Below are positions 1 through 64,000 of a DNA stretch of 64,000 nt, piece by piece. Made by a program: the position numbers and the translations under genes. The notes below the pieces were generated by a model. It made no database searches. It worked only from the letters and a program-made list of their open reading frames with translations, and was not told the origin of the DNA. Location of the stretch: assembly GCF_017168335.1 (NCBI RefSeq), contig NZ_JABFAU010000015.1, forward strand, positions 14,075 to 78,074, given 5' to 3'. Source of the stretch: Rhodococcus sp. KRD162 (lineage in GTDB: Bacteria > Actinomycetota > Actinomycetes > Mycobacteriales > Mycobacteriaceae). How positions within the stretch are numbered: the first letter of the stretch is position 1; each line of letters begins with the position of its first letter.

Positions 1-129
1 ATCGCCGTCCTCGAAGCGATGAAAATGGAAAACCCCGTCAACGCCCACAAAGCAGGCACCATCACCGGCCTGACCGTCACCGCAGGCGACGCCATCACCC
101 AAGGCACCGTCCTCACCGAAATCAAGTGA
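1..129 (+). CDS. accA3: Acetyl/propionyl-CoA carboxylase alpha subunit, C-terminal end (partial)
   Basis: Only the last 42 residues are in the window. They carry the biotinyl-lysine motif EAMKMEN and the following beta-hairpin of a biotin carboxyl carrier domain, ending in TGA at 127-129. The lysine of AMKM is the residue that is biotinylated and carries carboxyl groups between the carboxylase and transferase active sites. The symbol rests on this motif plus gene order: in mycobacteria accA3 lies a little upstream of lhr and nei2, as here. The carboxylase domain itself lies outside the window, so other biotin-dependent carboxylases with a C-terminal carrier domain are not excluded. Confidence 0.85.
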
Positions 130-185
130 CGACACGTCCGTGACTCGAAGCGGAATTCGGCACTGATTCGAAACTCGGGTCGCGC

Positions 186-191
186 TACCCT
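186..191 (+). promoter_or_regulatory. Candidate -10 element (TACCCT) for a leaderless transcript
   Basis: TACCCT fits the actinobacterial TANNNT -10 consensus and ends 6 bases before the ATG at 198. No Shine-Dalgarno-like sequence lies between them. That spacing would place the transcription start at or next to the start codon, so the DUF1707 gene may be translated from a leaderless mRNA. No convincing -35 box was seen. Prediction only. Confidence 0.35.
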
Positions 192-197
192 GTAGCC

Positions 198-623
198 ATG
201 TCGGAGCCTCCAGAAATTCGTATCGGCACAGTCGACCGGGAAAAAGCACTCGAGGCGTTGAGCCAGCACTTCAGCGAGGGCCGTCTGACGGTTCCCGAGT
301 TCGACGAGCGCAGTGCCAGCATCGCTTCCGCCATGACGCGTGGGGAGCTCGACAAGGTCTTCGTCGATCTCCCCGCGGCCGCGGACACGTCCCGCAAGCC
401 CGTTCAGCTCGGGAAGTCGGAAGTTTCGGCCGACACCGGCGGCGGCGGTGTCGACTGGGCCGCAGTGGTGATGCCACTGGTCATCTTCGGTTCCTTGGCG
501 TTGTTCTTCCTCACCGATTTCGACCAGAAATGGCTGTTCTTCCTTCTCATTCCGCTTGCCGGCGCGCTCTTGTCCGCCGGCGGGCAATCCACGAAGAAGA
601 AGAAAAAGAAGAAGGATCGTTGA
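198..623 (+). CDS. DUF1707 domain membrane protein
   Basis: This 141-residue protein opens with a DUF1707 (SHOCT-like) domain at about residues 5-58. Its hallmarks are an RIGTVDREKALEAL-type start, a GRLTVPEFDER segment and a run ending LDKVFVDLPA. A linker is followed by two hydrophobic helices (about 88-107 and 112-130) and a very basic tail with seven lysines in a row. DUF1707 is common in actinobacteria, often joined to membrane segments, and has no settled biochemical role. The tail is presumably cytosolic by the positive-inside rule. The stop codon overlaps the TTG start of the next gene (TTGA at 620-623), so the two are probably co-translated. Confidence 0.85.
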   Translation: MSEPPEIRIGTVDREKALEALSQHFSEGRLTVPEFDERSASIASAMTRGELDKVFVDLPAAADTSRKPVQLGKSEVSADTGGGGVDWAAVVMPLVIFGSLALFFLTDFDQKWLFFLLIPLAGALLSAGGQSTKKKKKKKDR

Positions 624-1306
624 AGGCTCTCCTGTTCGACGTGTTCGGCACCGTCGTCGACTGGCGCACCAGCGTCGCCCGCGAGGTGCGATCCATGTGT
701 GGTCCGGATGTCGACAGTGTTGCCTTCGCCGACCGCTGGCGCAGCCTGTACCAACCGGCGATGGAAGAGGTGCGCTCCGGCCGCCGGCCCTTCACCCGGC
801 TCGACGTACTGCATCTGGAATCTCTCCGACTCGTGCTCTCGGAGTTCGGCGTTCGGTTGAACGAGAACGACGTGGATGTGTTGAATCGGTCGTGGCACCG
901 ACTGGACCCCTGGCCGGATTCGATTCCCGGACTCTCCCGGCTGCGCACCGAGTTCATCATCGCCCCGCTCTCCAACGGCAATATCTCGCTGCTGCTCGAC
1001 ATGGCGAAGAACGCCGGACTGCCGTGGGACGCAATCCTCGGAGCAGAACCAGTCCAGGCCTACAAGCCCATGCCCGACGCGTATCTCCGCACCGCAGATC
1101 TTCTGGATCTCGAGCCGAGCGAGTGCATGATGGTGGCCGCGCACAACAGTGACCTCGCGGCGGCCGCGGGCTGCGGCTTCGCAACGGCATTCGTCGCCCG
1201 TCCCCTCGAGCACGGTCCCAGTCAGACCACCGACCTCACCGCCGAAGCCGAGTGGACACACAGCGTCGACTCGATCGATTCTCTCGCAACACGATTGGGC
1301 TGCTGA
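620..1306 (+). CDS. HAD superfamily, haloacid dehalogenase type II
   Basis: A protein of 228 residues from a TTG start at 620 begins MKALLFDVFGTVVDWR. It contains the catalytic aspartate of HAD motif I and the FGT-xVDWR pattern typical of type II L-2-haloacid dehalogenases. Motif II appears as PLSNGN, the downstream lysine region as EPVQAYKPMPDAY, and motif III as an AAHNSDL segment. The family hydrolyses C-halogen or C-O bonds through an aspartyl ester. Many genomic members have unknown natural substrates, so haloacid activity is a family-level call. An upstream in-frame ATG at 530 is rejected because it would lie inside DUF1707 coding sequence and the homology starts at the TTG. Confidence 0.85.
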   Translation: MKALLFDVFGTVVDWRTSVAREVRSMCGPDVDSVAFADRWRSLYQPAMEEVRSGRRPFTRLDVLHLESLRLVLSEFGVRLNENDVDVLNRSWHRLDPWPDSIPGLSRLRTEFIIAPLSNGNISLLLDMAKNAGLPWDAILGAEPVQAYKPMPDAYLRTADLLDLEPSECMMVAAHNSDLAAAAGCGFATAFVARPLEHGPSQTTDLTAEAEWTHSVDSIDSLATRLGC

Positions 1307-1312
1307 CAACCA

Positions 1313-1609
1313 TTACCGCGTCAGCGGAATCAGCTCGTGCGCAATCCATACGTCCACGTCCCGGTGCGAACGGAAGCGAACAATCGTCAGCTCCGGGCGG
1401 CGCACACTCAGTCGCTGCACTCGCTCGGTCGTCGACCGGTAGGTGTTCCATGCCCACCGAACGACGTGCTCGCGGTCGAAGAAGATGCGGTGCAGGGAGG
1501 GTTCGATGTTGCCGTTCCACAGCTCGCGCCTACCGAGCCTTCGCCGTAGCGTCCGAATCATCACCTGCCGCATGACTGTTCGGCGCGGTAGGTCGAGCCA
1601 CAGAAACAA
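1313..1609 (-). pseudogene. 5'-truncated adenylate-kinase-like P-loop ATPase remnant
   Basis: The 98 residues resemble the C-terminal half of actinobacterial AAA/adenylate-kinase-like proteins. They include a strand-plus-LDLPRR motif, a TLRR...RRELWNGN block and a WAW helix. The N-terminal half with the Walker A loop is missing. The matching reading frame continues a few codons upstream but runs straight into the 3' end of the methyltransferase gene in another frame, with no start region. The apparent start is an internal TTG with no ribosome site. I therefore read it as the remnant of a longer gene whose 5' part was lost at a junction around 1610-1640. A functional short protein is possible but unlikely. 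Confidence 0.6.
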
Positions 1610-1640
1610 CGGGGCAACGGTGCGTCCGGTCCGAGGATCA

Positions 1641-2285
1641 CTACCGTCTCGTTCGTGTGCGCGCCATCAGATAGGCCTGCGGTGTCGGCTCGTATCCCAC
1701 CGGAGCCCGGTGCACTCGAACCTCGATCTCGAAGCCGGCGTCGACCAGCATCTTTTCGATATCGTCCGGGTCCAGTCGGTAGGCGTCGTACGAGACCGAG
1801 TGTCCGTAAACATGTTCGAGCCGCACTCGCTCGTCGCCGGATTGAAATGCCAGCAGCAGCAGACCATCTGCTTCCAACGCTCGGTTCAGTTCGGCGAATA
1901 CCGCTGGCAGCCGCTCGGGCGGCGTGTGGATGATCGAATACCAGGCCACGATGCCGGCGAGGGCTCCGTCCCCGGCGTCCAGTGCCTCCATCGATCCGAC
2001 ATCGAATCTCAGGTGTGGGTATTCACGCCGCGCAACCTCGATCATGTTGGGCGACAAGTCCATCCCCGCTACGTCGAGGCCGAGTCGGTGCAGATGCTCG
2101 GTGACGCGGCCGGTTCCACAGCCGACCTCGAGAACCTCACCTACTGGAACTCTTTGTGCGAACGTCGCCAACAGACCGTGCTCGAGGTGCTTACCGTCGA
2201 GTTCGTCGCGAACGAGGTCGGCATAGCTTTCGGCAACGGTGTCGTAGGCCGTCCTCGTCATCGAAACATGCTGTTGTTCGGCCAC
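1641..2285 (-). CDS. Class I SAM-dependent methyltransferase
   Basis: A 214-residue Rossmann-fold methyltransferase. Motif I is VLEVGCGTGR (about residues 51-60), the acidic second-strand residue is in GMDLSPNMIEVAR, and the post-II/III region reads GIVAWYSIIHTPPE, followed by a LLLAF strand. It carries an N-terminal YDTVAESYADL segment common to ubiE-like and small-molecule methyltransferases. The substrate cannot be told from sequence. A VOC-family gene lies 5 bases upstream on the same strand, so the two probably form an operon. Its 3' end abuts the truncated ATPase remnant, which suggests a rearrangement next to it. Confidence 0.85.
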   Translation of the reverse strand: MAEQQHVSMTRTAYDTVAESYADLVRDELDGKHLEHGLLATFAQRVPVGEVLEVGCGTGRVTEHLHRLGLDVAGMDLSPNMIEVARREYPHLRFDVGSMEALDAGDGALAGIVAWYSIIHTPPERLPAVFAELNRALEADGLLLLAFQSGDERVRLEHVYGHSVSYDAYRLDPDDIEKMLVDAGFEIEVRVHRAPVGYEPTPQAYLMARTRTRR

Positions 2286-2290
2286 AGTGG

Positions 2291-2692
2291 CTACGGTACC
2301 GGCTCACCCGGCGTCGGCAGGTACGAGTGCGTCAGCATCTCGAAGAAGTGCCCGGTCGGGTCGCGGAAATACACTCCGCGGCCCCCGTGGTCGGTGTTGA
2401 CCTTACCGGGTTCGGTCATCCGAGGGTCGGCCCAGTGTTCGACGCCAAGGTCTTCCAGCCTGGTGTAAGCCGCGTCGAACAGATCGTCGCTGACCCGAAA
2501 CGCATAGTGCTGAACTTGAATATCGTCGAAGGGCGGCTCGGCGAATTGAACGAGAGTTCCATCGGTGAGTTGCACGTTGACGAACGGCCCCCAAGATGGC
2601 GCTTCCGGCAGAGCGAACAGCTCGCGAAAGAACGCCGCAGAATCGGAACTGTTCTTCGCAACAACGATGGTGTGATCGAACGAAATGGACAC
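2291..2692 (-). CDS. VOC (glyoxalase/bleomycin-resistance) family protein
   Basis: A single VOC domain of 133 residues starts FDHTIVVAKN and ends with the second beta-alpha-beta unit RGVYFRDPTGHFFEMLTH. The second histidine and the glutamate of that tail fit metal ligands of the fold. The GTG start at 2692 was chosen because AGGAGG lies 7 bases upstream and homology begins there. The longer frame to 2794 has no ribosome site and an unconvincing N-terminus. VOC proteins include glyoxalases, dioxygenases and antibiotic-binding proteins, so no substrate is proposed. It precedes the methyltransferase by 5 bases. Confidence 0.82.
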   Translation of the reverse strand: MSISFDHTIVVAKNSSDSAAFFRELFALPEAPSWGPFVNVQLTDGTLVQFAEPPFDDIQVQHYAFRVSDDLFDAAYTRLEDLGVEHWADPRMTEPGKVNTDHGGRGVYFRDPTGHFFEMLTHSYLPTPGEPVP

Positions 2693-2860
2693 TCGCTGCC
2701 TCCTGGGCAGTACGACGCCTCCATGCCTGACGCAGTCCGTCATCGACACGCGACGCTGCCAATGATGCTCGCACGGACCCCGAATACGAGTCAACCGGTG
2801 AATTCATCACCGTAATTCGGTCTTCTCCTATGACAACATCGCCTCGGAAAGGAACCCAGC

Positions 2861-3367
2861 GTGGTAGGAGCACTTCTGTTCGTTCATGGTGCCGGCGGAT
2901 TCGTCGACGACGCGGAGCTGGCGCACGGGTTGGCCGACGCTCTCGGTCTCGACCTTCGGATGCCCGAGCTATCCGACACCGCAATGGGTTTCGAGGACTG
3001 GGCCGAACCGGTTCGCCGACACCTGGACCAGCTCGGACCTGAGGATTCGGTGATTGCGCATTCCTTCGGCGCGTCGATCCTCGTCAGGGTCTTGGCAGAA
3101 CGTCACAGGCCGTGGCCCGTGCGGGCCACTCTGCTGGCGATGCCGGACTGGACTCCGCGAGGGTGGGACGTCGCCGACTACGCGTTCACCGGGCCCGAGC
3201 CCGAAACAGATCTGGCGCTCCTGCACTGCGGGGACGACGACGTGGTTCCCGTTTCTCACCTGGCGTCGAACTCGACGGTTCTGCCGTCGGCGAGAGTGAT
3301 CGAATTCCCGACCGGTGGACATCAGTTCGACGGCATGATCGACGCAATCGCGGCGGCCTGGACATAG
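2861..3367 (+). CDS. Small alpha/beta hydrolase (RBBP9/YdeN-like)
   Basis: A 168-residue minimal alpha/beta hydrolase. The oxyanion strand is LLFVHGAGG at the N-terminus and the nucleophile elbow is AHSFGAS with serine near residue 70. The acid is in a CGDDDVVP segment and the catalytic histidine in GGHQFDG near the end. Length and lack of a lid domain match the RBBP9/YdeN serine-hydrolase group, whose natural substrates are mostly unknown. GTG at 2861 is preceded by a purine-rich GGAAAGGAA. A long perfect palindrome starts just after its stop and may end transcription. Confidence 0.8.
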   Translation: MVGALLFVHGAGGFVDDAELAHGLADALGLDLRMPELSDTAMGFEDWAEPVRRHLDQLGPEDSVIAHSFGASILVRVLAERHRPWPVRATLLAMPDWTPRGWDVADYAFTGPEPETDLALLHCGDDDVVPVSHLASNSTVLPSARVIEFPTGGHQFDGMIDAIAAAWT

Positions 3368-3369
3368 CA

Positions 3370-3423
3370 CCCCGTCGTGCGCCTTTTGCGTACCTGGAGG
3401 TACGCAAAAGGCGCACGACGGGG
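3370..3423. repeat. Perfect 54-base palindrome (stem up to 26 bp)
   Basis: Bases 3370-3394 are the exact reverse complement of 3399-3423, and 3395/3398 also pair, leaving two or four loop bases. The arm reads CCCCGTCGTGCGCCTTTTGC and continues. It sits 2 bases after the hydrolase stop. No T-run follows on either strand, so it is not a textbook terminator, though a hairpin this strong would probably stop or stabilise transcripts. It could also be a dispersed intergenic repeat. Confidence 0.9.
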
Positions 3424-3628
3424 GCGACTCGGTTCGCCAGGAGTTCGACCCGTTGTGAAAATGGGACCGTTCCCTGATCCTCCGACCTGCTCCCACGCTG
3501 GTGATGTTGAGCGGGACACCCTTTTCTCGTCTGTCGCGAGGAGGGCCAGAACCAGGTCGTTCTGTCCGCCGGAGACGGTATAACGGACCGGGTAGCGAAC
3601 TGTTCGATCGAGGAACAAGGAGATCGAC

Positions 3629-4390
3629 ATGCTGGACCGGCAGCTCTTCGATGACGGTGTCGAGATCGGTGGGCACGGCGCGGTTGCCATCGAAGATGGC
3701 AAGCCCTACTTCATGGGTGCGGGCTTCGAGCCGCCAGATGGACTGTCAGACAAGGCTGTACAGTTGACAGGTTCGGTTGCGGAGACGCTGGCGACACAGG
3801 TGAATCCCGTACGCCCTTGGGTGGCGATTCGTGGTCGCTGGCGTGGCCGTGGAATCGAATTGACTGATGCGGAGATCCTCGACCGGTCGCCGGTGCCGGG
3901 CGAGTCTGTTGATCGCCCGGCCGTACCCTGCGATGCCCCTTCCGGTGGATGGGTCGGCCATCCGAATCCGCGCAAGGAGTGGACGGACGAGGAGAAAGAG
4001 CTGCGCAGTTCTGGCGTTGTCGTTTCGCGGACCTCCGTCGAGATAGAAGACGGCAGTTACGTTTTCGTGTTTCTGGTATCCGATCGTGCCGCCGCAACGG
4101 CAGTACTCCACCAGCTCTACGACGCGAACTCCATATGCGTCACACTGGCACGATGGACTGCGGATACGCAGCGGGAAACGATGCGTGCTCTGATCGACCC
4201 CAGTTCCCCGTGGTCGGACATCTTGTTCGGATTCGGTCAGTCTCCCGACGCCGAGGGGCAGAATCATATTGTCGCGGAACCGCTGGCGGTGACCGGCGAG
4301 CTCGAGCGTTGGCTACGAGACCAGCCGGATGGCCTTGTCGAACTACACCCCGCGTTGTGGAAACTCGTTCAGTCGATCGACAGGTTGTAG
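3629..4390 (+). CDS. Conserved-looking hypothetical protein, 253 aa
   Basis: I do not recognise this protein. AAGGAG lies 6 bases before the ATG, so it is very likely expressed. The sequence is soluble and mixed alpha/beta with no signal peptide or membrane helix. A segment near residues 60-80 (VAIRGRWRGRGIELTDAEIL) and a later stretch with a hydrophobic VFVFLVSD strand stand out. The C-terminal third is helical and tryptophan-containing. The neighbours (hydrolase upstream, peptidase facing it) give no functional hint. No catalytic motif of a known family was found. Confidence 0.6.
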   Translation: MLDRQLFDDGVEIGGHGAVAIEDGKPYFMGAGFEPPDGLSDKAVQLTGSVAETLATQVNPVRPWVAIRGRWRGRGIELTDAEILDRSPVPGESVDRPAVPCDAPSGGWVGHPNPRKEWTDEEKELRSSGVVVSRTSVEIEDGSYVFVFLVSDRAAATAVLHQLYDANSICVTLARWTADTQRETMRALIDPSSPWSDILFGFGQSPDAEGQNHIVAEPLAVTGELERWLRDQPDGLVELHPALWKLVQSIDRL

Positions 4391-4516
4391 GAGCTGGGCA
4401 GGCCGGTTGATGACGAACCAGTTCGCGGCGAGCGTCAGAGGTACGACGAATTGCGCAGCGGGGATTCAGCGAGCCGCAATCAACTCGGGCAGAAAGAACG
4501 TGGACGAAGTCGACGA

Positions 4517-5929
4517 TCAGTGTGAAGAAGCGTATCGAAACGCTCGGATGGCGGCGAATAGCTTCTTCACTTTGCCGGGCACTGTGACTTTTCCGAAAGC
4601 GGAGCTGTCGACGCTGCCCGCAAGATGCGTCTGTAACTTGCGGAAGCTGTCGACTTGCCGACTGAGGGCGTCTATGTCGACGACATCGTCGTTCGTTTCG
4701 GCGAGTAGATACTGCGGCATAGTGATAAGGGAGACAGCGGGTATGTGGTGCTGCAACAGGGGTTCGCCTTCTCCGAACTGCACGATCGGCCCGGGCTTGA
4801 CGGGGTGTCCTTTCCCGACTTCGACGCCACTCCAGGTGCTACGCACGAGTTCGGCGAGTTCAGCGGTCGTTGCGTAGAGCAGCTCCGGTTCCAAGGTGCC
4901 GCTTGGTCCGTAGTGACCGGAAGTCGAGTCGACACTGTAATGCTTCGCTCCGAGGTGCTCGATCGCGAGGCCAGCAACGGCATGAAGTCCGCCGCCCGTC
5001 GGTGACCACAGTTCGGGGTGCTTGTCGAGCCAGGCGGTCGTGGCTTGTCCGTGCTTGGTGACGGCAGGAATGCGCAGGTGACCGGCGGTGTAGACGAACA
5101 CAATCGTCCGGTTGTGCGGGACGGTCACTGCCTCGTGTGCAAGCGCCAGGAGAGCGAGATGACCGTTTTCTTCGACTGCGTTCCCGCCGTCGCTGTGAGT
5201 GACGACCAGAACTGCTTCCTTCGCCTGCGGTCCCGTGCCGGGCGAGACGGCCCACAGCGTGTCCATCGAGGCTCCGGGTGTCCGGTCAGCAGCGAGTGTC
5301 AGTGTGGCTTCTTCCCCCGCTTCGGCAGCACGAACGAGGGCGTCCGCTTCGGACTCGGGTGCCCACACCGCTGGAATCCCCTGGTAGTCACGGGTGAACG
5401 GGAGGTACTGGGCATGCGCGGCGCTATCGGGGAGGTCGCGCCAGATGGCGACAACGCCGAGGACCCCCGCTTTGCGTGCTCTCGCCAAGTCGGTTCCAGC
5501 GAGTTCCGACCCGACGACGGGATTCGAGAGCGTGTGAAACGGCAATTCCCCGCCCCACGTGTCGAAGAGCAGATGAGCCGGAACGTCGATGTTGCGGGCC
5601 TCGATCACGGCGATCTTGCCGGACGCCGATTTCCAGTTCTTCAATCGTCCGCGCAGCATGATCAGTGGCCCGGTAACCCCCGCTGCCGGTGTTTTGCCAG
5701 AATATGACCACGCCGAACTCAGAACGATGCTGCGCCCCTTGACGGTAAGGCCTATCTGGTCGGGGGTGGCATCCCACCGCTCGAACGAGTGCGAGTCCCG
5801 ATTCACATCGAGACCCAGGTCGGTCAGGTCAAGTGCGACCTCCTCGATGAGCGCACGGTGGGCATCGTTGCCCGAGCTACGCGGGCCCAGTTCCTGCAGC
5901 CGGCGAATTTTTGCAGCGTAATCGTTCAT
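4517..5929 (-). CDS. Peptidase M28-like (zinc aminopeptidase fold) protein
   Basis: The 470-residue product combines an N-terminal helical segment, a PA-like insert (about residues 95-235, with GPLIMLRGR and GKIAVIEA strands) and a C-terminal peptidase core. The core opens with VVTHSDGGNAVEENGHLALLAL, which resembles the first metal-binding stretch of M28 peptidases (His, Asp, Glu in order) but is not fully canonical. ATG at 5929 is supported by GGAGGA 4 bases upstream; the longer frame has no ribosome site. No signal peptide is seen, so it is probably cytoplasmic. Catalytic activity is uncertain because the later metal ligands are not obvious. Confidence 0.65.
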   Translation of the reverse strand: MNDYAAKIRRLQELGPRSSGNDAHRALIEEVALDLTDLGLDVNRDSHSFERWDATPDQIGLTVKGRSIVLSSAWSYSGKTPAAGVTGPLIMLRGRLKNWKSASGKIAVIEARNIDVPAHLLFDTWGGELPFHTLSNPVVGSELAGTDLARARKAGVLGVVAIWRDLPDSAAHAQYLPFTRDYQGIPAVWAPESEADALVRAAEAGEEATLTLAADRTPGASMDTLWAVSPGTGPQAKEAVLVVTHSDGGNAVEENGHLALLALAHEAVTVPHNRTIVFVYTAGHLRIPAVTKHGQATTAWLDKHPELWSPTGGGLHAVAGLAIEHLGAKHYSVDSTSGHYGPSGTLEPELLYATTAELAELVRSTWSGVEVGKGHPVKPGPIVQFGEGEPLLQHHIPAVSLITMPQYLLAETNDDVVDIDALSRQVDSFRKLQTHLAGSVDSSAFGKVTVPGKVKKLFAAIRAFRYASSH

Positions 5930-6591
5930 AGTTTCCTCCGTTGCGATAAAGACGCGATGGACTGTGACGAGCGATGCCCGAGCCCTAGGACGTCGTGCTC
6001 GAGGGCAGGTGAACTCTGCGAGTACATCCCACGCGGCCAACGCGGAATTGGACAAGGACTGTTTCTCGCCCTAGCTGCCGAATGCGAAAACCACACAATC
6101 GAGATCATACGCAAACCTCACGAACGGGCAACTCCGACTGCGGCATTGGTCACGGCATCGAGTCCGCCCAAACCTCTGCAGCACGGACGTGGACAACTCC
6201 GTCGTGGTCGTCCGATGGACGGCGATGTCACAGATCCCACGAAACGACACCTCCCCGCGGCTATCGGCGAAAACACCAGTGCCACAGTACTCGTGGGCGG
6301 CGCAGCGTCGATCTGTCTGCATCTGAGCAGTACCTTGAACGATACCGACAAGGCACGCGGCATCTTTCTCGGCCACACCAAGATCCCGGACAAGCAGATC
6401 AGCAAGGGCTGCACCGAGGACGCCCAGAAGCCACTACGCGCAATACTCGACGCGGATGCACTTCGCATGAGGTCATGAATTTTCTGTGACGAGTTTTGTT
6501 CTGTGGTGCCTCAGGAATTTCGTATCAACGGCACGCAACCGGCCATCACTGAATCGGTGTATTCGGGCCAAGGCATTTCATCGCTGTCCGG
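5930..6591. other. Region of about 660 bases with no recognisable gene
   Basis: Open frames run through this stretch on both strands but none has a ribosome site or a family resemblance I can defend. It holds the 5' regions of the divergent peptidase and regulator genes, and may include decayed coding sequence around 6230-6470. Confidence 0.5.
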
Positions 6592-6657
6592 GTGGGATGC
6601 GAGGGGTGCGGCGTGGGCGAACTGGGCTTCGCGTTTGCCGTCGGCCATCATGAACAG

Positions 6658-7791
6658 ATGACCGTGCCTCGCGCTACTTCGGCGCTGCTGAATGCCCTGG
6701 AGGCCGACGGGCACGTGGTCGGCCCCACGGTGTCGCGCATCCGAGAAGAAATCACTGCATATGCTTCAGTTTCCGACGCTGCCATCGCAGCGGCCGCTGA
6801 ACGCAACTTACGTAGAGCGGTGCGCACGCTTCGAGACGGCACAGTGCCAGAAATGCAGGACATCTGGGAAGCCGACACCTCCATCAAGGAGAGGCTGCGT
6901 GCCGGAGTCCCCATCGAGGATGTGATGGCCGGGTTTCGCGTGTCGATTTCATGCATTCAGGATCGCCTCGTGGAGCTCGCCGCAGAACTGAAGATCGAAG
7001 GATCCGAGGTGGTCCGATTGACGCGCGTGTTGTGGAAACTCGGCGACGTCTTCTCGGCCCAAGCGGCATCCAGCTACCGACAGTACGGAGTGGCGAGCGA
7101 ACTGGCCGAACAACGCCTGAGGGACGAGATGCTGCTGGCACTTTTGGCCGGCCCTGTTGCGGCCGAGTCCTTCGACCGCGGGATGGCCGTACTCGGGCTC
7201 GATCGTCACGAATTGTATGTTCCGTTTGTCACTCGCCGCACCGATGCCGCAGATTCGGCGACACTCCAACGAGCCCTCGCCGGTCACTCGCGAGGTGAGG
7301 TGTGCATCGTCGTGCCGAAGGGACAACAGCTCCTGGGACTGATGTCGCGAATACCGAAGGCAATCGACGATGTTGCCCTCGCTGTAGGCCCGGCGACTGA
7401 GCCGGCTCGCCTGCACAATGCGTTCGCCGTTGCCGAACGCGTGCTCGATGCGACAGCTCCCACCGAATTGGGGGTGCACAGCCTCGACACTCTTGGGTGG
7501 CGGCTCGGGGTGCCGATGGATTCCGAACTCGCCGCTTTTCTTCGCAAGCGCCACCTCGATCCGTTGCACAGAACGCGCGGTTCGGCAGCACCGATCATCG
7601 CTGCAGTACGAGCCTTCTTGGAACACAACCGCAGCATCCCCCTTGCCGCTGATGCGATGCACGTGCATGTCAATACCTTGCGATACCGCCTTGCGCGGTT
7701 CGAGGAACTGACCGGCGAATCACTGTCGAACACCGACACGATCATCGAACTGTCGTGGGCCCTCCGATCTGACGACATCGCAACTTCGTAG
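6658..7791 (+). CDS. PucR/CdaR-type transcriptional regulator
   Basis: A protein of 377 residues from ATG 6658. The N-terminal part (REEITAYASVSDAAI...RAG.PIEDVMAGFRV) resembles the RsbRD-type N-terminal domain found in actinobacterial PucR-family regulators. The middle is CdaR-like. The C-terminus is the HTH_30 domain, with FLEHNRSIPLAADAMHVHVNTLRYRL followed by a helix ending in a tryptophan. Such regulators usually activate adjacent catabolic operons in response to substrate. The transporter-thiolase-ligase-SDR cassette begins about 145 bases downstream on the same strand, so it is the likely target. The start is uncertain: an in-frame ATG at 6592 would add 22 residues and neither has a strong ribosome site. 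Confidence 0.82.
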   Translation: MTVPRATSALLNALEADGHVVGPTVSRIREEITAYASVSDAAIAAAAERNLRRAVRTLRDGTVPEMQDIWEADTSIKERLRAGVPIEDVMAGFRVSISCIQDRLVELAAELKIEGSEVVRLTRVLWKLGDVFSAQAASSYRQYGVASELAEQRLRDEMLLALLAGPVAAESFDRGMAVLGLDRHELYVPFVTRRTDAADSATLQRALAGHSRGEVCIVVPKGQQLLGLMSRIPKAIDDVALAVGPATEPARLHNAFAVAERVLDATAPTELGVHSLDTLGWRLGVPMDSELAAFLRKRHLDPLHRTRGSAAPIIAAVRAFLEHNRSIPLAADAMHVHVNTLRYRLARFEELTGESLSNTDTIIELSWALRSDDIATS

Positions 7792-7936
7792 CCAGTTACG
7801 AACAGCGCAGCCGAACCTTGGTCCCCTGTCCGTAGTTTCGGTGTGATCTGGATCGCATAGTTGAGTCGTCGTGCAGCACCACCGCTCGACGCCCACCAGC
7901 GGCCACGGAGGCCGCCATCGCGTACCGGAGACAACT

Positions 7937-9241
7937 GTGACCGAAAAACAACTCAGCTCGAACCGAACTGTTCTCGTGAAGCCGCCGAATCGGGCCCGTC
8001 AGCTCGTGGCCGTATCGGTTGGCAATGCTGTGGAGTGGTTCGACTGGTACATCTACTCCATTCTGGCCATATACTTCGCGGGTCAGTTCTTTCCCAAAAC
8101 GAGCGAAGACAGCCTCCTTCCTCTGTTGTCGACGCTCGCGATCTTCGCGGTAGGGTTCTTCGCTCGGCCGGTCGGCGGGCTCGTCATCGGTGTTCTGGCA
8201 GATCGATTCGGTCGACGGCGTGCGCTGAGCGGAACAATCGTCGGCATGGGCATTGGGTCCTTGATGATCGGCGCTGTACCCACCTACGAACAGATCGGTG
8301 TCGCGGCACCGATCATTCTGCTGATCGCCCGCATCATCCAAGGCGCATCCGCAGGTGGCGAATACGCGGCCGGTTCGGCTTTCATCGTCGAGTCGGCCCC
8401 ACCCGGTCGACGCGGGCTGTTCTCGAGCGTTCTCTACATCAGCGCGACGTCGGCCAACCTCACCGCCATCGGCCTCAGTGCCCTCCTTGCCACCACTCTG
8501 TCCTCGGAGAACTTGACGTCCTGGGGTTGGCGCATTCCGTTCATCCTCGGATCGGTTGCGGCCATGGTCGGCCTGTGGGTGCGCCGACACGCCCAAGAAA
8601 CCCTGCACGAGGACGTCATCGACAAGCCCAAGAGCGCCCGCGTCGGCATGTTCGACTTCTTCCGAGAGCACCCCAAGTCCGCTCTACAGATCTTCGGTCT
8701 CACCGCTGCGCCAGCTCTTGCCTTCTACGTTTGGACCGCTTACCTTCCGACCTACGCCAGTATCACGGTCGGCTTCGATGTGCAGAAGGGCCTGATCACC
8801 GGCGTGATCTCCCTGACGATCTTCTTGCTCGCGTTGCCGTTGTTCGGTGCATTGTCGGACCGGGTCGGCCGCAAACCCCTGCTCGTCACGTTCGGGCTGT
8901 TCTTCACCATCGCGACGGTCCCGCTGCTGTCCTCCCTACAACCCACCATGGGGAGTTTGCTGTTCGTCCAGATCACGGGCCTGCTTTTCATCGCAGCATG
9001 GGCAAGTATCAGCGCAGCTATAGTCGCGGAGCTCTTTCCGTCCAGACTGCGAAGTTCCGGCATCGGATTCCCGTACGCGTTGGCCGTGGCGGTATTCGGT
9101 GGAACGGGCCCCTACATTGCAACGTGGTTGGTGGAGATCGGGCAAGGCGATCGCTTCGCCTGGTACATCGCGGCGGTCGCAGCCGTGAGCACAGCGGTCT
9201 ATCTCTTCCTTCCGGAAACTGGCAAAAGCGCTCTCCGATAA
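7937..9241 (+). CDS. MFS transporter, metabolite:H+ symporter (MHS) family
   Basis: A 434-residue, 12-helix permease. The first helix carries VGNAVEWFDWYIYS, a hallmark of the MHS family (ProP, KgtP, ShiA, aromatic-acid symporters). The cytoplasmic loop 2/3 motif is GVLADRFGRRRAL and the matching second-half loop is GALSDRVGRKPLL. Helix 4-5 has RIIQGASAGGEYA, again MHS-typical. GTG at 7937 has GGAG 7 bases before it; the upstream in-frame ATG gives a non-homologous extension. Being first in a CoA-ligase/thiolase operon, it most likely imports the organic acid that the operon degrades. Substrate unknown. Confidence 0.85.
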   Translation: MTEKQLSSNRTVLVKPPNRARQLVAVSVGNAVEWFDWYIYSILAIYFAGQFFPKTSEDSLLPLLSTLAIFAVGFFARPVGGLVIGVLADRFGRRRALSGTIVGMGIGSLMIGAVPTYEQIGVAAPIILLIARIIQGASAGGEYAAGSAFIVESAPPGRRGLFSSVLYISATSANLTAIGLSALLATTLSSENLTSWGWRIPFILGSVAAMVGLWVRRHAQETLHEDVIDKPKSARVGMFDFFREHPKSALQIFGLTAAPALAFYVWTAYLPTYASITVGFDVQKGLITGVISLTIFLLALPLFGALSDRVGRKPLLVTFGLFFTIATVPLLSSLQPTMGSLLFVQITGLLFIAAWASISAAIVAELFPSRLRSSGIGFPYALAVAVFGGTGPYIATWLVEIGQGDRFAWYIAAVAAVSTAVYLFLPETGKSALR

Positions 9242-9294
9242 TAGATTTCGGTTCTCTATCGCAGGTACACAGAAACAGACCACGAAAGAAATAC

Positions 9295-10527
9295 ATGAGT
9301 TCACGCGTATGGGTCGCCGGAGTGGGAATGACCCCCTTCGGGATACACCCTGACAGTTCCAACTACGACCTTGCACGAAGTGCAACCCGCGACGCACTCA
9401 GCGACGCTGACGTCACGGCGAATATCGGCATGATCGACGCGGCGTTCTACGCCACCGCCGCCCACGGGTTCCTCGAAGGCCAGGCGACCATTTCGGGGCA
9501 GATCGCTCTGCGCGGAATGGGCATCGACAAGATACCGGTGCACAATGTCGAAAATGCCTGTGCAACCGGTGCATCCGCATTCAACCTCGCAGTGACACAC
9601 GTTCGTGCGGGCGAGGCGGACGTGGCCTTGGCCGTCGGCGCGGAAAAGATGCACGTCGGGGATCCGCAGAAGACGATGTCGTTGTTCGATGCGGGGTTCG
9701 ATGTCACCGATCGTGGTGCCCTCGAACAGACCCTGGTGGAGCTCGGCGGTGACCTGGACGAACCGGACCTCGGGCACCGGTCGATCTTCATGGACATCTA
9801 CGCCGCGATGGCGAGAAATCACATGCGTATCTACGGCTCGACACAGCAGCAGATCGCGGCAGTGAGCGCCAAGAATCACGCACACGCCGTCGAGAACTCC
9901 CGCGCGCACTATCGTCGCGCACTGTCGGTCGCTGACGTTCTCGCAGCACGGCGGCTGTCACATCCCTTGACCGTCCCGATGTGCGCACCGGTCACTGACG
10001 GCGGCGCGGCGGTCATCGTGTGCAGCGACGCAGGACTCGCACGGCTGCACGCTGACCACCCCATCGAGGTCCTGGCCACCGTAGTCGGCACAGGCACGGA
10101 CCGAGACACCACCACCTTCGACGGGCATCTTGCACAGCACGTCGCCGAACGTGCATACGACAAGGCCGGCGTCGGGCCCGACCAGGTCGACGTGGCTGAG
10201 GTGCACGATGCAACAGCATTCGCCGAGATCTTGCAATCGGAAATGCTCGGGTTGGTCCCGCCCGGCGAGGGCGGAGCGGCGGCAGAACGCGGCCACACCA
10301 GCATCGGCGGCAGCATCCCGATCAATCCCTCCGGAGGCCTCGAATCCAAAGGCCACCCACTCGGCGCGACGGGGCTCGGACAGATCTTCGAGCTCACCGA
10401 CCAACTTCGTGGTCGCGCAGGTGCCCGACAGGTCGTCGGTGCCCGAATCGCCCTGGCCGAGAACGGGGGCGGATTTCACCGCGGCGAAGAAGCCGTCACC
10501 TCCGTCGTCATCTTGAAAGGAAAATAA
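9295..10527 (+). CDS. Thiolase-family acyltransferase (SCP-x / lipid-transfer type)
   Basis: The 410-residue protein follows the SCP-x thiolase pattern. The start is VWVAGVGMTPFG, the acylated cysteine is in NACATGAS (Cys89), then comes a VHDATAFAEI segment and the histidine motif GHPLGATG (His354). Such thiolases cleave 3-ketoacyl-CoA with CoA in side-chain, branched-chain or alicyclic acid degradation. The C-terminal cysteine stretch of classical thiolases is replaced by an ENGGG-type end, as in the SCP-x group. ATG at 9295 has GAAAGAAA upstream. It lies between the transporter and a CoA ligase that starts 3 bases after its stop. Confidence 0.85.
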   Translation: MSSRVWVAGVGMTPFGIHPDSSNYDLARSATRDALSDADVTANIGMIDAAFYATAAHGFLEGQATISGQIALRGMGIDKIPVHNVENACATGASAFNLAVTHVRAGEADVALAVGAEKMHVGDPQKTMSLFDAGFDVTDRGALEQTLVELGGDLDEPDLGHRSIFMDIYAAMARNHMRIYGSTQQQIAAVSAKNHAHAVENSRAHYRRALSVADVLAARRLSHPLTVPMCAPVTDGGAAVIVCSDAGLARLHADHPIEVLATVVGTGTDRDTTTFDGHLAQHVAERAYDKAGVGPDQVDVAEVHDATAFAEILQSEMLGLVPPGEGGAAAERGHTSIGGSIPINPSGGLESKGHPLGATGLGQIFELTDQLRGRAGARQVVGARIALAENGGGFHRGEEAVTSVVILKGK

Positions 10528-10530
10528 CCG

Positions 10531-12084
10531 ATGGCCATCGTCGACTTCTTCGACCGCGGATGGCGTGCTGGGCCGCAAGCCATCGCCTACCGAACACACA
10601 AGGAGATCTGGACTTACCAGGACGCCGGCGAGATGTCCTGCCGAATCGCCAATGCCCTGTTGAACATGGGACTACGGCGTGAGAGCACTGTCGCGGTGCT
10701 CTCGCCGAACGCGCCACTCGCATGGATCTGTGTGCTCGGGGTGTGGCGAGCAGGCGGCGCGTGGGTTCCGCTCAATCCGGCGAATCCCGTGACCGAAACC
10801 GCAACACTCCTACAGCGTTTCGATGTCGAGGTCTTGTTCTACGATCCTTCGCTCCGCGCTCACGTGGATCACTTGCGACAACTCGATACCGGCATCACCC
10901 TGATCGCGCTGAGCGATGACGAAAACGCACTCGATCTCACCGACTGGGTCGCAGCGCATCCGGCGACTCCGCCCGACATCGACTACCGCATGGACGATGT
11001 CATCGCCGTATCGCCGACTGGAGGAACAACGGGTGAACCCAAGGGCGTGATGAACACGCATCGAAGCTTTTCGGTCATGGTGATCCACCAGATGCTTGCG
11101 TTGACCTACCAAGCACACGAGCCTGTGGTGAACCTGGCGGCGGCACCGATGACGCACACCGCCGGGGTTCTGACACTGCAGACTTCCGCTCGGGGCGGGA
11201 CGGTCGTCGTCATAGAGCGTGCAGCACCGGATCTCATCCTGACGGCGATCGAGACCTACGGTGTGACAGAGATATTCCTACCGCCGACCGTCGTCTACCG
11301 ATTGCTCGACGTTCTGGCCACTCGCGCGGCCGACACCTCGACTCTGCGCTACCTACTCTATGCAGCCGCTCCGATGTCGAGCGAGAAACTGCGTCTGGGC
11401 CTAGAGCGTTTGGGGCCGGTTTTCATCGAGTGCTATGGGCAAATGGAAGCGCCTGCTGGCATCAGCTTTCTCCGACCCGAGGAGCACCTCGTCGACGGCA
11501 ACATTGCGCCCGACGACCGGTTGTCTTCTTGCGGCAGACCGTATCCGTTGGTCGACGTCGAAGTGAAGGACCCCGACACCGGGCAGCGACTCGCACACAA
11601 CGAAACCGGCGAGATCTGCGTACGTGGCGACCTGGTGATGAAGGGCTACTACAAGGACCCGATCAAAACTGCCGACGTAATCAAGGACGGCTGGCTGCAC
11701 ACCGGAGACCTTGGCCGCATCGACGGCGAGGGCTACCTTCACCTGACCGATCGCAAGAAGGACATGATCATTACCGGAGGCTTCAATGTCTACCCTGGCC
11801 AGGTCGAACAGGTGATCTGGGGCCATCCGGCTGTCGAGGACTGCGCAGTGGTCGGTGCCCCCGATGACGACTGGGGCGAACGCGTCACGGCAGTCATCGA
11901 ACTCAAACCCGGCCACGACGCGGGAGAAGACGAAATCATCGCCCTCTGCCGGAACGCATTGGGGGGCGTACGCACGCCCAAGCAGGTGTTCTTCGTCGAC
12001 CGTTTGCCACGCAGCGTAAACGGAAAGGTGCTCAAAAAAGAAGTCCGACAGACATTCTGGACCACTTCCGTTCGCCAGATCTGA
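10531..12084 (+). CDS. Acyl-CoA synthetase (class I adenylate-forming enzyme)
   Basis: A 517-residue ANL-superfamily ligase. The AMP/ATP P-loop is PTGGTTGEPKG (about residues 161-171) and the A5 motif is CYGQMEAP near 303. The hinge-adjacent motif is GWLHTGDLGRID (about 387-398) and the catalytic lysine of NGKVLKK is near 499. It activates a carboxylic acid to the acyl-AMP and then the CoA thioester. Substrate cannot be read from the motifs. Position after the thiolase and before the SDR suggests it starts degradation of the imported acid. Confidence 0.88.
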   Translation: MAIVDFFDRGWRAGPQAIAYRTHKEIWTYQDAGEMSCRIANALLNMGLRRESTVAVLSPNAPLAWICVLGVWRAGGAWVPLNPANPVTETATLLQRFDVEVLFYDPSLRAHVDHLRQLDTGITLIALSDDENALDLTDWVAAHPATPPDIDYRMDDVIAVSPTGGTTGEPKGVMNTHRSFSVMVIHQMLALTYQAHEPVVNLAAAPMTHTAGVLTLQTSARGGTVVVIERAAPDLILTAIETYGVTEIFLPPTVVYRLLDVLATRAADTSTLRYLLYAAAPMSSEKLRLGLERLGPVFIECYGQMEAPAGISFLRPEEHLVDGNIAPDDRLSSCGRPYPLVDVEVKDPDTGQRLAHNETGEICVRGDLVMKGYYKDPIKTADVIKDGWLHTGDLGRIDGEGYLHLTDRKKDMIITGGFNVYPGQVEQVIWGHPAVEDCAVVGAPDDDWGERVTAVIELKPGHDAGEDEIIALCRNALGGVRTPKQVFFVDRLPRSVNGKVLKKEVRQTFWTTSVRQI

Positions 12085-12099
12085 ACAAGAGGGAAAGCA

Positions 12100-12912
12100 A
12101 TGAACGAGCTGAAAAACAAGATCGCCGTCGTCGCCGGAGCAGGATGTATCGGAACAGGATTAGGAAATGGCCGCGCCACAGCCATCACCTTCGCCAGAGA
12201 AGGTGCGACGGTCATCTGCGCCGACATGGATACCGAATCGGCCACGGCAACAGCTGAAATGATCCGGGACGAAGGTAACGACGCCCACGTGCTGACCCTC
12301 GATATCACCGACGTGAGCCAGGTCGCCGATGCCGTCCGCACAATTCTCGATCAGCATGGACGCATCGATGTTCTCGACAACAACGTCGGGATCGCTGCCG
12401 TAGGAGGTGTCACCGACGTCGAGCCAACGGACTGGGAACGCGTTTTCAAGGTCAATCTCGACGGTGCCTTCAACACCATGCGACATGTCATTCCAGCAAT
12501 GGTGAAACAAGGTGGTGGCAGTATCGTCAACATCTCTTCTGTGGCAAGTATCCGATGGAGCGGAGTCGCATATGCCGGCTACTACGCCAGCAAAGCCGCG
12601 TTGAACCACCTGTCCCGAACCACGGCTGCTGAATTCGCCGACCGTGGTGTCCGAGTCAATTCCGTGTTGCCCGGCTTGATCAAAACACCGATGGTGGAGA
12701 GCGTCTCAGGAATCGCCGAGGCGTACACCAGCACCGACGTCGAACAAATGTGGCGCAAACGTGATCGGCAGGTACCCATGGGTCGCATGGGAGAGGCCTG
12801 GGATGTCGCACACGCTGCACTCTTCTTGGCCAGCGACCGCGCCAAGTACATCACCGGTGCAGAGTTGGTCGTAGATGGCGGGATTTCACTAGGGATGGGC
12901 CGAGCGAGCTGA
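12100..12912 (+). CDS. SDR family oxidoreductase
   Basis: Classical short-chain dehydrogenase of 270 residues. The glycine-rich cofactor loop is unusually long (GAGCIGTGLGNG), and an acidic CADMD after strand 2 suggests NAD preference. NNVG replaces the common NNAG, catalytic serine lies in NISSVAS, and Tyr161-xxx-Lys165 lies in GYYASK. AGAGGGAAAG precedes the ATG. As the last gene of the cassette it probably oxidises a hydroxyacyl-CoA or hydroxy acid intermediate. A strong hairpin follows 10 bases after the stop. Confidence 0.87.
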   Translation: MNELKNKIAVVAGAGCIGTGLGNGRATAITFAREGATVICADMDTESATATAEMIRDEGNDAHVLTLDITDVSQVADAVRTILDQHGRIDVLDNNVGIAAVGGVTDVEPTDWERVFKVNLDGAFNTMRHVIPAMVKQGGGSIVNISSVASIRWSGVAYAGYYASKAALNHLSRTTAAEFADRGVRVNSVLPGLIKTPMVESVSGIAEAYTSTDVEQMWRKRDRQVPMGRMGEAWDVAHAALFLASDRAKYITGAELVVDGGISLGMGRAS

Positions 12913-12921
12913 TCACCCTCG

Positions 12922-12965
12922 TTCAACGGGCGTCCGCCGCCGTGCACCGGCGGCCGCCCGTTGAA
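12922..12965 (+). terminator. Hairpin ending the transporter-SDR operon
   Basis: Bases 12922-12939 pair with 12948-12965 with one mismatch in 18, around an 8-base loop. It lies 10 bases after the SDR stop. No clear T-run follows, so it is a GC-rich hairpin of the kind common in actinobacteria. Confidence 0.7.
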
Positions 12966-13224
12966 AACCGGCCCGGTAGCAGAGGCATATTCGCTTGATC
13001 GCGCGAGGGTGCTTGTAGCTTCATCACCCGGTTCGGTCGCAGATCCCACAGGGTGTGTTCTTCATCGGTGGAGCAATCCGAAGAGAGAGCACACCGGGAG
13101 TCCGGCAATGGGCCTGCTCGTCTCATTGGCGGCCGCACGAGTCGGCCTGGGTGTCAATTCTCTCGCCCAGCGCACAGGGGCCCAGCCGCTTCACGACTTG
13201 TGCGCGACATCTCGGCGCTGCAGC
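12966..13224. other. Intergenic stretch, nothing recognised
   Basis: About 260 bases between the operon terminator and the end of the minus-strand MocA-like gene. I see no RNA gene, ribosome site or family resemblance in any frame. Confidence 0.45.
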
Positions 13225-13758
13225 TCACCGATAGTCGTGGTCGATTCCCGTTGCCCATTGCGAACATTCGACGGCAACCACATCGTCTCGACCCCGCAGG
13301 AAGTTCCGCGCACCGAAGTCGCCCGACGCCGACGCCGCGGCTGCATCGAAATGTCGGCCCGCCAGAACCACCGGGTGGCCGGGACGTCCGTCGAACACCG
13401 CTCGTGACAGGCCGGTCTCGGCCGCCGCGTCGAGCACGGCCCGCACCACATCGGGTCCGACATCCGGGGTATCGACCACGTGCACCACCGCGTACTCCGC
13501 GTTCGACGCCGCGGCCAGCCCGGCTCTGAACGATGCGCTCATCCCCCGCTGCCAATCGGGCGCGAGGACAGCAGTCGCACCGTCCGGCACAGAGGTCTCG
13601 GCCGCACCCAGCACCACCACCACGCGGTCACAGCCACCGTCGCGCAATGCCTGCACGGCCACGCGGAGCCACGCCCCGTCGTGCGCGAGCACCTTGGGCG
13701 ATCCGTACCGCGTTCCTGCACCGGCAGCCAGCAGCACGCCGACGGCACACTCCGACAC
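13225..13758 (-). CDS. MobA/MocA-like molybdenum cofactor nucleotidyltransferase
   Basis: The 177-residue product begins with the nucleotide-binding signature VLLAAGAGTRYGSPKVLA, followed by VVVVLGAAE and a VVHVVDTPDVG metal-site segment. A later GRPGHPVVLAGRHF block is typical of the MocA/YgfJ group that adds CMP to molybdopterin for xanthine-dehydrogenase-type enzymes. The GTG start at 13758 has AAGGAG 5 bases before it; longer frames do not. Its position beside a purine catabolic island containing a molybdenum xanthine dehydrogenase supports that role. No XdhC-type chaperone was found in the window. Confidence 0.8.
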   Translation of the reverse strand: MSECAVGVLLAAGAGTRYGSPKVLAHDGAWLRVAVQALRDGGCDRVVVVLGAAETSVPDGATAVLAPDWQRGMSASFRAGLAAASNAEYAVVHVVDTPDVGPDVVRAVLDAAAETGLSRAVFDGRPGHPVVLAGRHFDAAAASASGDFGARNFLRGRDDVVAVECSQWATGIDHDYR

Positions 13759-13934
13759 ATCTGCTCCTTCGATCATTCGGCCGCGTCTTGGATATTCGCA
13801 CAACTCCCGCGGCGACTACGTCCAAAAGTTTGTACTTGCTCGACTAGCGAGGATAGGCGTGATGGCTGATTCTTAGTGCACTTCTCCTGCAGCGTCGCAG
13901 GAATCCTGCCCTGTTGCTTCCGCGAGGTGCCACC

Positions 13935-15839
13935 ATGTCCGTTTTGCCCACCACACGCAGACGCGTCCATCCCGTCGACGAGGTTCTCCCTGCTCCGAAA
14001 CTTGCAGCGTACGGATTTCAGCACGTCGTCGCGTTCTATGCCGGCGCGGTGCTGGTGCCGATCATCATCGGCAGCGCGATCGGACTGACCAACGAACAAT
14101 TGATCCACCTGATCAACGCCGATCTGTTCACCTGCGGCATCGCGTCGATCATTCAATCGGTGGGGTTCTGGAAGATCGGTGTGCGTCTGCCGCTGCTGCA
14201 GGGCGTGACATTCGCCGGAGTCTCACCGGTCATCGCCATCGCGATGGCCAACGGCGGCGGCACCGAGGGGTTGCTGTACGTCTACGGGGCCGTCATCGTG
14301 GCCGGACTGGTCACCTTCTTCATGGCACCGTACTTCAGCAAGTTGCTGCGCTTCTTCCCGCCGGTGGTGACCGGCACCGTCATCACGATCATCGGCGTCG
14401 CTCTGCTCCCGGTGGCCGTGAACGATGCGGTGACCAATCCCTCTACCCACGAACAGGATCCGACCAACGGACGCTGGATGGCGTATGCGATCGGCACGTT
14501 GTTGATCATCGTGCTCATCCAACGGTTCTTCAAGGGGTTCATGGCCACCATCGCGGTATTGCTGGGGCTCGTGATCGGCAGTGCCGTGGCATTCATTCTG
14601 GGAGACATGAACTTCGACGGTACGTCCGACGCGTCGTGGGTCGGCTTCACCCAGCCCTTCCTGTTCGGTGTACCCAAATTCAGTGTCATCGCCATCATTT
14701 CGATGATCGTCGTCATGCTCATCATCGCGGTCGAAACCACCGGCAGTGTGTATGCGACCGGCGAGATCGTCGGCAAGCGCATCAAGAAGGACGATATCGC
14801 CGCGACTCTGCGCGCCGACGGAGTTGCCACCGTCATCGGCGGCACGTTCAACTCGTTCCCGTACACGGCCTTCTCCGAGAACGTCGGTCTGGTTCGCCTG
14901 ACCGGTGTTCGCAGTCGGTGGGTGGTGGCGGCGGCAGGCGGCTTCATGATTCTGCTCGGCCTGTTACCCAAGACTGCCGCGGTCGTCGCGTCCATCCCCC
15001 CACCCGTGCTCGGCGGTGCAGCGTTGGCTCTGTTCGCGACGGTCGCCGTGGTCGGAATCCAGACACTGTCGAAGGTCGACTTCACCGACCACCGCAATCT
15101 GATCATCGTCGCCACCAGCCTCGGACTTGCGATGCTCGTGACCATTCAGCCCACGGTCTCGGAGGGCGTTCCCGATTGGCTCGAAATGCTGTTCGGCAGC
15201 GGAATCGTGCTCGGCGCGGTCTCGGCGATCGTGCTCAATGTCTTGTTCTTCCACATCGGAAATCGCGGCCAGGCCGTAGCCGGCGGCCCGGGGAAGGGAA
15301 TCACCCTCGACCGGGTCAACGAGATGTCCTCCGAGGAGTTCGCCGATACCTTCGGCGGACTGGTGCAGGGCACTCCGTGGGTGGTCGAGCGCGCCTATCA
15401 GCAACGACCGTTCGCCGATGCTCACGGTCTGCGCGAAGCGTTCCAGGAAGCACTCCTCGCCGGCACCACCGAAGAACAGATCGAACTCATCAAGCGCTAT
15501 CCGGATCTCGGCAGCGAGGATGCGACGGGCACCCTCAACGCGGCCGATCACGTCGGATTGTCCAACCTCGAGGAGGACGAACACGACAACATCGTCCAGC
15601 TCGCCGCCGAATACCGCGAACACTTCGGCTTCCCGCTGGTGATCTGCGCCCGAGAGACCGAACGCTACGATCGAGTTCTGGCCAACGGGTGGTCTCGGGT
15701 GGAGAATGCGCCGTCGGCGGAACGGTCGTTCGCGATGATCGAGATAGCCAAGATCGCGAACTACCGATTCGATGATCTCGTGGCCGATGCCAACCCGATT
15801 GCGGCCGCGCGGTTCGGTCGCATCAACGACTTCAGATAG
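13935..15839 (+). CDS. Urate/xanthine permease fused to an OHCU-decarboxylase-like domain
   Basis: A 634-residue fusion. Residues 1 to about 450 are a nucleobase-ascorbate (NCS2) permease: QHVVAFYAGAV in helix 1, ETTGSVYATGE before helix 9, and the signature ENVGLVRLTG fitting [QEP]-N-x-G-x4-T-[RKG]. The final 170 residues match OHCU decarboxylase (EEFADTFGG, PWVVERAYQQRPF, YREHFGFPLVICAR). However, the catalytic histidine of the HPxL/HPRI motif is a tyrosine (Tyr522 in RYPDL), and the Ser-x-x-Glu-Gln motif is not evident. The domain may be inactive or regulatory. ATG at 13935 has GAGGTG upstream. A separate OHCU decarboxylase gene follows 9 bases later. Confidence 0.88.
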   Translation: MSVLPTTRRRVHPVDEVLPAPKLAAYGFQHVVAFYAGAVLVPIIIGSAIGLTNEQLIHLINADLFTCGIASIIQSVGFWKIGVRLPLLQGVTFAGVSPVIAIAMANGGGTEGLLYVYGAVIVAGLVTFFMAPYFSKLLRFFPPVVTGTVITIIGVALLPVAVNDAVTNPSTHEQDPTNGRWMAYAIGTLLIIVLIQRFFKGFMATIAVLLGLVIGSAVAFILGDMNFDGTSDASWVGFTQPFLFGVPKFSVIAIISMIVVMLIIAVETTGSVYATGEIVGKRIKKDDIAATLRADGVATVIGGTFNSFPYTAFSENVGLVRLTGVRSRWVVAAAGGFMILLGLLPKTAAVVASIPPPVLGGAALALFATVAVVGIQTLSKVDFTDHRNLIIVATSLGLAMLVTIQPTVSEGVPDWLEMLFGSGIVLGAVSAIVLNVLFFHIGNRGQAVAGGPGKGITLDRVNEMSSEEFADTFGGLVQGTPWVVERAYQQRPFADAHGLREAFQEALLAGTTEEQIELIKRYPDLGSEDATGTLNAADHVGLSNLEEDEHDNIVQLAAEYREHFGFPLVICARETERYDRVLANGWSRVENAPSAERSFAMIEIAKIANYRFDDLVADANPIAAARFGRINDFR

Positions 15840-15848
15840 CGAGCGAGA

Positions 15849-16352
15849 GTGCTACACGAATGGATAGGGCTCGACGGGTTCAATCGGCTCACTGATCGGC
15901 AAGCGATGCACGCGTTGTACGAGTGCTGCGCATCATCGATCTGGGCCCGTCGAGTCGCCTCGGGCCGACCCTTCGACAGTCGAGACCTGCTGTTGGACAG
16001 AGCAGATCGAGTGCTCGCCGAACTGCCCGAGGCCGAGATCGATCATGCGCTGGACGGGCATCCTCGGATCGGCGGCAACGCCGACAACCCGTCGTCGAAG
16101 CGCGAGCAGTCCGCGGTGACGACGGCAGGCACCGAGGTGCGGGAAAAGCTGGCCGCGGCCAATCGCGCCTACGAAGCCAAGTTCGGGCACGTCTACTTGG
16201 TCTGCGCCACCGGGAGGTCGGCGGAGGAGTTGCTCGCTATTCTCGACGAGAGACTCGACAACGATGCCGAAACCGAAAGACGGGTGCTGCGCGTGGAACT
16301 GGCGAAGATCAATCGGATTCGTCTCGGCCGCATGCTGGGTCCGGAGCAGTGA
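15849..16352 (+). CDS. uraD: OHCU decarboxylase
   Basis: This 167-residue enzyme converts 2-oxo-4-hydroxy-4-carboxy-5-ureidoimidazoline to S-allantoin, the last step of urate breakdown. It keeps the catalytic histidine in GHPRIGG (His71), the SKREQ motif (Glu86-Gln87) and a YEAKFGHVYLVCATGRS block near 110-128. Length matches the family. The GTG start at 15849 is preceded by GAGCGAGA. It sits 9 bases after the permease fusion and overlaps the HIU hydrolase start (GTGA at 16349-16352), so the urate-pathway genes are translationally coupled. Confidence 0.92.
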   Translation: MLHEWIGLDGFNRLTDRQAMHALYECCASSIWARRVASGRPFDSRDLLLDRADRVLAELPEAEIDHALDGHPRIGGNADNPSSKREQSAVTTAGTEVREKLAAANRAYEAKFGHVYLVCATGRSAEELLAILDERLDNDAETERRVLRVELAKINRIRLGRMLGPEQ

Positions 16353-16675
16353 CCGGACTGTCGACCCACGTGCTCGACGCCACCTCGGGCACACCCGCGG
16401 TGGGCATGCGGGTGCGGTTGTTCCACCCGGACGAGGGCGTGATCGCCACAGCCACCACGGACGGGGACGGACGCATCGGTGACGTCGTACCGGGACCGAT
16501 CGCTCCCGGCGTCTACCGCCTGTCCTTCGACACGGGCGACTATTTCGAGGAGGGGGCGACACCGACCTTCTACCCCGAGGTGTCGATCTCGTTCACCGTC
16601 GCCGATCCCGATGCTCACTATCACGTGCCATTGCTGTTGTCCCCCTTTGCTTATTCGACCTATCGCGGGAGCTGA
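16349..16675 (+). CDS. uraH: 5-hydroxyisourate hydrolase (transthyretin-like)
   Basis: The 108-residue protein has the HIU hydrolase hallmarks. These are LSTHVLDATSGTPA at the N-terminus (catalytic histidine), a central strand GVYRLSFDTGDYF, and the C-terminal tetrapeptide YRGS preceded by YHVPLLLSPF. It hydrolyses 5-hydroxyisourate, made by uricase, to OHCU. The GTG start overlaps the stop of the decarboxylase gene, with GGAG 2 bases upstream of the start. The uricase ATG follows 1 base after its stop. Confidence 0.95.
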   Translation: MTGLSTHVLDATSGTPAVGMRVRLFHPDEGVIATATTDGDGRIGDVVPGPIAPGVYRLSFDTGDYFEEGATPTFYPEVSISFTVADPDAHYHVPLLLSPFAYSTYRGS

Positions 16676-16676
16676 C

Positions 16677-17597
16677 ATGACCGACCTGACCGGCAAGATC
16701 GTCCTCGGATCCAATCAGTACGGCAAAGCGGAGAACCGTGTCGTGCGGATCTACCGAGACTCACCGCGCCACGAGATCCACGACATCAACGTCTCGAGCG
16801 CGCTGCGCGGCAACTTCTCCCCCGCACACCTGGTGGGTGATCAATCCAACGTGCTGCCCACCGACACCCAGAAGCAGACGGCGTACGCGTACGCGAAGAC
16901 CAAGGGGCTGGTGCACCTCGAGAGCTACGGCCTCGCGCTCGCTCGCCACTACGTCGACGATGTCGAACCCGTCGACGGTGCTCTCATCGAGCTCGAAGAG
17001 TACGCCTGGGCTCGCGCGGTCATCGACGGCGTCGAGCACGATCACACGTGGACACGCAAGGGTGAGGAGATCCGAACCTCGGCAGTGACCGTCGAAGGCA
17101 AAGGCGATGCGCAACAGACGTGGGTGATCAGCGGCTTCAAGGACATGGTGATCCTGAAGTCGACGGGTTCGGAGTTCCACGGTTTTCTCGAGGACGACCT
17201 GACGATTCTCGAGCCCACCACCGACCGCGTCATGGCCACGTCACTGACGGCCCAATGGCGTTACACCACCACCGATGTCGAATGGGACGCGGTGTACGCG
17301 GGGGTGAAGGAGGTGATGATCGAGCGGTTCGCCAATCTGCAGTCGCTGGCGCTGCAGCAGACGTTGTACGCCATGGGTGAAGCCGTGCTCGAGCAGTTCC
17401 CGTTCATCGCCGAGATCAGGATGTCGGCACCGAACAAACATCACTTCGTCTACGACCTGGGCAGATTCGGTATCGAGAACAACCTGGAGGTGTTCAACGC
17501 CGACGATCGGCCATACGGTCTGATTCAGGCAACGATCGAACGCGAGGATGCCCCCGACGCCGGAAGCGCCTGGAATACCTTCTCGGTCGTCGGGTAA
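16677..17597 (+). CDS. Urate oxidase (uricase)
   Basis: A 306-residue cofactor-free uricase that oxidises urate to 5-hydroxyisourate and hydrogen peroxide. Visible marks are KIVLGSNQYGKAENRVVRI at the start (catalytic lysine), NVLPTDTQKQTAYAYAK with the catalytic threonine, GFKDMVILKSTGSEFHGF in the first T-fold domain, and a late NKHHFVYDLGRF with the histidine of the triad. Length agrees with bacterial uricases. GGGAGCTGAC precedes the ATG. It ends the permease-uraD-uraH-uricase operon. The substrate would come from the xanthine dehydrogenase encoded at 20000-23523. Confidence 0.95.
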   Translation: MTDLTGKIVLGSNQYGKAENRVVRIYRDSPRHEIHDINVSSALRGNFSPAHLVGDQSNVLPTDTQKQTAYAYAKTKGLVHLESYGLALARHYVDDVEPVDGALIELEEYAWARAVIDGVEHDHTWTRKGEEIRTSAVTVEGKGDAQQTWVISGFKDMVILKSTGSEFHGFLEDDLTILEPTTDRVMATSLTAQWRYTTTDVEWDAVYAGVKEVMIERFANLQSLALQQTLYAMGEAVLEQFPFIAEIRMSAPNKHHFVYDLGRFGIENNLEVFNADDRPYGLIQATIEREDAPDAGSAWNTFSVVG

Positions 17598-17600
17598 AGA

Positions 17601-17620
17601 CCTGCACTCACGTGTGCAGG
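17601..17620. terminator. Short hairpin between convergent uricase and DUF2461 genes
   Basis: CCTGCAC at 17601-17607 pairs with GTGCAGG at 17614-17620 around six loop bases. It lies 3 bases after the uricase stop and overlaps the end of the opposing gene. A weak, possibly bidirectional terminator. Confidence 0.4.
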
Positions 17621-18240
17621 GCCGCAATCCACTCCACCAGTGGCGTGAGGGCACGCCATGCATCGCGCACTTCGATTGCGGCCTTCGGGGTCTTCAACCA
17701 GTCGGGTGAACCGAAATGCTTCCCGGCGGTGAGCGATTTGTGGCGCAGTAGGTCGATCCGCGGGTGATCGAGCTGGTACCCCCGAGGCTTGGTAGCAAGC
17801 TTGTCGCCGCCGATCTCGTATCCGGCCTCGGCCAGAGTCTGCACGATCCCCTCGAGTTCGGCTCCCCGCACGTCGTCGTCGACGGTACGGCGGTACCGCG
17901 CGATCGCGTCGGAAGAACCGTGGTAGAACCCGCCTGCGACGAAGAGCCCGGCCGGGTCTATCTGCACGTAGTACCCGAGACTGTCACCGCGAGCTACGAA
18001 TCCACCCTGATGGGTCTTGTACGGGGTCTTGTCCTTGGAGAATCGAACGTCTCGGTACGGGCGGAAGATCTTGGCGCTACCGAACTCCGGTTCGAGATCG
18101 GCGAGCAACGCAGTCATCGGTCCCTTGACGGCGCTCTCGTACACCTGTTTGTGTTCGTTCCACCAGTGCTTGCTGTTGTCGGCTTCGAGGTCCTCGTAGA
18201 AGTCCAGTGCAGCGAATGGGATTCCGGTGAAACCAGTCAT
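17608..18240 (-). CDS. DUF2461 (TIGR02453 family) protein
   Basis: A 210-residue member of the DUF2461 family. It starts FTGIPFAALDFYEDLEADNS, followed by KHWWNEHKQVYE, and has the conserved RFSKDKTPYKTHQGG core and a GYYVQI-x-P-x-GLFVAGGFYH strand pair. A C-terminal helix includes WLKTPKAAIEV. The family is widespread in bacteria and fungi without a known reaction. It lies between uricase (convergent, 10 bases apart) and the PucR regulator (same strand, 9 bases downstream), so it is inside the purine island, although a link to purine breakdown is only positional. Confidence 0.88.
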   Translation of the reverse strand: MTGFTGIPFAALDFYEDLEADNSKHWWNEHKQVYESAVKGPMTALLADLEPEFGSAKIFRPYRDVRFSKDKTPYKTHQGGFVARGDSLGYYVQIDPAGLFVAGGFYHGSSDAIARYRRTVDDDVRGAELEGIVQTLAEAGYEIGGDKLATKPRGYQLDHPRIDLLRHKSLTAGKHFGSPDWLKTPKAAIEVRDAWRALTPLVEWIAALHT

Positions 18241-18249
18241 CTTTCGATC

Positions 18250-19818
18250 CTAGGCCGCGCCGGTGGCCGAGGATCGAGGGATCGAATTGAGTGCGAGGTA
18301 GACATCCAGTCTGTCCTCGGTCGAGTTCAGATCGCGGCCGAGCAACTCCTCGACTCGCTTGATTCGATACCTGACGGTGTTGAGGTGGACATGCAACGAC
18401 TCGGCCGTACGGTTCCATGATCCACCTGTGGCCAGAAACTCACGAAGAGTGTCGGTCAGGCCGGAGTCGGTGCGCCGATCATACTCGAGCAGCGGCGCGA
18501 GAACGTGCTCGACGAACGAGCGACGCACATCGTCCGGTAGTGCCGACAGCATCGACACCGCCGAGGTCAACTGCGATCCCGCGGTGACGGTGACCGAACC
18601 ACGGCCCTGCCTGCTCATCTCCAGTGCGTACCGCGCCGATCGCAGCGCACCGTCGACGGTGTTGCCGGTCGCCTCCGAGCTGACGCCTACCAGCAGACGA
18701 CTGTGTCCGATTCCGGAACCCAACCGAGACAGTCGGGTTCGTAGAGTCTCGACGATGTTCGGATCGTCGGTGTTCACGATCGCGACGATGTCGCCGTGGC
18801 TGCTGCTTCCGACACAGCCGCCGCCGAACGAGGTCAACGTGTCGCTGAGAACCGTGCGCAACATCTCGCGTAGGTCGATGCGTCCGGTGTGCACGACCCT
18901 GACGACGACCAGCGAACGGTCGGGGTCGACGCCCGCCTGACGCAGTCGAGTCGACGCTTCGGGGCTGGTGCTGTCGGCCTCGATCAGGGCCACTGCCTGG
19001 TCGGCGATCTCGCGTCGGACCAGTCGCCCCTCCTCACGTCGAGCGCGGTCGAGGGCGGCGATGGCGGCCAGCTGTCCGAACGCATCGGAGATCGGCGGGG
19101 GGAACGTATCCAGATCTCCCGCGACCGCCAGAAACCATCGGGTCGTTCGCTGTGCGAGCGACGGCCCGATACCGAAGATGCTGTACACCGCATCACCGCT
19201 GAGAGTGGTTGTCGTAGGCAGCCTTTCACAGGACAACGCCGCATGGGTCAGGGTGTCGACGTCGGCATCGGAGAACGCCGACACCTCGGCTACCAAACGA
19301 CGTCCCGTCGCGGTGAAGATCAGGCACGTCCTGCCGGTTTCTCTGGAGACGTGCAATGCCAGTTCGTCGAGGGCGCGACCATCCGCGATCGCAGTGAGCA
19401 GTTGGCGTTGCCGGACGAGCGAGTTGTTGAGCGAGGCGATTCGGTCACCGGTGACGCGGCCGACGAGAAACTCGGTCACATCGCCGAACGAGACGGTTTC
19501 GGGTACTGCGAGCAGAGGTAGCCCGTGCCGCTCGCATGCATCGGTCAAGTCCGAAGGTATGTGGCCGAGCAGGCCTTCCCCGGCGGCCAGTGCCGATGCC
19601 CCGGATGCGGCGACGGCCCGGACGAACATCTCACTGTCTGCGGGCGTGTGATGCCACACCAGACCCGTGATGACCAGTTCTCCTCCTGCGATGTAGCGAG
19701 ACGGGTCGAGCAGATCGGTCGTGTACGTCCACCTCAGCGTGCGACTCAGAGCGTCGGCATCGGAGGTCAGCAATCGAATGCCGAGATGTGTGGCGTCGAG
19801 CAAGTCCTTGACCTGCAT
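18250..19818 (-). CDS. PucR-family regulator of purine catabolism
   Basis: The 522-residue protein begins MQVKDLLDATHLGIRLLTSD, the typical start of the PucR N-terminal sensing domain. A CdaR/GGDEF-like middle follows. The C-terminus is an HTH_30 domain, FLATGGSWNRTAESLHVHLN with TVRYRIKRVEELLG. The ATG at 19818 is supported by GGGAGG 6 bases upstream; the frame extends further but without homology. Members of this family activate urate/purine genes in Bacillus. Its placement divergent to xanthine dehydrogenase and beside the uricase operon suggests it controls both. DUF2461 lies just downstream on the same strand. Confidence 0.87.
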   Translation of the reverse strand: MQVKDLLDATHLGIRLLTSDADALSRTLRWTYTTDLLDPSRYIAGGELVITGLVWHHTPADSEMFVRAVAASGASALAAGEGLLGHIPSDLTDACERHGLPLLAVPETVSFGDVTEFLVGRVTGDRIASLNNSLVRQRQLLTAIADGRALDELALHVSRETGRTCLIFTATGRRLVAEVSAFSDADVDTLTHAALSCERLPTTTTLSGDAVYSIFGIGPSLAQRTTRWFLAVAGDLDTFPPPISDAFGQLAAIAALDRARREEGRLVRREIADQAVALIEADSTSPEASTRLRQAGVDPDRSLVVVRVVHTGRIDLREMLRTVLSDTLTSFGGGCVGSSSHGDIVAIVNTDDPNIVETLRTRLSRLGSGIGHSRLLVGVSSEATGNTVDGALRSARYALEMSRQGRGSVTVTAGSQLTSAVSMLSALPDDVRRSFVEHVLAPLLEYDRRTDSGLTDTLREFLATGGSWNRTAESLHVHLNTVRYRIKRVEELLGRDLNSTEDRLDVYLALNSIPRSSATGAA

Positions 19819-19999
19819 TGCGATCCTCCCTCGGCTCGCCATGGCTGAGCGTGTAGATCTCGACAGTATGGGCGGGTTGTTTCGGTCGAGTTTCGGGCGT
19901 ATCGCGAGACCACCGAGGATCGGTAACAGAAATTCATTACAGTTCGAGGTGGCACACCGGGCGGTGGACCTGCAGGCGAAGATGAGGTGAACCAAGGCC
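19819..19999. promoter_or_regulatory. Divergent promoter region between the PucR regulator and xanthine dehydrogenase
   Basis: The 181 bases hold the 5' regions of both genes. They include the regulator's ribosome site on the minus strand and a locally A/T-richer stretch around 19925-19945. I could not fix individual promoter boxes or an operator with confidence. Confidence 0.5.
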
Positions 20000-20812
20000 A
20001 TGGATCTCGGCACTGTCGACGACATTCTGCTTCCGAGCACTCGCACAGATCTGCCGCCCGGCAGAGCAGACACCGCGGTCCTTGCGGGCGGCACCTGGTT
20101 GTTCTCGGAGAAGCAGGATCATCTACGTACCCTCGTCGACGTCACGGCATTGGGCTGGGAGCCGTTGTCGGTGACGGAGGCAGGGCTCGAGATCGCAGCC
20201 ACCTGCACGATCGAGACGCTCGCACGGTTCGACTCCCAGTGGCCGGCAACCGAGCTGTTCCCTCGCTGCGCCGCAGCGTTGTTGGCCTCGTTCAAGATCT
20301 GGAAGACCGCCACCGTAGGGGGCAATATCGCGCTCAGCCTGCCTGCCGGTGCGATGATCTCGTTGACCGCGGCGCTCGACGGCGTCGGGCAGGTGTGGTC
20401 GGCTTCGGGCCCCGATCACGACTACCGTCTCGCGATCGACGAGCTGATCACCGGCCCGCATGCCAACGCGCTCGCACCTGGAGATGTGCTGCGCAGCATC
20501 ATGATTCCGCGGCACGCGCTCGAAGCGAGAACTGCTATGCGCAAGTTGGCGCTCTCGCCCCTCGGCCGATCTGCGGCGGTGGTGATCGGCAGAGTCGATG
20601 CCGACGGCCAGTTCGTCCTGACGGTCAGTGCGTCGACCGTACGTCCATTCGTCCTGCGCTTTCCGGCCCTACCCACGGCCACCGAGCTGGGGGACGCGCT
20701 CGACGAGTCCATCGGCCCCCAACACTGGTACGACGACCCGCACGGGGCACCGGATTGGCGTCGACACATCAGCTGCGCTGCAGCGCAGCAGATTCGCGAG
20801 GAACTGTCATGA
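20000..20812 (+). CDS. Xanthine dehydrogenase FAD-binding subunit
   Basis: A 270-residue subunit of the molybdenum hydroxylase family. It has the FAD-binding AVLAGGTWLF near residue 30 and the second FAD motif TATVGGNIALSLPAGAMI (about 103-120), followed by CoxM-like strands. It passes electrons from the iron-sulfur centres to NAD through FAD. Its stop overlaps the start of the gene for the other subunit (ATGA at 20809-20812). The gene is divergent from the PucR regulator. Together with the next gene it forms a complete xanthine dehydrogenase-type enzyme. Substrate identity is inferred from the surrounding urate genes. Confidence 0.88.
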   Translation: MDLGTVDDILLPSTRTDLPPGRADTAVLAGGTWLFSEKQDHLRTLVDVTALGWEPLSVTEAGLEIAATCTIETLARFDSQWPATELFPRCAAALLASFKIWKTATVGGNIALSLPAGAMISLTAALDGVGQVWSASGPDHDYRLAIDELITGPHANALAPGDVLRSIMIPRHALEARTAMRKLALSPLGRSAAVVIGRVDADGQFVLTVSASTVRPFVLRFPALPTATELGDALDESIGPQHWYDDPHGAPDWRRHISCAAAQQIREELS

Positions 20813-23523
20813 TCGTCGACATCAACGGCGTACCGACCGACGTCACCGCCCGGCCCGGTCAGTGTCTGCGGACCATGCTGCGCGAGCACGCGCACTTCGA
20901 GGTCAAGAAAGGATGCGACGCAGGCGACTGCGGCGCGTGTTCGGTGCTCGTCGACGGCGAGCCGGTGCATTCGTGCATCTTCCCTGCGTTCCGTGCAGCC
21001 GACCGATCCGTCACCACGGTTGCCGGGCTGGGCACGCCGGAGGATCTTCATCCGATGCAGAGCCGGTTCGTCGAGGCCGCCGGATTCCAATGTGGTTTCT
21101 GCACTGCAGGAATGGTGGTGACCGCCGCAACCTTGACCGAGGACGATCTGGACGAGCTCCCCGAGCGGCTGAAGGGAAACCTGTGCCGCTGTACCGGGTA
21201 CCGTGCGATTGCCGACGCTGTCTGCGGGGTGCGCAATATCGACAAGACGCTCGACGGTCCGGCGTGTGGACGATCCGTCGCCGCACCGGCAAGTGCCCGG
21301 ATCGTCACCGGAACCGAGCCTTACACCCTCGACCATTCACCGCCCGGACTTCTCCACGCCAGTGTGCTCGGGAGCCCGCACGCCCATGCACGAATAGTGT
21401 CGATCGACACCACCGCCGCCGAGCAGGTACCGGGGGTGCACGTGATCCTCACCGCGAAAGACAGCCCGCCGACGGCATTTTCGACGGCCCGACACGATCG
21501 CCGTGTCGACGACCCCGACGACACGCACGTCCTGGACGCGGTCGTGCGCTTCATCGGCCAGCGGGTGGCGATCGTCGTCGCAGAGTCGATCGCGGCCGCG
21601 CAGGAGGGCTGCCGAGCGCTGGTGGTCGAGTACGACGTGCTACCCGCCGTGTTCGATCCGGAATCCTCGCTCGCACCGGATGCGCCGAAGATCCACGGAG
21701 ACAAGGACGCATCGGCTCGAATCGCGGACCCGTCCCGAAATCTGGTAGCCGAGCTGCATGGTGAAACCGGGGACGTCGACGCTGCCGTGAAGGGAGCAGC
21801 GGCGGTGGTGACCGGCCGGTGGACGACACAGCGCGTGCAGCACGTGCACCTCGAGACCCACGGCACCATCGGATGGTTGGACGAGGCCGGCACGCTGAAC
21901 CTGCGCACCAGCACCCAGGTTCCGTTTCTGGTGCGCGAGGAGATCTGCGAGATATTCGGCTTGCCGCGTGCGGGCGTACGGGTGTTTGCGGCGCGGGTCG
22001 GCGGCGGCTTCGGCGGCAAGCAGGAGTTGCTGACCGAGGACGTCGTCGCCCTGGCTGTCCTGCGCACCGGACGGCCCGTGCAGTTCGAGTTCACCCGGAC
22101 CGACGAGTTCACCGTCGCACCGTGCCGGCACCCGTTCCGGGTCGACGTCACCGCGGCAGCCGGTGCCGACGGCACCTTGATTGCCCTGTCGATCGATGTG
22201 CTCACCGACGCAGGCGCGTACGGAAATCACAGTGCCGGGGTGATGTTCCACGGCTGCGGTGAATCCGTGGCCGTGTACCGCTGTGCCAACAAGCGGGTGG
22301 ATGCGAAGACCGTCTACACCAACAATGTTCCCTCCGGCGCTTTCCGGGGGTACGGACTGGGACAGGTGGCGTTCGCAATCGAGTCCGCGATGGACGATCT
22401 TGCGCGCGAACTCGACCTCGATCCGTTCGAGTTTCGCCGACGCAACGTGATCGTCCCCGGCGACGACCTCGTCGCCGCGCATGTCGAGGAGGACGACCTA
22501 CAGTTCGGGAGTTACGGGCTCGATCAGTGCATCGACCTTGCCGAGGCAGCCCTACGACGCGGCAACGGTGAGCATGCGCCGGAGGGCTGGAAGGTGGGCG
22601 AAGGCATGGCCGTGGCCATGATCGCCACCATTCCACCGCGCGGGCACCGCGCCGAGACATCGGTGGCTTTGCTGCCCGAGGGTCGCTACGAGATACGCGT
22701 CGGAACAGCGGAATTCGGGAACGGTACCACCACCGTGCACACTCAGATCGCGGCGAGTGAACTGTGCACCTCGGTCGAGCGCATCCTCGTCGATCAATCC
22801 GATACGAATGCGGTCACCTACGACACCGGTGCCTTCGGTTCCGCGGGCACCGTGGTGGCGGGCAAAGCGCTCTACGCTGCAGTCCGCGCACTGTCGGCAC
22901 GAATTCTCGATCTCGCCGCCCGCGGCACCGGCCACCGACACTCGGACTGCACGCTCGGACCCGAGGGCGTTCGATGCGGCGATCGGTTCGTCACCCTCGA
23001 CGAGATCCTGGCACGGGCGGGAGGCACTCTCGTCACCGAGGGCGACAGTGGTGGGTTACCGCGTTCTCTGGCGTTCAACGTCCAGGCTTTCCGAGTGGCG
23101 GTGCACGAGGACACCGGCACCGTGAAAATTCTGCAGTCGGTGCAGAGTGCGGATGCGGGAACGGTGATGAATCCGCAGCAGTGCCGCGGGCAGGTCGAAG
23201 GTGGCGTCGCTCAGGCCATCGGCACGGCCCTGTACGAGGACATGCGTACCGACGGTGCGGGTCTGGTCACCACCGATTCCATCCGGAGCTACCACGTCCC
23301 GCAGTTCGCGGACATCCCTCGGACCGAAGTCGTGTTCGCGGACACCTACGATCGCCTGGGTCCGTTCGGCGCAAAGTCGATGAGCGAGTCCCCGTACAAC
23401 CCCGTCGCGCCGGCGTTGGCGAACGCCATCCGCGACGCCGTGGGAGTCCGACTCACCCGGCTTCCGATGTCCTCGGATTGCGTGTGGCGGGCCGTCAGCG
23501 GTCGTAGAACGTCTGCAGAATGA
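20809..23523 (+). CDS. Xanthine dehydrogenase, fused [2Fe-2S] and molybdopterin subunit
   Basis: This 904-residue fusion starts with a plant-type [2Fe-2S] domain (CDAGDCGAC and a later cysteine). An all-helical second [2Fe-2S] domain follows with CGFCTAGM and CRCTGY, ending by about residue 145. The rest is the molybdenum domain, with GGGFGGKQ, GAFRGYG and, near the C-terminus, GAKSMSESPYNPV, whose glutamate fits the catalytic base. In most bacteria the iron-sulfur and molybdenum parts are separate chains. It would hydroxylate hypoxanthine/xanthine to urate and needs molybdenum cofactor, matching the MocA-like gene nearby. The last 29 bases overlap a convergent Lrp-type gene. Confidence 0.88.
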   Translation: MIVDINGVPTDVTARPGQCLRTMLREHAHFEVKKGCDAGDCGACSVLVDGEPVHSCIFPAFRAADRSVTTVAGLGTPEDLHPMQSRFVEAAGFQCGFCTAGMVVTAATLTEDDLDELPERLKGNLCRCTGYRAIADAVCGVRNIDKTLDGPACGRSVAAPASARIVTGTEPYTLDHSPPGLLHASVLGSPHAHARIVSIDTTAAEQVPGVHVILTAKDSPPTAFSTARHDRRVDDPDDTHVLDAVVRFIGQRVAIVVAESIAAAQEGCRALVVEYDVLPAVFDPESSLAPDAPKIHGDKDASARIADPSRNLVAELHGETGDVDAAVKGAAAVVTGRWTTQRVQHVHLETHGTIGWLDEAGTLNLRTSTQVPFLVREEICEIFGLPRAGVRVFAARVGGGFGGKQELLTEDVVALAVLRTGRPVQFEFTRTDEFTVAPCRHPFRVDVTAAAGADGTLIALSIDVLTDAGAYGNHSAGVMFHGCGESVAVYRCANKRVDAKTVYTNNVPSGAFRGYGLGQVAFAIESAMDDLARELDLDPFEFRRRNVIVPGDDLVAAHVEEDDLQFGSYGLDQCIDLAEAALRRGNGEHAPEGWKVGEGMAVAMIATIPPRGHRAETSVALLPEGRYEIRVGTAEFGNGTTTVHTQIAASELCTSVERILVDQSDTNAVTYDTGAFGSAGTVVAGKALYAAVRALSARILDLAARGTGHRHSDCTLGPEGVRCGDRFVTLDEILARAGGTLVTEGDSGGLPRSLAFNVQAFRVAVHEDTGTVKILQSVQSADAGTVMNPQQCRGQVEGGVAQAIGTALYEDMRTDGAGLVTTDSIRSYHVPQFADIPRTEVVFADTYDRLGPFGAKSMSESPYNPVAPALANAIRDAVGVRLTRLPMSSDCVWRAVSGRRTSAE

Positions 23524-23932
23524 TCGTGCTGCGGGTCTGCACGTTGGCGGTCGCCCGGATCTCCTGCAGCAACCGCTCGAGCGCCCGCGGCGATTCGACT
23601 CGAACCAGCAGGACGTAGCTTTCCTCGCCGGCAACCGAATGGCAGGACTCGATGGCCGAGAGGTGCTTCAGTCTGGCGGGAGCATCGTCCGGCTGGGCCG
23701 GATCGATCGGAGTGATGGCGACGAACGCCGACAACGGCCGGCCCAGGGCCTCGGGGTCCACCTGCGCGGTGTAACCACGGATGACGCGACGCGACTCGAG
23801 CCGCCGAACTCTGGATTGGACGGCCGAGACGGACAGGGACGCCTTCTCCGCCAGCGTTGCCAGCGTGGCGCGGCCGTCGGACACCAGTTCGTCGATGATC
23901 AGGCGATCCACACGATCGAGATTTTCACTCAC
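23495..23932 (-). CDS. Lrp/AsnC-family transcriptional regulator
   Basis: The 145-residue protein has an AsnC-type winged helix (LDRVDRLIIDELVSDGRATLATLAEKASLSVSAVQSRVRRLE) and a RAM ligand domain ending TRSTIILQTFYDR. Such proteins form octamers and respond to amino acids. An lrpA-type gene lies in the same part of the mycobacterial map upstream of lhr, so this may be its ortholog. Lat and pcd, its mycobacterial neighbours, are absent here. Its 3' end overlaps the xanthine dehydrogenase gene by 29 bases in convergent orientation, so antisense transcription is likely. Confidence 0.88.
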   Translation of the reverse strand: MSENLDRVDRLIIDELVSDGRATLATLAEKASLSVSAVQSRVRRLESRRVIRGYTAQVDPEALGRPLSAFVAITPIDPAQPDDAPARLKHLSAIESCHSVAGEESYVLLVRVESPRALERLLQEIRATANVQTRSTIILQTFYDR

Positions 23933-24026
23933 CTGCGCAATCTAGCTCAGATCCGCCGCGAACCAGCGCACAGGACCGATCCTGCGGGTCGAATCGGTGC
24001 TTTCGCCTTTTTTCGCCCACCTGTCG

Positions 24027-24737
24027 TCACATGAACAGTGGGGGAAGGGCGAGAACCATCACTGCCGACCAACTGACATGGGTGAGGATCGGGGCGAGTA
24101 TTCCGCCGGAGGCCCGTCGCTGCAGGCCCATCACATACCCCAGCAGCACTGCGGCGAAGCCCAGCATCGGGTTGCCCGAGGCGAGGGTGGCGATGGCATA
24201 GATGACCGTCGAGATGACGACCGGATGCCTGATTCCGATTGCCGCATACAACGCCCCGCGAAAGAAGATCTCCTCGGCAACGCCGTTGAGCAGGGTGATG
24301 AACACGATGAGCACCAGCGAACCCGTCCTGGCGTGCGCGAGCACATTCTCGGTGAAGTCTGCCAGCGGCGGTATCTGTCGAACCACGAGGCCGCCGAGCA
24401 TGAACACCCCACCGACGGCGAGACCGATCAGAATGGGGGTGACAATCGGTCGCCGGATCGACCCGCCGACCACTATCCGCCCCAGGTGCAGCGGGCCGGA
24501 CAATAATCCGCCCACCGTCCAGACCGCCGCCAACAGCAGCGTCAGCGTGTAGAAGGACGGGTCCCCAGGCTCGACCTGGAGTGAGAAGTAGAGCACCGTG
24601 GCGCCGATCACCAACGTGATCAACACGATGATTCGCCGCTTGCGGAACGCGGCGTCGGATTCTCTGTGGTCCCGCTCCACCGGGTCCACGAGAGCGGATT
24701 TCATCACGTTCAGCGCGGTCGTCGACCACGTTCCCAT
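24027..24737 (-). CDS. CPBP-family intramembrane protease
   Basis: A 236-residue membrane protein with about six to seven hydrophobic segments. It has the CPBP (Abi/Rce1-like) signature AEEIFFRGALY, containing the Glu-Glu-xxx-Arg catalytic site, and a later HVSWS histidine motif. The family includes prenyl-protein proteases and bacteriocin-immunity proteins, and substrates are mostly unknown. The ATG at 24737 has GAGGAGG 4 bases before it. It overlaps the stop of the upstream NAD(P)-binding gene by one base (TGATG), so the two are translationally coupled. Confidence 0.85.
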   Translation of the reverse strand: MGTWSTTALNVMKSALVDPVERDHRESDAAFRKRRIIVLITLVIGATVLYFSLQVEPGDPSFYTLTLLLAAVWTVGGLLSGPLHLGRIVVGGSIRRPIVTPILIGLAVGGVFMLGGLVVRQIPPLADFTENVLAHARTGSLVLIVFITLLNGVAEEIFFRGALYAAIGIRHPVVISTVIYAIATLASGNPMLGFAAVLLGYVMGLQRRASGGILAPILTHVSWSAVMVLALPPLFM

Positions 24738-25921
24738 CAGGCCTCCTCGGTATCGGTCAGCCGACGCAGGGCGGAACTCACACGTCGATTCACACCGGCC
24801 GCCACGTCGAGGTTGGTGCGTACTGCGGCCGCAACGGGTTTCGAGGCCAGTAACCGACGGCCACCGAGAGCTTCGATCAGACCCCAGGTGCCATCGGACG
24901 ATGCCGCGACACCGCGTCGCCGGACTCCCAGTGCGTCGCCGCCGCTCCATGCTGCGTCGGTGTTCGCGAGCCGAAGCGGATCCTTGAGCGCACAGACACC
25001 GGGAGGCTCCCCGACCTGACCGAGGACACCGCGGGCCATGGCGTCTGCGATGGTGGTCAGACCGAGAGGCGGGTCGGGGACGAGTGCGCGTATGCGGCTC
25101 TCGGATGTGGTCATCGTGTTGTGCAAGGAACCCACCAGGTCCTCGGCGAGCCCGGCAGGCACCGGGATGATTCTGCCGATCACCTTGCCTGCGACCGAGG
25201 TCGGAACGAACGGCACCGGAACGCCGATGCGTTGGAGACCGGCGGCTTCGACGTAGGCGAACACCAGATCGCGGTAAGGCACCACGTCCGGCCCGCCGAT
25301 GTCGTAGGAACCCGCGGGAACTGTCTCGGGATCGGCCGATGCGGCCAGGTAGTGCAGCACATCGTCGATGGCGATGGGCTGCACGGGTTCGTCGAGCCAG
25401 CTCGGGAGAGGGAGCACCGGCAGACGGTCGGCGAGGTAACGCAACATCTCGTACGAGGTGGACCCGGCACCCAGGACGATGGCCGCCCGCAGCCAGACCA
25501 ACTCGACGCCGTCGACCGTCAACGCTTCCCCGACGTCTGCTCGACTCGCGAGATGCTCGGAGAGCCGATCGTCGTCGGGTACGAATCCGCCGAGATAGAC
25601 GATTCGGCCTACTCCCGCGGTGGCCGCGGCGGCGGCGAACTGCTCGGCAGACCTACGGTCCTGGGCGCGGTAGTCGGATTCGCCGATGGCATGCACGAGG
25701 TAGTAGGCCACGTCGATGTGACCTGATTCCTCGAACGCCGCCGCGCAGGACTGTTCGTCGGTCACGTCGAGGGCGACCGCGGTCACCGAGTCGTAGTAGT
25801 CGAAAGCGCGTAGGTTCGCGGGCGTGCGCGACACGACAACGACGTCGACATCCTCGGCGAGGAGGGCTGCCACCAGTCGTGACCCGACGTATCCGCTGGC
25901 ACCGGTGACGAGGGCTCTCAT
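24737..25921 (-). CDS. NAD(P)-binding (atypical SDR) protein
   Basis: The 394-residue product opens with the Rossmann motif ALVTGASGYVGSRLVAALL. It then has the atypical-SDR pattern seen in NmrA-like and DUF2867-type proteins: HAIGESDYRAQDRRSAEQFA, a GRIVYLGGFVP strand, and a QPIAIDDVLHYL segment. No classical YxxxK catalytic pair is evident at the expected place. The last 100 residues are an extension without a recognised fold. It precedes and is coupled to the CPBP protease gene. Reaction unknown; a redox or nucleotide-sensing role is possible. Confidence 0.75.
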   Translation of the reverse strand: MRALVTGASGYVGSRLVAALLAEDVDVVVVSRTPANLRAFDYYDSVTAVALDVTDEQSCAAAFEESGHIDVAYYLVHAIGESDYRAQDRRSAEQFAAAAATAGVGRIVYLGGFVPDDDRLSEHLASRADVGEALTVDGVELVWLRAAIVLGAGSTSYEMLRYLADRLPVLPLPSWLDEPVQPIAIDDVLHYLAASADPETVPAGSYDIGGPDVVPYRDLVFAYVEAAGLQRIGVPVPFVPTSVAGKVIGRIIPVPAGLAEDLVGSLHNTMTTSESRIRALVPDPPLGLTTIADAMARGVLGQVGEPPGVCALKDPLRLANTDAAWSGGDALGVRRRGVAASSDGTWGLIEALGGRRLLASKPVAAAVRTNLDVAAGVNRRVSSALRRLTDTEEA

Positions 25922-25975
25922 AGGTCGAGGTTAACGGCACTCGGTGCGTTGCGTCGGTATGGCATTGTCGCTCCT

Positions 25976-26581
25976 ATGGCTCTGGTGTTGGCAGGCGTGG
26001 TCCTCCCCGATCCCCTCGGTACCGAAACGGTGCTCCGACGCGGAGTCGCGGTGGCCAGGGTCGGCGCGAGTTGGTTGCTGACCACGACCGAGTTGGCGGT
26101 TACCCTGCCCGGCCGAATCGAAGCACTGTTGAGCAACATAGAGACATTGATGACACGGATCGACGCCGTGGTGGACTCCGCCGACGCGGTCGTGGCCAGG
26201 GTGGAGCGAACGACCGGTGCCGCGGACGCTGTGGTCACGACGGCATCGGCCGCCTCCGAGAGCGCATTGAGTGTGATCGAGTCGTTCGGTCCTATCGCCG
26301 AGAAATCTGCACCCATGGCGCGCAGATTCGTCGACAACCTGTCCGAGAACGAGGTCGACGCTGCGATCGCGATGGTCGATCAGCTACCCGGGCTCCTCGA
26401 CCACATGGAGGCTCTGCTTCCCATCCTCACCACCCTCGACACGGTGTCGCCCGAGATCCACGAGCTGCTCGGAGTGACCAAGGACGTCCGACGAGCCGTC
26501 ATCGGCATTCCCGGATTCAAGTTCTTCCGGAACCGCGGCGAGGACAAGCTTGCCGACGAGGAGCGAGAAGCAGAGCAGTAG
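25976..26581 (+). CDS. Helical hypothetical protein, about 200 aa
   Basis: I do not recognise a named family. From ATG 25976 the protein has a hydrophobic start, then a long heptad-like helical region rich in alanine, valine and threonine (about residues 45-130), with repeated VVDSADAVVARVE-like units. The C-terminus is charged. This pattern is typical of actinobacterial coiled-coil proteins of unknown role. The ribosome site is weak, and an in-frame ATG at 25949 would add 9 residues. It is divergent from the SDR gene with a 54-base gap and convergent with the acyl-CoA-dehydrogenase-like gene. Confidence 0.6.
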   Translation: MALVLAGVVLPDPLGTETVLRRGVAVARVGASWLLTTTELAVTLPGRIEALLSNIETLMTRIDAVVDSADAVVARVERTTGAADAVVTTASAASESALSVIESFGPIAEKSAPMARRFVDNLSENEVDAAIAMVDQLPGLLDHMEALLPILTTLDTVSPEIHELLGVTKDVRRAVIGIPGFKFFRNRGEDKLADEEREAEQ

Positions 26582-26585
26582 GCCG

Positions 26586-27704
26586 CTACTTCACGAAGGC
26601 GAACTCGTCGCCGGCGTGGAACCGAGCGAGAGTCTCCGAGATCGACCGTCGTGATGGTGGGTGAAATGCGAAGGCATGCAACGCCGCTGCGATGTAGCCG
26701 ATCTCCGGCGACTTGATGAACCCGATCCCACCGAGAGATTCGACCGCCGCCGAACTACCGCGCACCAACGCATCGCGAATCGCTACCCGATTGAACAGCA
26801 ATCGGACCGAGATGTCTTGCCCGCGTTCACCTTCGTCGAAGGCCCTGGCTACATTCTCGATCGCCGCCATGGATGTCTCCAATTCGGCAGCCGCCCGCAC
26901 GTACCCCTCGTAGTCCCCCTTGTCCTGCTCGATCATCCGCTCGAGCAGGGAGGTCGCTGCCCCGATGTAGTTGGCGGAGATCAACATTCCGAACCAGAGA
27001 TAGCCCGTCATCTCGTGCACGCCGTCGGGATCGTCTTCTTTGTTGGGCAGGACGAGACTCACCGGAACCTCGACGTCCTCGAGCACTACTTCCTCGCTCT
27101 GTGCCCCGGCCAGTATGTCGGTGGTCCAGAACGGCTTCACGCTCATCCCGGGCAGGCTCGACGGAATCAGCGCCACCGCACGTTCGCCGGAATCGATCTC
27201 GACGCTGCACGTCAACATGTCCATCGAGCGAGCCAGACTGCACGGCTTCTTGCTTCCGTTGACGATGTAGTTGTCACCCTTCTTCACCGCTGTCATCGTC
27301 GGGATGAACACGCTCCCACCGGTGACGCCCTCGGAGAATCCCGAGGCGACAATTGCCTTCTGATCGATCAGAGCCTTGATCAGCGCCCGGTCGTCGTCTG
27401 TGGCACCGCGCGCGAACTCCGTCAGCGAGGCAACCGACAGGTGGTGCATCGTGGTTCCCGCGCCGAGCGAGGGCGAGCGAGACCCGATGGCCCGCTGCGC
27501 ACGAACCGCGTCGATGGCCGGTGCGCCCAAGCCACCGAGCTCGGCGGGAACGACCAAGCCAGTTCCGCCGAACTCACGAAATTTGTCGATTGCGTCGGAA
27601 TCTCGAGCTTCCAATTGCGCGAGGGGCGTCTGGTCCAGATACGCCCACAAACCCGGAAGGTATTGCTCCAGAGTTTCTCTTTCGCGCACCATAAGGGCAG
27701 TCAT
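26586..27704 (-). CDS. Acyl-CoA-dehydrogenase-like flavoprotein
   Basis: The 372-residue protein has the ACAD fold: an N-terminal helical domain with GLVVPAELGGLG, a middle domain GVTGGSVFIPTMTAVKKGDNYIVNGSKKPCSLA, and a C-terminal helical domain ending near GGIGFIKSPEIGYIAA. Where fatty-acyl dehydrogenases carry an active-site glutamate in an EGT-type motif, this one reads AFAFHPPSRRSI. Dehydrogenase chemistry is therefore uncertain, and it may act as an oxidase or on a carrier-bound substrate. AAGGAG lies 7 bases before the ATG at 27704. It faces a divergent alpha-oxoamine synthase gene across 333 bases, suggesting shared control. Confidence 0.78.
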   Translation of the reverse strand: MTALMVRERETLEQYLPGLWAYLDQTPLAQLEARDSDAIDKFREFGGTGLVVPAELGGLGAPAIDAVRAQRAIGSRSPSLGAGTTMHHLSVASLTEFARGATDDDRALIKALIDQKAIVASGFSEGVTGGSVFIPTMTAVKKGDNYIVNGSKKPCSLARSMDMLTCSVEIDSGERAVALIPSSLPGMSVKPFWTTDILAGAQSEEVVLEDVEVPVSLVLPNKEDDPDGVHEMTGYLWFGMLISANYIGAATSLLERMIEQDKGDYEGYVRAAAELETSMAAIENVARAFDEGERGQDISVRLLFNRVAIRDALVRGSSAAVESLGGIGFIKSPEIGYIAAALHAFAFHPPSRRSISETLARFHAGDEFAFVK

Positions 27705-28037
27705 AGCTAATCTCCTTGTGTCAATGATTGAGTGCGACAAATCAGTCATGTACTGGTGGTGTTCAGTCTGGCGTTGAAGCAGGTGAATTCGCGCTGACCG
27801 TCAACGATACCCCGCGACCAGCATGGATAAACGTAAAGTTTCTTTAAAGGTCGCCGAGACAAAGAGACTACTCACATACTTTTGCTGCTCTTTTCCAACG
27901 GCCTGTTCAGATCTTTACCACGCAAACCACCGACGAATATTCTTCGCCTCGATACCCATCGGTCGACGCCACCGCTACGAATTACCTCAGAATTCGCGAA
28001 AATTGCAATCTGACTCTGTAAGGAGTTCTGGTCGATT
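27705..28037. promoter_or_regulatory. A/T-rich divergent regulatory region
   Basis: A 333-base gap with a run clearly poorer in G and C than the surroundings (about 27815-27900, containing the small palindrome CTTTAAAG). It probably holds the promoters of the divergent ACAD-like and alpha-oxoamine synthase genes. No RNA gene is seen, and a 77-codon frame inside it lacks coding character. Confidence 0.5.
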
Positions 28038-29267
28038 ATGGCTGTCAACAGACTGATGAAGCGGCTCGGCGGGGACGAACGAGTCGACCTGCTTCGCGCG
28101 GTACGGGAAGCGGACGTGGTCCCGTACTTTCGGAAGATGGAATCCGCCGTCGGGCCGGTCGTACGGGTCGAAGGCAAGGACAAGATCATGCTGGGCTCCA
28201 ACAACTACCTCGGCATCGCCGACCACCCCAAGGTCGTAGAAGGTGCCCAGCGCGCGTTGGACACGTTCGGTAGCGCAGTGACCGGAAGCCGGCTACTCAA
28301 CGGCACCCTGGACCTGCACCTCGAGCTAGAGCACGAAATCGCGCAGTGGCACGGCACGGACGACGCCCTGGTGTTCACTACCGGCTATCAAACCAACCTG
28401 GGCACGATCAGCGCGATCGTCGGTCCTGGGGATACCGTGATCGTCGATTCGGCGGCGCACGCCTCGATTCGCGACGGCAGTACGCTGTCCGGCGCGACGG
28501 TCGTCAAGTTCAGGCACAACGACATGGCCGATCTCGAGGCCAAACTCCAGCAGCCCGTCATCGATGACGGAGCTGTCCTGGTGATCGTCGACGGCCTGTA
28601 CTCGATGGAGGGCGATCTCGCACCGCTCGATGCGGTATCGGATCTGTGCCTGCGCTACCACGCAGCGCTGATGGTGGACGAAGCTCACAGCCTCGGGGTC
28701 TACGGACGCGAACTCACCGGAGCCGCTGAACTTTTCGGGATCGGAAAAGACGTCGACGTCACAATGGCGTCGTTGTCCAAGAGCCCGAGCTCCACCGGCG
28801 GCTTCGTCACCGGCTCCCGCGACCTCATCGACACGCTTCGCGTGAAGGCCCGCGCATTTCTGTTCACGACCTCCGGTGTTCCCGCAGCCGTCGGTGCATC
28901 TCTGGCCTCGGTCCGTCTGATCCGAAGTGACGAGGGCAAGGATCGCGCTCGACGGGTCCTCGACAATGCCGAAATCCTTCGCGGCGGACTGCAATCGGCC
29001 GGCCTCGATGTGGCCGGACGGTCCGATACGCCCACCGGCGATACTGCCTCACCGATCGTGTCACTGCACGTGGGCGACGATCTCGTCGCCATGGGCCTGT
29101 GGAAGACCTTGTACGACCGCGGAATATTCACCAGCGCGGCATTGCACCCAGCGGTGCCGAAATCCGGTGCTCTGCTTCGCTTGTGCGTGATGGCCACGCA
29201 CACCGAGCAGCAACTGGCCACCGCGACCGAGCAGATAGTGGAAGCGGTCGCAGGACTACCGTCATGA
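28038..29267 (+). CDS. Alpha-oxoamine synthase (PLP enzyme, serine palmitoyltransferase/BioF-like)
   Basis: The 409-residue protein belongs to the alpha-oxoamine synthase group, which joins an amino acid to an acyl thioester with loss of CO2. It has LGSNNYLGIADHP near residue 52, GSAVTGSRLLNGT, the PLP aspartate motif MVDEAHSLGVYG and the lysine in SLSKSPSSTGGF (Lys248). DEAHS-L/I-G followed by SKS resembles serine palmitoyltransferase and CqsA more than BioF (DDAHG). No biotin genes are nearby. AAGGAG lies 12 bases before the ATG, which is rather far. Its stop overlaps the next gene (ATGA), an epimerase-like reductase, suggesting reduction of the 3-keto product. Confidence 0.85.
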   Translation: MAVNRLMKRLGGDERVDLLRAVREADVVPYFRKMESAVGPVVRVEGKDKIMLGSNNYLGIADHPKVVEGAQRALDTFGSAVTGSRLLNGTLDLHLELEHEIAQWHGTDDALVFTTGYQTNLGTISAIVGPGDTVIVDSAAHASIRDGSTLSGATVVKFRHNDMADLEAKLQQPVIDDGAVLVIVDGLYSMEGDLAPLDAVSDLCLRYHAALMVDEAHSLGVYGRELTGAAELFGIGKDVDVTMASLSKSPSSTGGFVTGSRDLIDTLRVKARAFLFTTSGVPAAVGASLASVRLIRSDEGKDRARRVLDNAEILRGGLQSAGLDVAGRSDTPTGDTASPIVSLHVGDDLVAMGLWKTLYDRGIFTSAALHPAVPKSGALLRLCVMATHTEQQLATATEQIVEAVAGLPS

Positions 29268-30826
29268 GCGAGCAGCCGGGTGGTCTACGCATCGCAGTCA
29301 CCGGAGCCACCAGCGACTTCGCGGCCGCGATCCTTCCGACACTGTTCGACGATCCCGAGGTGGACACGGTCGTCGGAATTGCTCGCCGGCCGGCCCGTCT
29401 CGTCCATCCCAAGCTCACCTCGGTGCGCTCGGATATTCGCTCTCCGGACCTCGAGGAAATATTCGCCGGATGCGACGCGGTGCTGCATTTGGCATTCGTG
29501 GTCGAGGAACTTCGAGACAAGGCCGAGACTCACGACATCAACCTGCGTGGATCGCGGAACGTGATCGACTCCGCGTATCGAGCGGGCGCGTCGCGGGTGG
29601 TGATCGCGTCGAGCATCAATGCATACGGGGCCGATATCGCTCCGGAGCCGCTCACCGAGAACACTTATCCTGCAGGCGATCCCAATCGCTACTACTTCTA
29701 CGACAAGGCGGAGGTGGAGCACTACGCCGAGTGGTGGCTACGTAGACACCCCGGAGCGATGGCCATCTCGATGCTGCGGTGCACCTACATCGTCGGACCC
29801 GACTTCGCGAACGACGGAATCGACCAGTTCACCGGTCCGGTCGGAGCGTTTCCCGAAGCGGATCGCGCATCGTATCAATTCCTGTACCAGGACGACATGG
29901 CCGATGCGTTCCATCGTGCGGCCAAAACCGATCTCGTCGGTCCGTACAACCTCGGTCCGGTGGACTGGGTGGGAGTGCGCGAGCTTGCCGCGATGCAGGG
30001 CCAGCTGATGTTCGACGTACCCCAGAAAGCGGCCACCCGGGTGGCCGACATCGCCTTTCGGCTCGGCCTGACACCCTTCTCGGGCCAGTGGGTCACACCC
30101 GGTGAACCCATCGTCGATTCCTCGGCACTCGGACGCGCCACCGGCTGGGCACCGACACTGACCGCGCACGAGAGCGCCGCGATGATGATCCTGTTGCAGG
30201 GCAAGTCACTGCTGCGACGCGGTGACGCTCTCACACGCGGTATCGCCTGCGAAGCGGCGCTTCGTCCGGCCTCCGAAGCCGTCGGATTGTCGCGCTCGGC
30301 GATCGCAGCCCTGTCGGTGGAACATCGACAACTCGATACCAGTGACGGCAGCGTGCACGCGGAGATCCATCGAGCGCCCACCGAATCCACCCGGTCGGTG
30401 GTACTCCTCGCCGACGTGGGCACGCACGCGCGTTATCTGACCACGCTGGCTGCCGATATTGCCGCCGCAGGCGTGGACGTCGTGGTCCTCGACCTGCCCG
30501 GGCACGGACTCAGCACCGGTCCGCGAGGTCGGTCCTCGGCAGCGCAGACCACCGAGGCCATCGACGCGGCCCTACGATTCGCTCGAGTAGAACTCGAGAC
30601 CGTCCCGGTGACCGTGCGCAGCGGTACCCGCCACGCGGTGGACACGCTGATCAGCGGGATTCTCAGGCGAGCGACCGGCTGGAAAACTATGGAAGAACCC
30701 GACCACAGCGACGGGCTGCTGCCGCCGAGGACCCGGGCCGAGGGAACCGCCGATATTCCCTACGCGTCGACCGCAGCCGAGGCTCTTGCCCTGTGCACGA
30801 CACGGGCGGTCAGCGCCACCAGGTGA
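29264..30826 (+). CDS. NAD-dependent epimerase/reductase fused to a degenerate alpha/beta-hydrolase domain
   Basis: A 520-residue fusion coupled to the oxoamine synthase. Residues 1 to about 320 are an extended SDR: AVTGATSDFAAAIL (the glycine loop deviates from GxxGxxG), VLHLAFVVEE, ASSINAYG, and catalytic Tyr-xxx-Lys in YYFYDKAEVE. Residues from about 365 resemble the first half of monoglyceride-lipase-type hydrolases (VVLLADVGTHARYL, VVVLDLPGHGLSTGPRG). The domain ends after about 155 residues and has no GxSxG nucleophile. A substrate-binding or scaffold role is more likely than hydrolysis. The 3' end overlaps the convergent DUF1992 gene by 17 bases. Confidence 0.8.
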   Translation: MSEQPGGLRIAVTGATSDFAAAILPTLFDDPEVDTVVGIARRPARLVHPKLTSVRSDIRSPDLEEIFAGCDAVLHLAFVVEELRDKAETHDINLRGSRNVIDSAYRAGASRVVIASSINAYGADIAPEPLTENTYPAGDPNRYYFYDKAEVEHYAEWWLRRHPGAMAISMLRCTYIVGPDFANDGIDQFTGPVGAFPEADRASYQFLYQDDMADAFHRAAKTDLVGPYNLGPVDWVGVRELAAMQGQLMFDVPQKAATRVADIAFRLGLTPFSGQWVTPGEPIVDSSALGRATGWAPTLTAHESAAMMILLQGKSLLRRGDALTRGIACEAALRPASEAVGLSRSAIAALSVEHRQLDTSDGSVHAEIHRAPTESTRSVVLLADVGTHARYLTTLAADIAAAGVDVVVLDLPGHGLSTGPRGRSSAAQTTEAIDAALRFARVELETVPVTVRSGTRHAVDTLISGILRRATGWKTMEEPDHSDGLLPPRTRAEGTADIPYASTAAEALALCTTRAVSATR

Positions 30827-31331
30827 GGGCCTCGCGAATACGCGTCCGCCACGACGTTCCCGGCTGGCCCGGGGTCGCGGCGCGGGGCCCGGCCGACTGC
30901 GACAGCTGCGTGCGCTCGAGCCGATCGACCTCGGCCCGGTTCGTTCGCCACTTGTCGAGCCAGACCTCCACGTCCACCGGGCCGAGCGGCACGATCGGTG
31001 GTGTCGGAAACCGAATCCAGTCCACGATGCGAGCGTTCAGCTCGTTCAAGGTCTCTCGCGCGGACTCTTCACGTCGGATGTCGATCAACGTGGACGGCAG
31101 CCGCTCGATTTCCTTGCGCAGCTGCAGGGCAGTGGGCAGCAACGCGTCGGCAGGCAGATTCTCCCGCTTCAGATAGCCGCGAACCCACCACAATTCGTCC
31201 GCAGGATCGCCGATCGGTATCGGCTTGCCTGCGCCCGCGAGCCCCTCGAAGGCACCCTCGTCCTGCGCCTGGCGAATCTGCTTGTCGACCCAGGACTCGA
31301 ACGTGACTCCCGGTTTCTTGCGCTCGGTCAC
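30810..31331 (-). CDS. DUF1992 (DnaJC28-like) protein
   Basis: The 173-residue protein carries the DUF1992 domain. FESWVDKQIRQAQDEGAFEGLAGAGKPIP is its usual start and is followed by WWVRGYLKRENLPADAL and a long helix LRKEIERLPS. The family is shared with the DnaJC28 subgroup but lacks a J domain here, and its role is unknown. The GTG at 31331 begins the homology, and the open frame upstream has no family resemblance. The C-terminal tail is basic and probably disordered. Convergent overlap with the preceding gene is 17 bases. Confidence 0.85.
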   Translation of the reverse strand: MTERKKPGVTFESWVDKQIRQAQDEGAFEGLAGAGKPIPIGDPADELWWVRGYLKRENLPADALLPTALQLRKEIERLPSTLIDIRREESARETLNELNARIVDWIRFPTPPIVPLGPVDVEVWLDKWRTNRAEVDRLERTQLSQSAGPRAATPGQPGTSWRTRIREALTWWR

Positions 31332-31399
31332 CTCATCGACTGTAGATCCGGTACCACCACCGACGCCAGGTTCGACGTCGTCGACCGGGGCAGGCCTTT

Positions 31400-31651
31400 T
31401 CAGCCGTACTCGGCCACCAGTCGATCGAATTCCTCGCGATCGATCACCTGGGGTTCGTCGATGGCGAGCGCTTGCGCGTACTTGCTCGCCAGGTGATAGT
31501 CGCGGCCGATCGGCCCCTGCTCGGCGTCGTCCTCGTCGGACTGGACGCTGGCCCCGGGAGGTACCTCGTTCTGCAGGCCGGTGGACTTGCTGCCGAGCAG
31601 AGCGTCGAGTTTCGCGGATATCTTCTGCATGATCTCTTGGTCGTCGGTCAT
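31400..31651 (-). CDS. Small acidic hypothetical protein, 83 aa
   Basis: An 83-residue acidic protein with a helical N-terminus (EIMQKISAKLDALLGSK), a disordered acidic middle, and a C-terminal DREEFDRLVAEYG helix. I cannot assign a family. The ATG at 31651 has no clear ribosome site, so a leaderless start is possible. It lies 68 bases upstream of the DUF1992 gene on the same strand and is divergent from lhr, 96 bases away. Codon usage looks normal for the region. Confidence 0.6.
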   Translation of the reverse strand: MTDDQEIMQKISAKLDALLGSKSTGLQNEVPPGASVQSDEDDAEQGPIGRDYHLASKYAQALAIDEPQVIDREEFDRLVAEYG

Positions 31652-31747
31652 GGGCAGGGTGTACCCGGATCGACCGAATCGACACCGACCCCTGAACCGG
31701 AGCTGCGCGGGGGATTACCTGTCGGTGCCCGGGGGCATGATAGTGAG

Positions 31748-34700
31748 ATGGCCAGCGACAGCATCGGCACGGGGACGCCCGACGGCACCGACACAGGGCA
31801 CGAGTCGTCGGTGATGGCGAAGCTGTCTCAGCCCACCCGTGAGTGGTTCGACGGAGCTTTTCCGGCCCCCACCTCTGCGCAGCTGGGCGCGTGGTCGTCG
31901 ATTTCGAGCGGTTCTCACACCCTGGTGGTCGCCCCGACGGGCTCGGGTAAAACCCTCTCTGCGTTTCTCTGGGCGCTGGACGAGCTGGCACAACTCGGTG
32001 CGGACAGCACACGCAAGACCAAGGTTCTCTACATCTCCCCGCTCAAGGCTCTGGCCGTCGACGTCGAGCGCAACCTCCGCGCACCTCTGGTCGGTATCAC
32101 CCAGACCGCGAAGCGGCTCGGCCTCGACCCACCCGAGATCTCGGTCGGAGTTCGGTCGGGTGACACCAGCGCCGCCGACCGCCGACACATGATCAAAACT
32201 CCCCCGGACATCCTGATCACCACTCCGGAGTCGCTGTTCCTGATACTCACCTCGGCGGCGCGAGAGATTCTCTCCGAGGTCGATACGGTGATCGTCGACG
32301 AGGTACACGCCGTCGCCGGCACCAAACGCGGCGCACATCTGGCGATCTCGCTCGAACGCCTCGACGGCATGCTGAACGAGCCCGCCCAACGTATCGGCCT
32401 GTCCGCCACGGTGCGTCCGCACGAAGAGGTGGGCCGATTCCTGGCCGGGGCAGCTCCCATCGAGATCGTCGCCCCGCCCGCTCCGAAGACCTTCGACCTG
32501 ACCGTGCAGGTGCCGGTGGAGGACATGACCGAACTGGGCGTGAGCGACCCGAATGCCGACACCTCCGCCGCTCCTCCGACGCAGGGATCGATCTGGCCGC
32601 ACGTCGAGGAGAAGATGGTCGATCTCATCCTCGAACACAGCTCGTGCATCGTGTTCGCCAACTCGCGCAGGCTCGCCGAGCGCCTCACGGCGCGATTGAA
32701 CGAGGTGTACACCGAGCGCATCGGGGTCGGAGTCGAGACGCAGCACCGGCCGCCGTCACAGATCGGCGCGTCCACCGACGTCAACCACGGTGCCGATCCG
32801 GTTTTGGCCCGAGCACACCACGGCAGTGTCAGCAAAGATCAGCGCGCACTGATCGAGGACGATCTCAAGACCGGACGATTGCGGTGCGTCGTCGCCACCA
32901 GCAGCCTCGAACTCGGAATCGATATGGGCGCAGTCGACCTGGTCGTCCAGGTCGAGGCACCGCCATCGGTGGCAAGCGGGCTGCAACGCGTCGGGCGCGC
33001 GGGGCATCAGGTCGGCGAGATCTCCAAAGGCGTCCTGTTCCCCAAACACCGCACCGACCTGATCCACTGCGCGGTCACCGTCGAACGCATGACCACGGGC
33101 AAGATCGAGGCGCTCTTCGTACCCGCCAACCCGCTCGATGTCTTGGCCCAGCAGACAGTTGCAGCGTGCGCACTCGAACCGATCGATGCCGAGGACTGGT
33201 TCGAATCGGTACGTCGTACAGGCAGTTTCGCCACACTTCCCCGGTCGGCCTACGAATCGACACTCGATCTGCTCTCGGGCCGCTACCCCTCGGACGAGTT
33301 CGCCGAACTCCGCCCACGGCTCGTATGGGACCGCGACGCCAATACCCTCACCGGCCGCCCCGGATCACAACGACTGGCCGTCACCTCGGGCGGCACCATT
33401 CCCGACCGCGGACTGTTCACCGTGTACATGGTGGGTGAAAAGCAGTCCAGGGTAGGCGAACTCGACGAGGAGATGGTCTACGAATCACGAGTGGGTGATG
33501 TGTTCGCGCTCGGTGCGACCAGCTGGCGCATCGAGGAGATCACCCACGACCGAGTGTTGGTCAGCCCGGCGTACGGGCAACCCGGCCGGCTCCCGTTCTG
33601 GCACGGTGACGGACTCGGCCGACCGGCCGAATTGGGCCGAGCTCTCGGCGAATTCCTGCGCAGCACCACCGACCGCGGCAATCTCGCCGAGCGGTTGAGC
33701 AGCGACGGTCTCGATACCAATGCGGTCACCAATCTGATCGCCTTGCTCGACGAACAACTCGAGGCCACCGGCCAACTTCCCACCGACAAGACGATGATCG
33801 TCGAGCGGTTCCGTGACGAACTCGGTGACTGGCGTCTGGTGCTGCATTCGACGTACGGCCAGCAGGTACATGCCCCGTGGGCGCTCGCGGTAGGCGCGAG
33901 ACTGATCGAGCGCTACGGTATCGACGCCGCGCCGACGGCCTCGGATGACGGCATCATCGTCCGGCTCCCCGATACCGACGACCGACCGCCCGGGGCGGAA
34001 CTGTTCGTGTTCGAGCGCGACGAGATCGCCGACATCGTCACCGAGCAGGTCGGCGGATCGGCGCTGTTCGCCTCTCGATTTCGTGAGTGCGCTGCGCGCG
34101 CGTTGCTTCTCCCCCGCCGCAACCCCGGCAAGCGTGCGCCGCTGTGGCAGCAGCGGCAGCGCTCCGCCCAATTGCTCGACGTCGCACGAAAATACCCGAC
34201 ATTCCCGATTCTTCTCGAAACCGTCCGCGAGTGCCTGCAGGACGTCTACGACCTTCCCGCGCTCGAGGACATCCTGGCCCGAATAGGTCGGCGTCAGATC
34301 AGGATCGTCGATGTCGAGACGCCGTCGCCGTCCCCGTTCGCGAATTCACTGCTGTTCAACTACGTCGGCGCGTTCATGTACGAGGGTGACAGCCCGCTGG
34401 CCGAACGCCGAGCCGCCGCCCTGTCGCTCGATTCGGCGCTCCTGGCCGAGCTGCTCGGACGCGTCGAACTGCGAGAGTTGTTGGACGAGGGCGTCATCAC
34501 CGCCACCGAACGCGAACTGCAACGTCTCCCCGAGGACCGCCGCGCCAAGGACATCGAAGGAGTGGCCGATCTCCTGCGGCTGCTCGGACCACTCACCGTC
34601 GAGGAAGTCGGCCTGCGCACCCACGGCGACGAATGTCGGCAGTGGCTCACCGAACTCGCCGATGCCAAGCGGGCGATGGAGGTCTCGTTCGCCGGCAAGC

Positions 34701-36343
34701 ACTGGTGGACGGCCATCGAGGACGCGGCTCGGCTGCGCGACGCATTGGGTGTACCGCTCCCCATCGGCACTCCCGCCGCATTCATCGAACCCGTCGACGA
34801 CCCACTGGTGGATCTGATCAGCCGGTACGCCCGAACCCACGGCCCGTTCGCCCTCGAGGACGCAGCGGCGCGATTCGGTGTCGGCACCGCGGTGGTGCGC
34901 GATGTGCTGCGCCGACTGGCCGTGGACAAACGCGTCGTCGAGGGCGAATTTCGACCCGGCGCAACCGGTAGCGAATGGTGCGATGCCGAGGTACTCAGGC
35001 GGGTACGACGGCGGTCGCTCGCGGCCGCCAGGCACGAAGTCGAGCCGGTCTCGACCGCCACGCTCGGCCGGTTCCTTCCCTCCTGGCAGCACGTCGACAG
35101 CCGACGGCTGAGCGGGATCGACGGTGTCGCCACCGTCATCGAACAACTTGCGGGCGTACCGGTTCCGGCATCGGCCTGGGAATCGCTGGTACTCGCAGCG
35201 CGGGTGACCGACTACACCCCGGCGATGCTCGACGAGCTGACCTCCACCGGTGAAGTGTTGTGGTCGGGTCACGGAGCGATCTCGTCGAAGGACGGTTGGG
35301 TGAGCTTGCACATGGCCGAGACCGCGCCGCTCACCCTCGCGGCCGCAGCCGAATCGGACCTGTCCGATCTGCAGCTGCGCGTACAGGATGCTGTGGCGGG
35401 CGGCGGCGCGTACTTTTTCCGCCAGCTCTCCGACCATGTCGGTAGCACCGACGACTCGGCGCTGCAGAGCGCACTGTGGGAGTTGGTATGGGCCGGGCGC
35501 CTGAGCAACGACACGTTCGCCCCGCTGCGTGCTCTGTTGAACTCGACGGCAACCCGATCGGCTCCGAGCCATCGATCACCCCGTCGCACACCACGTTTAC
35601 GCTCGTATCGTCAATTCGAGCGACCATCGTTGCCCACCAGAACGGGCCCGCCCACCGCCGGCGGTCGGTGGTCGAGATTGCCTGAACTCGAACCCGATCC
35701 CACGGTGCGTGCGCACGCCACCGCCGATGTGTTGCTCGAACGCTATGGAGTCCTCACCCGTGGTTCGGTGATGAACGAAGGCGTCCCCGGCGGATTCGCC
35801 ACCATGTACAAGGTTCTCACCGGCTTCGAGGACTCGGGGCGGTGCCGTCGTGGATATTTCGTCGACTCGCTCGGCGGCGCTCAGTTCTCCACCTCCGATG
35901 TGGTGGATCGGCTGCGCAGCTACGACGAACCGAAGAAGGAGGCCGCCGCAGTGGTGCTGGCCTCGTGCGATCCGGCCAACCCGTACGGCGCGGCGCTGCC
36001 CTGGCCGAAAGCCGGGGGCGCATACCACGGTCTCGGAGAGAGGACGGACGAGACCACCAAGCACCGCCCGGGCCGCAAGGCCGGAGCACTGGTCGTGCTC
36101 GTCCGGGGCGAACTGACGATGTTCGTCGAGCGGGGCGGAAAGTCGGTGTTGACGTTCGGCGAGAATCCTGACGACATCGGTGCTGCGGCAACTGCATTGG
36201 CAGCGACGGTCCGACGCGGCGGAGTGGACAAGTTGCTCGTCGAACGCATCGACGGGCACGACATCCACGGGACCGACTTCGCCAAGACCCTGACCGCGGC
36301 AGGCTTCTCGGCGACTCCCCGAGGTCTTCGGCTCCGCCGCTGA
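31748..36343 (+). CDS. lhr: Lhr-type ATP-dependent DNA helicase
   Basis: A full-length 1531-residue Lhr helicase. Walker A is VVAPTGSGKTLSAF (about residues 58-71) and the Walker B box is DEVHAV near 184. The helicase C-domain contains SSLELGIDMGAVDLV and QRVGRAGH, followed by the Lhr-core winged-helix and beta-barrel modules. The large C-terminal region, common in actinobacterial Lhr, ends in KTLTAAGFSATPRGLRLR. Mycobacterial Lhr is a 3'-5' translocase and RNA:DNA helicase induced by DNA damage. The nei-type glycosylase gene follows 55 bases later, as in mycobacteria, which suggests a joint repair role. Another in-frame ATG lies 22 codons into the gene. Confidence 0.95.
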   Translation: MASDSIGTGTPDGTDTGHESSVMAKLSQPTREWFDGAFPAPTSAQLGAWSSISSGSHTLVVAPTGSGKTLSAFLWALDELAQLGADSTRKTKVLYISPLKALAVDVERNLRAPLVGITQTAKRLGLDPPEISVGVRSGDTSAADRRHMIKTPPDILITTPESLFLILTSAAREILSEVDTVIVDEVHAVAGTKRGAHLAISLERLDGMLNEPAQRIGLSATVRPHEEVGRFLAGAAPIEIVAPPAPKTFDLTVQVPVEDMTELGVSDPNADTSAAPPTQGSIWPHVEEKMVDLILEHSSCIVFANSRRLAERLTARLNEVYTERIGVGVETQHRPPSQIGASTDVNHGADPVLARAHHGSVSKDQRALIEDDLKTGRLRCVVATSSLELGIDMGAVDLVVQVEAPPSVASGLQRVGRAGHQVGEISKGVLFPKHRTDLIHCAVTVERMTTGKIEALFVPANPLDVLAQQTVAACALEPIDAEDWFESVRRTGSFATLPRSAYESTLDLLSGRYPSDEFAELRPRLVWDRDANTLTGRPGSQRLAVTSGGTIPDRGLFTVYMVGEKQSRVGELDEEMVYESRVGDVFALGATSWRIEEITHDRVLVSPAYGQPGRLPFWHGDGLGRPAELGRALGEFLRSTTDRGNLAERLSSDGLDTNAVTNLIALLDEQLEATGQLPTDKTMIVERFRDELGDWRLVLHSTYGQQVHAPWALAVGARLIERYGIDAAPTASDDGIIVRLPDTDDRPPGAELFVFERDEIADIVTEQVGGSALFASRFRECAARALLLPRRNPGKRAPLWQQRQRSAQLLDVARKYPTFPILLETVRECLQDVYDLPALEDILARIGRRQIRIVDVETPSPSPFANSLLFNYVGAFMYEGDSPLAERRAAALSLDSALLAELLGRVELRELLDEGVITATERELQRLPEDRRAKDIEGVADLLRLLGPLTVEEVGLRTHGDECRQWLTELADAKRAMEVSFAGKHWWTAIEDAARLRDALGVPLPIGTPAAFIEPVDDPLVDLISRYARTHGPFALEDAAARFGVGTAVVRDVLRRLAVDKRVVEGEFRPGATGSEWCDAEVLRRVRRRSLAAARHEVEPVSTATLGRFLPSWQHVDSRRLSGIDGVATVIEQLAGVPVPASAWESLVLAARVTDYTPAMLDELTSTGEVLWSGHGAISSKDGWVSLHMAETAPLTLAAAAESDLSDLQLRVQDAVAGGGAYFFRQLSDHVGSTDDSALQSALWELVWAGRLSNDTFAPLRALLNSTATRSAPSHRSPRRTPRLRSYRQFERPSLPTRTGPPTAGGRWSRLPELEPDPTVRAHATADVLLERYGVLTRGSVMNEGVPGGFATMYKVLTGFEDSGRCRRGYFVDSLGGAQFSTSDVVDRLRSYDEPKKEAAAVVLASCDPANPYGAALPWPKAGGAYHGLGERTDETTKHRPGRKAGALVVLVRGELTMFVERGGKSVLTFGENPDDIGAAATALAATVRRGGVDKLLVERIDGHDIHGTDFAKTLTAAGFSATPRGLRLRR

Positions 36344-36398
36344 ATCGCCCGTGACACCGACCGGCCCGTGACACCCGGAAGCACCAGAGAGGACACCG

Positions 36399-37181
36399 AT
36401 GCCCGAGGGCGATACCGTCTGGCGCGCTGCCAACACCTTGCGTGCGGCGCTGGAAGGACAGCAGCTGACCTCCTGTGATGTGCGCGTACCGCGATACGCC
36501 ACAGTCGATTTCACCGGAGAGACTGTCGATTCGGTTGCCTCACGCGGAAAACACCTGCTGATTCGAGTCGGGGGCTGGTCGATTCACTCGCATCTGAAGA
36601 TGGAGGGCACCTGGCACGTCTACGCACCCGGTGCGCGGTGGCGTCGCCCGGCGTTTCAGGCCCGCATCATCTTGACCACCGCGAACGCGCAAGCCATCGG
36701 TTTCGAACTCGGAGTGCTCGACATCCTCGACGACGAGGACGAGGCCGTCGGCCATCTCGGGCCGGATCTGCTGGGTGCGGACTGGGATGCGGACCTCGCC
36801 CTGACCCGGTTGGCGGCCGACGCTGCTCGGCCCGTCGGACTTGCATTGCTCGATCAGCGAAATATTGCAGGCCTCGGCAACGTGTACCGCAACGAGATCT
36901 GCTTCCTCCGCGGCGTCGACCCCCGCACCCCGGTAGGCCAGGCGGGCGACCTACAGAAGATGATCGACCTCTCGCATCGAACGATCACGGCGAACAAGAA
37001 CCGGAACCAGCGGGTCACCACCGGAGATCGGCGACCCGGCCGGCATTTCTGGGTGTACGGCCGCGAGAACAAACCGTGCCGACGCTGCGGAACCACTATC
37101 GAATTGGGCCTCCTCGGCGACAACCCGCTCGAAGAACGCCAGATCTACTACTGCCCGTACTGCCAACGGCGGCCGACCTGA
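36399..37181 (+). CDS. nei2: Fpg/Nei-family DNA glycosylase (endonuclease VIII-like)
   Basis: The 260-residue enzyme starts MPEGDTVWRAA, with the catalytic Pro2 and Glu3 of the family. It has a RGKHLLIR lysine segment, the H2TH helix region LDQRNIAGLGNVYRNE, and a C-terminal zinc finger CRRCG...CPYCQ. It excises oxidised bases and cuts the resulting abasic site. TVW after MPEGD points to Nei rather than Fpg (MPELPEV). It follows lhr on the same strand. The pair matches the lhr-nei2 order of mycobacteria. Confidence 0.92.
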   Translation: MPEGDTVWRAANTLRAALEGQQLTSCDVRVPRYATVDFTGETVDSVASRGKHLLIRVGGWSIHSHLKMEGTWHVYAPGARWRRPAFQARIILTTANAQAIGFELGVLDILDDEDEAVGHLGPDLLGADWDADLALTRLAADAARPVGLALLDQRNIAGLGNVYRNEICFLRGVDPRTPVGQAGDLQKMIDLSHRTITANKNRNQRVTTGDRRPGRHFWVYGRENKPCRRCGTTIELGLLGDNPLEERQIYYCPYCQRRPT

Positions 37182-37343
37182 CAACTCCTTATCAGTAGGA
37201 ACCAAGCCTGCTCACAGTTTTTCCGATCACCATGGATTCCATGTTGACACTTGCGATACTCACTCTGCTGATGATGGCCGCGTCCGGCGCGGTTGCCGCT
37301 CGCGCACCGCGCACTCTGGTTCGACCGGGTGCCCTGCACCGAG

Positions 37344-37380
37344 TGTGATCTGCCGACCCCCCCGGGGTCGGCAGATCACA
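37344..37380. terminator. Perfect 17-bp hairpin between nei2 and narK (convergent)
   Basis: TGTGATCTGCCGACCCC at 37344-37360 pairs exactly with 37364-37380 around three cytosines. It lies between the convergent nei2 and transporter genes, 20 bases after the latter's stop. It probably serves both directions. No T-run follows. Confidence 0.75.
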
Positions 37381-37400
37381 CGGCTGTGGGGTCGAGGGCG

Positions 37401-38783
37401 TCAGACGCCTGCCTGGCCCATGCGGGTGCTCTTGCGAATGTAGAAGTACCAGGTCACCACCAGTAGAGCGACGAAGAAGAACACGTAGAACCACAGGGCG
37501 GGTTCGATGTTGCCCACGGTGCTCTTGGACCAGGCGTACGCCAGCGGCACGATGAATCCGCCGAAGGCACCGACCGAGGAAATGATGCCGAGCGCGCCTG
37601 CGGCCTGACGACGCATGTGCTGCATGATCTCCGGCGTTCCGCCTGCGTCCTCACCCTTCGTCCGGAAGATCTTCGAGATCATCCGGTATGTCGACCCGTT
37701 GCCGATTCCCGTGGCGATGAACAGAAACATGAAGGCCGCGAAGAAGAACGGCAGGTTGACCATTTTCACGGCGGCCAGGACTCCGGCCGCACCGACCGCC
37801 AACATGACGAAGCTGACCGCCGTGATGCGCGCGCCGCCGATGTTGTCTGCGAGCTTGCCGCCGAGTGGACGGGCGATCGAACCGATGCCTGCGCCCAGGA
37901 ACGCCCATGTCAAGGCGATGTCGCCGCGATCGAAGACTGCTTTGAGCAGCGACGGAAACGCCGCGGAGTAGCCGATGAACGATCCGAAGGTGCCGATGTA
38001 CAGCAACGACATCACCCAGGTCTCCTGATGCTTCAACGAGTCCAGGACTGGTTTGACGTCTGCCTTCGCCTCGGCGAGGTTGTTCATGAACAGAAATGCC
38101 AACACTGCGGCGACGACGGTGAGTGGGGCGTACAGCAGGCCGGCGCGGGTCAGCGCGACGCCGCCACCGGCGACGACGAGCAGCGGCACGACTTTCTGAG
38201 CCACGGCGACACCGATGTTTCCGCCTGCCGCGTTCAGTCCGAGTGCCCAGCCCTTTTCGCGCTCCGGGTAGAAGAACGAGATGTTGGCCATCGACGAGGC
38301 GAAGTTACCGCCGCCGAAGCCTGCGGTGGCGGCGATCAGAAGCAGCAACCCGTAGTCGATACCGGGATTGGACACCGCCCAGGTGAGCCCGAGGCATGGG
38401 ATCAGCAGCAGCAGCGCCGAGATGACGGTCCAGTTGCGGCCACCGAACAGCGGGATCGCGAACGTGTACGGAAGTCGCAGCACGGCACCGACCCCACTGG
38501 GCACGGCAACGAGCCACAGGGCCTGGCTGGTGGACAGCGCGAAGCCCGATGGACCGGCTGAACCGTCGGCTCCGACCGTCATCTGAACCACCACGATGCT
38601 CCACAGCAGCCACACCGAGAAGCCGATGTGTTCGGCGAAGATCGAGAAGATCAAGTTCTTGCGTGCGACCGGACGACCGATCGAGTTCCAGAAAGTCTCG
38701 TTCTCCGGTTCCCAGTTGTGAATCCAGTGTCCCCGTAGGTCCAGTGCCTCGGCCTTCTCGTCACGTTCCAGAGTGCTGGTCAT
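37401..38783 (-). CDS. narK: Nitrate/nitrite MFS transporter, NarK family
   Basis: A 460-residue permease with about 12 helices. The nitrate-porter signature is visible as GGGNFASSMANISFFYP on helix 5 and GLNAAGGNIGVAVAQ on the following segment. The second half has a related GIGNGSTYRMISKIF. An N-terminal tail of about 45 residues with WEPENETFW is typical of actinobacterial NarK. It would move nitrate in or nitrite out. No nitrate or nitrite reductase genes lie in the window. A hairpin follows it. Confidence 0.9.
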   Translation of the reverse strand: MTSTLERDEKAEALDLRGHWIHNWEPENETFWNSIGRPVARKNLIFSIFAEHIGFSVWLLWSIVVVQMTVGADGSAGPSGFALSTSQALWLVAVPSGVGAVLRLPYTFAIPLFGGRNWTVISALLLLIPCLGLTWAVSNPGIDYGLLLLIAATAGFGGGNFASSMANISFFYPEREKGWALGLNAAGGNIGVAVAQKVVPLLVVAGGGVALTRAGLLYAPLTVVAAVLAFLFMNNLAEAKADVKPVLDSLKHQETWVMSLLYIGTFGSFIGYSAAFPSLLKAVFDRGDIALTWAFLGAGIGSIARPLGGKLADNIGGARITAVSFVMLAVGAAGVLAAVKMVNLPFFFAAFMFLFIATGIGNGSTYRMISKIFRTKGEDAGGTPEIMQHMRRQAAGALGIISSVGAFGGFIVPLAYAWSKSTVGNIEPALWFYVFFFVALLVVTWYFYIRKSTRMGQAGV

Positions 38784-39003
38784 CGGTAATGGACCTCCCC
38801 ATCTTCACGGCTTCCGTCCGGATCGAATGTCCGAAGTCGATGCCACAGAAGGTAGAGAGCAGCGGTTACGTCGAATGGCTCCGTCCGTTACGCGGCGGTC
38901 AAGCTGTCCACACAGACGCCGTAGCTCCGCCGTGAGGTCCGCTGCAGTGCACGCCCGAGGACGGGCGAACGTGGACGGTGCGAGGGGAAACGTGCGGGGA
39001 GTA

Positions 39004-40749
39004 CTACCCCTCCGGCGGTGGAGTGGCGAGCACCGGCTCGAGAATTTCTTGGCGGGCCTCGGGAGCGACCACCCGCAGGGCGTCCGCAGACTCGTCATCG
39101 GGCTGACGCTGCGATTCGATCTCGGCCTCCACGCGGGCCCGGTACGTCTCGACCTCACGATCGACCATCGCTTCGTCCCATCCCAGGATCGGTGCGATCA
39201 ACGCCGCCACCTGCCCCGCGCAGTTCATCCCCCGGTGCGAGTACTCGATGGAAATCCGGGTACGACGCGCTAGCACGTCCTCGAGGTGCAGCGCACCCTC
39301 CGCGGCCGCGGCGTAGACGACCTCGATCTGCAGGTATGCGGGTGCATCGGTGAGCGGTTGCAACAGTTCGGGTTTGCCGTCCGCCAAGGCGAGAACCTCG
39401 TCGATCAGGGAGCCGTAGCGATCGAGGAGATGGGTCACCCGATGTGGATGCAGGTTGTACTTCTCGCCCAGGTGCGGTGCCTGATTGACCAGCGCGAAGT
39501 AGCCGTCGGCCCCGACCAGCGGCACCTTCTCGGTGATCGACGATGCCACCCGTACCGGAATGTCCTCGGCAGCCAGATCGACTGCGTCCTCGGCCATCAC
39601 CCGATAGGTCGTGTATTTGCCGCCTGCGATGGCGACGAGCCCGGGTGCCACCCGTGCGACCGCGTGCTCGCGTGAGAGCTTGGAGGTCTCGTCGCTCTCC
39701 CCTGCCAGCAATGGTCGCAAGCCTGCGTAGACGCCGTCGATGTCGTCGTGGGTGAGCGGAGTGATGAGCACGCCGTTGACCTCGTCCAGGATGTAGTCGA
39801 TGTCGGCTTTGGTGGCGGCCGGGTGTGCGAGATCGAGATTCCAGTCGGTATCGGTGGTACCGATGATCCAATGCGCACCCCACGGGATGATGAACAGCAC
39901 GGACTTCTCGGTGCGCAGAATGATGGCGCTCTCACTGACGATCCGATCCCGAGGCACCACGATGTGCACGCCCTTCGATGCGCGCACTCGGAAACGACCA
40001 CGCATATTGGACAGCGACTGGATCTCGTCGGTCCACACGCCGGTGGCGTTGATCACCACGTGTCCGCGTACCTCGGTGGTGGCTCCGGTTTCCGAATCCC
40101 GGACTCGCACACCCGATATCCGATCGGCCTCACGGAGGAACCCGACGACCTGGGTCGATGTTCGCACCACCGCGCCGTAGTGAGCGGCTGTTCTGGCTAC
40201 GGTCATCGTGTGCCGGGCATCGTCGACCACGGTGTCGTAGTAGCGAATTCCGCCGATCAACGACTTTCGCTTGATGCCGGGCGACATACGAAGCGCGCCG
40301 GACCGCGTCAGATGCTTCTGCTGAGGCACCGATTTGGCCCCGCCCATCCGGTCGTAGAGAAAGATTCCCGCCGCGATGTACGGGCGCTCCCAGAGGCGGT
40401 GGGTGAGCGGGAAGAGAAACTTCAGTGGTTTGACCAAGTGCGGGGCGAGTGTGGACAGCGAGAGTTCCCGCTCGTGCAGGGCCTCGCGGACGAGCCCGAA
40501 CTCGAGCTGTTCGAGGTAACGAAGCCCACCGTGGAACATCTTCGACGAGCGAGAAGACGTTCCCGACGCGTAGTCTCGCGCCTCCACCAGGGCTACCTTC
40601 AGTCCTCGTGTCGCCGCGTCGAGGGCTGCTCCGGAGCCGACGACGCCGCCGCCGACGACCACCACGTCGAACTGTTCCGATCCGAGTTGGTCCCAGGCCT
40701 CTACCCGCTGGTCCGGTCCGAGGAACTTCGTGTTCGATCGGTTGCTCAC
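39004..40749 (-). CDS. glpD: Glycerol-3-phosphate dehydrogenase (FAD)
   Basis: The 581-residue protein is a full-length aerobic GlpD. The FAD motif is DVVVVGGGVVGSGAALDAA, with SSRSSKMFHGGLRYLE and the second FAD-contact block NATGVWTDE. IGTTDTDWN and a late AGGKYTTYRVMAEDA complete the fold, with a C-terminal helical cap. It oxidises glycerol-3-phosphate to dihydroxyacetone phosphate and reduces the quinone pool at the membrane face. GTG at 40749 is supported by GGGAG 7 bases upstream. Position just before lpdA fits glpD2 of mycobacteria. Confidence 0.93.
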   Translation of the reverse strand: MSNRSNTKFLGPDQRVEAWDQLGSEQFDVVVVGGGVVGSGAALDAATRGLKVALVEARDYASGTSSRSSKMFHGGLRYLEQLEFGLVREALHERELSLSTLAPHLVKPLKFLFPLTHRLWERPYIAAGIFLYDRMGGAKSVPQQKHLTRSGALRMSPGIKRKSLIGGIRYYDTVVDDARHTMTVARTAAHYGAVVRTSTQVVGFLREADRISGVRVRDSETGATTEVRGHVVINATGVWTDEIQSLSNMRGRFRVRASKGVHIVVPRDRIVSESAIILRTEKSVLFIIPWGAHWIIGTTDTDWNLDLAHPAATKADIDYILDEVNGVLITPLTHDDIDGVYAGLRPLLAGESDETSKLSREHAVARVAPGLVAIAGGKYTTYRVMAEDAVDLAAEDIPVRVASSITEKVPLVGADGYFALVNQAPHLGEKYNLHPHRVTHLLDRYGSLIDEVLALADGKPELLQPLTDAPAYLQIEVVYAAAAEGALHLEDVLARRTRISIEYSHRGMNCAGQVAALIAPILGWDEAMVDREVETYRARVEAEIESQRQPDDESADALRVVAPEARQEILEPVLATPPPEG

Positions 40750-40854
40750 GTTCAGGCTCCCTCTCCGTCGAAAATCCTCGTGCACCGCGTGGATGTCAGG
40801 CTACCGCCCCTTCTGCGCCCCGCGCAGAACCTGTGGACAGCGGCTGCCTGCCGT

Positions 40855-42084
40855 TCAGTGCGCGTACGCGAGCGCCGAGTGCGCCGATCCCAGTCGCTGC
40901 ACGGCGTCGGTGAGCAGCGGCGGGGTCGAGCCTGCGAAGCTGAGCCGGAGCGAGTGCCGATACTGCTCGGCGGCGGCGAATGCCGTGCCGGGCACGAAGG
41001 CGACGCCGTGGTCCAAAGCAACGCCGAGCAGCTCGGAAGTGTCGGTCTCGTCTTCGAAGGTGGCCCAGGCGAACATTCCTCCCGCGGGTCGGGAGACGGT
41101 GAGGCGTTGCCCGAACTCGGTCGCGAGAGCAGCCGTCAATGCTGTTGCACGGCAGTAGTACTGGTGCCGGAGGGTGGCCAGGTGGGTGTCCGTCCATGCG
41201 GTATCGGCCAGCATGTGTGCCGTCATGAGCTGCGTCATCGAGGAACCGCACAGATCGGCACCCTGTTTGAGCAGTTCCACCGCCGCGCACACCGCAGGTG
41301 GGGCGACGAACCACCCGACGCGCAGCGTCGGAGCCAGGATCTTCGAGGCGCTGGAGAGCCGGATGACGCGGTCGCTGTGACACGCGATCGGCAGCGGCGG
41401 AGCGCCCGCGCCGGACGTAGCGGAGTTCTCGGTGGCGAACCAGATCTCACCGTACGGGTCGTCTTCGATCACCCAGAAGCCGAAGCGTTCGGCCAGTGCG
41501 GCGAGATGCCGTCGCCGCCCATCGCTCATCGTGACCCCGCGGGGATTGTGGAAGTTGGCCACGGTGTGGACCACCGCCGGACGCAGTCCTGCCCTCAATC
41601 GTCGTTCGAGCTCGACGGTGTCCATTCCATCGGCGTCGATCGGGATGGCCACGATCTGCGCTTCGGCGATCGAGAACACTTGCAACGCACCGGTATACGC
41701 GGGTTCGTCGACCACGACGACGGCTCCTGGATCGACAAGAGCCTGCGCCAGCAGCGTCAGCGCTTGTTGCGATCCGTGCGTGACGACCACGGTCTCCACC
41801 GGAACCGCCGCGCCACCCCGCACAGCGCTTTCTCTGGCCGCGAGCACGCTGCGCAGTGTGCCGTGGCCGCGAGTCTCGCAGTACTGGACGGCATCCGGGG
41901 TCCGCAGCGCGGCCTCGGCTGCCGCTGCGAGGCGCTCCACCGGAATCAGATCCGTTGCCGGCAGGCCACCGGCCAGGCTGATGACGTCCTCGCGCGCGGT
42001 GAGAGCGAGGAGGTCACGGATCGCGGAGCTCGAGAGCGAATCGGCACGTCTGGCCAGGCCGGGGTTGGGGTGTGAAGGGAACAT
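40855..42084 (-). CDS. MocR/ARO8-type PLP aminotransferase (2-aminoadipate-like)
   Basis: The 409-residue enzyme is a fold-type I aminotransferase. It has DVISLAGGLPATDLIP at the N-terminus, YCETRGHGTLRSVLA, a NFHNPRGVTMSDGRRR segment, the aspartate in EDDPYGEIWF and the PLP lysine in SSASKILAPTLRVGW (about Lys248). No DNA-binding domain is attached, so it is an enzyme rather than a MocR regulator. Relatives transaminate 2-aminoadipate, aromatic or branched-chain amino acids, and the substrate is undetermined. Neighbours glpD and lpdA do not share its pathway. Confidence 0.85.
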   Translation of the reverse strand: MFPSHPNPGLARRADSLSSSAIRDLLALTAREDVISLAGGLPATDLIPVERLAAAAEAALRTPDAVQYCETRGHGTLRSVLAARESAVRGGAAVPVETVVVTHGSQQALTLLAQALVDPGAVVVVDEPAYTGALQVFSIAEAQIVAIPIDADGMDTVELERRLRAGLRPAVVHTVANFHNPRGVTMSDGRRRHLAALAERFGFWVIEDDPYGEIWFATENSATSGAGAPPLPIACHSDRVIRLSSASKILAPTLRVGWFVAPPAVCAAVELLKQGADLCGSSMTQLMTAHMLADTAWTDTHLATLRHQYYCRATALTAALATEFGQRLTVSRPAGGMFAWATFEDETDTSELLGVALDHGVAFVPGTAFAAAEQYRHSLRLSFAGSTPPLLTDAVQRLGSAHSALAYAH

Positions 42085-42142
42085 GAAACAGACTCCGGGG
42101 CAGCAGGAATGGGGAAACGGCCCGCGGATCCGCTGAGTCGAG

Positions 42143-42170
42143 GAGAGGCGGACGGGTGTGTCCGCCTCTC
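42143..42170 (-). terminator. Hairpin downstream of lpdA
   Basis: GAGAGGCGGAC at 42143-42153 pairs exactly with 42160-42170 around a six-base loop. It lies about 50 bases beyond the lpdA stop and just upstream of the aminotransferase gene, which is on the same strand. It would insulate the two. Confidence 0.6.
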
Positions 42171-42221
42171 GACTGTCTCATGTGAAACCGAAATATGAAA
42201 CGTACTTCTCAGATTGTGAGA

Positions 42222-43625
42222 TCAGTCCAGATCGTCGTGTGCCATCAGCTGACGCGCAGCCTCGATGACCGATCCCGACAGTGACGGATACACCGAGAAC
42301 GTGTTCGCCAGGTCGTTGACCGACAGGTTGTTCTGTACCGCCATCGCGATGGGCAGAATCAACTCCGACGCACTCGGAGCGACCACCACACCGCCGATGA
42401 CGACACCGGTGGCCGGACGGCAGAAGATCTTGACGAAACCGCGCTTGAGCCCGCTCATCTTCGCCCGGGGATTGGTGGTGAGCGGCAACATCACGGTGCG
42501 CGCAGGAACGTCGCCGGAGTCGATGGCCGATTGCGCGACACCCACCGACGCTATCTCGGGCCGCGTGAACACCGCGGAGGCCACGGTCTTGAGCTTGATA
42601 GGGCTCACTGCCTGCCCCAGCGCGTGGTACATCGCGATACGTCCCTGCATCGCGGCGACCGAGGCCAGCGGTAGCAACCCAGTGCAGTCACCGGCAGCGT
42701 AGATACCGGCGACCGCGGTGCGCGATACGCGGTCGACCCGCAGATAGCCACCCTTGTCCAGCTCGATTCCGACGTTCTCCAAGCCGAGACCGGAGGTGTT
42801 GGGAACCGATCCGACCGTCATCAGCGCATGACTTCCCTCGACGGTTCGCCCGTCCGACAGCGTCACGAGTACACCGTTTTCGGTCCGGACCACCGAATCG
42901 GCGCGGGCATGCTTGACCAGGGTCACACCCCGCTCGTTGAACGCGTCCTCGAGCACCAGTGCCGCATCCTCGTCCTCGTGCGGAAGAACGCGGTCACGGC
43001 TCGACACCGCTGTCACCTTGACGCCCATCTCGGTGTACGCAGAGACGAACTCGGCACCGGTCACACCCGATCCGACCACCACCAGATGCTCGGGCAGTCC
43101 GTCGAGGTCGTAGAGCTGACGCCAATTGAGAATTCGCTCACCGTCGGGCTCCGCGCCCGCGAGCACGCGGGGCCGGGCACCGGTGGCGACGAGAACCACG
43201 TCGGCGTCGAGAATGCGCTCCTCACCGTCCGCCAACACAGCCTTGATCTGATGCGACGCCATACCGACCTGACTGTCGATCATTTCGGCGCGACCCGCCA
43301 GCAGCTCGACGCCCACCGAGGTCACCCGGTGCGCAATATCTGCCGATTGTGCTTGCGCGAGGCTCCTGACGCGGTCGTGAATCTGCGGAAGCGCGACGGC
43401 GGCCTGCGATGGATCGAGGGAGATTCCGAGATCGCTGGCACGCCGCATCTCGGTGCGAATTCCCGTCGACGCGATGAACGTCTTCGACGGAACGCAGTCC
43501 CAGAGGACGCAGGCACCACCGATTCCGTCCGAATCCACGAGCGTCACATCGCCACCGTGCTGAGCGGCAACCAACGCTGCTTCGTACCCTGCCGGACCAC
43601 CACCGATGATCACAATCCGGGTCAT
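42222..43625 (-). CDS. lpdA: LpdA-type NAD(P)H quinone reductase / flavoprotein disulfide reductase
   Basis: A 467-residue pyridine nucleotide-disulfide oxidoreductase. FAD binding is at IVIIGGGPAGYEAALVAA, NAD binding at VVVGSGVTGAEFVSAYTEMG, and the second FAD block is GIYAAGDCTG. Its gene context (next to an Rv3304-like gene and amiA/amiB) matches LpdA of M. tuberculosis, a quinone reductase. From memory that protein lacks the first cysteine of the redox pair. Here the pair is present as Cys39-x4-Cys44 (CVLWDCVPSK). ATG at 43625 was chosen over a frame start five codons upstream because the Rossmann fold begins there. Confidence 0.88.
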   Translation of the reverse strand: MTRIVIIGGGPAGYEAALVAAQHGGDVTLVDSDGIGGACVLWDCVPSKTFIASTGIRTEMRRASDLGISLDPSQAAVALPQIHDRVRSLAQAQSADIAHRVTSVGVELLAGRAEMIDSQVGMASHQIKAVLADGEERILDADVVLVATGARPRVLAGAEPDGERILNWRQLYDLDGLPEHLVVVGSGVTGAEFVSAYTEMGVKVTAVSSRDRVLPHEDEDAALVLEDAFNERGVTLVKHARADSVVRTENGVLVTLSDGRTVEGSHALMTVGSVPNTSGLGLENVGIELDKGGYLRVDRVSRTAVAGIYAAGDCTGLLPLASVAAMQGRIAMYHALGQAVSPIKLKTVASAVFTRPEIASVGVAQSAIDSGDVPARTVMLPLTTNPRAKMSGLKRGFVKIFCRPATGVVIGGVVVAPSASELILPIAMAVQNNLSVNDLANTFSVYPSLSGSVIEAARQLMAHDDLD

Positions 43626-43793
43626 TGATCCTCTTCTCACAAGCTCGAAATCTCACGCTGTCCGGTGTCAACGGTATTCGAGAGGTCGTCCCCGTGCGTC
43701 GGTAAGGCTAGCTTCACTCGTTCCAGGCGAGGGCGGACCAGCGGCGACTCACCGAAACACGACCACGACACGTCAACGGGCCCCGGAACGGTT

Positions 43794-43799
43794 TAGGCT
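43794..43799 (+). promoter_or_regulatory. Candidate -10 (TAGGCT) for a leaderless gene
   Basis: TAGGCT fits TANNNT and ends 7 bases before the GTG at 43807, with no ribosome-binding sequence in between. This spacing predicts a leaderless mRNA for the cyclotransferase-like gene. A -35 box is not clear. Confidence 0.4.
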
Positions 43800-43806
43800 G
43801 GCCGAC

Positions 43807-44271
43807 GTGCCAATTTATGCCGCTTACGGATCGAACATGCATCCGGAGCAGATGTTGCAGCGATGCCCTCACTCGCCCCTCTCCGGAACCGGGTGGCTGC
43901 ACGGATGGCGTTTGACCTTCGCCGGTGGCGACATCGGCTGGGAGGGCGCGTTGGCCACCGTGGTCGAAGATCCCCAGTCACAGGTCTTCGTGGTGCTCTA
44001 CGACGTGTCGGACGAGGACGAGCAGAGCCTCGACCGCTGGGAGGGCTCCGAGCTCGGCATCCACCGCAAGATCCGGTTGCGAATCGAGACCGGCGGCGAG
44101 CCGGTTCTGGCATGGATGTACGTGCTCGACGCCTACGAGGGCGGCCTGCCCTCGGCCCGTTACCTCGGCGTCATGGCTGAAGCCGCCGAAATCGCCGGTG
44201 CACCAGCAGAATACGTGCGAGACCTGCGAACCCGCGACAGTCGTAACGTCGGCCCTGGTACCGCCTCGTAG
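43807..44271 (+). CDS. Gamma-glutamylcyclotransferase-like protein
   Basis: The 154-residue protein has the GGCT/BtrG fold signature YAAYGSNMHPEQM near the N-terminus. This is followed by FAGGDIGWEGALATVVED and VVLYDVSDEDEQSLDRWEG, which contains the acidic residue expected for catalysis. A later VLAWMYVL strand completes the barrel. Family members convert gamma-glutamyl amines to 5-oxoproline, although many bacterial members are uncharacterised. It lies between lpdA (divergent) and the amidohydrolases (convergent), the position of Rv3304 in M. tuberculosis. Confidence 0.82.
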   Translation: MPIYAAYGSNMHPEQMLQRCPHSPLSGTGWLHGWRLTFAGGDIGWEGALATVVEDPQSQVFVVLYDVSDEDEQSLDRWEGSELGIHRKIRLRIETGGEPVLAWMYVLDAYEGGLPSARYLGVMAEAAEIAGAPAEYVRDLRTRDSRNVGPGTAS

Positions 44272-44289
44272 CTCCCCGAGACGGAACCA

Positions 44290-45483
44290 TCAGTTCGGAT
44301 CCAACGCGATCGCGGTCATCACCTTCACGCCCACCGCCAGTGCACGCTCGTCCAGATCGAACGTGGGCTGGTGGATGTCGAGTTGTGGTCCGGTACCCGG
44401 CCATACCCCCAGTCGAGCCATCGCCCCAGGTACTCGTTCGAGGTACCACGAGAAGTCCTCACCGCCGCCGGACTGCGCCGTATCGGCCAATGCGCTCGGC
44501 CCGACCCTCGCGATCGCCTTCTCGAAGGTATGGGTGGACACAGGATCGTTGACCACCGGGGGCACACCGCGGCGGTAGTGCAGCTCGAACTTCACACCCG
44601 TCGGTGCGAGCAACCCGGTGACGATCTCGCGGACCAACGGCTCGAGCAATGCCCAGGTCTCGTGGTCACCGGTGCGCACCGTTCCCGTCAGCATTCCGGT
44701 CTGCGGAATGGCGTTGGGAGCCTGACCTGCTACCACCGCTCCCCACACCATGACCGTGCTGGTGCGCGGATCGACCCGCCTGCTCAGCATCCCGGGAAGG
44801 CCAGTGATGACGGTGCCGAGCGCGTAGACGAGATCGGTGGTCAGGTGCGGCCTCGAGGTGTGCCCGCCGGGCGAGTCCAGCCGCAACTCGACCGTGTCGG
44901 CGGCCGAGGTGATCGCACCGACCCGCATGCCGACCTGCCCCACCTGAAGTCTCGGATCACAGTGCAGCGCAAAGATTTTCGTGACTCCGTCGAGCGCACC
45001 CGCGGCCACCGCATCGAGGGCACCGCCCGGCATGACCTCCTCGGCGGGCTGAAAGATCAATCGGACCCCGAATTGCAGGTTCGGCAACGACGCCAACGCG
45101 AGCCCGGTCGCCAGCAGCACCGTGGTGTGCGCGTCGTGCCCGCATGCATGCGACACCCCGGGGACCGTCGAGGAATAGGCGGCACCGGTGTTCTCCTGCA
45201 GTGGCAGCGCGTCCATGTCTGCTCGCAACGCGACCCGGGGCCCGTCGGGTCCGATATCGCAGATCAACCCGGTTCCGCCCGGGAGCGGCTGAGGCGACAG
45301 ACCGGCCGCTTGGAGCCGATCCATCACGAACGACGTGGTGGCGAATTCGCGTCGAGCAAGCTCCGGATGGGCGTGGATGTGCCGACGCCACAGCGACAGG
45401 TCCTCCGTGTGATCACCGATCCACCGATCGATCGCAGCCTCGCGAGCGTCCACCCCGATCGTGACGTCTTCTCCCGCGCTCAT
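44290..45483 (-). CDS. amiA: M20-family amidohydrolase (AmiA-like)
   Basis: The 397-residue metallo-amidohydrolase has RRHIHAHPELARREF, the metal-binding HACGHDAHT near residue 115, FQPAEEVMPGG with the catalytic glutamate pair, and GGEDFSWYLERVPG near the C-terminus. Related enzymes hydrolyse N-acyl amino acids, hippurate or indole-acetyl conjugates. Its start overlaps the stop of the upstream M20 gene (ATGA at 45480-45483), so both are translated together. The pair matches amiA1-amiB1 of mycobacteria. Confidence 0.87.
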   Translation of the reverse strand: MSAGEDVTIGVDAREAAIDRWIGDHTEDLSLWRRHIHAHPELARREFATTSFVMDRLQAAGLSPQPLPGGTGLICDIGPDGPRVALRADMDALPLQENTGAAYSSTVPGVSHACGHDAHTTVLLATGLALASLPNLQFGVRLIFQPAEEVMPGGALDAVAAGALDGVTKIFALHCDPRLQVGQVGMRVGAITSAADTVELRLDSPGGHTSRPHLTTDLVYALGTVITGLPGMLSRRVDPRTSTVMVWGAVVAGQAPNAIPQTGMLTGTVRTGDHETWALLEPLVREIVTGLLAPTGVKFELHYRRGVPPVVNDPVSTHTFEKAIARVGPSALADTAQSGGGEDFSWYLERVPGAMARLGVWPGTGPQLDIHQPTFDLDERALAVGVKVMTAIALDPN

Positions 45484-46682
45484 GTGCGGGCCGCCGCTCG
45501 TGCACTCACGCCGTCCAGCAGGCGCGCGCGGGTATCGGCATCGGAAGCCGCCTTCGCGGCAGTTCGAGCGAGACCGAGTGCGCCGTCCAACAATGCACGG
45601 TCGGCCGATTCGGTGACACAGGCCGCGGCGAACTCCGGCTGATGCGTCACCGCCCCGCCTGCATCGAGCCCGACGACGGGATGGATACCGGGTAGAACAT
45701 TGCTCACGTTTCCCATGTCTGTACTGCCCAACGGGCGAAATCCTTCCAACTCCGGAGCCAAGGGCGAACGGCCCAGCGCTTCGATCTCCTGACGAAATAC
45801 CGCGACCAGCCACGAATCGGGCGTCAAGGCCGCGTAGGTCGGTGACACCGTCCGAATCTCGTGTGTACACCCGGTAGCCACGGCCCCGGCCTCGAAACAC
45901 GCGAACGCCTTCCTCGTCAGCGTCTCGAGCGACTCGGTGGTGTTGGCACGCAGGTAGTACAGCAACTCGGCATGACCGGGAACGATGTTCGGGGCGGCAC
46001 CGCCGTCGCTGACGATTCCGTGAAACTGCTGGCCCGGCTCCAGGTGTTGCCGCAACAGACCCAGCGCCACCTGGCTGATGGTGACCGCGTCGCCTGCATT
46101 GATTCCCCACTCCGGGGCGGCCGACGCATGCGCGGCGCGGCCGGTGAACTGCACGGCGATATCGGCCAGGGCCAGCGACGTCGCACCCACGATGTCGAAG
46201 GGCCCCGGATGGACCATCAGCGCCGCACCGATGCCGTCGAACACTCCACGCTCGAGCATCAGCACCTTGCCGCCGCCGGTCTCCTCGGCAGGTGTGCCGA
46301 GTACCCGCACGGTGATCCCGAGGGCATCTGCGACCGGAGCGAGCGAGAGTGCAGCACCCACGGCCGAGGCCGCGATGATGTTGTGCCCGCACGCATGACC
46401 GATCTCGGGCAAGGCGTCGTACTCCGCACAGATTCCGATCACCAGATCGCCGCTTCCGAACGACGCGGTGAAAGCGGTGTCCAGGCCCGCGACGTTCGTC
46501 TCGATCTCGAAGCTGTGTGCTCGAAGCGTGTCGAGGATTTTCGCGACGCTGCGATGTTCGGCGAACGCCAGCTCGGGTTCGGCATGAATCGAGTGCGAGA
46601 GTGCGAGGACTTCCTCGGTTGCCGCAGCGAGGGCACGGTCCATCGCGTCGCCCACGTCGGCACTGTTCGATTCGTCGATCAC
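45480..46682 (-). CDS. amiB: M20-family peptidase (AmiB-like, M20D2 type)
   Basis: A 400-residue paralogue of the next gene. It has SHSIHAEPELAFAEH, EIGHACGHNIIAASAVGAA with the metal-binding His-Cys-Gly-His, and a GTPAEETGGGK motif containing the catalytic glutamates. A SADM-like LGSTDMGNVSNVLPGIHPVVG lies late in the chain. The pattern follows the M20D2 group, which cleaves beta-alanyl or related dipeptides in animals. The bacterial substrate is unknown. The GTG at 46682 lacks a strong ribosome site, and an in-frame ATG at 46643 is possible. Confidence 0.85.
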   Translation of the reverse strand: MIDESNSADVGDAMDRALAAATEEVLALSHSIHAEPELAFAEHRSVAKILDTLRAHSFEIETNVAGLDTAFTASFGSGDLVIGICAEYDALPEIGHACGHNIIAASAVGAALSLAPVADALGITVRVLGTPAEETGGGKVLMLERGVFDGIGAALMVHPGPFDIVGATSLALADIAVQFTGRAAHASAAPEWGINAGDAVTISQVALGLLRQHLEPGQQFHGIVSDGGAAPNIVPGHAELLYYLRANTTESLETLTRKAFACFEAGAVATGCTHEIRTVSPTYAALTPDSWLVAVFRQEIEALGRSPLAPELEGFRPLGSTDMGNVSNVLPGIHPVVGLDAGGAVTHQPEFAAACVTESADRALLDGALGLARTAAKAASDADTRARLLDGVSARAAART

Positions 46683-46736
46683 GAGAGACAGTGTGTCACT
46701 AGCGCGGCCGACTGTCGGAACAGCTGTACCGTCTTG

Positions 46737-47441
46737 CTACTTACCGAAGCTGAAGTTGCTGTCGTCGGTCGCGGTGTTCAGGGCGGCCAGCAGATCCACG
46801 TGGATGCGAGTCTTGATGCCCGCCAGGTTCGCACCGCGAGTGCTCGTGAGCGCGCCGGCTTTCGCCACCGCGTCGGACAGCAGCGATTCCTCCGGTGCCG
46901 TCGCCTCGACGATTCCGGCAGCGAGGGCGTCTGCACTGCCGTACCGACGTCCGGTCGTCATCGCCTCGACAGCGGTCTGCTTGGGCAGCCGGGAGTTGAT
47001 CAATGCGGACATCCCCACGGTGAACGGCATGTTCAGGTTCACCTCGGGTAGGCAGTAGAACCCACGATCGACGCGTTGGATGCGGAAGTCGTGGGAGGTG
47101 GCCAACATCGCGCCCGCGCCGAATGCGTGCCCCTGCACGGCAGCGACGGTGGCCATCGGAAACGCGAGCAGCCGGGTGTAGAGAGTGTGCACTCGGTCGA
47201 GGTACCAGGTGATCTCGCCGAGGTTGGCGAACACCCAGTCGGTGTCGAGACCGTTGCTGTAGAACTTGCCCGCCGACGTGGTGACCAGCGCTGCCGGGCC
47301 GGTCGATGCCTCGACCTCGTCGAGCAACGCGTGGGTGGCGTCGATCCACTCCGGGTTGAATCGGTTCTCGGGATTGTCCGCGCCGTCCCTGGCACCGAGG
47401 AACAGGATGTGGACGTCGCCGTCGCGTTCGAGATAAGGCAT
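46737..47441 (-). CDS. Enoyl-CoA hydratase/isomerase family protein
   Basis: The 234-residue crotonase-fold protein starts [16 protein letters not shown]. It contains the oxyanion hole segments [14 protein letters not shown] and [20 protein letters not shown]. It is shorter than typical hydratases (about 260) and lacks the usual glutamate pair in the second segment, resembling delta-isomerase or HIBYL-type members more than hydratases. It is the third gene on the minus strand before the deoD divergence and lies 54 bases upstream of amiB. Substrate unknown. Confidence 0.82.
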
Positions 47442-47500
47442 GCAGCGGATACTACCCAACAGTAACTTCGATCGGTCGCACATCCGCGGCGTCGATCTCC

Positions 47501-47506
47501 TACTGT
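47501..47506 (+). promoter_or_regulatory. Candidate -10 (TACTGT) of deoD
   Basis: TACTGT ends 8 bases before the deoD GTG with no ribosome site between them, again fitting a leaderless start in this genome. Confidence 0.35.
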
Positions 47507-47514
47507 TGTTACTC

Positions 47515-48342
47515 GTGGCAATCACCGACGCACATGAGACCGATCCCGTGACCGATCCCGAAGCGGCTGCACGCACCGCCGCTCAGGCGCTCGCCTCGGC
47601 AACGGGAATCGACACCCATTCCGTGGCGATCGTCCTCGGTTCCGGCTGGCAGGCAGCAGCCGATGTCTTCGGCACCCCCACGGCTACCGTCCGGATGGCA
47701 GACCTGCCCGGGTTCGCACCGCCCTCGGCGTCGGGCCACTCGGGCACAATCACCTCGGTGGACGTCGGCGGTACGCACACGCTGCTACTGCAGGGTCGCA
47801 CGCATGCCTACGAGGGACACGACCTTCGCCGCGTCGTGCACCCCGTGCGCACCGCGATCGCCGCAGGTGCCACGACCGTGGTGCTGACCAACGCCGCAGG
47901 CGGCATCCGCGACGGCATGAGTGTGGGGCAACCCGTGCTGATCTCCGACCATCTCAACCTCACCGCGCGCTCGCCCCTGATCGGTGCCGAGTTCGTCGAT
48001 CTGGTCGACGCGTACTCCCCCGAACTCCGCGCGCTCGCATCCGAGATCGATCCCTCGCTGGAAGACGGCGTCTACGCGGGCCTGCCCGGCCCCCACTACG
48101 AGACCCCGGCCGAGATCCGGATGTTGCGCACGCTCGGAGCAGATCTGGTCGGCATGTCGACGGTGCACGAGACGATCGCGGCGCGCGCGAAGGGCGCTCG
48201 TGTGCTCGGCATCTCGTTGGTGACCAATCTTGCCGCCGGAATGACCGGTGAGCACCTCGATCACGCCGAAGTACTCGCGGCAGGCAAAGATTCCGCCGCC
48301 CGGATGGGCGCGTTGCTGCACGAATTGGTCTCCCGGCTGTGA
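47515..48342 (+). CDS. deoD: Purine nucleoside phosphorylase
   Basis: A 275-residue class II (trimeric) purine nucleoside phosphorylase. It has the phosphate-binding VLGSGW, a SGHSGTI motif, [11 protein letters not shown] and [12 protein letters not shown]. The base-binding [32 protein letters not shown] carries the glutamate and asparagine-equivalent residues. It cleaves purine nucleosides to base and ribose-1-phosphate. The GTG start was chosen for homology and for the -10 element just upstream. Its stop overlaps the phosphomutase start (GTGA), giving a salvage operon. Confidence 0.93.
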
Positions 48343-49940
48343 CCGAGGAGCTCACCGAACGCGTACAGCGCTGGATCGCAGGCGATCCCAACTCCGCGAC
48401 CCGGGACGAACTCGACGGCCTGCCCGATGCCGAACTCGCCGATCGGTTCAGCGGGCCACTGACTTTCGGCACCGCGGGCCTCCGCGGCCCGGTGCGGGCC
48501 GGACCCAACGGGATGAATGTGGCCGTGGTGGTCAAGACCTCCGCCGGTATCGCGCAGTGGTTGAAGAACAAGGGCCTCGGCGGGTCGACCGTCATCGTCG
48601 GTCGCGATGCCAGAAACGGCTCGGAGAAGTTCGCGTACGCCGCCGCCGAGACTTTTTCCGCCCAAGGTTTCACCGTGGTACTGCTGCCTCGACCACTTCC
48701 GACTCCCGTTGTTGCATTCGCCGTGCGAGCGCGCGATGCCGAACTCGGCGTACAGATCACCGCGTCGCACAACCCCGCCGCGGACAACGGATACAAGGTG
48801 TATCTGCGCGGCGGTTCACAGCTGATCCCGCCGAGTGACGCCGAGATCGAAGCGCTCATCGCCGACACCGCGGACGCCGCCGACATCCCCCGCACGATCG
48901 TCGAACCCAGCGGATCCGACATCGCTGCACGCTACCTCGATTCCGTTGTTGCACTGCCTCGTTCGACGGGACGGGGGATCCGCATCGCGCTCACCGCGCT
49001 GCACGGCGTCGGCGGCGAGCTCGCGACGGCAGCTCTGCGCGGCGCGGGTTTTCGCGATGTCCACGTGGTCGCCGAACAGTACGAGCCGGACCCGGCGTTC
49101 CCGACCGTCGCTTTCCCCAACCCCGAGGAGCCCGGCGCCGCCGACGCGGTACTGGCGTTGGCGGCCGAGGTCGATGCCGATATCGCCCTTGCGCTCGACC
49201 CCGACGCCGATCGCTGCGCGGTCGGGATCGAGGGGCCGGACGGATGGCGGATGTTGACCGGTGACGAGACCGGAGCGTTGCTCGCGAATCATCTGCTCCA
49301 CGACGCTCCCCCGGACTCCCTGGTGGCCAACACGATCGTCTCCTCGCAACTGCTCTCCGCGCTCGCCCCGGCGCGTGGTGCCCGCTACGCCCGCACCCTC
49401 ACCGGATTCAAATGGCTGGTTCGTGCCGGTGACGGCCTGGTGTACGCGTACGAGGAGGCGATCGGACACTGCGTCGATCCGAATGTGGTGCGCGACAAGG
49501 ACGGCATTTCAGCGGCTGTCGTGCTCGCGGATTTGGCGTCCGCGCTGAAACAGGACCGCCGCAGTCTGCTCGACGTGCTCGACGACCTCGCGGTCGAATT
49601 CGGCGTGCACCTCGGTGCGCAGGTCTCGCGGAGAGTGGTGGACCTGGCCGAGATCTCGAACATGATGCACCGGTTGCGCAGTGAGCCGCCGACACACCTG
49701 GCTGGCCGCGAGGTCACCGTCAGCGACTACAGCCGGCGCGAAGACCACTTGCGCACGGACGCAGTGGAGATCAGTGGCCCTGGCCTGCGGGTGATCGTGC
49801 GCCCTTCCGGAACCGAACCGAAGCTCAAGGCCTACCTCGAAGTGGTCGAACAGGTCGAGAACCGAGATGGCCTGGACCGGGCCCGGGCGGCAGCAGCCGA
49901 GGTCCTCACCCAGCTGACCACCTTCGCTCAGCAGCTCTAG
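48339..49940 (+). CDS. pmmB: Phosphomannomutase/phosphopentomutase-type alpha-D-phosphohexomutase
   Basis: The 533-residue phosphohexomutase has the phosphoserine loop [12 protein letters not shown] (Ser143), the metal loop DPDADR (about 287-292), a [13 protein letters not shown] segment, the sugar-binding [11 protein letters not shown] and the C-terminal phosphate-binding [14 protein letters not shown]. Coupled to purine nucleoside phosphorylase, it probably interconverts ribose-1- and ribose-5-phosphate in salvage, although mycobacterial annotation names it PmmB. It converges with the DUF2797 gene, three bases apart. Confidence 0.92.
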
Positions 49941-49943
49941 AGC

Positions 49944-50852
49944 TCAGAACAACGCCGACTGCACCGCAGGCAAGTCCGAGTCGAACTCCCCGAATTCGAT
50001 GCGCCGCCCCTTCAGCGGGGCCAGATCCACGACATAGGTCTCGCCGCCGACGGTGGCGATCACCGCCTGCCCGACGCATGTCTCGATCTCGAGTCCGTGA
50101 GATCCGGTCGCGATGTCCGCGGGATATCCGACGCGACTGATATTCGCGCTCAGCGCCTCGCGGCCCACGGGCGGTATCCAGCGCTCGTCGATCGGGGTGC
50201 ACCCTGAGATGCCGGCGGCGGTCAGCATCTCGCGAACCTGCTGTGCCCGGTGCGCGGTGGCGGACTCGAGCTTGTCGACATCGATCGGCAGGCACAGCGA
50301 TGCGGCTTTCGCTGCGGAGCGCACTGCCTGCCGAAGCCCCATTGCTTCGGTCACGAGATCCTCGGCCACCCGGACGGCTTTTCCGTCGTCGGCGTGAGCG
50401 ACGTACTGCGCGCAGATGGCGCCCTGCTCGGCGAGCCGACCCCATTTGCGGGTGTCCGCCGCCGTCCCGATCTTGAAGGTGCCGTTGGCGAATGCCGCCA
50501 GATACAGCCAGTGTGGTTGCATCACATGCTTTTCCAGATCAGGTGAGACGAATCCGCTGCGATGCACGGTGTGTACGAACCGAAAGCTGTCTTTGTCGGC
50601 GCACGTCGCGCACTGCCCCGACGCGACGGCCCTCTCGCGGCCGGGGCACGGCACGTAGCGCGGCGGGCCGTCCGACCGAAAGGCCATGCGCCCGGTGCAG
50701 TACCGATCGGTCGCCGGACCCGGCGCACGGAAGCCGAGCCTGCGGCCGACCAGTTCCTGGAACTCGAGCTGCTCGGTGTCGACGTCGAGCACCCGCAATC
50801 TCGGGCGCGGTGCAGGTGACGTTTCCGAGGGCCAGGAGACGCCCAGGACCAA
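49944..50852 (-). CDS. DUF2797 protein
   Basis: The 302-residue protein matches DUF2797. It contains YCTGRMAF, a cysteine pair in GQCATCADKDSF, and PHWLYLAAFANGTFKIGTAADTRKWGRLAEQGA, a GIY-YIG-like strand arrangement. The cysteines could bind zinc. A nuclease-like role has been suggested by fold only, and no catalytic set is confirmed here. TTG at 50852 is the longest start and is not strongly supported. It lies 20 bases downstream of upp on the same strand, so they probably share a transcript. Confidence 0.8.
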   Translation of the reverse strand: MVLGVSWPSETSPAPRPRLRVLDVDTEQLEFQELVGRRLGFRAPGPATDRYCTGRMAFRSDGPPRYVPCPGRERAVASGQCATCADKDSFRFVHTVHRSGFVSPDLEKHVMQPHWLYLAAFANGTFKIGTAADTRKWGRLAEQGAICAQYVAHADDGKAVRVAEDLVTEAMGLRQAVRSAAKAASLCLPIDVDKLESATAHRAQQVREMLTAAGISGCTPIDERWIPPVGREALSANISRVGYPADIATGSHGLEIETCVGQAVIATVGGETYVVDLAPLKGRRIEFGEFDSDLPAVQSALF

Positions 50853-50872
50853 TCGACCTGCGACAGAGGGGG

Positions 50873-51496
50873 TCAGCGCGGACCGAACTGACGATCGCCG
50901 GCGTCACCGAGCCCGGGAACGATGAACGCGTCGTCGTTGAGACCATCGTCGATGCTCGCGGCGACCAGTCGCACCGGCAGACCCGAGCTTTCCAGCGCGG
51001 CAACCCCTTCCGGAGCGGCAACGACACAGATGGCCGTGACGTCCGCTGCGCCGCGGCCCACGAGAAGTTCGATCGTGTGGACCATCGAGCCACCGGTGGC
51101 CAGCATCGGGTCCAGTACGTACACCGGAGTCTGCGACAGATCCTCGGGCAGGGACTCCATGTACGGAACGGGCTCATGTGTCTGCTCGTCCCGGGCCATT
51201 CCGACGAAACCTACGCGGGACTGCGGGATCAGGCTGCTGGCCTTTTCGACCATGCCCAGACCCGCTCGCAGCACGGGGACGAGCAACGGCGGGCGAGCCA
51301 GTCTGGTGCCCTCGGTCACCGCTACCGGGGTCCGAACCTCGAAGGTGTCGATGTCTGCGTCGCGGGTGGCCTCGTAGACCAGCATGTTGGTGAGCTGACG
51401 CAGAGCCGATCGGAACGTGGCGTTGTCACTGCGCTCGTCGCGCATCGTCGTGAGCAGGGCTGCGGCCAGTGGGTGGTCGACCACGTGTGTTTCCAT
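50873..51496 (-). CDS. upp: Uracil phosphoribosyltransferase
   Basis: A 207-residue enzyme that joins uracil to PRPP to give UMP. It has [19 protein letters not shown] at the start, [14 protein letters not shown], the PRPP loop [20 protein letters not shown] and the uracil-binding [11 protein letters not shown] end. ATG at 51496 begins the family homology. With deoD, pmmB, add and deoA, it makes up a nucleoside salvage neighbourhood. DUF2797 follows on the same strand. Confidence 0.95.
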
Positions 51497-51641
51497 ACAG
51501 TCAAGAATAGGACCTCGGGAGTTGGGTTCACGGGGTGGCACGGATCGGCAAGCCAGGGGAACCGAATCGAGTGCATCCGCGTCGAACCAAGTGGGCGTCG
51601 CACTCGGCGACCGTGACCGAACGCATCTTCAGGGGGCACTG

Positions 51642-51974
51642 ATGGCCGAACTCGTCGTCGACAACGAGGGGGTGCTCGCATACAGCGCGGTGGCGTCGAC
51701 CATGGCCGATCAGATCGCCGCAGCGGGCGCTGCCGCCGCTGCCTGCGGTCCCGCTGTGCTGGCACCGGTCTTCGGCCTGATCGGCCAGGAATTTCTCGGT
51801 GCCGTCTCCGGCACCCATCTGGCGCACACCGATGCGGTGGTGCGGTTGGCGGGAGCGGTGGCCAGCATCGGTTCTGCCGCCACCGCATCTGCGGTCTCGT
51901 ATGCCCTCACCGACGCCGGCACCGGTGCCACAGTCGCGGCCTCGGGTACCGCAATCAGGCCGGACGCTCGGTAG
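51642..51974 (+). CDS. Probable type VII secretion target (EspC-like small protein)
   Basis: The 110-residue alanine-rich helical protein starts MAELVVDNEGVLAYSAVASTMADQI and continues with small, weakly charged helices. Length and composition match the EspC/DUF2580 group of ESX-secreted proteins in mycobacteria, which form helical hairpins. AGGGGG lies 6 bases before the ATG. The next gene, 5 bases downstream, encodes an NlpC/P60 peptidase with a similar helical front end. No ESX machinery genes are in the window. Confidence 0.6.
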   Translation: MAELVVDNEGVLAYSAVASTMADQIAAAGAAAAACGPAVLAPVFGLIGQEFLGAVSGTHLAHTDAVVRLAGAVASIGSAATASAVSYALTDAGTGATVAASGTAIRPDAR

Positions 51975-51979
51975 CGGCC

Positions 51980-53104
51980 GTGATAGATCTGCTGGCGCGC
52001 CCCATCGTCGATCTGCTCGGAGCCTTCGGAAACGGAACACTGCCGAGCGGAGGCCCCGCCGACGTACTACGCATGTCCTCGGCGGCCATCGACGCAGCGC
52101 AGAAACTCGGCCGGGTTGCCATCACCGAGCTCGCCACCGAGTGGAACGGTGACGCCGCCGACGCAGCCATTCGATATGCCGAGAACGCACACACCAGCGC
52201 TATCGCCTTGGCGGACCACGCCGAGGACATCGCTGCCGTCGTCGATCGGGCCTGTCGCGACACCAACCAGGGTTTCCTCGAACTCCAGGCAATAGTGCAG
52301 TCTTTCGTGGGCATCGCACTGGCCGCCGGGCCGATCATCGGCACCCCGGTGGGGCAGAGCATGGTGATCTCGGCCGCAATCGAGCACTTGGAACGTGCCC
52401 TCGTGGTGGTGGCCCGCGTCCGCGCCGAACTGGCCGTGCACACAGCCGAAGTCGGCGCACTCGCCACGCCGCCGATCGTGCCCGCGCCCGTGGGATCCGG
52501 ACCGCCTCCTGCCTCCGGCTCGCCCAGGAATCTCATGACCTCACCTGCGACCTCGCAGGTGATCGAGGCCGGTGAGAAGCTGGCGAGAACTTTTGCGCAG
52601 TCCGTCTCTTCTCCTGGTACCGCGGCCGAGTCGCCGAATATCGGCGGTGCACACAACTACCTGGGCAGCCCGGGCACCGACCCCTCCCGAACTGCCGACA
52701 GCACCGACCGAGGAGTCTCGATACGGCTACCCGACGGCAGTATCGTCACCGCACCCAACGCCGAGGCCGCCGGAGCCGTCCGCAGTGCACTGACGCAACA
52801 GGGCGTGCCGTACTCCTGGGGCGGCACGACACCGGGCAGCGGGCTCGACTGCAGCGGATTGACGCAGTGGGCGTACGCGCAGCAGGGCGTCGAGATCCCC
52901 CGCCTGGCTCAGGATCAGGACATCGGTTCGGCTGTCACAGCGGGTGAGGTGATGCCCGGCGACCTCGCGGTCTGGGACGGGCATGTGGCCATGGTCATCG
53001 GCAATGGCCAGCTCGTGGAGGCAGGGGACCCGGTACAGGTCGGACCGATCAGAACGACCAACAGCGGGATGGGCTTCAAAGGCTTCTTCCGTCCAACCGA
53101 ATGA
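51980..53104 (+). CDS. NlpC/P60 (C40) peptidase with WXG-like N-terminus
   Basis: The 374-residue protein has two parts. The first 170 residues are helical with an ATEWNGDAADAAIRYAE hairpin turn typical of WXG100-like T7SS substrates. After a Pro/Ser-rich linker, the C-terminal NlpC/P60 domain shows LDCSGLTQWAY (Cys291) and DGHVAMVIG (His335). Such enzymes cut the D-Glu to meso-DAP bond in peptidoglycan. No signal peptide is seen, so export through a type VII system is plausible. The GTG start follows the small EspC-like gene by 5 bases, and a third small gene starts 26 bases after it. Confidence 0.8.
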   Translation: MIDLLARPIVDLLGAFGNGTLPSGGPADVLRMSSAAIDAAQKLGRVAITELATEWNGDAADAAIRYAENAHTSAIALADHAEDIAAVVDRACRDTNQGFLELQAIVQSFVGIALAAGPIIGTPVGQSMVISAAIEHLERALVVVARVRAELAVHTAEVGALATPPIVPAPVGSGPPPASGSPRNLMTSPATSQVIEAGEKLARTFAQSVSSPGTAAESPNIGGAHNYLGSPGTDPSRTADSTDRGVSIRLPDGSIVTAPNAEAAGAVRSALTQQGVPYSWGGTTPGSGLDCSGLTQWAYAQQGVEIPRLAQDQDIGSAVTAGEVMPGDLAVWDGHVAMVIGNGQLVEAGDPVQVGPIRTTNSGMGFKGFFRPTE

Positions 53105-53130
53105 GAGCCGTACCGAATGAGAGACAGGCA

Positions 53131-53469
53131 ATGAACGACTCGATCCCCACCGTCGTCAGTGCGGTATCGGGGACCCGATCCGGATCGGTGACGGTGCGCG
53201 CAACCGAGCACGGGCTACCGATCGCAATCGCCATCGACGAGCGCGAAATGCGTTACGGTGGAAGATCATTGGCAGCGAATATTCTGCAGCACTGTGAGCG
53301 GGCCACCGCCGCAGCCCGCGCCGAGCGCCGCACATTGCTGGCCGAGGACGGTGTCCCGGTGGACGTTCTCGATCGCCTCGGACTGCCCACGAGCGCCCAG
53401 GTTGCCGCCGACGCCAACAAGGACCTGGCCGAGGACTTCGCCCCCACCAGTTGGTTGAAGCAGGTATGA
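53131..53469 (+). CDS. Small hypothetical protein of the T7SS-like cassette
   Basis: A 112-residue acidic protein, no recognised family. The N-terminal half is a short beta-rich unit (TRSGSVTVRATEHGLPIAIAID), the rest is helical with many alanines and arginines, and it ends TSWLKQV. ATG at 53131 has a GAGAGACAGG upstream. It overlaps the next gene by 4 bases (ATGA at 53466-53469). Pairing with a YbaB-like gene resembles chaperone or ESX-associated modules, but this is inference. Confidence 0.6.
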   Translation: MNDSIPTVVSAVSGTRSGSVTVRATEHGLPIAIAIDEREMRYGGRSLAANILQHCERATAAARAERRTLLAEDGVPVDVLDRLGLPTSAQVAADANKDLAEDFAPTSWLKQV

Positions 53470-53780
53470 CGGCCGCCCACGCCACCGCCCTCGATGCTCT
53501 GGTCGGTGCCGCTCGAGAACGGTTGGATGCGCTGCACGAGGCCAACGAGCGCCTGGACGGCATCAGAGTTCGCCTCACCTCGCCGAACGGGCTGGTGACC
53601 GTCGTGGCCGATGGATCGGGCGCGATGGTCGAACTCGAACTCGCCGAGAATCTCGGATCGGTTGCCGCACACGCACTCGCGTCGACGATCACCGCAGCGG
53701 CCGCGCAGGCCGCCGCTGCGGCGCTCGACCAGCGCGAGGCGATCCTGCAAAGTCTGCAGGGTTCGTTCACAGACTCCTGA
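53466..53780 (+). CDS. YbaB/EbfC-like small protein
   Basis: The 104-residue protein has the YbaB-type layout: an N-terminal helix (ALDALVGAARERLDALHEANERL), a central strand pair (VRLTSPNGLVTVVADGSGAMVELELAE) and a long C-terminal helix. YbaB proteins bind DNA as dimers, but in actinobacteria similar proteins lie beside ESX-like genes with other roles. It starts inside the stop of the previous gene. The acidic protein gene follows 15 bases later. Confidence 0.6.
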   Translation: MTAAHATALDALVGAARERLDALHEANERLDGIRVRLTSPNGLVTVVADGSGAMVELELAENLGSVAAHALASTITAAAAQAAAAALDQREAILQSLQGSFTDS

Positions 53781-53795
53781 GATAGGCTTCGCGCC

Positions 53796-55076
53796 ATGGC
53801 TGGAGACATCATCCCGATCGAACTCGGTCTCACCGCTGGTGACTTCTCGACACTGTGGGCACCGGAGTGGCGAGAAGGCGACGACGAGTGGGAGGCATTC
53901 CTCGGACACGAGGACGATCTGTACGGATTCTCGACCGTCGCAGAGCTCGCGGCATTCGTCAGGTCCGACGACGACAACGATCTCGTCGACCATCCCTCGT
54001 GGACGGTGGTCTCCGCGCTGGCGGCGCACGAGCTCGAGCCCGAGGATATGCATCGCTTCGATCTGGTGGCGGTGCCGGAACTGGTCGCCTCGGACCCCGA
54101 AGCCGATGTCCTCGCCGAACTGCAAGGAACTTTCGGCATCGTGTCCGCCATCGGCGATGTGTGCGAACTGCGTCCGATCACAAGCTTTTTCGGTAGCAAT
54201 TCCTTCGTCGGTGCGGTCGGCGGAGGCGTCGAGAACTTCCTCGGGCGCGAGGGAACCGAGTTGTGGGACCGAATCGGAGCAGCGGTCGCCAAGCACTGGG
54301 ACGACGTGCTCGATGCCGTCGACGCCATCGTCACCTCCCCCGACGTCGACCCCGCGGCGGTTGCCGTCGCCGAAGCCGAGCTCACCGCGGCGGCCGGGAA
54401 TGCCGTCGACGTCGACGATGCGACGGACGACGCCGATTCGGACGACGAGGACGATTCCGACGAGGACGAGGACGAGGACGATATCGAGGACGTCGATCGT
54501 GATCCGATCGCTGCGGCCGCTGCCGAAGAGACGTTCTGGACCACCGTCGGTATCGATCCGATTCGGATCATCACCTCGGACGACACGCTCTACACCTTGC
54601 GCTGCTATCTCGGCGACAAGCCGGTGTTCCTGGGGCGCGGCGGCGCTATCAGCGTGTTCGGCTCCGAGCGGGCACTGGCCCGGTATCTCGCCGACGATCA
54701 CGACCATGATCTCGCGCAGGTCAGCACGTTTTCCGACATCCAGACCGCCGCCATCGACGGCTCTCTCGATATCCAGATCACCGACGACAACGTGTACGTG
54801 CTGCCGGGATTGGCCGATGATCTCGCCGAAGGCCCCACCGAAGTCGATGCCGACCAGCTGGACCTGGCCGTCGAATTGTTCACCGATGCAGCCGATTTCG
54901 CCGGCGACAACTCGGTCGAGGAGGCGCTCGCCACATCGACTCCGTTGGGCTGGTACGTCTCCTACACCCTCGAACCGACTCCGGATCGGCTCGCGCCGAG
55001 CGCGCCGTTCGCCGTGGAGGCCGAGGCATGGCGCACGCTCGAGCGCGAGTTCGAGAGCCGTCTACGCAAGAAGTAG
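53796..55076 (+). CDS. Acidic conserved protein (Rv3311-like by position)
   Basis: A 426-residue highly acidic soluble protein. Two similar halves appear to be separated by an Asp/Glu-rich linker at about residues 207-232 (DDADSDDEDDSDEDEDEDD). The halves share an LxLxAGDFSTL / VFLGRGGAISVFG style and a WLxPxW motif. I cannot name a fold. Its place between upp and add, its size and its acidity match what I recall of Rv3311 in M. tuberculosis, which is also uncharacterised. The ribosome site is weak. Confidence 0.65.
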   Translation: MAGDIIPIELGLTAGDFSTLWAPEWREGDDEWEAFLGHEDDLYGFSTVAELAAFVRSDDDNDLVDHPSWTVVSALAAHELEPEDMHRFDLVAVPELVASDPEADVLAELQGTFGIVSAIGDVCELRPITSFFGSNSFVGAVGGGVENFLGREGTELWDRIGAAVAKHWDDVLDAVDAIVTSPDVDPAAVAVAEAELTAAAGNAVDVDDATDDADSDDEDDSDEDEDEDDIEDVDRDPIAAAAAEETFWTTVGIDPIRIITSDDTLYTLRCYLGDKPVFLGRGGAISVFGSERALARYLADDHDHDLAQVSTFSDIQTAAIDGSLDIQITDDNVYVLPGLADDLAEGPTEVDADQLDLAVELFTDAADFAGDNSVEEALATSTPLGWYVSYTLEPTPDRLAPSAPFAVEAEAWRTLEREFESRLRKK

Positions 55077-55096
55077 CGCCGGTCGCGGGTTCGAGA

Positions 55097-56221
55097 TCAG
55101 CCGATCAGGACGGCGTACCCGGGCTTGATGATGTCGTCGATCAGCGCCAGCCGCTCGTCGAACGGCAGGAAGGCGGACTTCATCGCGTTGATGGTGAACC
55201 GCTCGAGGTCACTCCACCCGTAGCCGAAGGTCTCGACGAGCTTGACCATCTCGCGGCTCATCGACGTATCGCTCATCAGTCGATTGTCGGTGTTCACGGT
55301 GACCCGGAAGCGTAGTCGCGCGAGCAGATCGAACGGGTGAGTCGCCAAGGACTCGACGGCACCGGTCTGCACGTTCGAGCTCGGGCAGAGCTCGAGCGGC
55401 ATCCGAGTGTCACGCACGTAGGCGGCCAGCAAGCCGAGTTCAGGGGTGCCGTCGGCGCCGAGGGTGATGTCGTCGGTGATTCGAACCCCGTGACCGAGCC
55501 TGTCGGTACCGCAGAACGCCACCGCTTCCTGAATCGACGGCAGACCGAACGCCTCTCCGGCATGAATGGTGAAATGGGCGTTGCTCGCCCGCATGTACTC
55601 GAAGGCGTCGAGATGTCGGCTGGGAGGAAAGCCCGCTTCGGCACCGGCGATGTCGAACCCGACCACCCCGCGATCGCGGAACCGAACCGTCAACTCGGCG
55701 ATCTCGCGCGATCGGGCAGCATGTCGCATCGCGGTGAGCAAGGTGCCGATCGTGATGCTCTTGCCTCGTACCGCGGCCGCGGAGATTCCTGCCTCGAATC
55801 CTGCGAGGGTGTGGGTGACGACCTCGTCGAGGGTCAGGCCGCGTTCGAGATGTTGTTCGGGCGCGAAGCGTACTTCGGCGTACACGACGCCGTCGTCGGC
55901 GAGATCCTCGGCGCATTCGCGCGCCACCCGGAACAGTCCCTCCGGGGTCTGCATCACAGCCACGGTGTGCGCGAACGTCTCGAGGTAGCGCACGAGCGAG
56001 CCGCTGTCCGCGGACTCGCGAAACCACGCGCCCAATGCCGGGCCGTCGGTGGCGGGGAGGTCGTCGTAGCCGCACTCCTCGGCCAGTTCCAGCACGGTCT
56101 GGGGGCGTAGGCCGCCGTCGAGGTGGTCGTGCAGCAACGCCTTCGGAGCGGTCCTGATCGACGGGAGATCGAGTGGCGCACTGCCACCGATCGAGGACTG
56201 GATGTTCTCCGTGGTGCTCAT
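55097..56221 (-). CDS. add: Adenosine deaminase
   Basis: The 374-residue enzyme has the metal-binding [12 protein letters not shown] motif and [10 protein letters not shown] central [11 protein letters not shown] carries the catalytic glutamate, with [11 protein letters not shown] following, and CPSSN and VNTDNRLMS supply the metal aspartate. It converts adenosine to inosine, feeding purine nucleoside phosphorylase. The ATG at 56221 starts homology. It is divergent from the APC permease; the salvage genes of mycobacteria resume only at deoA at the end of the window, so a polyamine cluster sits between them. Confidence 0.94.
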
Positions 56222-56465
56222 GTGTCGACGGTATCGTGCAGTCCGCGCGCACGCGCGTCTGCCGGAATCCCTCGGCGAGTCCGCGGATTCCCGCGAACAG
56301 CGCCATTTCTGCGACCTATTTCGTTGCATTGTTACTCAGAGGAAAACAAATCCGTCGATACACCGCATTTTCGCGACGGAAATCGTAGTCTTCATCCACT
56401 GCACTCGACCGTTTCTGTCGGGCACCCTCCGACGCACTCGGTCGACTCGAACCTCGGAGAGACCT

Positions 56466-57968
56466 ATGTCCACTGCGGAACCGCCGAACACCATTGCCGG
56501 TAAAGGACTCAACACCGGAGCTCTCGGGTTGGTCGGCAACATCGTCATCGGGTTGTCGGCGGTCGCCCCGGCCTACAGCCTGGCGGCCACCCTCGGGTAC
56601 GTCGTCCTCGCCGTCGGGGACAAAGCGCCCTCGATGTTTCTCGTTGCTTTCGTTCCGATGCTGCTCACCGCGTTCGCCTACCGTGAACTCGGTCGCGACA
56701 CGCCGGACTGCGGAACGTCCTTCACGTGGGGCACCAAGGCGTTCGGCCCCTGGGTCGGTTGGATGGCGGGGTGGGGGCTGGCCGTGTCGGCCATCATCGT
56801 GCTCGCAAATGTCGCCGAAATCGCAGCCATCTACCTGTTCGAGTTTCTGGGACTGTCGGGGTTGGCGGAGTCCACCGCGGCCAAGGTGGCCCTCGGCTCG
56901 TTCTTCATCGCCTCGATGACCTACGTCAGTTTTCGCGGCATCCTGATCAGCGAACGCATGCAGAACGTACTGATTTTCGTGCAGTTCGCGGTGCTCATCG
57001 GCGTGTCGGTGACGGCGCTGGTCAAAGTGGGGACCGGCACCGCAGGGCCGCAGGCCATCACGCCGCAGCTCAGTTGGTTGGTACCGACAGGGGTGACGAT
57101 GTCCGACGCGGCCCAGGCCATCATCCTGTGCATCTTCATCTACTGGGGATGGGACGCCTGCCTGGCCGTCGGCGAGGAAACCAAGGATTCGGAGAAGACC
57201 CCGGGACGCGCCGCGGTGATGACCACGCTCATTCTGGTCGCGACATACGTGCTCGTCGGATACGCCGTGCAGTCCTTTGCCGGCTTCGGCGATACCGGGA
57301 TCGGGCTGAACAATCCGGACAACGTCGACGATGTGCTCAGCATTCTCGGCGATCCGGTCGCCGGATCGATCGCCGCGTCGCTGTTGTTGTTGACGGTCTC
57401 CATCTCGGCGCTGTCCTCGACACAGACGACCATCCTGCCCACCGCCCGTGGCACGCTGTCGATGGCCGTCTACGAAGCAATCCCGAAGCGCTTCGCCAGC
57501 GTGCACCCCAAGTACATGACGCCCGGCTTCGGCACGCTGGTGATGGGTGCCGCAGCCCTGATGTTCTATCTGGTACTCACCTTCGTCAGTGCCAACGCGC
57601 TGCAGGATTCGGTGGCATCTCTCGGTCTCGCGGTGGCCTTCTACTACGGCATCACTGCATACGCATGCACCTGGTACTTCCGCCGGACCTTGTTCTCCTC
57701 CGCCCGAAACCTGTTCATGCGCGGCATCTTTCCTCTTCTCGGCGGACTGTCCATGACGTGGGCGTTCGTGCAGAGCGCAGTGGACATGATCAAACCCGAC
57801 TACGGCTACACCGTCTACGGACCGATCGGCGGTGTGTTCGTCCTCGGTGTCGGCATGCTGGTACTCGGCATTCCGCTGATGTTGCTGTGCTTCGTGGGCA
57901 ACCGGGACTTCTTCCAAGGCAAGACACTCACCGCGTCCACCGAAGTCAAGGTTCCGGACACTTACTAG
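56466..57968 (+). CDS. APC-family amino acid/polyamine permease
   Basis: A 500-residue transporter with about 12 helices. It has an N-terminal GALGLVGNIVIGLSAVAPAYSLAATLGYVV, typical of the APC superfamily, and a GETGSFTWG-like segment (DCGTSFTWGTKAFGPWVGWM). GGAGAG precedes the ATG. With the putrescine catabolic genes downstream, it most likely imports putrescine or a related amine. The 244 bases to add hold the divergent promoters, with A/T-rich sequence at 56320-56400. Confidence 0.82.
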   Translation: MSTAEPPNTIAGKGLNTGALGLVGNIVIGLSAVAPAYSLAATLGYVVLAVGDKAPSMFLVAFVPMLLTAFAYRELGRDTPDCGTSFTWGTKAFGPWVGWMAGWGLAVSAIIVLANVAEIAAIYLFEFLGLSGLAESTAAKVALGSFFIASMTYVSFRGILISERMQNVLIFVQFAVLIGVSVTALVKVGTGTAGPQAITPQLSWLVPTGVTMSDAAQAIILCIFIYWGWDACLAVGEETKDSEKTPGRAAVMTTLILVATYVLVGYAVQSFAGFGDTGIGLNNPDNVDDVLSILGDPVAGSIAASLLLLTVSISALSSTQTTILPTARGTLSMAVYEAIPKRFASVHPKYMTPGFGTLVMGAAALMFYLVLTFVSANALQDSVASLGLAVAFYYGITAYACTWYFRRTLFSSARNLFMRGIFPLLGGLSMTWAFVQSAVDMIKPDYGYTVYGPIGGVFVLGVGMLVLGIPLMLLCFVGNRDFFQGKTLTASTEVKVPDTY

Positions 57969-57987
57969 AAGAGAAGGACCGCACCTG

Positions 57988-58842
57988 ATGAATATCACCG
58001 TCGGCTACCTCGCCACTCCCAGCGGCGACGACGGCGTAGCCCTGGCCACCGCCCTCGCCCGTGCGCTCGACGCCTCCATCGACATCGTGCTGGTCATGTC
58101 GGTCGACGACCCTGTCATGGAAGGAAGCGGGCCGTACCGGAAAGTTCTCCACGCCCAGGCGCGAGGCTGGGTGGACGACGCAGCCGCCCAGGTGCCGTCG
58201 GGCATCGAGGTGACCACGCACGTGCTCACCGACGAGTCGTTCGCTCGCGCCCTGATCGACTTCGCGGTGAACACCGATGCCGACATGATCGTCGTCGGCG
58301 GTGCCGGTGACGGCCTGCTGAACCGGCACTCGATCGGGTCGGTCGCCAGTCAACTGCTGCATGCGTCGCAGGTGCCGCTGGCACTTGCTCCTCGGGGCTA
58401 CCGGCTCTCGAATGCACCGGTCACCGACCTGACCGTAGCCGTCCCCACTCGGGACTCCGCCTCCAATCCGCTGCCGTTCGCCATCACTCTTGCCAGCGCG
58501 GCGCACGTGCCGGTGCGGTTGGTGTCACTGGTCTCGCTCGAGTCGACCGCCGTGCCGAGTGACGAGACAGCGCTGGACACCCGGCGACGACAGGTCGCTG
58601 TCGCGCAGCACAATCTCGATCTCGCAGTGCGCAGTCTCCCCGATATCGAGGGACTGCAGTCGGTGGTCGCCGACGGGTCGACGCTGGACGAGGCGATGGG
58701 AAATCTCGAGTGGGCACCGGGCGATGTGCTGTTCCTCGGCTCGAGTGGACTGGCAACTCCCAAGCGGGTGTTTCTCGGATCGAGTGCAGCGAAAATTCTG
58801 CGGGCCGCTCCGGTGCCGGTGGTCGTCGTTCCGCACGATTAG
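57988..58842 (+). CDS. Tandem universal stress protein
   Basis: The 284-residue protein has two USP domains. The first includes MNITVGYLATPSGDDGVALA and the ATP-binding-like DMIVVGGAGDGLLNRHSIGSVASQLLH. The second has VLFLGSSGLATPKRVFLGSSAAKILRAAPVPVVVV, matching G-2x-G-9x-G-S/T. Both keep nucleotide-binding features. It follows the permease by 19 bases and may modulate the pathway. Its TAG stop lies in the arm of a long inverted repeat shared with the convergent oxidase gene. Confidence 0.88.
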   Translation: MNITVGYLATPSGDDGVALATALARALDASIDIVLVMSVDDPVMEGSGPYRKVLHAQARGWVDDAAAQVPSGIEVTTHVLTDESFARALIDFAVNTDADMIVVGGAGDGLLNRHSIGSVASQLLHASQVPLALAPRGYRLSNAPVTDLTVAVPTRDSASNPLPFAITLASAAHVPVRLVSLVSLESTAVPSDETALDTRRRQVAVAQHNLDLAVRSLPDIEGLQSVVADGSTLDEAMGNLEWAPGDVLFLGSSGLATPKRVFLGSSAAKILRAAPVPVVVVPHD

Positions 58843-58916
58843 AGCGGCTTCGCCGCACGTGAGCAGAAGCTCGTAGCAGAGGTCGAGTTTCCGTGCACGT
58901 GCGGCGCGGCCGCTCT
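58841..58916. terminator. Inverted repeat spanning both stop codons of convergent genes
   Basis: Bases 58841-58861 pair with 58896-58916 (19 of 21 match), around a 34-base spacer. The TAG stops of the USP and oxidase genes lie at the outer edges of the arms. A long-loop hairpin, probably acting as a bidirectional terminator. Confidence 0.6.
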
Positions 58917-60336
58917 AACTGTCGAAGCCGAGACCCAGCCCATCCATCCCCTTGAGCCACAGACTTTTTCGGCCACCGTTGCGATCGGCTCGGGCGAGCT
59001 CTGCGCGAGTGATGTTGATGCCGATCGACTTGAAAGGCTCGGGCGGGAACGGCAGTGGCATGCTGCGCACCATGTTCAGGCGTGTCCGGTCGGTGTCCTT
59101 GCCATCGAGCAGATCGAGGGCGGTGCGGGCCCCGAAGTGCGACGCGCCGACGCCGAGTCCGGTGAACCCGGCCACCGAGGCCACCCGTCCGTTCATGCCG
59201 AGATCCCAGAACGCGCTGAACCGCGAGCAGGTATCGATCGTTCCGCCCCAGGCATGGGTGGCGCGGATGCCCTCGAGGCTCGGGAACATCTGCAGCAGGT
59301 GTTCGGCGAGCAATGCGAATTCTTCGGGATGTTGGGTTCGGCGTGGGTCTGTGTCACTGCCGTAGAAGTAGTGCGCGTCCCAGCCGCCGAACAGGATGCG
59401 GTCGTCTGCCGTCAACCGGAAGTAGTGGAATCTGTTGCCGGAATCGGCCAACCCTTCGCGGCCGGACCAGCCGATGTCGGCGAGCTGCGAGGGCGTCAGC
59501 GGCTCGGTCATGATCACGTAGTCCCACACCGGAACGATCCAATGGCGGAGTTTGCGGCGCAACGATTTCGATGCCGAAGTGGCCAGCAGCACCTTGGCGG
59601 CCTCGATCGTGCCGTAGCCCGTCTTCACTCGAATGCCGTTGCTGGACTTGCCGATCGACAGCGCTCGGGTGTTCTCGTGAAGGTGAACGCCGAGCGACTC
59701 GGCCGCATCGGCCAGGCCCCAGGCCAACTTGGCCGGGTCGATCATCGCGACATCTGGATCGAAGAGTGCACCGCGCACCATCGGTGAGGTGATCCGGGAC
59801 TGCGCCGCGGCCGCGTCGAGGTACTCCATCGGCTGCGACAACCGCTCGGCCTCGACGGCGAGTTCCTGCAGTTCGCCGACCTGCCAGTCGAAGTTGGCGA
59901 TATCGAGCTCCCCGGTGCGCTCGATATCGGCGTCGATCCCGTACCTTGCCGCGGTCGCGCAGATCGCATCGAGTGTCTCGGTTCCCATGCGTAGCAGCTC
60001 AGGAAGCTCGTCGGCGTAACGATCGAGCCCGTTCCCGAACCCATGGGTCAGGCTGGCGGCGCAGAATCCGCCGTTACGTCCGCTCGCGCCGTCGGCGATG
60101 CGGGCACCCTCGAGTACCACGATCGATCGGTCCGGGTTCTCCTCGGCCGCGTGCAGTGCCGCCCAGAGGCCGGTGAAGCCGCCGCCGACGATCACCAGAT
60201 CCGCCGACGTCGAGCCGGTGTGCCGGGTCCGCGGTGCGGGGCGTTCGGGACGGTCGAGCCAGTAGGACTCCGGCTGTGCGTTCGCCACCATCGCCACGCC
60301 GCGAGCGGTGGGTGCGGTTGCCCATACCCCACTCAT
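58915..60336 (-). CDS. FAD-dependent amine oxidase (PuuB-like, DAO family)
   Basis: The 473-residue flavoprotein has ADLVIVGGGFTGLWAALHAAE for FAD and GASGRNGGFC, the typical DAO flavin-attachment region. The C-terminal half contains ATHAWGGTIDTCSRF and SVAGFTGLGVGASHFG. The pattern closely follows gamma-glutamylputrescine oxidase and related primary-amine oxidases, which give an aldehyde, ammonia and hydrogen peroxide. The gene overlaps the aldehyde dehydrogenase stop by 4 bases (ATGA at 60333-60336). The aldehyde product would pass to that enzyme. The substrate is inferred. Confidence 0.85.
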   Translation of the reverse strand: MSGVWATAPTARGVAMVANAQPESYWLDRPERPAPRTRHTGSTSADLVIVGGGFTGLWAALHAAEENPDRSIVVLEGARIADGASGRNGGFCAASLTHGFGNGLDRYADELPELLRMGTETLDAICATAARYGIDADIERTGELDIANFDWQVGELQELAVEAERLSQPMEYLDAAAAQSRITSPMVRGALFDPDVAMIDPAKLAWGLADAAESLGVHLHENTRALSIGKSSNGIRVKTGYGTIEAAKVLLATSASKSLRRKLRHWIVPVWDYVIMTEPLTPSQLADIGWSGREGLADSGNRFHYFRLTADDRILFGGWDAHYFYGSDTDPRRTQHPEEFALLAEHLLQMFPSLEGIRATHAWGGTIDTCSRFSAFWDLGMNGRVASVAGFTGLGVGASHFGARTALDLLDGKDTDRTRLNMVRSMPLPFPPEPFKSIGINITRAELARADRNGGRKSLWLKGMDGLGLGFDS

Positions 60337-61838
60337 CGGACGCCCTCCTCGACGTCGGGACCGGCCGCAGCGAACACCGTTCGATGCCAGGCCTTTCGGG
60401 CCACACCCGTGATGTCGGTCATGACATGTTTGACGGTGAGGTATTCGTCGAGCGAATAGCTCGACATGTCCTTGCCGAATCCCGACGCACCGAACCCGCC
60501 GTGCGGCATCTCGCTGATGATCGGGATGTGATCGTTGATCCACACGCACCCTGCCGCGATCTCTCGCGTCGCCCGGCCCGCGCGGTACACGTCCCTGGTC
60601 CAGGCCGAGGCAGCGAGACCGAACTCGGTGTCGTTGGCGCGCCGGATCGCATCGTCGTCCCCGTGGTGCTTCGACACCGTGAGCACCGGACCGAACACCT
60701 CCTCGCGATAGATCTCGTCCTGCTCTCCGACATCGGCGATCAGAGTAGGTGGGTAGAAGGCACCAGAGCCCGCCGGGACGCGACCTCCGGTGACGATCCT
60801 GGCTCCGCTGTCGCGAGCGCGATCCACCATCGCCGCCACCCGATCTCGGTGTGCAATGGAGATCAGCGAGCCCATGTCGGTTGCCGGATCGGTCGGGTCT
60901 CCCACGACGACGCGGTCCATCAACTCGGCGACTCCGGCGACGAAATCGTCGTACAGGGATTCGGCAACGATGGCGCGAGTGGCGGCCGTGCAGTCCTGAC
61001 CGCCGTTGATCAACGACCCCGCGACGGCTCCGTGGATGGCGGCCTCGAGGTCTGCGTCCTCGAACACCACCAGCGGTGCCTTGCCGCCGAGCTCGAGCTG
61101 CACCCGCGTGCCGTGCTCGGCGGCCTGGGCCATGACGCGCCTGCCGACGGGAGTGGAACCGGTGAAGGTCATCAGGTCAAGGGACGCATGCGAGGACAGC
61201 GCGACGCCTGCGTCGATCCCGGTTCCGGTGACGACGTTGAAGACCCCGTCGGGCACGCCTGCTTCGGTGGCCAAGCGCGCCAACCGCAAGGTGGTGAGCG
61301 GGGTGAGTTCGCTGGGCTTGAGGACGATTGCGCACCCGGCCGCCAGCGCGGGCATCGCCTTCCACACCGCCATCTGCAGCGGGTAGTTCCACGGGGTGAT
61401 CGACCCGACCACTCCGACGGCGTCGCGGCGAACGGCGGAGGTGTGCTCACCGGAGTACTCCGCTGCGGCCTTGCCGTCCAGGTGCCGCGCCGCTCCGGCG
61501 AAGAACTCGATGTTGTCGATGCTGCCCGGAACGTCGAATTCCGTCGCCAGCCGGATTGCCTTACCGGTCTGCGCCACTTCTTCCGCTGCGAAGTTCTCGG
61601 CCTCGGAGGCGACCAGCCGAGCCAGTTCCGCCAGTACCGTACTGCGGTGCGCGGGCGTGGCGGTGGACCAACTCGACAGGGCCGAACGCGCCTGGGCGAG
61701 CGCTGAATCGACATCGTCAGCCGTAGCCAGACCGAGCTCGGCGACGACAGCGCCGGTCGCTGGATCGTCGACTGCATATCGCTGACCACTGCCGTCGACC
61801 GCGCGTCCAGCGATCCAACATCCGGGTATTTTCGCCAT
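60333..61838 (-). CDS. Aldehyde dehydrogenase, probably aminoaldehyde-specific
   Basis: A 501-residue ALDH. It has GSITPWNYPLQMAVWK, the glutamate base in LELGGKAP (Glu249), the nucleophile in GGQDCTAATR (Cys283) and EEVFGPVL. The sequence GGQDCTAATR is typical of aminobutyraldehyde dehydrogenases such as PatD/YdcW. It would oxidise 4-aminobutyraldehyde (or a gamma-glutamyl form) to GABA. ATG at 61838 sits 6 bases from a TACTGT -10 on the minus strand, indicating a leaderless start. The divergent Lrp gene begins 142 bases away. Confidence 0.9.
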   Translation of the reverse strand: MAKIPGCWIAGRAVDGSGQRYAVDDPATGAVVAELGLATADDVDSALAQARSALSSWSTATPAHRSTVLAELARLVASEAENFAAEEVAQTGKAIRLATEFDVPGSIDNIEFFAGAARHLDGKAAAEYSGEHTSAVRRDAVGVVGSITPWNYPLQMAVWKAMPALAAGCAIVLKPSELTPLTTLRLARLATEAGVPDGVFNVVTGTGIDAGVALSSHASLDLMTFTGSTPVGRRVMAQAAEHGTRVQLELGGKAPLVVFEDADLEAAIHGAVAGSLINGGQDCTAATRAIVAESLYDDFVAGVAELMDRVVVGDPTDPATDMGSLISIAHRDRVAAMVDRARDSGARIVTGGRVPAGSGAFYPPTLIADVGEQDEIYREEVFGPVLTVSKHHGDDDAIRRANDTEFGLAASAWTRDVYRAGRATREIAAGCVWINDHIPIISEMPHGGFGASGFGKDMSSYSLDEYLTVKHVMTDITGVARKAWHRTVFAAAGPDVEEGVR

Positions 61839-61861
61839 GCCTGCACAGTACCGGCCAGTCC

Positions 61862-61901
61862 ACTGATTCTCTCGTTTTTCGGCACTTGAACAACTGATTC
61901 T
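61862..61901. promoter_or_regulatory. Candidate Lrp operator: two direct repeats
   Basis: ACTGATTCT occurs at 61862-61870 and again at 61893-61901, 31 bases apart (about three helical turns). The second copy lies inside the inverted repeat ACAAC-N7-GTTGT (61890-61906). The first lies over the expected -35 region of the aldehyde dehydrogenase promoter. Such spacing suits an AsnC/Lrp-type octamer made by the adjacent gene. Confidence 0.45.
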
Positions 61902-61944
61902 GTTGTACAGGTCGACAATCAATACGTTTTTCATCGTCGAAGGG

Positions 61945-61974
61945 TTGTGTTTTCCACCGGGACAGTGACAAGAT
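61945..61974 (+). promoter_or_regulatory. Candidate promoter of the Lrp-aminotransferase operon
   Basis: TTGTGT at 61945-61950 and CAAGAT at 61969-61974 are 18 bases apart. The -10 ends 6 bases before the ATG at 61981, with no ribosome site between, so the message may be leaderless. Confidence 0.4.
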
Positions 61975-61980
61975 CGACCC

Positions 61981-62445
61981 ATGCCCGAGCAACCGCCCAT
62001 CGCACTCGACGACGTCTCGAAGGCGATCATCGAACAACTTCAGGAGGACGGGCGTCGCTCCTACGCCGCCATCGGCAAAGCCGTCGGACTCTCGGAAGCG
62101 GCTGTCCGCCAACGAGTTCAGCGCCTGACGGACTCCGGCGTCATGCAGATCGTCGCGGTGACCGATCCGGTGCAGGTCGGATTCGAGCGACAGGCCATGA
62201 TCGGCATCAAATGCACCGGCGACAGTTACGCGCTGTCCGAGGAGTTGTCGGCGATCGACGCCATCGACTACGTGGTCCTCACCGCAGGCTCGTTCGACGT
62301 CGTCGTGGAAGTGGTGTGCGAGAACGACGAACAACTGCTGCAGATCCTGAACAAACAGATCCGAAGTCTCGACGGTGTCACCAGCACCGAAACGCTGGTC
62401 TATCTCAAACTCGTCAAGCAGCAATACAATTGGGGAACCCGATGA
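61981..62445 (+). CDS. Lrp/AsnC-family regulator of the amine cluster
   Basis: The 154-residue regulator has the AsnC HTH (IEQLQEDGRRSYAAIGKAVG, then LSEAAVRQRVQRLTDSGV) and a RAM domain ending with a TSTETLVYLKLVKQ segment. It lies between the divergent aldehyde dehydrogenase and the co-transcribed aminotransferase, overlapping the latter (ATGA at 62442-62445). It most likely senses an amine or amino acid and controls both directions. It is distinct from the other Lrp protein at 23495-23932. Confidence 0.9.
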   Translation: MPEQPPIALDDVSKAIIEQLQEDGRRSYAAIGKAVGLSEAAVRQRVQRLTDSGVMQIVAVTDPVQVGFERQAMIGIKCTGDSYALSEELSAIDAIDYVVLTAGSFDVVVEVVCENDEQLLQILNKQIRSLDGVTSTETLVYLKLVKQQYNWGTR

Positions 62446-63809
62446 CAAGAACGACCGCCGAACTCGACGCCTCCGCAGCCAAGCATCTGTGGGGCCACTT
62501 CACTCGCCACGGGGCAGGGATCACTCCCCCGATCATCACCCGCGGTGAGGGCTCGACCATCTGGGACTCCAACGGCAAGAGCTACATCGACGGTCTCTCC
62601 GGCCTGTTCGTGGTGCAGGTGGGACACGGCCGTGACGAATTGGCCGAGGCTGCCGCGAAGCAGGCGAAGGAGTTGGCGTTCTTCCCGTTGTGGTCGTACG
62701 TCACCGAACCTGCGATCGAGCTCGCCGAGCGGCTCGCCGGTTACGCCCCGGGCGATCTCAATCGCGTCTTCTTCACCACCGGCGGTGGTGAGGCGGTCGA
62801 GAGTGCATGGAAGCTCGCCAAGCAGTATTTCAAGAAGGTCGGCAAGCCCGGCAAGCACAAGGTGATCTCGCGATCGATCGCGTATCACGGCACCCCGCAG
62901 GGCGCTCTGGCCATCACCGGAATCCCTGCGCTCAAGGAACCTTTCGAGCCGCTGACTCCCGGCGCGTTCCGAGTGCCCAACACCAACATCTACCGCGCCG
63001 CCGCGCCCCTGGACACCGATCCGAAGGCGTTCGGAATCTGGGCTGCGGACCGGATCGCGGAGGCCATCGAATTCGAGGGACCGGATACGGTTGCCGCAGT
63101 GTTCCTCGAGCCGGTTCAGAACGCAGGCGGCTGCTTCCCTCCCCCGCCCGGATACTTCGAGCGGGTCCGTGAAATCTGCGACCGCTACGACGTTCTGCTC
63201 GTCTCCGACGAGGTCATCTGCGCTTTCGGTCGGATCGGATCGATGTTCGCCTGTAGCGACTTCGGCTACGTACCGGACATCATCACGTGCGCGAAGGGGA
63301 TGACCTCGGGCTACTCACCCATCGGCGCACTGATCGCCTCCGACAAGCTCTTCGAGCCGTTCGACGACGGCACCTCCAGCTTCGCGCACGGTTACACCTT
63401 CGGCGGCCATCCCGTCTCCGCTGCCGTTGCCCTGGCCAATCTCGACATCTTCGAGCGCGAGGGCATCAACGCGCACGTCGCGGAGACCGCACCGGCGTTC
63501 CGCGCGACGCTCGAGAAACTGCACGACCTGCCGATCGTCGGTGACGTGCGCGGCGAGGGATTCTTCTACGGTATCGAGCTGGTGAAGGACAAGACCACGA
63601 AGGAGACGTTCAGCGACGCCGAATCGGAACGCATCCTGCGAGGCTTCCTGTCCACCGCCCTGTTCGACGCCGGGCTGTACTGCCGCGCCGACGACCGCGG
63701 CGACCCGGTGGTGCAGCTGGCACCGCCGCTGATCTGCGGGCAGAAGGAGTTCGACGACATGGAACAGATTCTGCGCGGCGTACTGACCGAGGCGGGCAAC
63801 CTGATCTGA
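62442..63809 (+). CDS. Omega-aminotransferase (putrescine/omega-amino acid:pyruvate type)
   Basis: A 455-residue class III PLP aminotransferase. It has DGLSGLFVVQVGHGRDELA near the N-terminus, FFTTGGGEAVESAWKLA, the aspartate in LLVSDEVICAFGRIG, the PLP lysine in TCAKGMTSGYSPIG (Lys285) and SFAHGYTFGGHPVSAA. It resembles pyruvate-dependent putrescine and beta-alanine aminotransferases. In this setting it would make 4-aminobutyraldehyde from putrescine, parallel to the oxidase. It is translationally coupled to the Lrp regulator. Confidence 0.88.
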   Translation: MTRTTAELDASAAKHLWGHFTRHGAGITPPIITRGEGSTIWDSNGKSYIDGLSGLFVVQVGHGRDELAEAAAKQAKELAFFPLWSYVTEPAIELAERLAGYAPGDLNRVFFTTGGGEAVESAWKLAKQYFKKVGKPGKHKVISRSIAYHGTPQGALAITGIPALKEPFEPLTPGAFRVPNTNIYRAAAPLDTDPKAFGIWAADRIAEAIEFEGPDTVAAVFLEPVQNAGGCFPPPPGYFERVREICDRYDVLLVSDEVICAFGRIGSMFACSDFGYVPDIITCAKGMTSGYSPIGALIASDKLFEPFDDGTSSFAHGYTFGGHPVSAAVALANLDIFEREGINAHVAETAPAFRATLEKLHDLPIVGDVRGEGFFYGIELVKDKTTKETFSDAESERILRGFLSTALFDAGLYCRADDRGDPVVQLAPPLICGQKEFDDMEQILRGVLTEAGNLI

Positions 63810-63813
63810 GCCG

Positions 63814-63999
63814 CTACTGCCCGATGCGGTCGATCACGAGAGGTCGCACCTGGGGGGCCGTGGCACCGATCTCCCAGGTGGTCTCCAGGGCCTGTTGCGC
63901 ATACTCGAACCGCTCGGGGGTATCGGTGTAGAGCGTCGCCAGCCGGTCGCCTGCCCGCACTCGATCGCCGGGCTTGGCATGCAACCGCACACCGGCTGC
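63814..63999 (-). CDS. deoA: Thymidine phosphorylase, C-terminal end (partial)
   Basis: The last 61 residues of the protein (AGVRLHAKPGDRVRAGDRLATLYTDTPERFEYA segment onward) match the C-terminal lobe of pyrimidine-nucleoside phosphorylases, ending TAG at 63814-63816. The start lies beyond the window. The gene runs convergent to the aminotransferase, 4 bases apart. In mycobacteria deoA adjoins add directly. Confidence 0.82.
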   Translation of the reverse strand, partial: AAGVRLHAKPGDRVRAGDRLATLYTDTPERFEYAQQALETTWEIGATAPQVRPLVIDRIGQ

Positions 64000-64000
64000 A

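Follow-up and report, generated by a model that had tools for sequence, protein, structure and literature searches.

The aliphatic azoxy clusters (valanimycin, KA57-A and azodyrecin) have been mined by means of VlmA/VlmH gene pairs, and the azoxy section of that survey (PMC9379638) mentions no alpha-oxoamine synthase when it lists families of neighbouring genes. In the biosynthesis of the antibiotic valanimycin, with its isobutylamine N-hydroxylase VlmH/VlmR, and for Ady3/Ady10 in that of azodyrecin, the flavoprotein gene lies beside the gene of an amine-supplying pyridoxal phosphate (PLP) enzyme, a decarboxylase or an aminotransferase. Bacterial serine palmitoyltransferase (SPT) provides a second point of comparison, and the alpha-hydroxyketone synthases CqsA and LqsA a third; the latter belong to the alpha-oxoamine synthase (AOS) superfamily and carry out amino-ketone chemistry that is followed by reduction.

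The locus described here lies within a window of 64,000 nucleotides (the whole stretch analysed, to which all coordinates refer) from the assembly of the soil and plant bacterium Rhodococcus sp. KRD162 (GCF_017168335.1, 109 contigs; contig NZ_JABFAU010000015.1). It comprises a candidate VlmH-family flavin-dependent amine N-hydroxylase, initially described as ACAD-like (26586-27704, reverse strand, 372 aa), a putative SPT-like, PLP-dependent AOS (28038-29267, forward strand, 409 aa) and a predicted extended SDR ketoreductase fused to half of an alpha/beta hydrolase (29264-30826, forward strand). The arrangement resembles those of valanimycin and azodyrecin in placing the flavoprotein gene next to that of an amine-supplying PLP enzyme, although the amine source here would be an AOS rather than a decarboxylase or aminotransferase. 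We found no description of an AOS paired with a VlmH-type N-hydroxylase among the matches listed from the open-licence literature, and since the window triad has no VlmA, a survey by VlmA/VlmH pairs, as set out in the azoxy section of PMC9379638, would not list it. It seems to us fairly probable that the triad specifies a minimal three-enzyme pathway to an N-oxidised amino-lipid, built from the AOS, the ketoreductase and VlmH-type N-hydroxylation.

The flavoprotein and synthase genes diverge from a gap of 333 bp (27705-28037), in keeping with the shared regulatory region proposed in an earlier note on this DNA; the gap shrinks to 288 bp with an alternative open start of the N-hydroxylase gene at 27749, 45 bases upstream. 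RBS-like motifs are present for both genes, AAGGAGA directly before the ATG at 27704 and AGGAG ahead of the AOS gene. Alignment with eight relatives shows the region to be partly conserved, with the AGGAG invariant and no clear operator, and scans of the window with Rfam (gathering scores) and for tRNAs gave no match. Two genes beyond the flavoprotein gene, SDR0 (24737-25921) and that of a 210-aa protein (25949-26581), were rejected as parts of the system because each is kept in all ten triad-less genomes of the genus. SDR0-like genes do lie near the triad at three loci of relatives (L115, L117 and L139).

The flavoprotein and the VlmH family

Aligned over 368 aa, the flavoprotein and the VlmH encoded in a valanimycin-type cluster on a plasmid are 43.2% identical (E 3e-96), and they share an FHPP motif; with the 11 ACAD (FadE) rows of its own genome the flavoprotein reaches at most 31% identity, over at most 205 aa. 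The reference VlmH was named not from its accession but from its plasmid neighbourhood (DGK, PrpD, SerRS, DUF2156, a flavin reductase, a 'VlmB-like' protein and a PLP decarboxylase) and from the accompanying VlmO, which carries D51, H82, H110 and D114, the residues given as essential in PMC11705231. In the ACAD tree the 33 VlmH-type rows stand apart from the 11 FadE rows with support of 98/99, and within them the AOS-linked group has moderate support (87/91, and 88/67 in the AOS tree).

The active site points the same way. In an alignment of low identity, P349 and F238 occupy the two catalytic Glu columns of the window protein, as replacements do in VlmH; the same low-identity alignment has Glu at neither column in 33/33 VlmH-type rows, and at one of the two in 10/11 FadE rows. 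The active site had been called non-canonical from the outset; the Glu at either known position that would mark an acyl-CoA dehydrogenase is lacking in this low-identity alignment. Homology to VlmH, the tree and the replaced glutamates together indicate that the 'divergent ACAD' is a member of the VlmH amine N-hydroxylase family rather than the variant acyl-CoA dehydrogenase first supposed, a placement under which an N-oxidised product is predicted instead of a sphingoid base. Comparison of predicted folds is not decisive between VlmH-type enzyme and dehydrogenase: flavin monooxygenases or nitrososynthases make up 16 of the top 18 rows (Z 34.0-32.3), a 'putative acyl-CoA dehydrogenase' (5gj7) stands at Z 33.1, named CoA dehydrogenases follow from 31.7 down, and Foldseek places isovaleryl-CoA dehydrogenase at rank four. 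Searching the window and the AOS-type loci with the reference VlmR gave no match, and a flavin reductase partner would come from elsewhere in the cell.

The ACAD superfamily also includes amino-acyl-carrier dehydrogenases (ColB1 at Z 32.2, with profile matches to RedW and PigA) and nitrososynthases (DnmZ at Z 32.9 and KijD3 at Z 33.1), and the flavoprotein could conceivably oxidise the AOS product in some other manner, by C-N dehydrogenation to an imine, by C-hydroxylation or to a nitroso or nitro group, giving an enamine, a pyrrole precursor or a nitro lipid. We think this unlikely for a protein that falls inside the VlmH clade by sequence, at 43% identity over its full length, and that has both catalytic Glu positions replaced.

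The synthase and the reductase fusion

In a profile search of the PDB the top matches of the synthase are bacterial SPTs (E 6.7e-102), with which H141, D214, H217, K248 and R381 align; we take these to be AOS-family active-site positions, K248 being the PLP lysine. The DEAHS-L-G and SKS motifs pointed out earlier are present as VDEAHSLG and LSKS. All NCBIfam scores lie below their cut-offs, with 381.8, 351.4 and 286.0 bits for the SPT models (cut-offs 640, 500 and 670), 335.7 for bioF (426.45), the third-best model, and 205.7 for the CqsA-type model (428); the Kbl score is likewise below its own. On these scores we rejected BioF/Kbl and CqsA assignments, so that of the earlier placement, closer to SPT or CqsA than to BioF, the SPT part stands (382 versus 336 bits for bioF) and the CqsA part does not (206 bits), the AOS superfamily being what the protein has in common with CqsA and LqsA. 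It is best regarded as an AOS nearest SPT, and it differs from bacterial SPT in falling well short of the equivalog cut-off (382 versus 640 bits), in its N-hydroxylase partner and in forming its own tree group. A look-up against plasmids returned only AOSs of less than 60% identity. As had been noted, no biotin genes adjoin it; a separate bioF-like gene, whose best-scoring model is bioF with 393 bits against a cut-off of 426, is located on another contig, where a class III aminotransferase gene ends 3 bases upstream of it.

The stop codon of the synthase gene overlaps the start of the next (ATGA), and the first part of the encoded protein (residues 1 to about 300) matches Pfam Epimerase (5.5e-22) and contains the catalytic residues Y144xxxK148, as expected of the coupled epimerase-type protein of the earlier description; it is an extended SDR. 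The remainder, about residues 352-520 (bases about 30317-30826), gives a partial match to Pfam Hydrolase_4 and corresponds to just the first part of monoacylglycerol lipases (MGLs). Its sole GxSxG string, GLSTG at residue 415, presumably sits in the PGHGxSTGxRG loop and not in a nucleophile elbow, which appears to be missing when the protein is compared by eye with an MGL sequence. The AlphaFold model of the fusion is poor (pLDDT 59); only residues 352-453, modelled as three strands, a helix, a strand, a helix and a strand in blocks mostly of pLDDT 67-92, fit half a hydrolase. The hydrolase half is absent from the SDRs encoded in type C and E clusters, of which those of L137, L124, L125 and L141 measure 305-314 aa.

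An SPT-like AOS coupled to a reductase, in a triad conserved together, makes formation and subsequent reduction of a 3-keto-amine a sensible reading, and to this extent the original interpretation holds; the signalling product that it also raised is not supported. The same two features, an AOS nearest SPT and an SDR coupled to it, would also suit a sphingoid-base or ceramide-like pathway, in which a long-chain base would arise by way of the AOS and a CerR-like reductase, with desaturation of an acyl thioester left to the ACAD-like protein. That protein is however a VlmH homologue with neither catalytic Glu, and no N-acyltransferase was seen among those neighbours of AOS triads that were annotated, a part of the total, except the VlmA-like one of L120 and L121; we regard a sphingoid-base product, and with it that part of the original interpretation, as improbable.

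Inheritance of the triad and the azoxy question

The triad is a co-inherited cassette. All three genes occur together in each of ten named close relatives and in 26/26 loci of the genus, and three triad-less genomes have a clean empty site. The AOS is present in 22/22 ACAD-positive and 0/8 ACAD-negative genomes, in a tally made by hand on 30 of 37 genus genomes that are related and hence not independent; among these related genomes, co-occurrence of the two genes is far above chance. The conservation that the earlier note had proposed to check was thus found, while its suggestion of a product not known from this genus proves too narrow, as the AOS-flavoprotein pair extends, in several gene orders, to no fewer than 11 genera of the family.

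Outside the genus, 26 of the 39 family places matched were examined, with neighbouring genes assigned by homology and Pfam. An AOS gene lies within 2.2 kb of the VlmH-type gene in 16 of these, a class III aminotransferase takes its place in eight, and two (L133 and L134) have neither PLP enzyme. An SDR is present within 4 kb at 14 of the 16 AOS loci and 8 to 9 kb away in the other two genomes, and four groups (A, B, C+D and E) recur in the tree of the AOS and in that of the ACAD. MmpL adjoins eight of the 16 and MFS two; the stretches around five others contain neither pump, and the sixth without an adjoining one (L114) has a 28% MFS alone, 6 kb away. Within the genus, five loci of type B carry that same MFS, and the window's cluster contains no exporter.

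VlmR, VlmA, VlmO and VlmB have no match in the window. The VlmO profile, which matches in 7/301 family genomes, has none in the window's genome, and a VlmA-like query finds no dedicated VlmA there; its two weak matches, at 30% and 26%, fall within long reading frames (1104 and 893 codons) that are presumably of LysX/MprF type; an azoxy product is thus unlikely in this genome and we disfavour it. AOS, VlmH-type, VlmA and VlmO genes are combined in one region of genomes G172 and G062. The window's N-hydroxylase is of the same family as those of the azoxy clusters surveyed in PMC9379638, and two relatives, L120 and L121, also have VlmA and VlmO. Within the stretch examined, VlmO occurs in four and VlmA in five of the eight aminotransferase-type loci, and some VlmH-type relatives without an AOS adjoin VlmO, VlmA and a class III aminotransferase; in G180, by contrast, the surroundings of VlmO are free of VlmH-type genes to a distance of about 9 kb. 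The G172 and G062 regions lend some colour to a complete azoxy pathway in KRD162 with its N-N bond genes (VlmA, VlmO and VlmB) elsewhere in the genome, but with the VlmO and VlmA results just given, from a 109-contig assembly, we consider this very improbable. Least credible is a role in ordinary primary metabolism, with the synthase as another BioF or Kbl whose neighbours are unrelated to it. In spite of the third-best bioF score, this reading is opposed by sub-threshold BioF and Kbl scores, the bioF-like gene beside a class III aminotransferase on another contig, the 22/22 versus 0/8 distribution of the AOS and the fact that the pair stays intact across 11 genera while gene order varies.

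The predicted pathway and its wider significance

In the N-oxidised amino-lipid pathway that we favour, the AOS would join an alpha-amino acid (serine, alanine or glycine) to the acyl group of a thioester, with loss of CO2, giving a 2-amino-3-ketone, the SDR would reduce the ketone, and the ACAD-fold enzyme, as a VlmH-type two-component flavin monooxygenase, would hydroxylate the amine. The product would be a 2-(hydroxyamino)-3-alkanol, or an alpha-hydroxy-oxime after a second oxidation, and in many relatives it is probably exported by the MmpL or MFS pump next door; we infer the substrates, the order of the steps, the product and its export from the enzyme families and neighbouring genes. The likeliest product class is an N-hydroxylated (or oxime) sphingoid-like lipid. 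Hydroxylamino and alpha-hydroxy-oxime groups of this kind bind copper or iron well. More tentatively, exported long-chain 2-hydroxylamino or alpha-hydroxy-oxime lipids may be made in at least 11 genera, missed by mining for VlmA beside VlmH, and the module in G172 and G062 may feed VlmA and VlmO to give sphingoid-like azoxy lipids.

If this assignment is right, the label 'acyl-CoA dehydrogenase family protein', which relatives of the flavoprotein bear in public plasmid annotation, would be corrected, and the triad would be a short, testable gene set, with two bridge clusters linking it to azoxy biosynthesis. VlmH-type N-hydroxylases would gain a further route of amine supply, acyl-amino acid condensation, in addition to decarboxylation and transamination. 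The triad suggests a type of lipid that has yet to be described, and such an unseen N-oxidised lipid would be predicted in many Mycobacteriales.

Conservation of the three genes and their site

The gene for the acyl-CoA-dehydrogenase-like (ACAD) flavoprotein (26586-27704, minus strand) and that for the alpha-oxoamine synthase (AOS; 28038-29267, plus strand) are divergent with a 333-bp gap between them, and the AOS stop overlaps by ATGA the start of the SDR plus half-hydrolase gene (29264-30826, plus strand). The earlier note had proposed this triad as a lipid pathway, and its conservation in other genomes is borne out: the three genes are together in all ten named loci and in all 26 genus loci fetched with an AOS at least 57% identical. 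An AOS at that level is present in 27 of the 37 genomes of the genus, and the remaining three AOS loci fetched there have neither the flavoprotein nor the SDR-hydrolase within 1.5 kb. The closest named genomes are Rhodococcus/Rhodococcoides (AOS identity 92-94% in eight of the ten loci, 76% in two), and the R. fascians clade appears to hold the closest named relatives; among the 33 other AOS relatives in that search, some on short contigs, none has the flavoprotein and one has a short SDR match.

In G008, G014 and G022, which lack the triad, the genes that border it in the window are present at 78-94% identity, with ~30-40 bases between the matched flank parts at the triad's position, and G010 has a 1.2-kb gap there. 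The G018 site (locus L198, 1276-1494) is empty except for a fragment that corresponds to N-hydroxylase (ACAD) residues 282-359, a sign of triad loss. Given these empty sites and the remnant, the triad looks like a discrete unit, gained or lost whole. The adjoining gene (25949-26581) encodes a 210-aa protein that has no match in Pfam or NCBIfam and is kept also in triad-less genomes of the genus. A further AOS type, ~35% identical to the window's, occurs in G010 and G018 (loci L073 and L074) and other genomes of the genus; ACAD and SDR partners are absent within the 1.5-kb flanks of these two loci.

Assignment of the three proteins

We reassign the flavoprotein to the VlmH amine N-hydroxylase family. 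Plasmid NZ_CP108116.1 from Streptomyces sp. NBC_00212 bears a valanimycin-type cluster in which an 'acyl-CoA dehydrogenase family protein' of 379 aa lies between VlmA and VlmO/VlmR/VlmB; VlmH itself is given as 378 aa in a passage of PMC7347517. The window flavoprotein is 43.2% identical to this plasmid protein over 368 residues, and no more than 31% identical, across no more than 205 residues, to 11 other ACAD sequences (FadE) of its own genome, chosen from 13 matches with two omitted and with two of the 11 representing one protein. A tree separates 33 VlmH-type sequences from the 11 FadE sequences with support of 98/99, albeit with long branches. In an alignment at low identity the catalytic glutamate columns hold P349 and F238 in the window flavoprotein, and glutamate is found at neither column in all 33 VlmH-type sequences and at one in 10 of the 11 FadE sequences. 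In a fold search with its AlphaFold model (pLDDT 80), DszC, TdsC, KijD3, MsuC and DnmZ-type monooxygenases fill 16 of the 18 top rows (Z 34.0-32.3). One 'putative acyl-CoA dehydrogenase' scores within that range, at 33.1, and dehydrogenases named as acting on CoA esters begin at 31.7; the fold result fits the reassignment without settling it. Some relatives that lack an AOS adjoin a membrane protein of 158 aa that has D51, H82, H110 and D114; PMC11705231 reports precisely these residues to be essential for the N-N enzyme VlmO. The same neighbourhoods hold MmgE/PrpD proteins, a DGK-like protein and LPG_synthase_C proteins, the Pfam family taken for VlmA in part of PMC9379638. On plasmid pC052_E of Nostoc sp. 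C052, a VlmH-type flavoprotein 44% identical to the window's has as neighbours a class III aminotransferase, one SRPBCC and one GNAT protein, and a gene product annotated as nitric oxide synthase oxygenase.

The best NCBIfam models for the synthase are those of serine palmitoyltransferase (SPT; 382 and 351 bits) followed by bioF (336), all under cut-off, and SPTs rank first in a PDB profile search. Its K248, H141, D214, H217 and R381, which we take to have active-site roles, align with SPT; a separate bioF-like gene lies elsewhere in the genome, adjoining a class III aminotransferase. The third protein is an extended SDR (Y144xxxK148) joined to half an alpha/beta hydrolase without a nucleophile elbow. 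This half is missing from the SDRs of gene orders C and E described below, where measured, and is thus an add-on dispensable for the common reaction.

Distribution and gene orders

The ACAD profile is positive in 60 of 301 family genomes and 14 of 31 genera (E 1e-40). Outside the genus 26 of 39 places were fetched: an AOS lies within 2.2 kb in 16, spanning ten further genera, a class III aminotransferase takes its place in eight, and two have neither. VlmO is found in four and VlmA in five of the eight aminotransferase-type loci, within the stretch fetched. MmpL genes adjoin eight of the 16 AOS-type loci and MFS genes two. Five gene orders occur: A, divergent ACAD/AOS-SDR; B, ACAD/AOS-DUF2505 with MFS-SDR on the opposite strand; C, AOS-SDR-ACAD in line, the SDR without hydrolase; D, ACAD-AOS-SDR; and E (G172 and G062; loci L120, L121, L141 and L142), a more extensive region with P450, MmpL, AOS, ACAD, a reductase-like protein and a PPDK-like enzyme. 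Order E also holds a class III aminotransferase, VlmO, an FAD oxidase and VlmA, with the SDR 8-9 kb from the ACAD. The four groups of the AOS tree (A, B, C+D, E) are also those of the ACAD tree, so the pair has been inherited together; support for the AOS-linked group is moderate (87/91 for flavoproteins, 88/67 for AOSs). The DUF2505 protein, presumably SRPBCC-like, is encoded directly 3' of the AOS in type B clusters (L076, L078, L079, L080, L083, L118 and L119), and azoxy-type clusters have a different polyketide cyclase family protein in the equivalent setting.

Azoxy-type clusters and a proposed pathway

VlmO is present in seven of the 301 family genomes, all seven ACAD-positive, and the two genes share one stretch in six. 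The exception is G180, whose VlmO-like gene (L168, contig C50) is on a contig other than the ACAD's; the 19.5 kb fetched around it contain neither a VlmH-like nor a VlmA-like gene, and there is no VlmH-type gene within ~9 kb. A wider sample of 396 genomes of the phylum (VlmH-type profile, E 1e-50, five candidates scored per genome) gave VlmH-type proteins in four. Two of these genomes belong to the genus of the window and have the AOS; the other two come from a different family and carry three copies between them, each adjoining VlmO. In that sample, therefore, the type is rare and bound to one of two settings. In loci L128, L129 and L135 (two other genera), VlmA-, VlmH-, VlmJ- and VlmK-like genes are accompanied by genes for an aldehyde dehydrogenase and a class III aminotransferase, the likely amine source; these loci appear to be long-chain valanimycin-like azoxy clusters, with VlmO present in the first two and absent from the fetched stretch of L135.

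The azoxy survey PMC9379638, in the portion available, demanded VlmA beside VlmH and does not name AOS among neighbour families, and the terms azoxy, oxononanoate, palmitoyltransferase and isobutylamine do not occur in the main text of PMC5550956, which surveys the specialised metabolism of Rhodococcus. No description of the AOS and VlmH-type pairing appeared among the papers listed by our searches of an open-licence library.

From the families involved, the AOS would condense an acyl thioester with an amino acid to a 2-amino-3-ketone, the SDR would reduce the ketone to an alcohol, and the flavoprotein, like its characterised relative, would convert the amine to a hydroxylamine, perhaps an oxime; in relatives, MmpL or MFS proteins may export the product. 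The search of the 301 genomes gave no VlmO match in KRD162, and since no dedicated VlmA was found there either, the azoxy N-N steps are not expected in this genome. The G172/G062 region, which gave no match to VlmB or VlmR, is a candidate AOS-fed azoxy cluster, where N-N steps could act on an AOS-derived amine.
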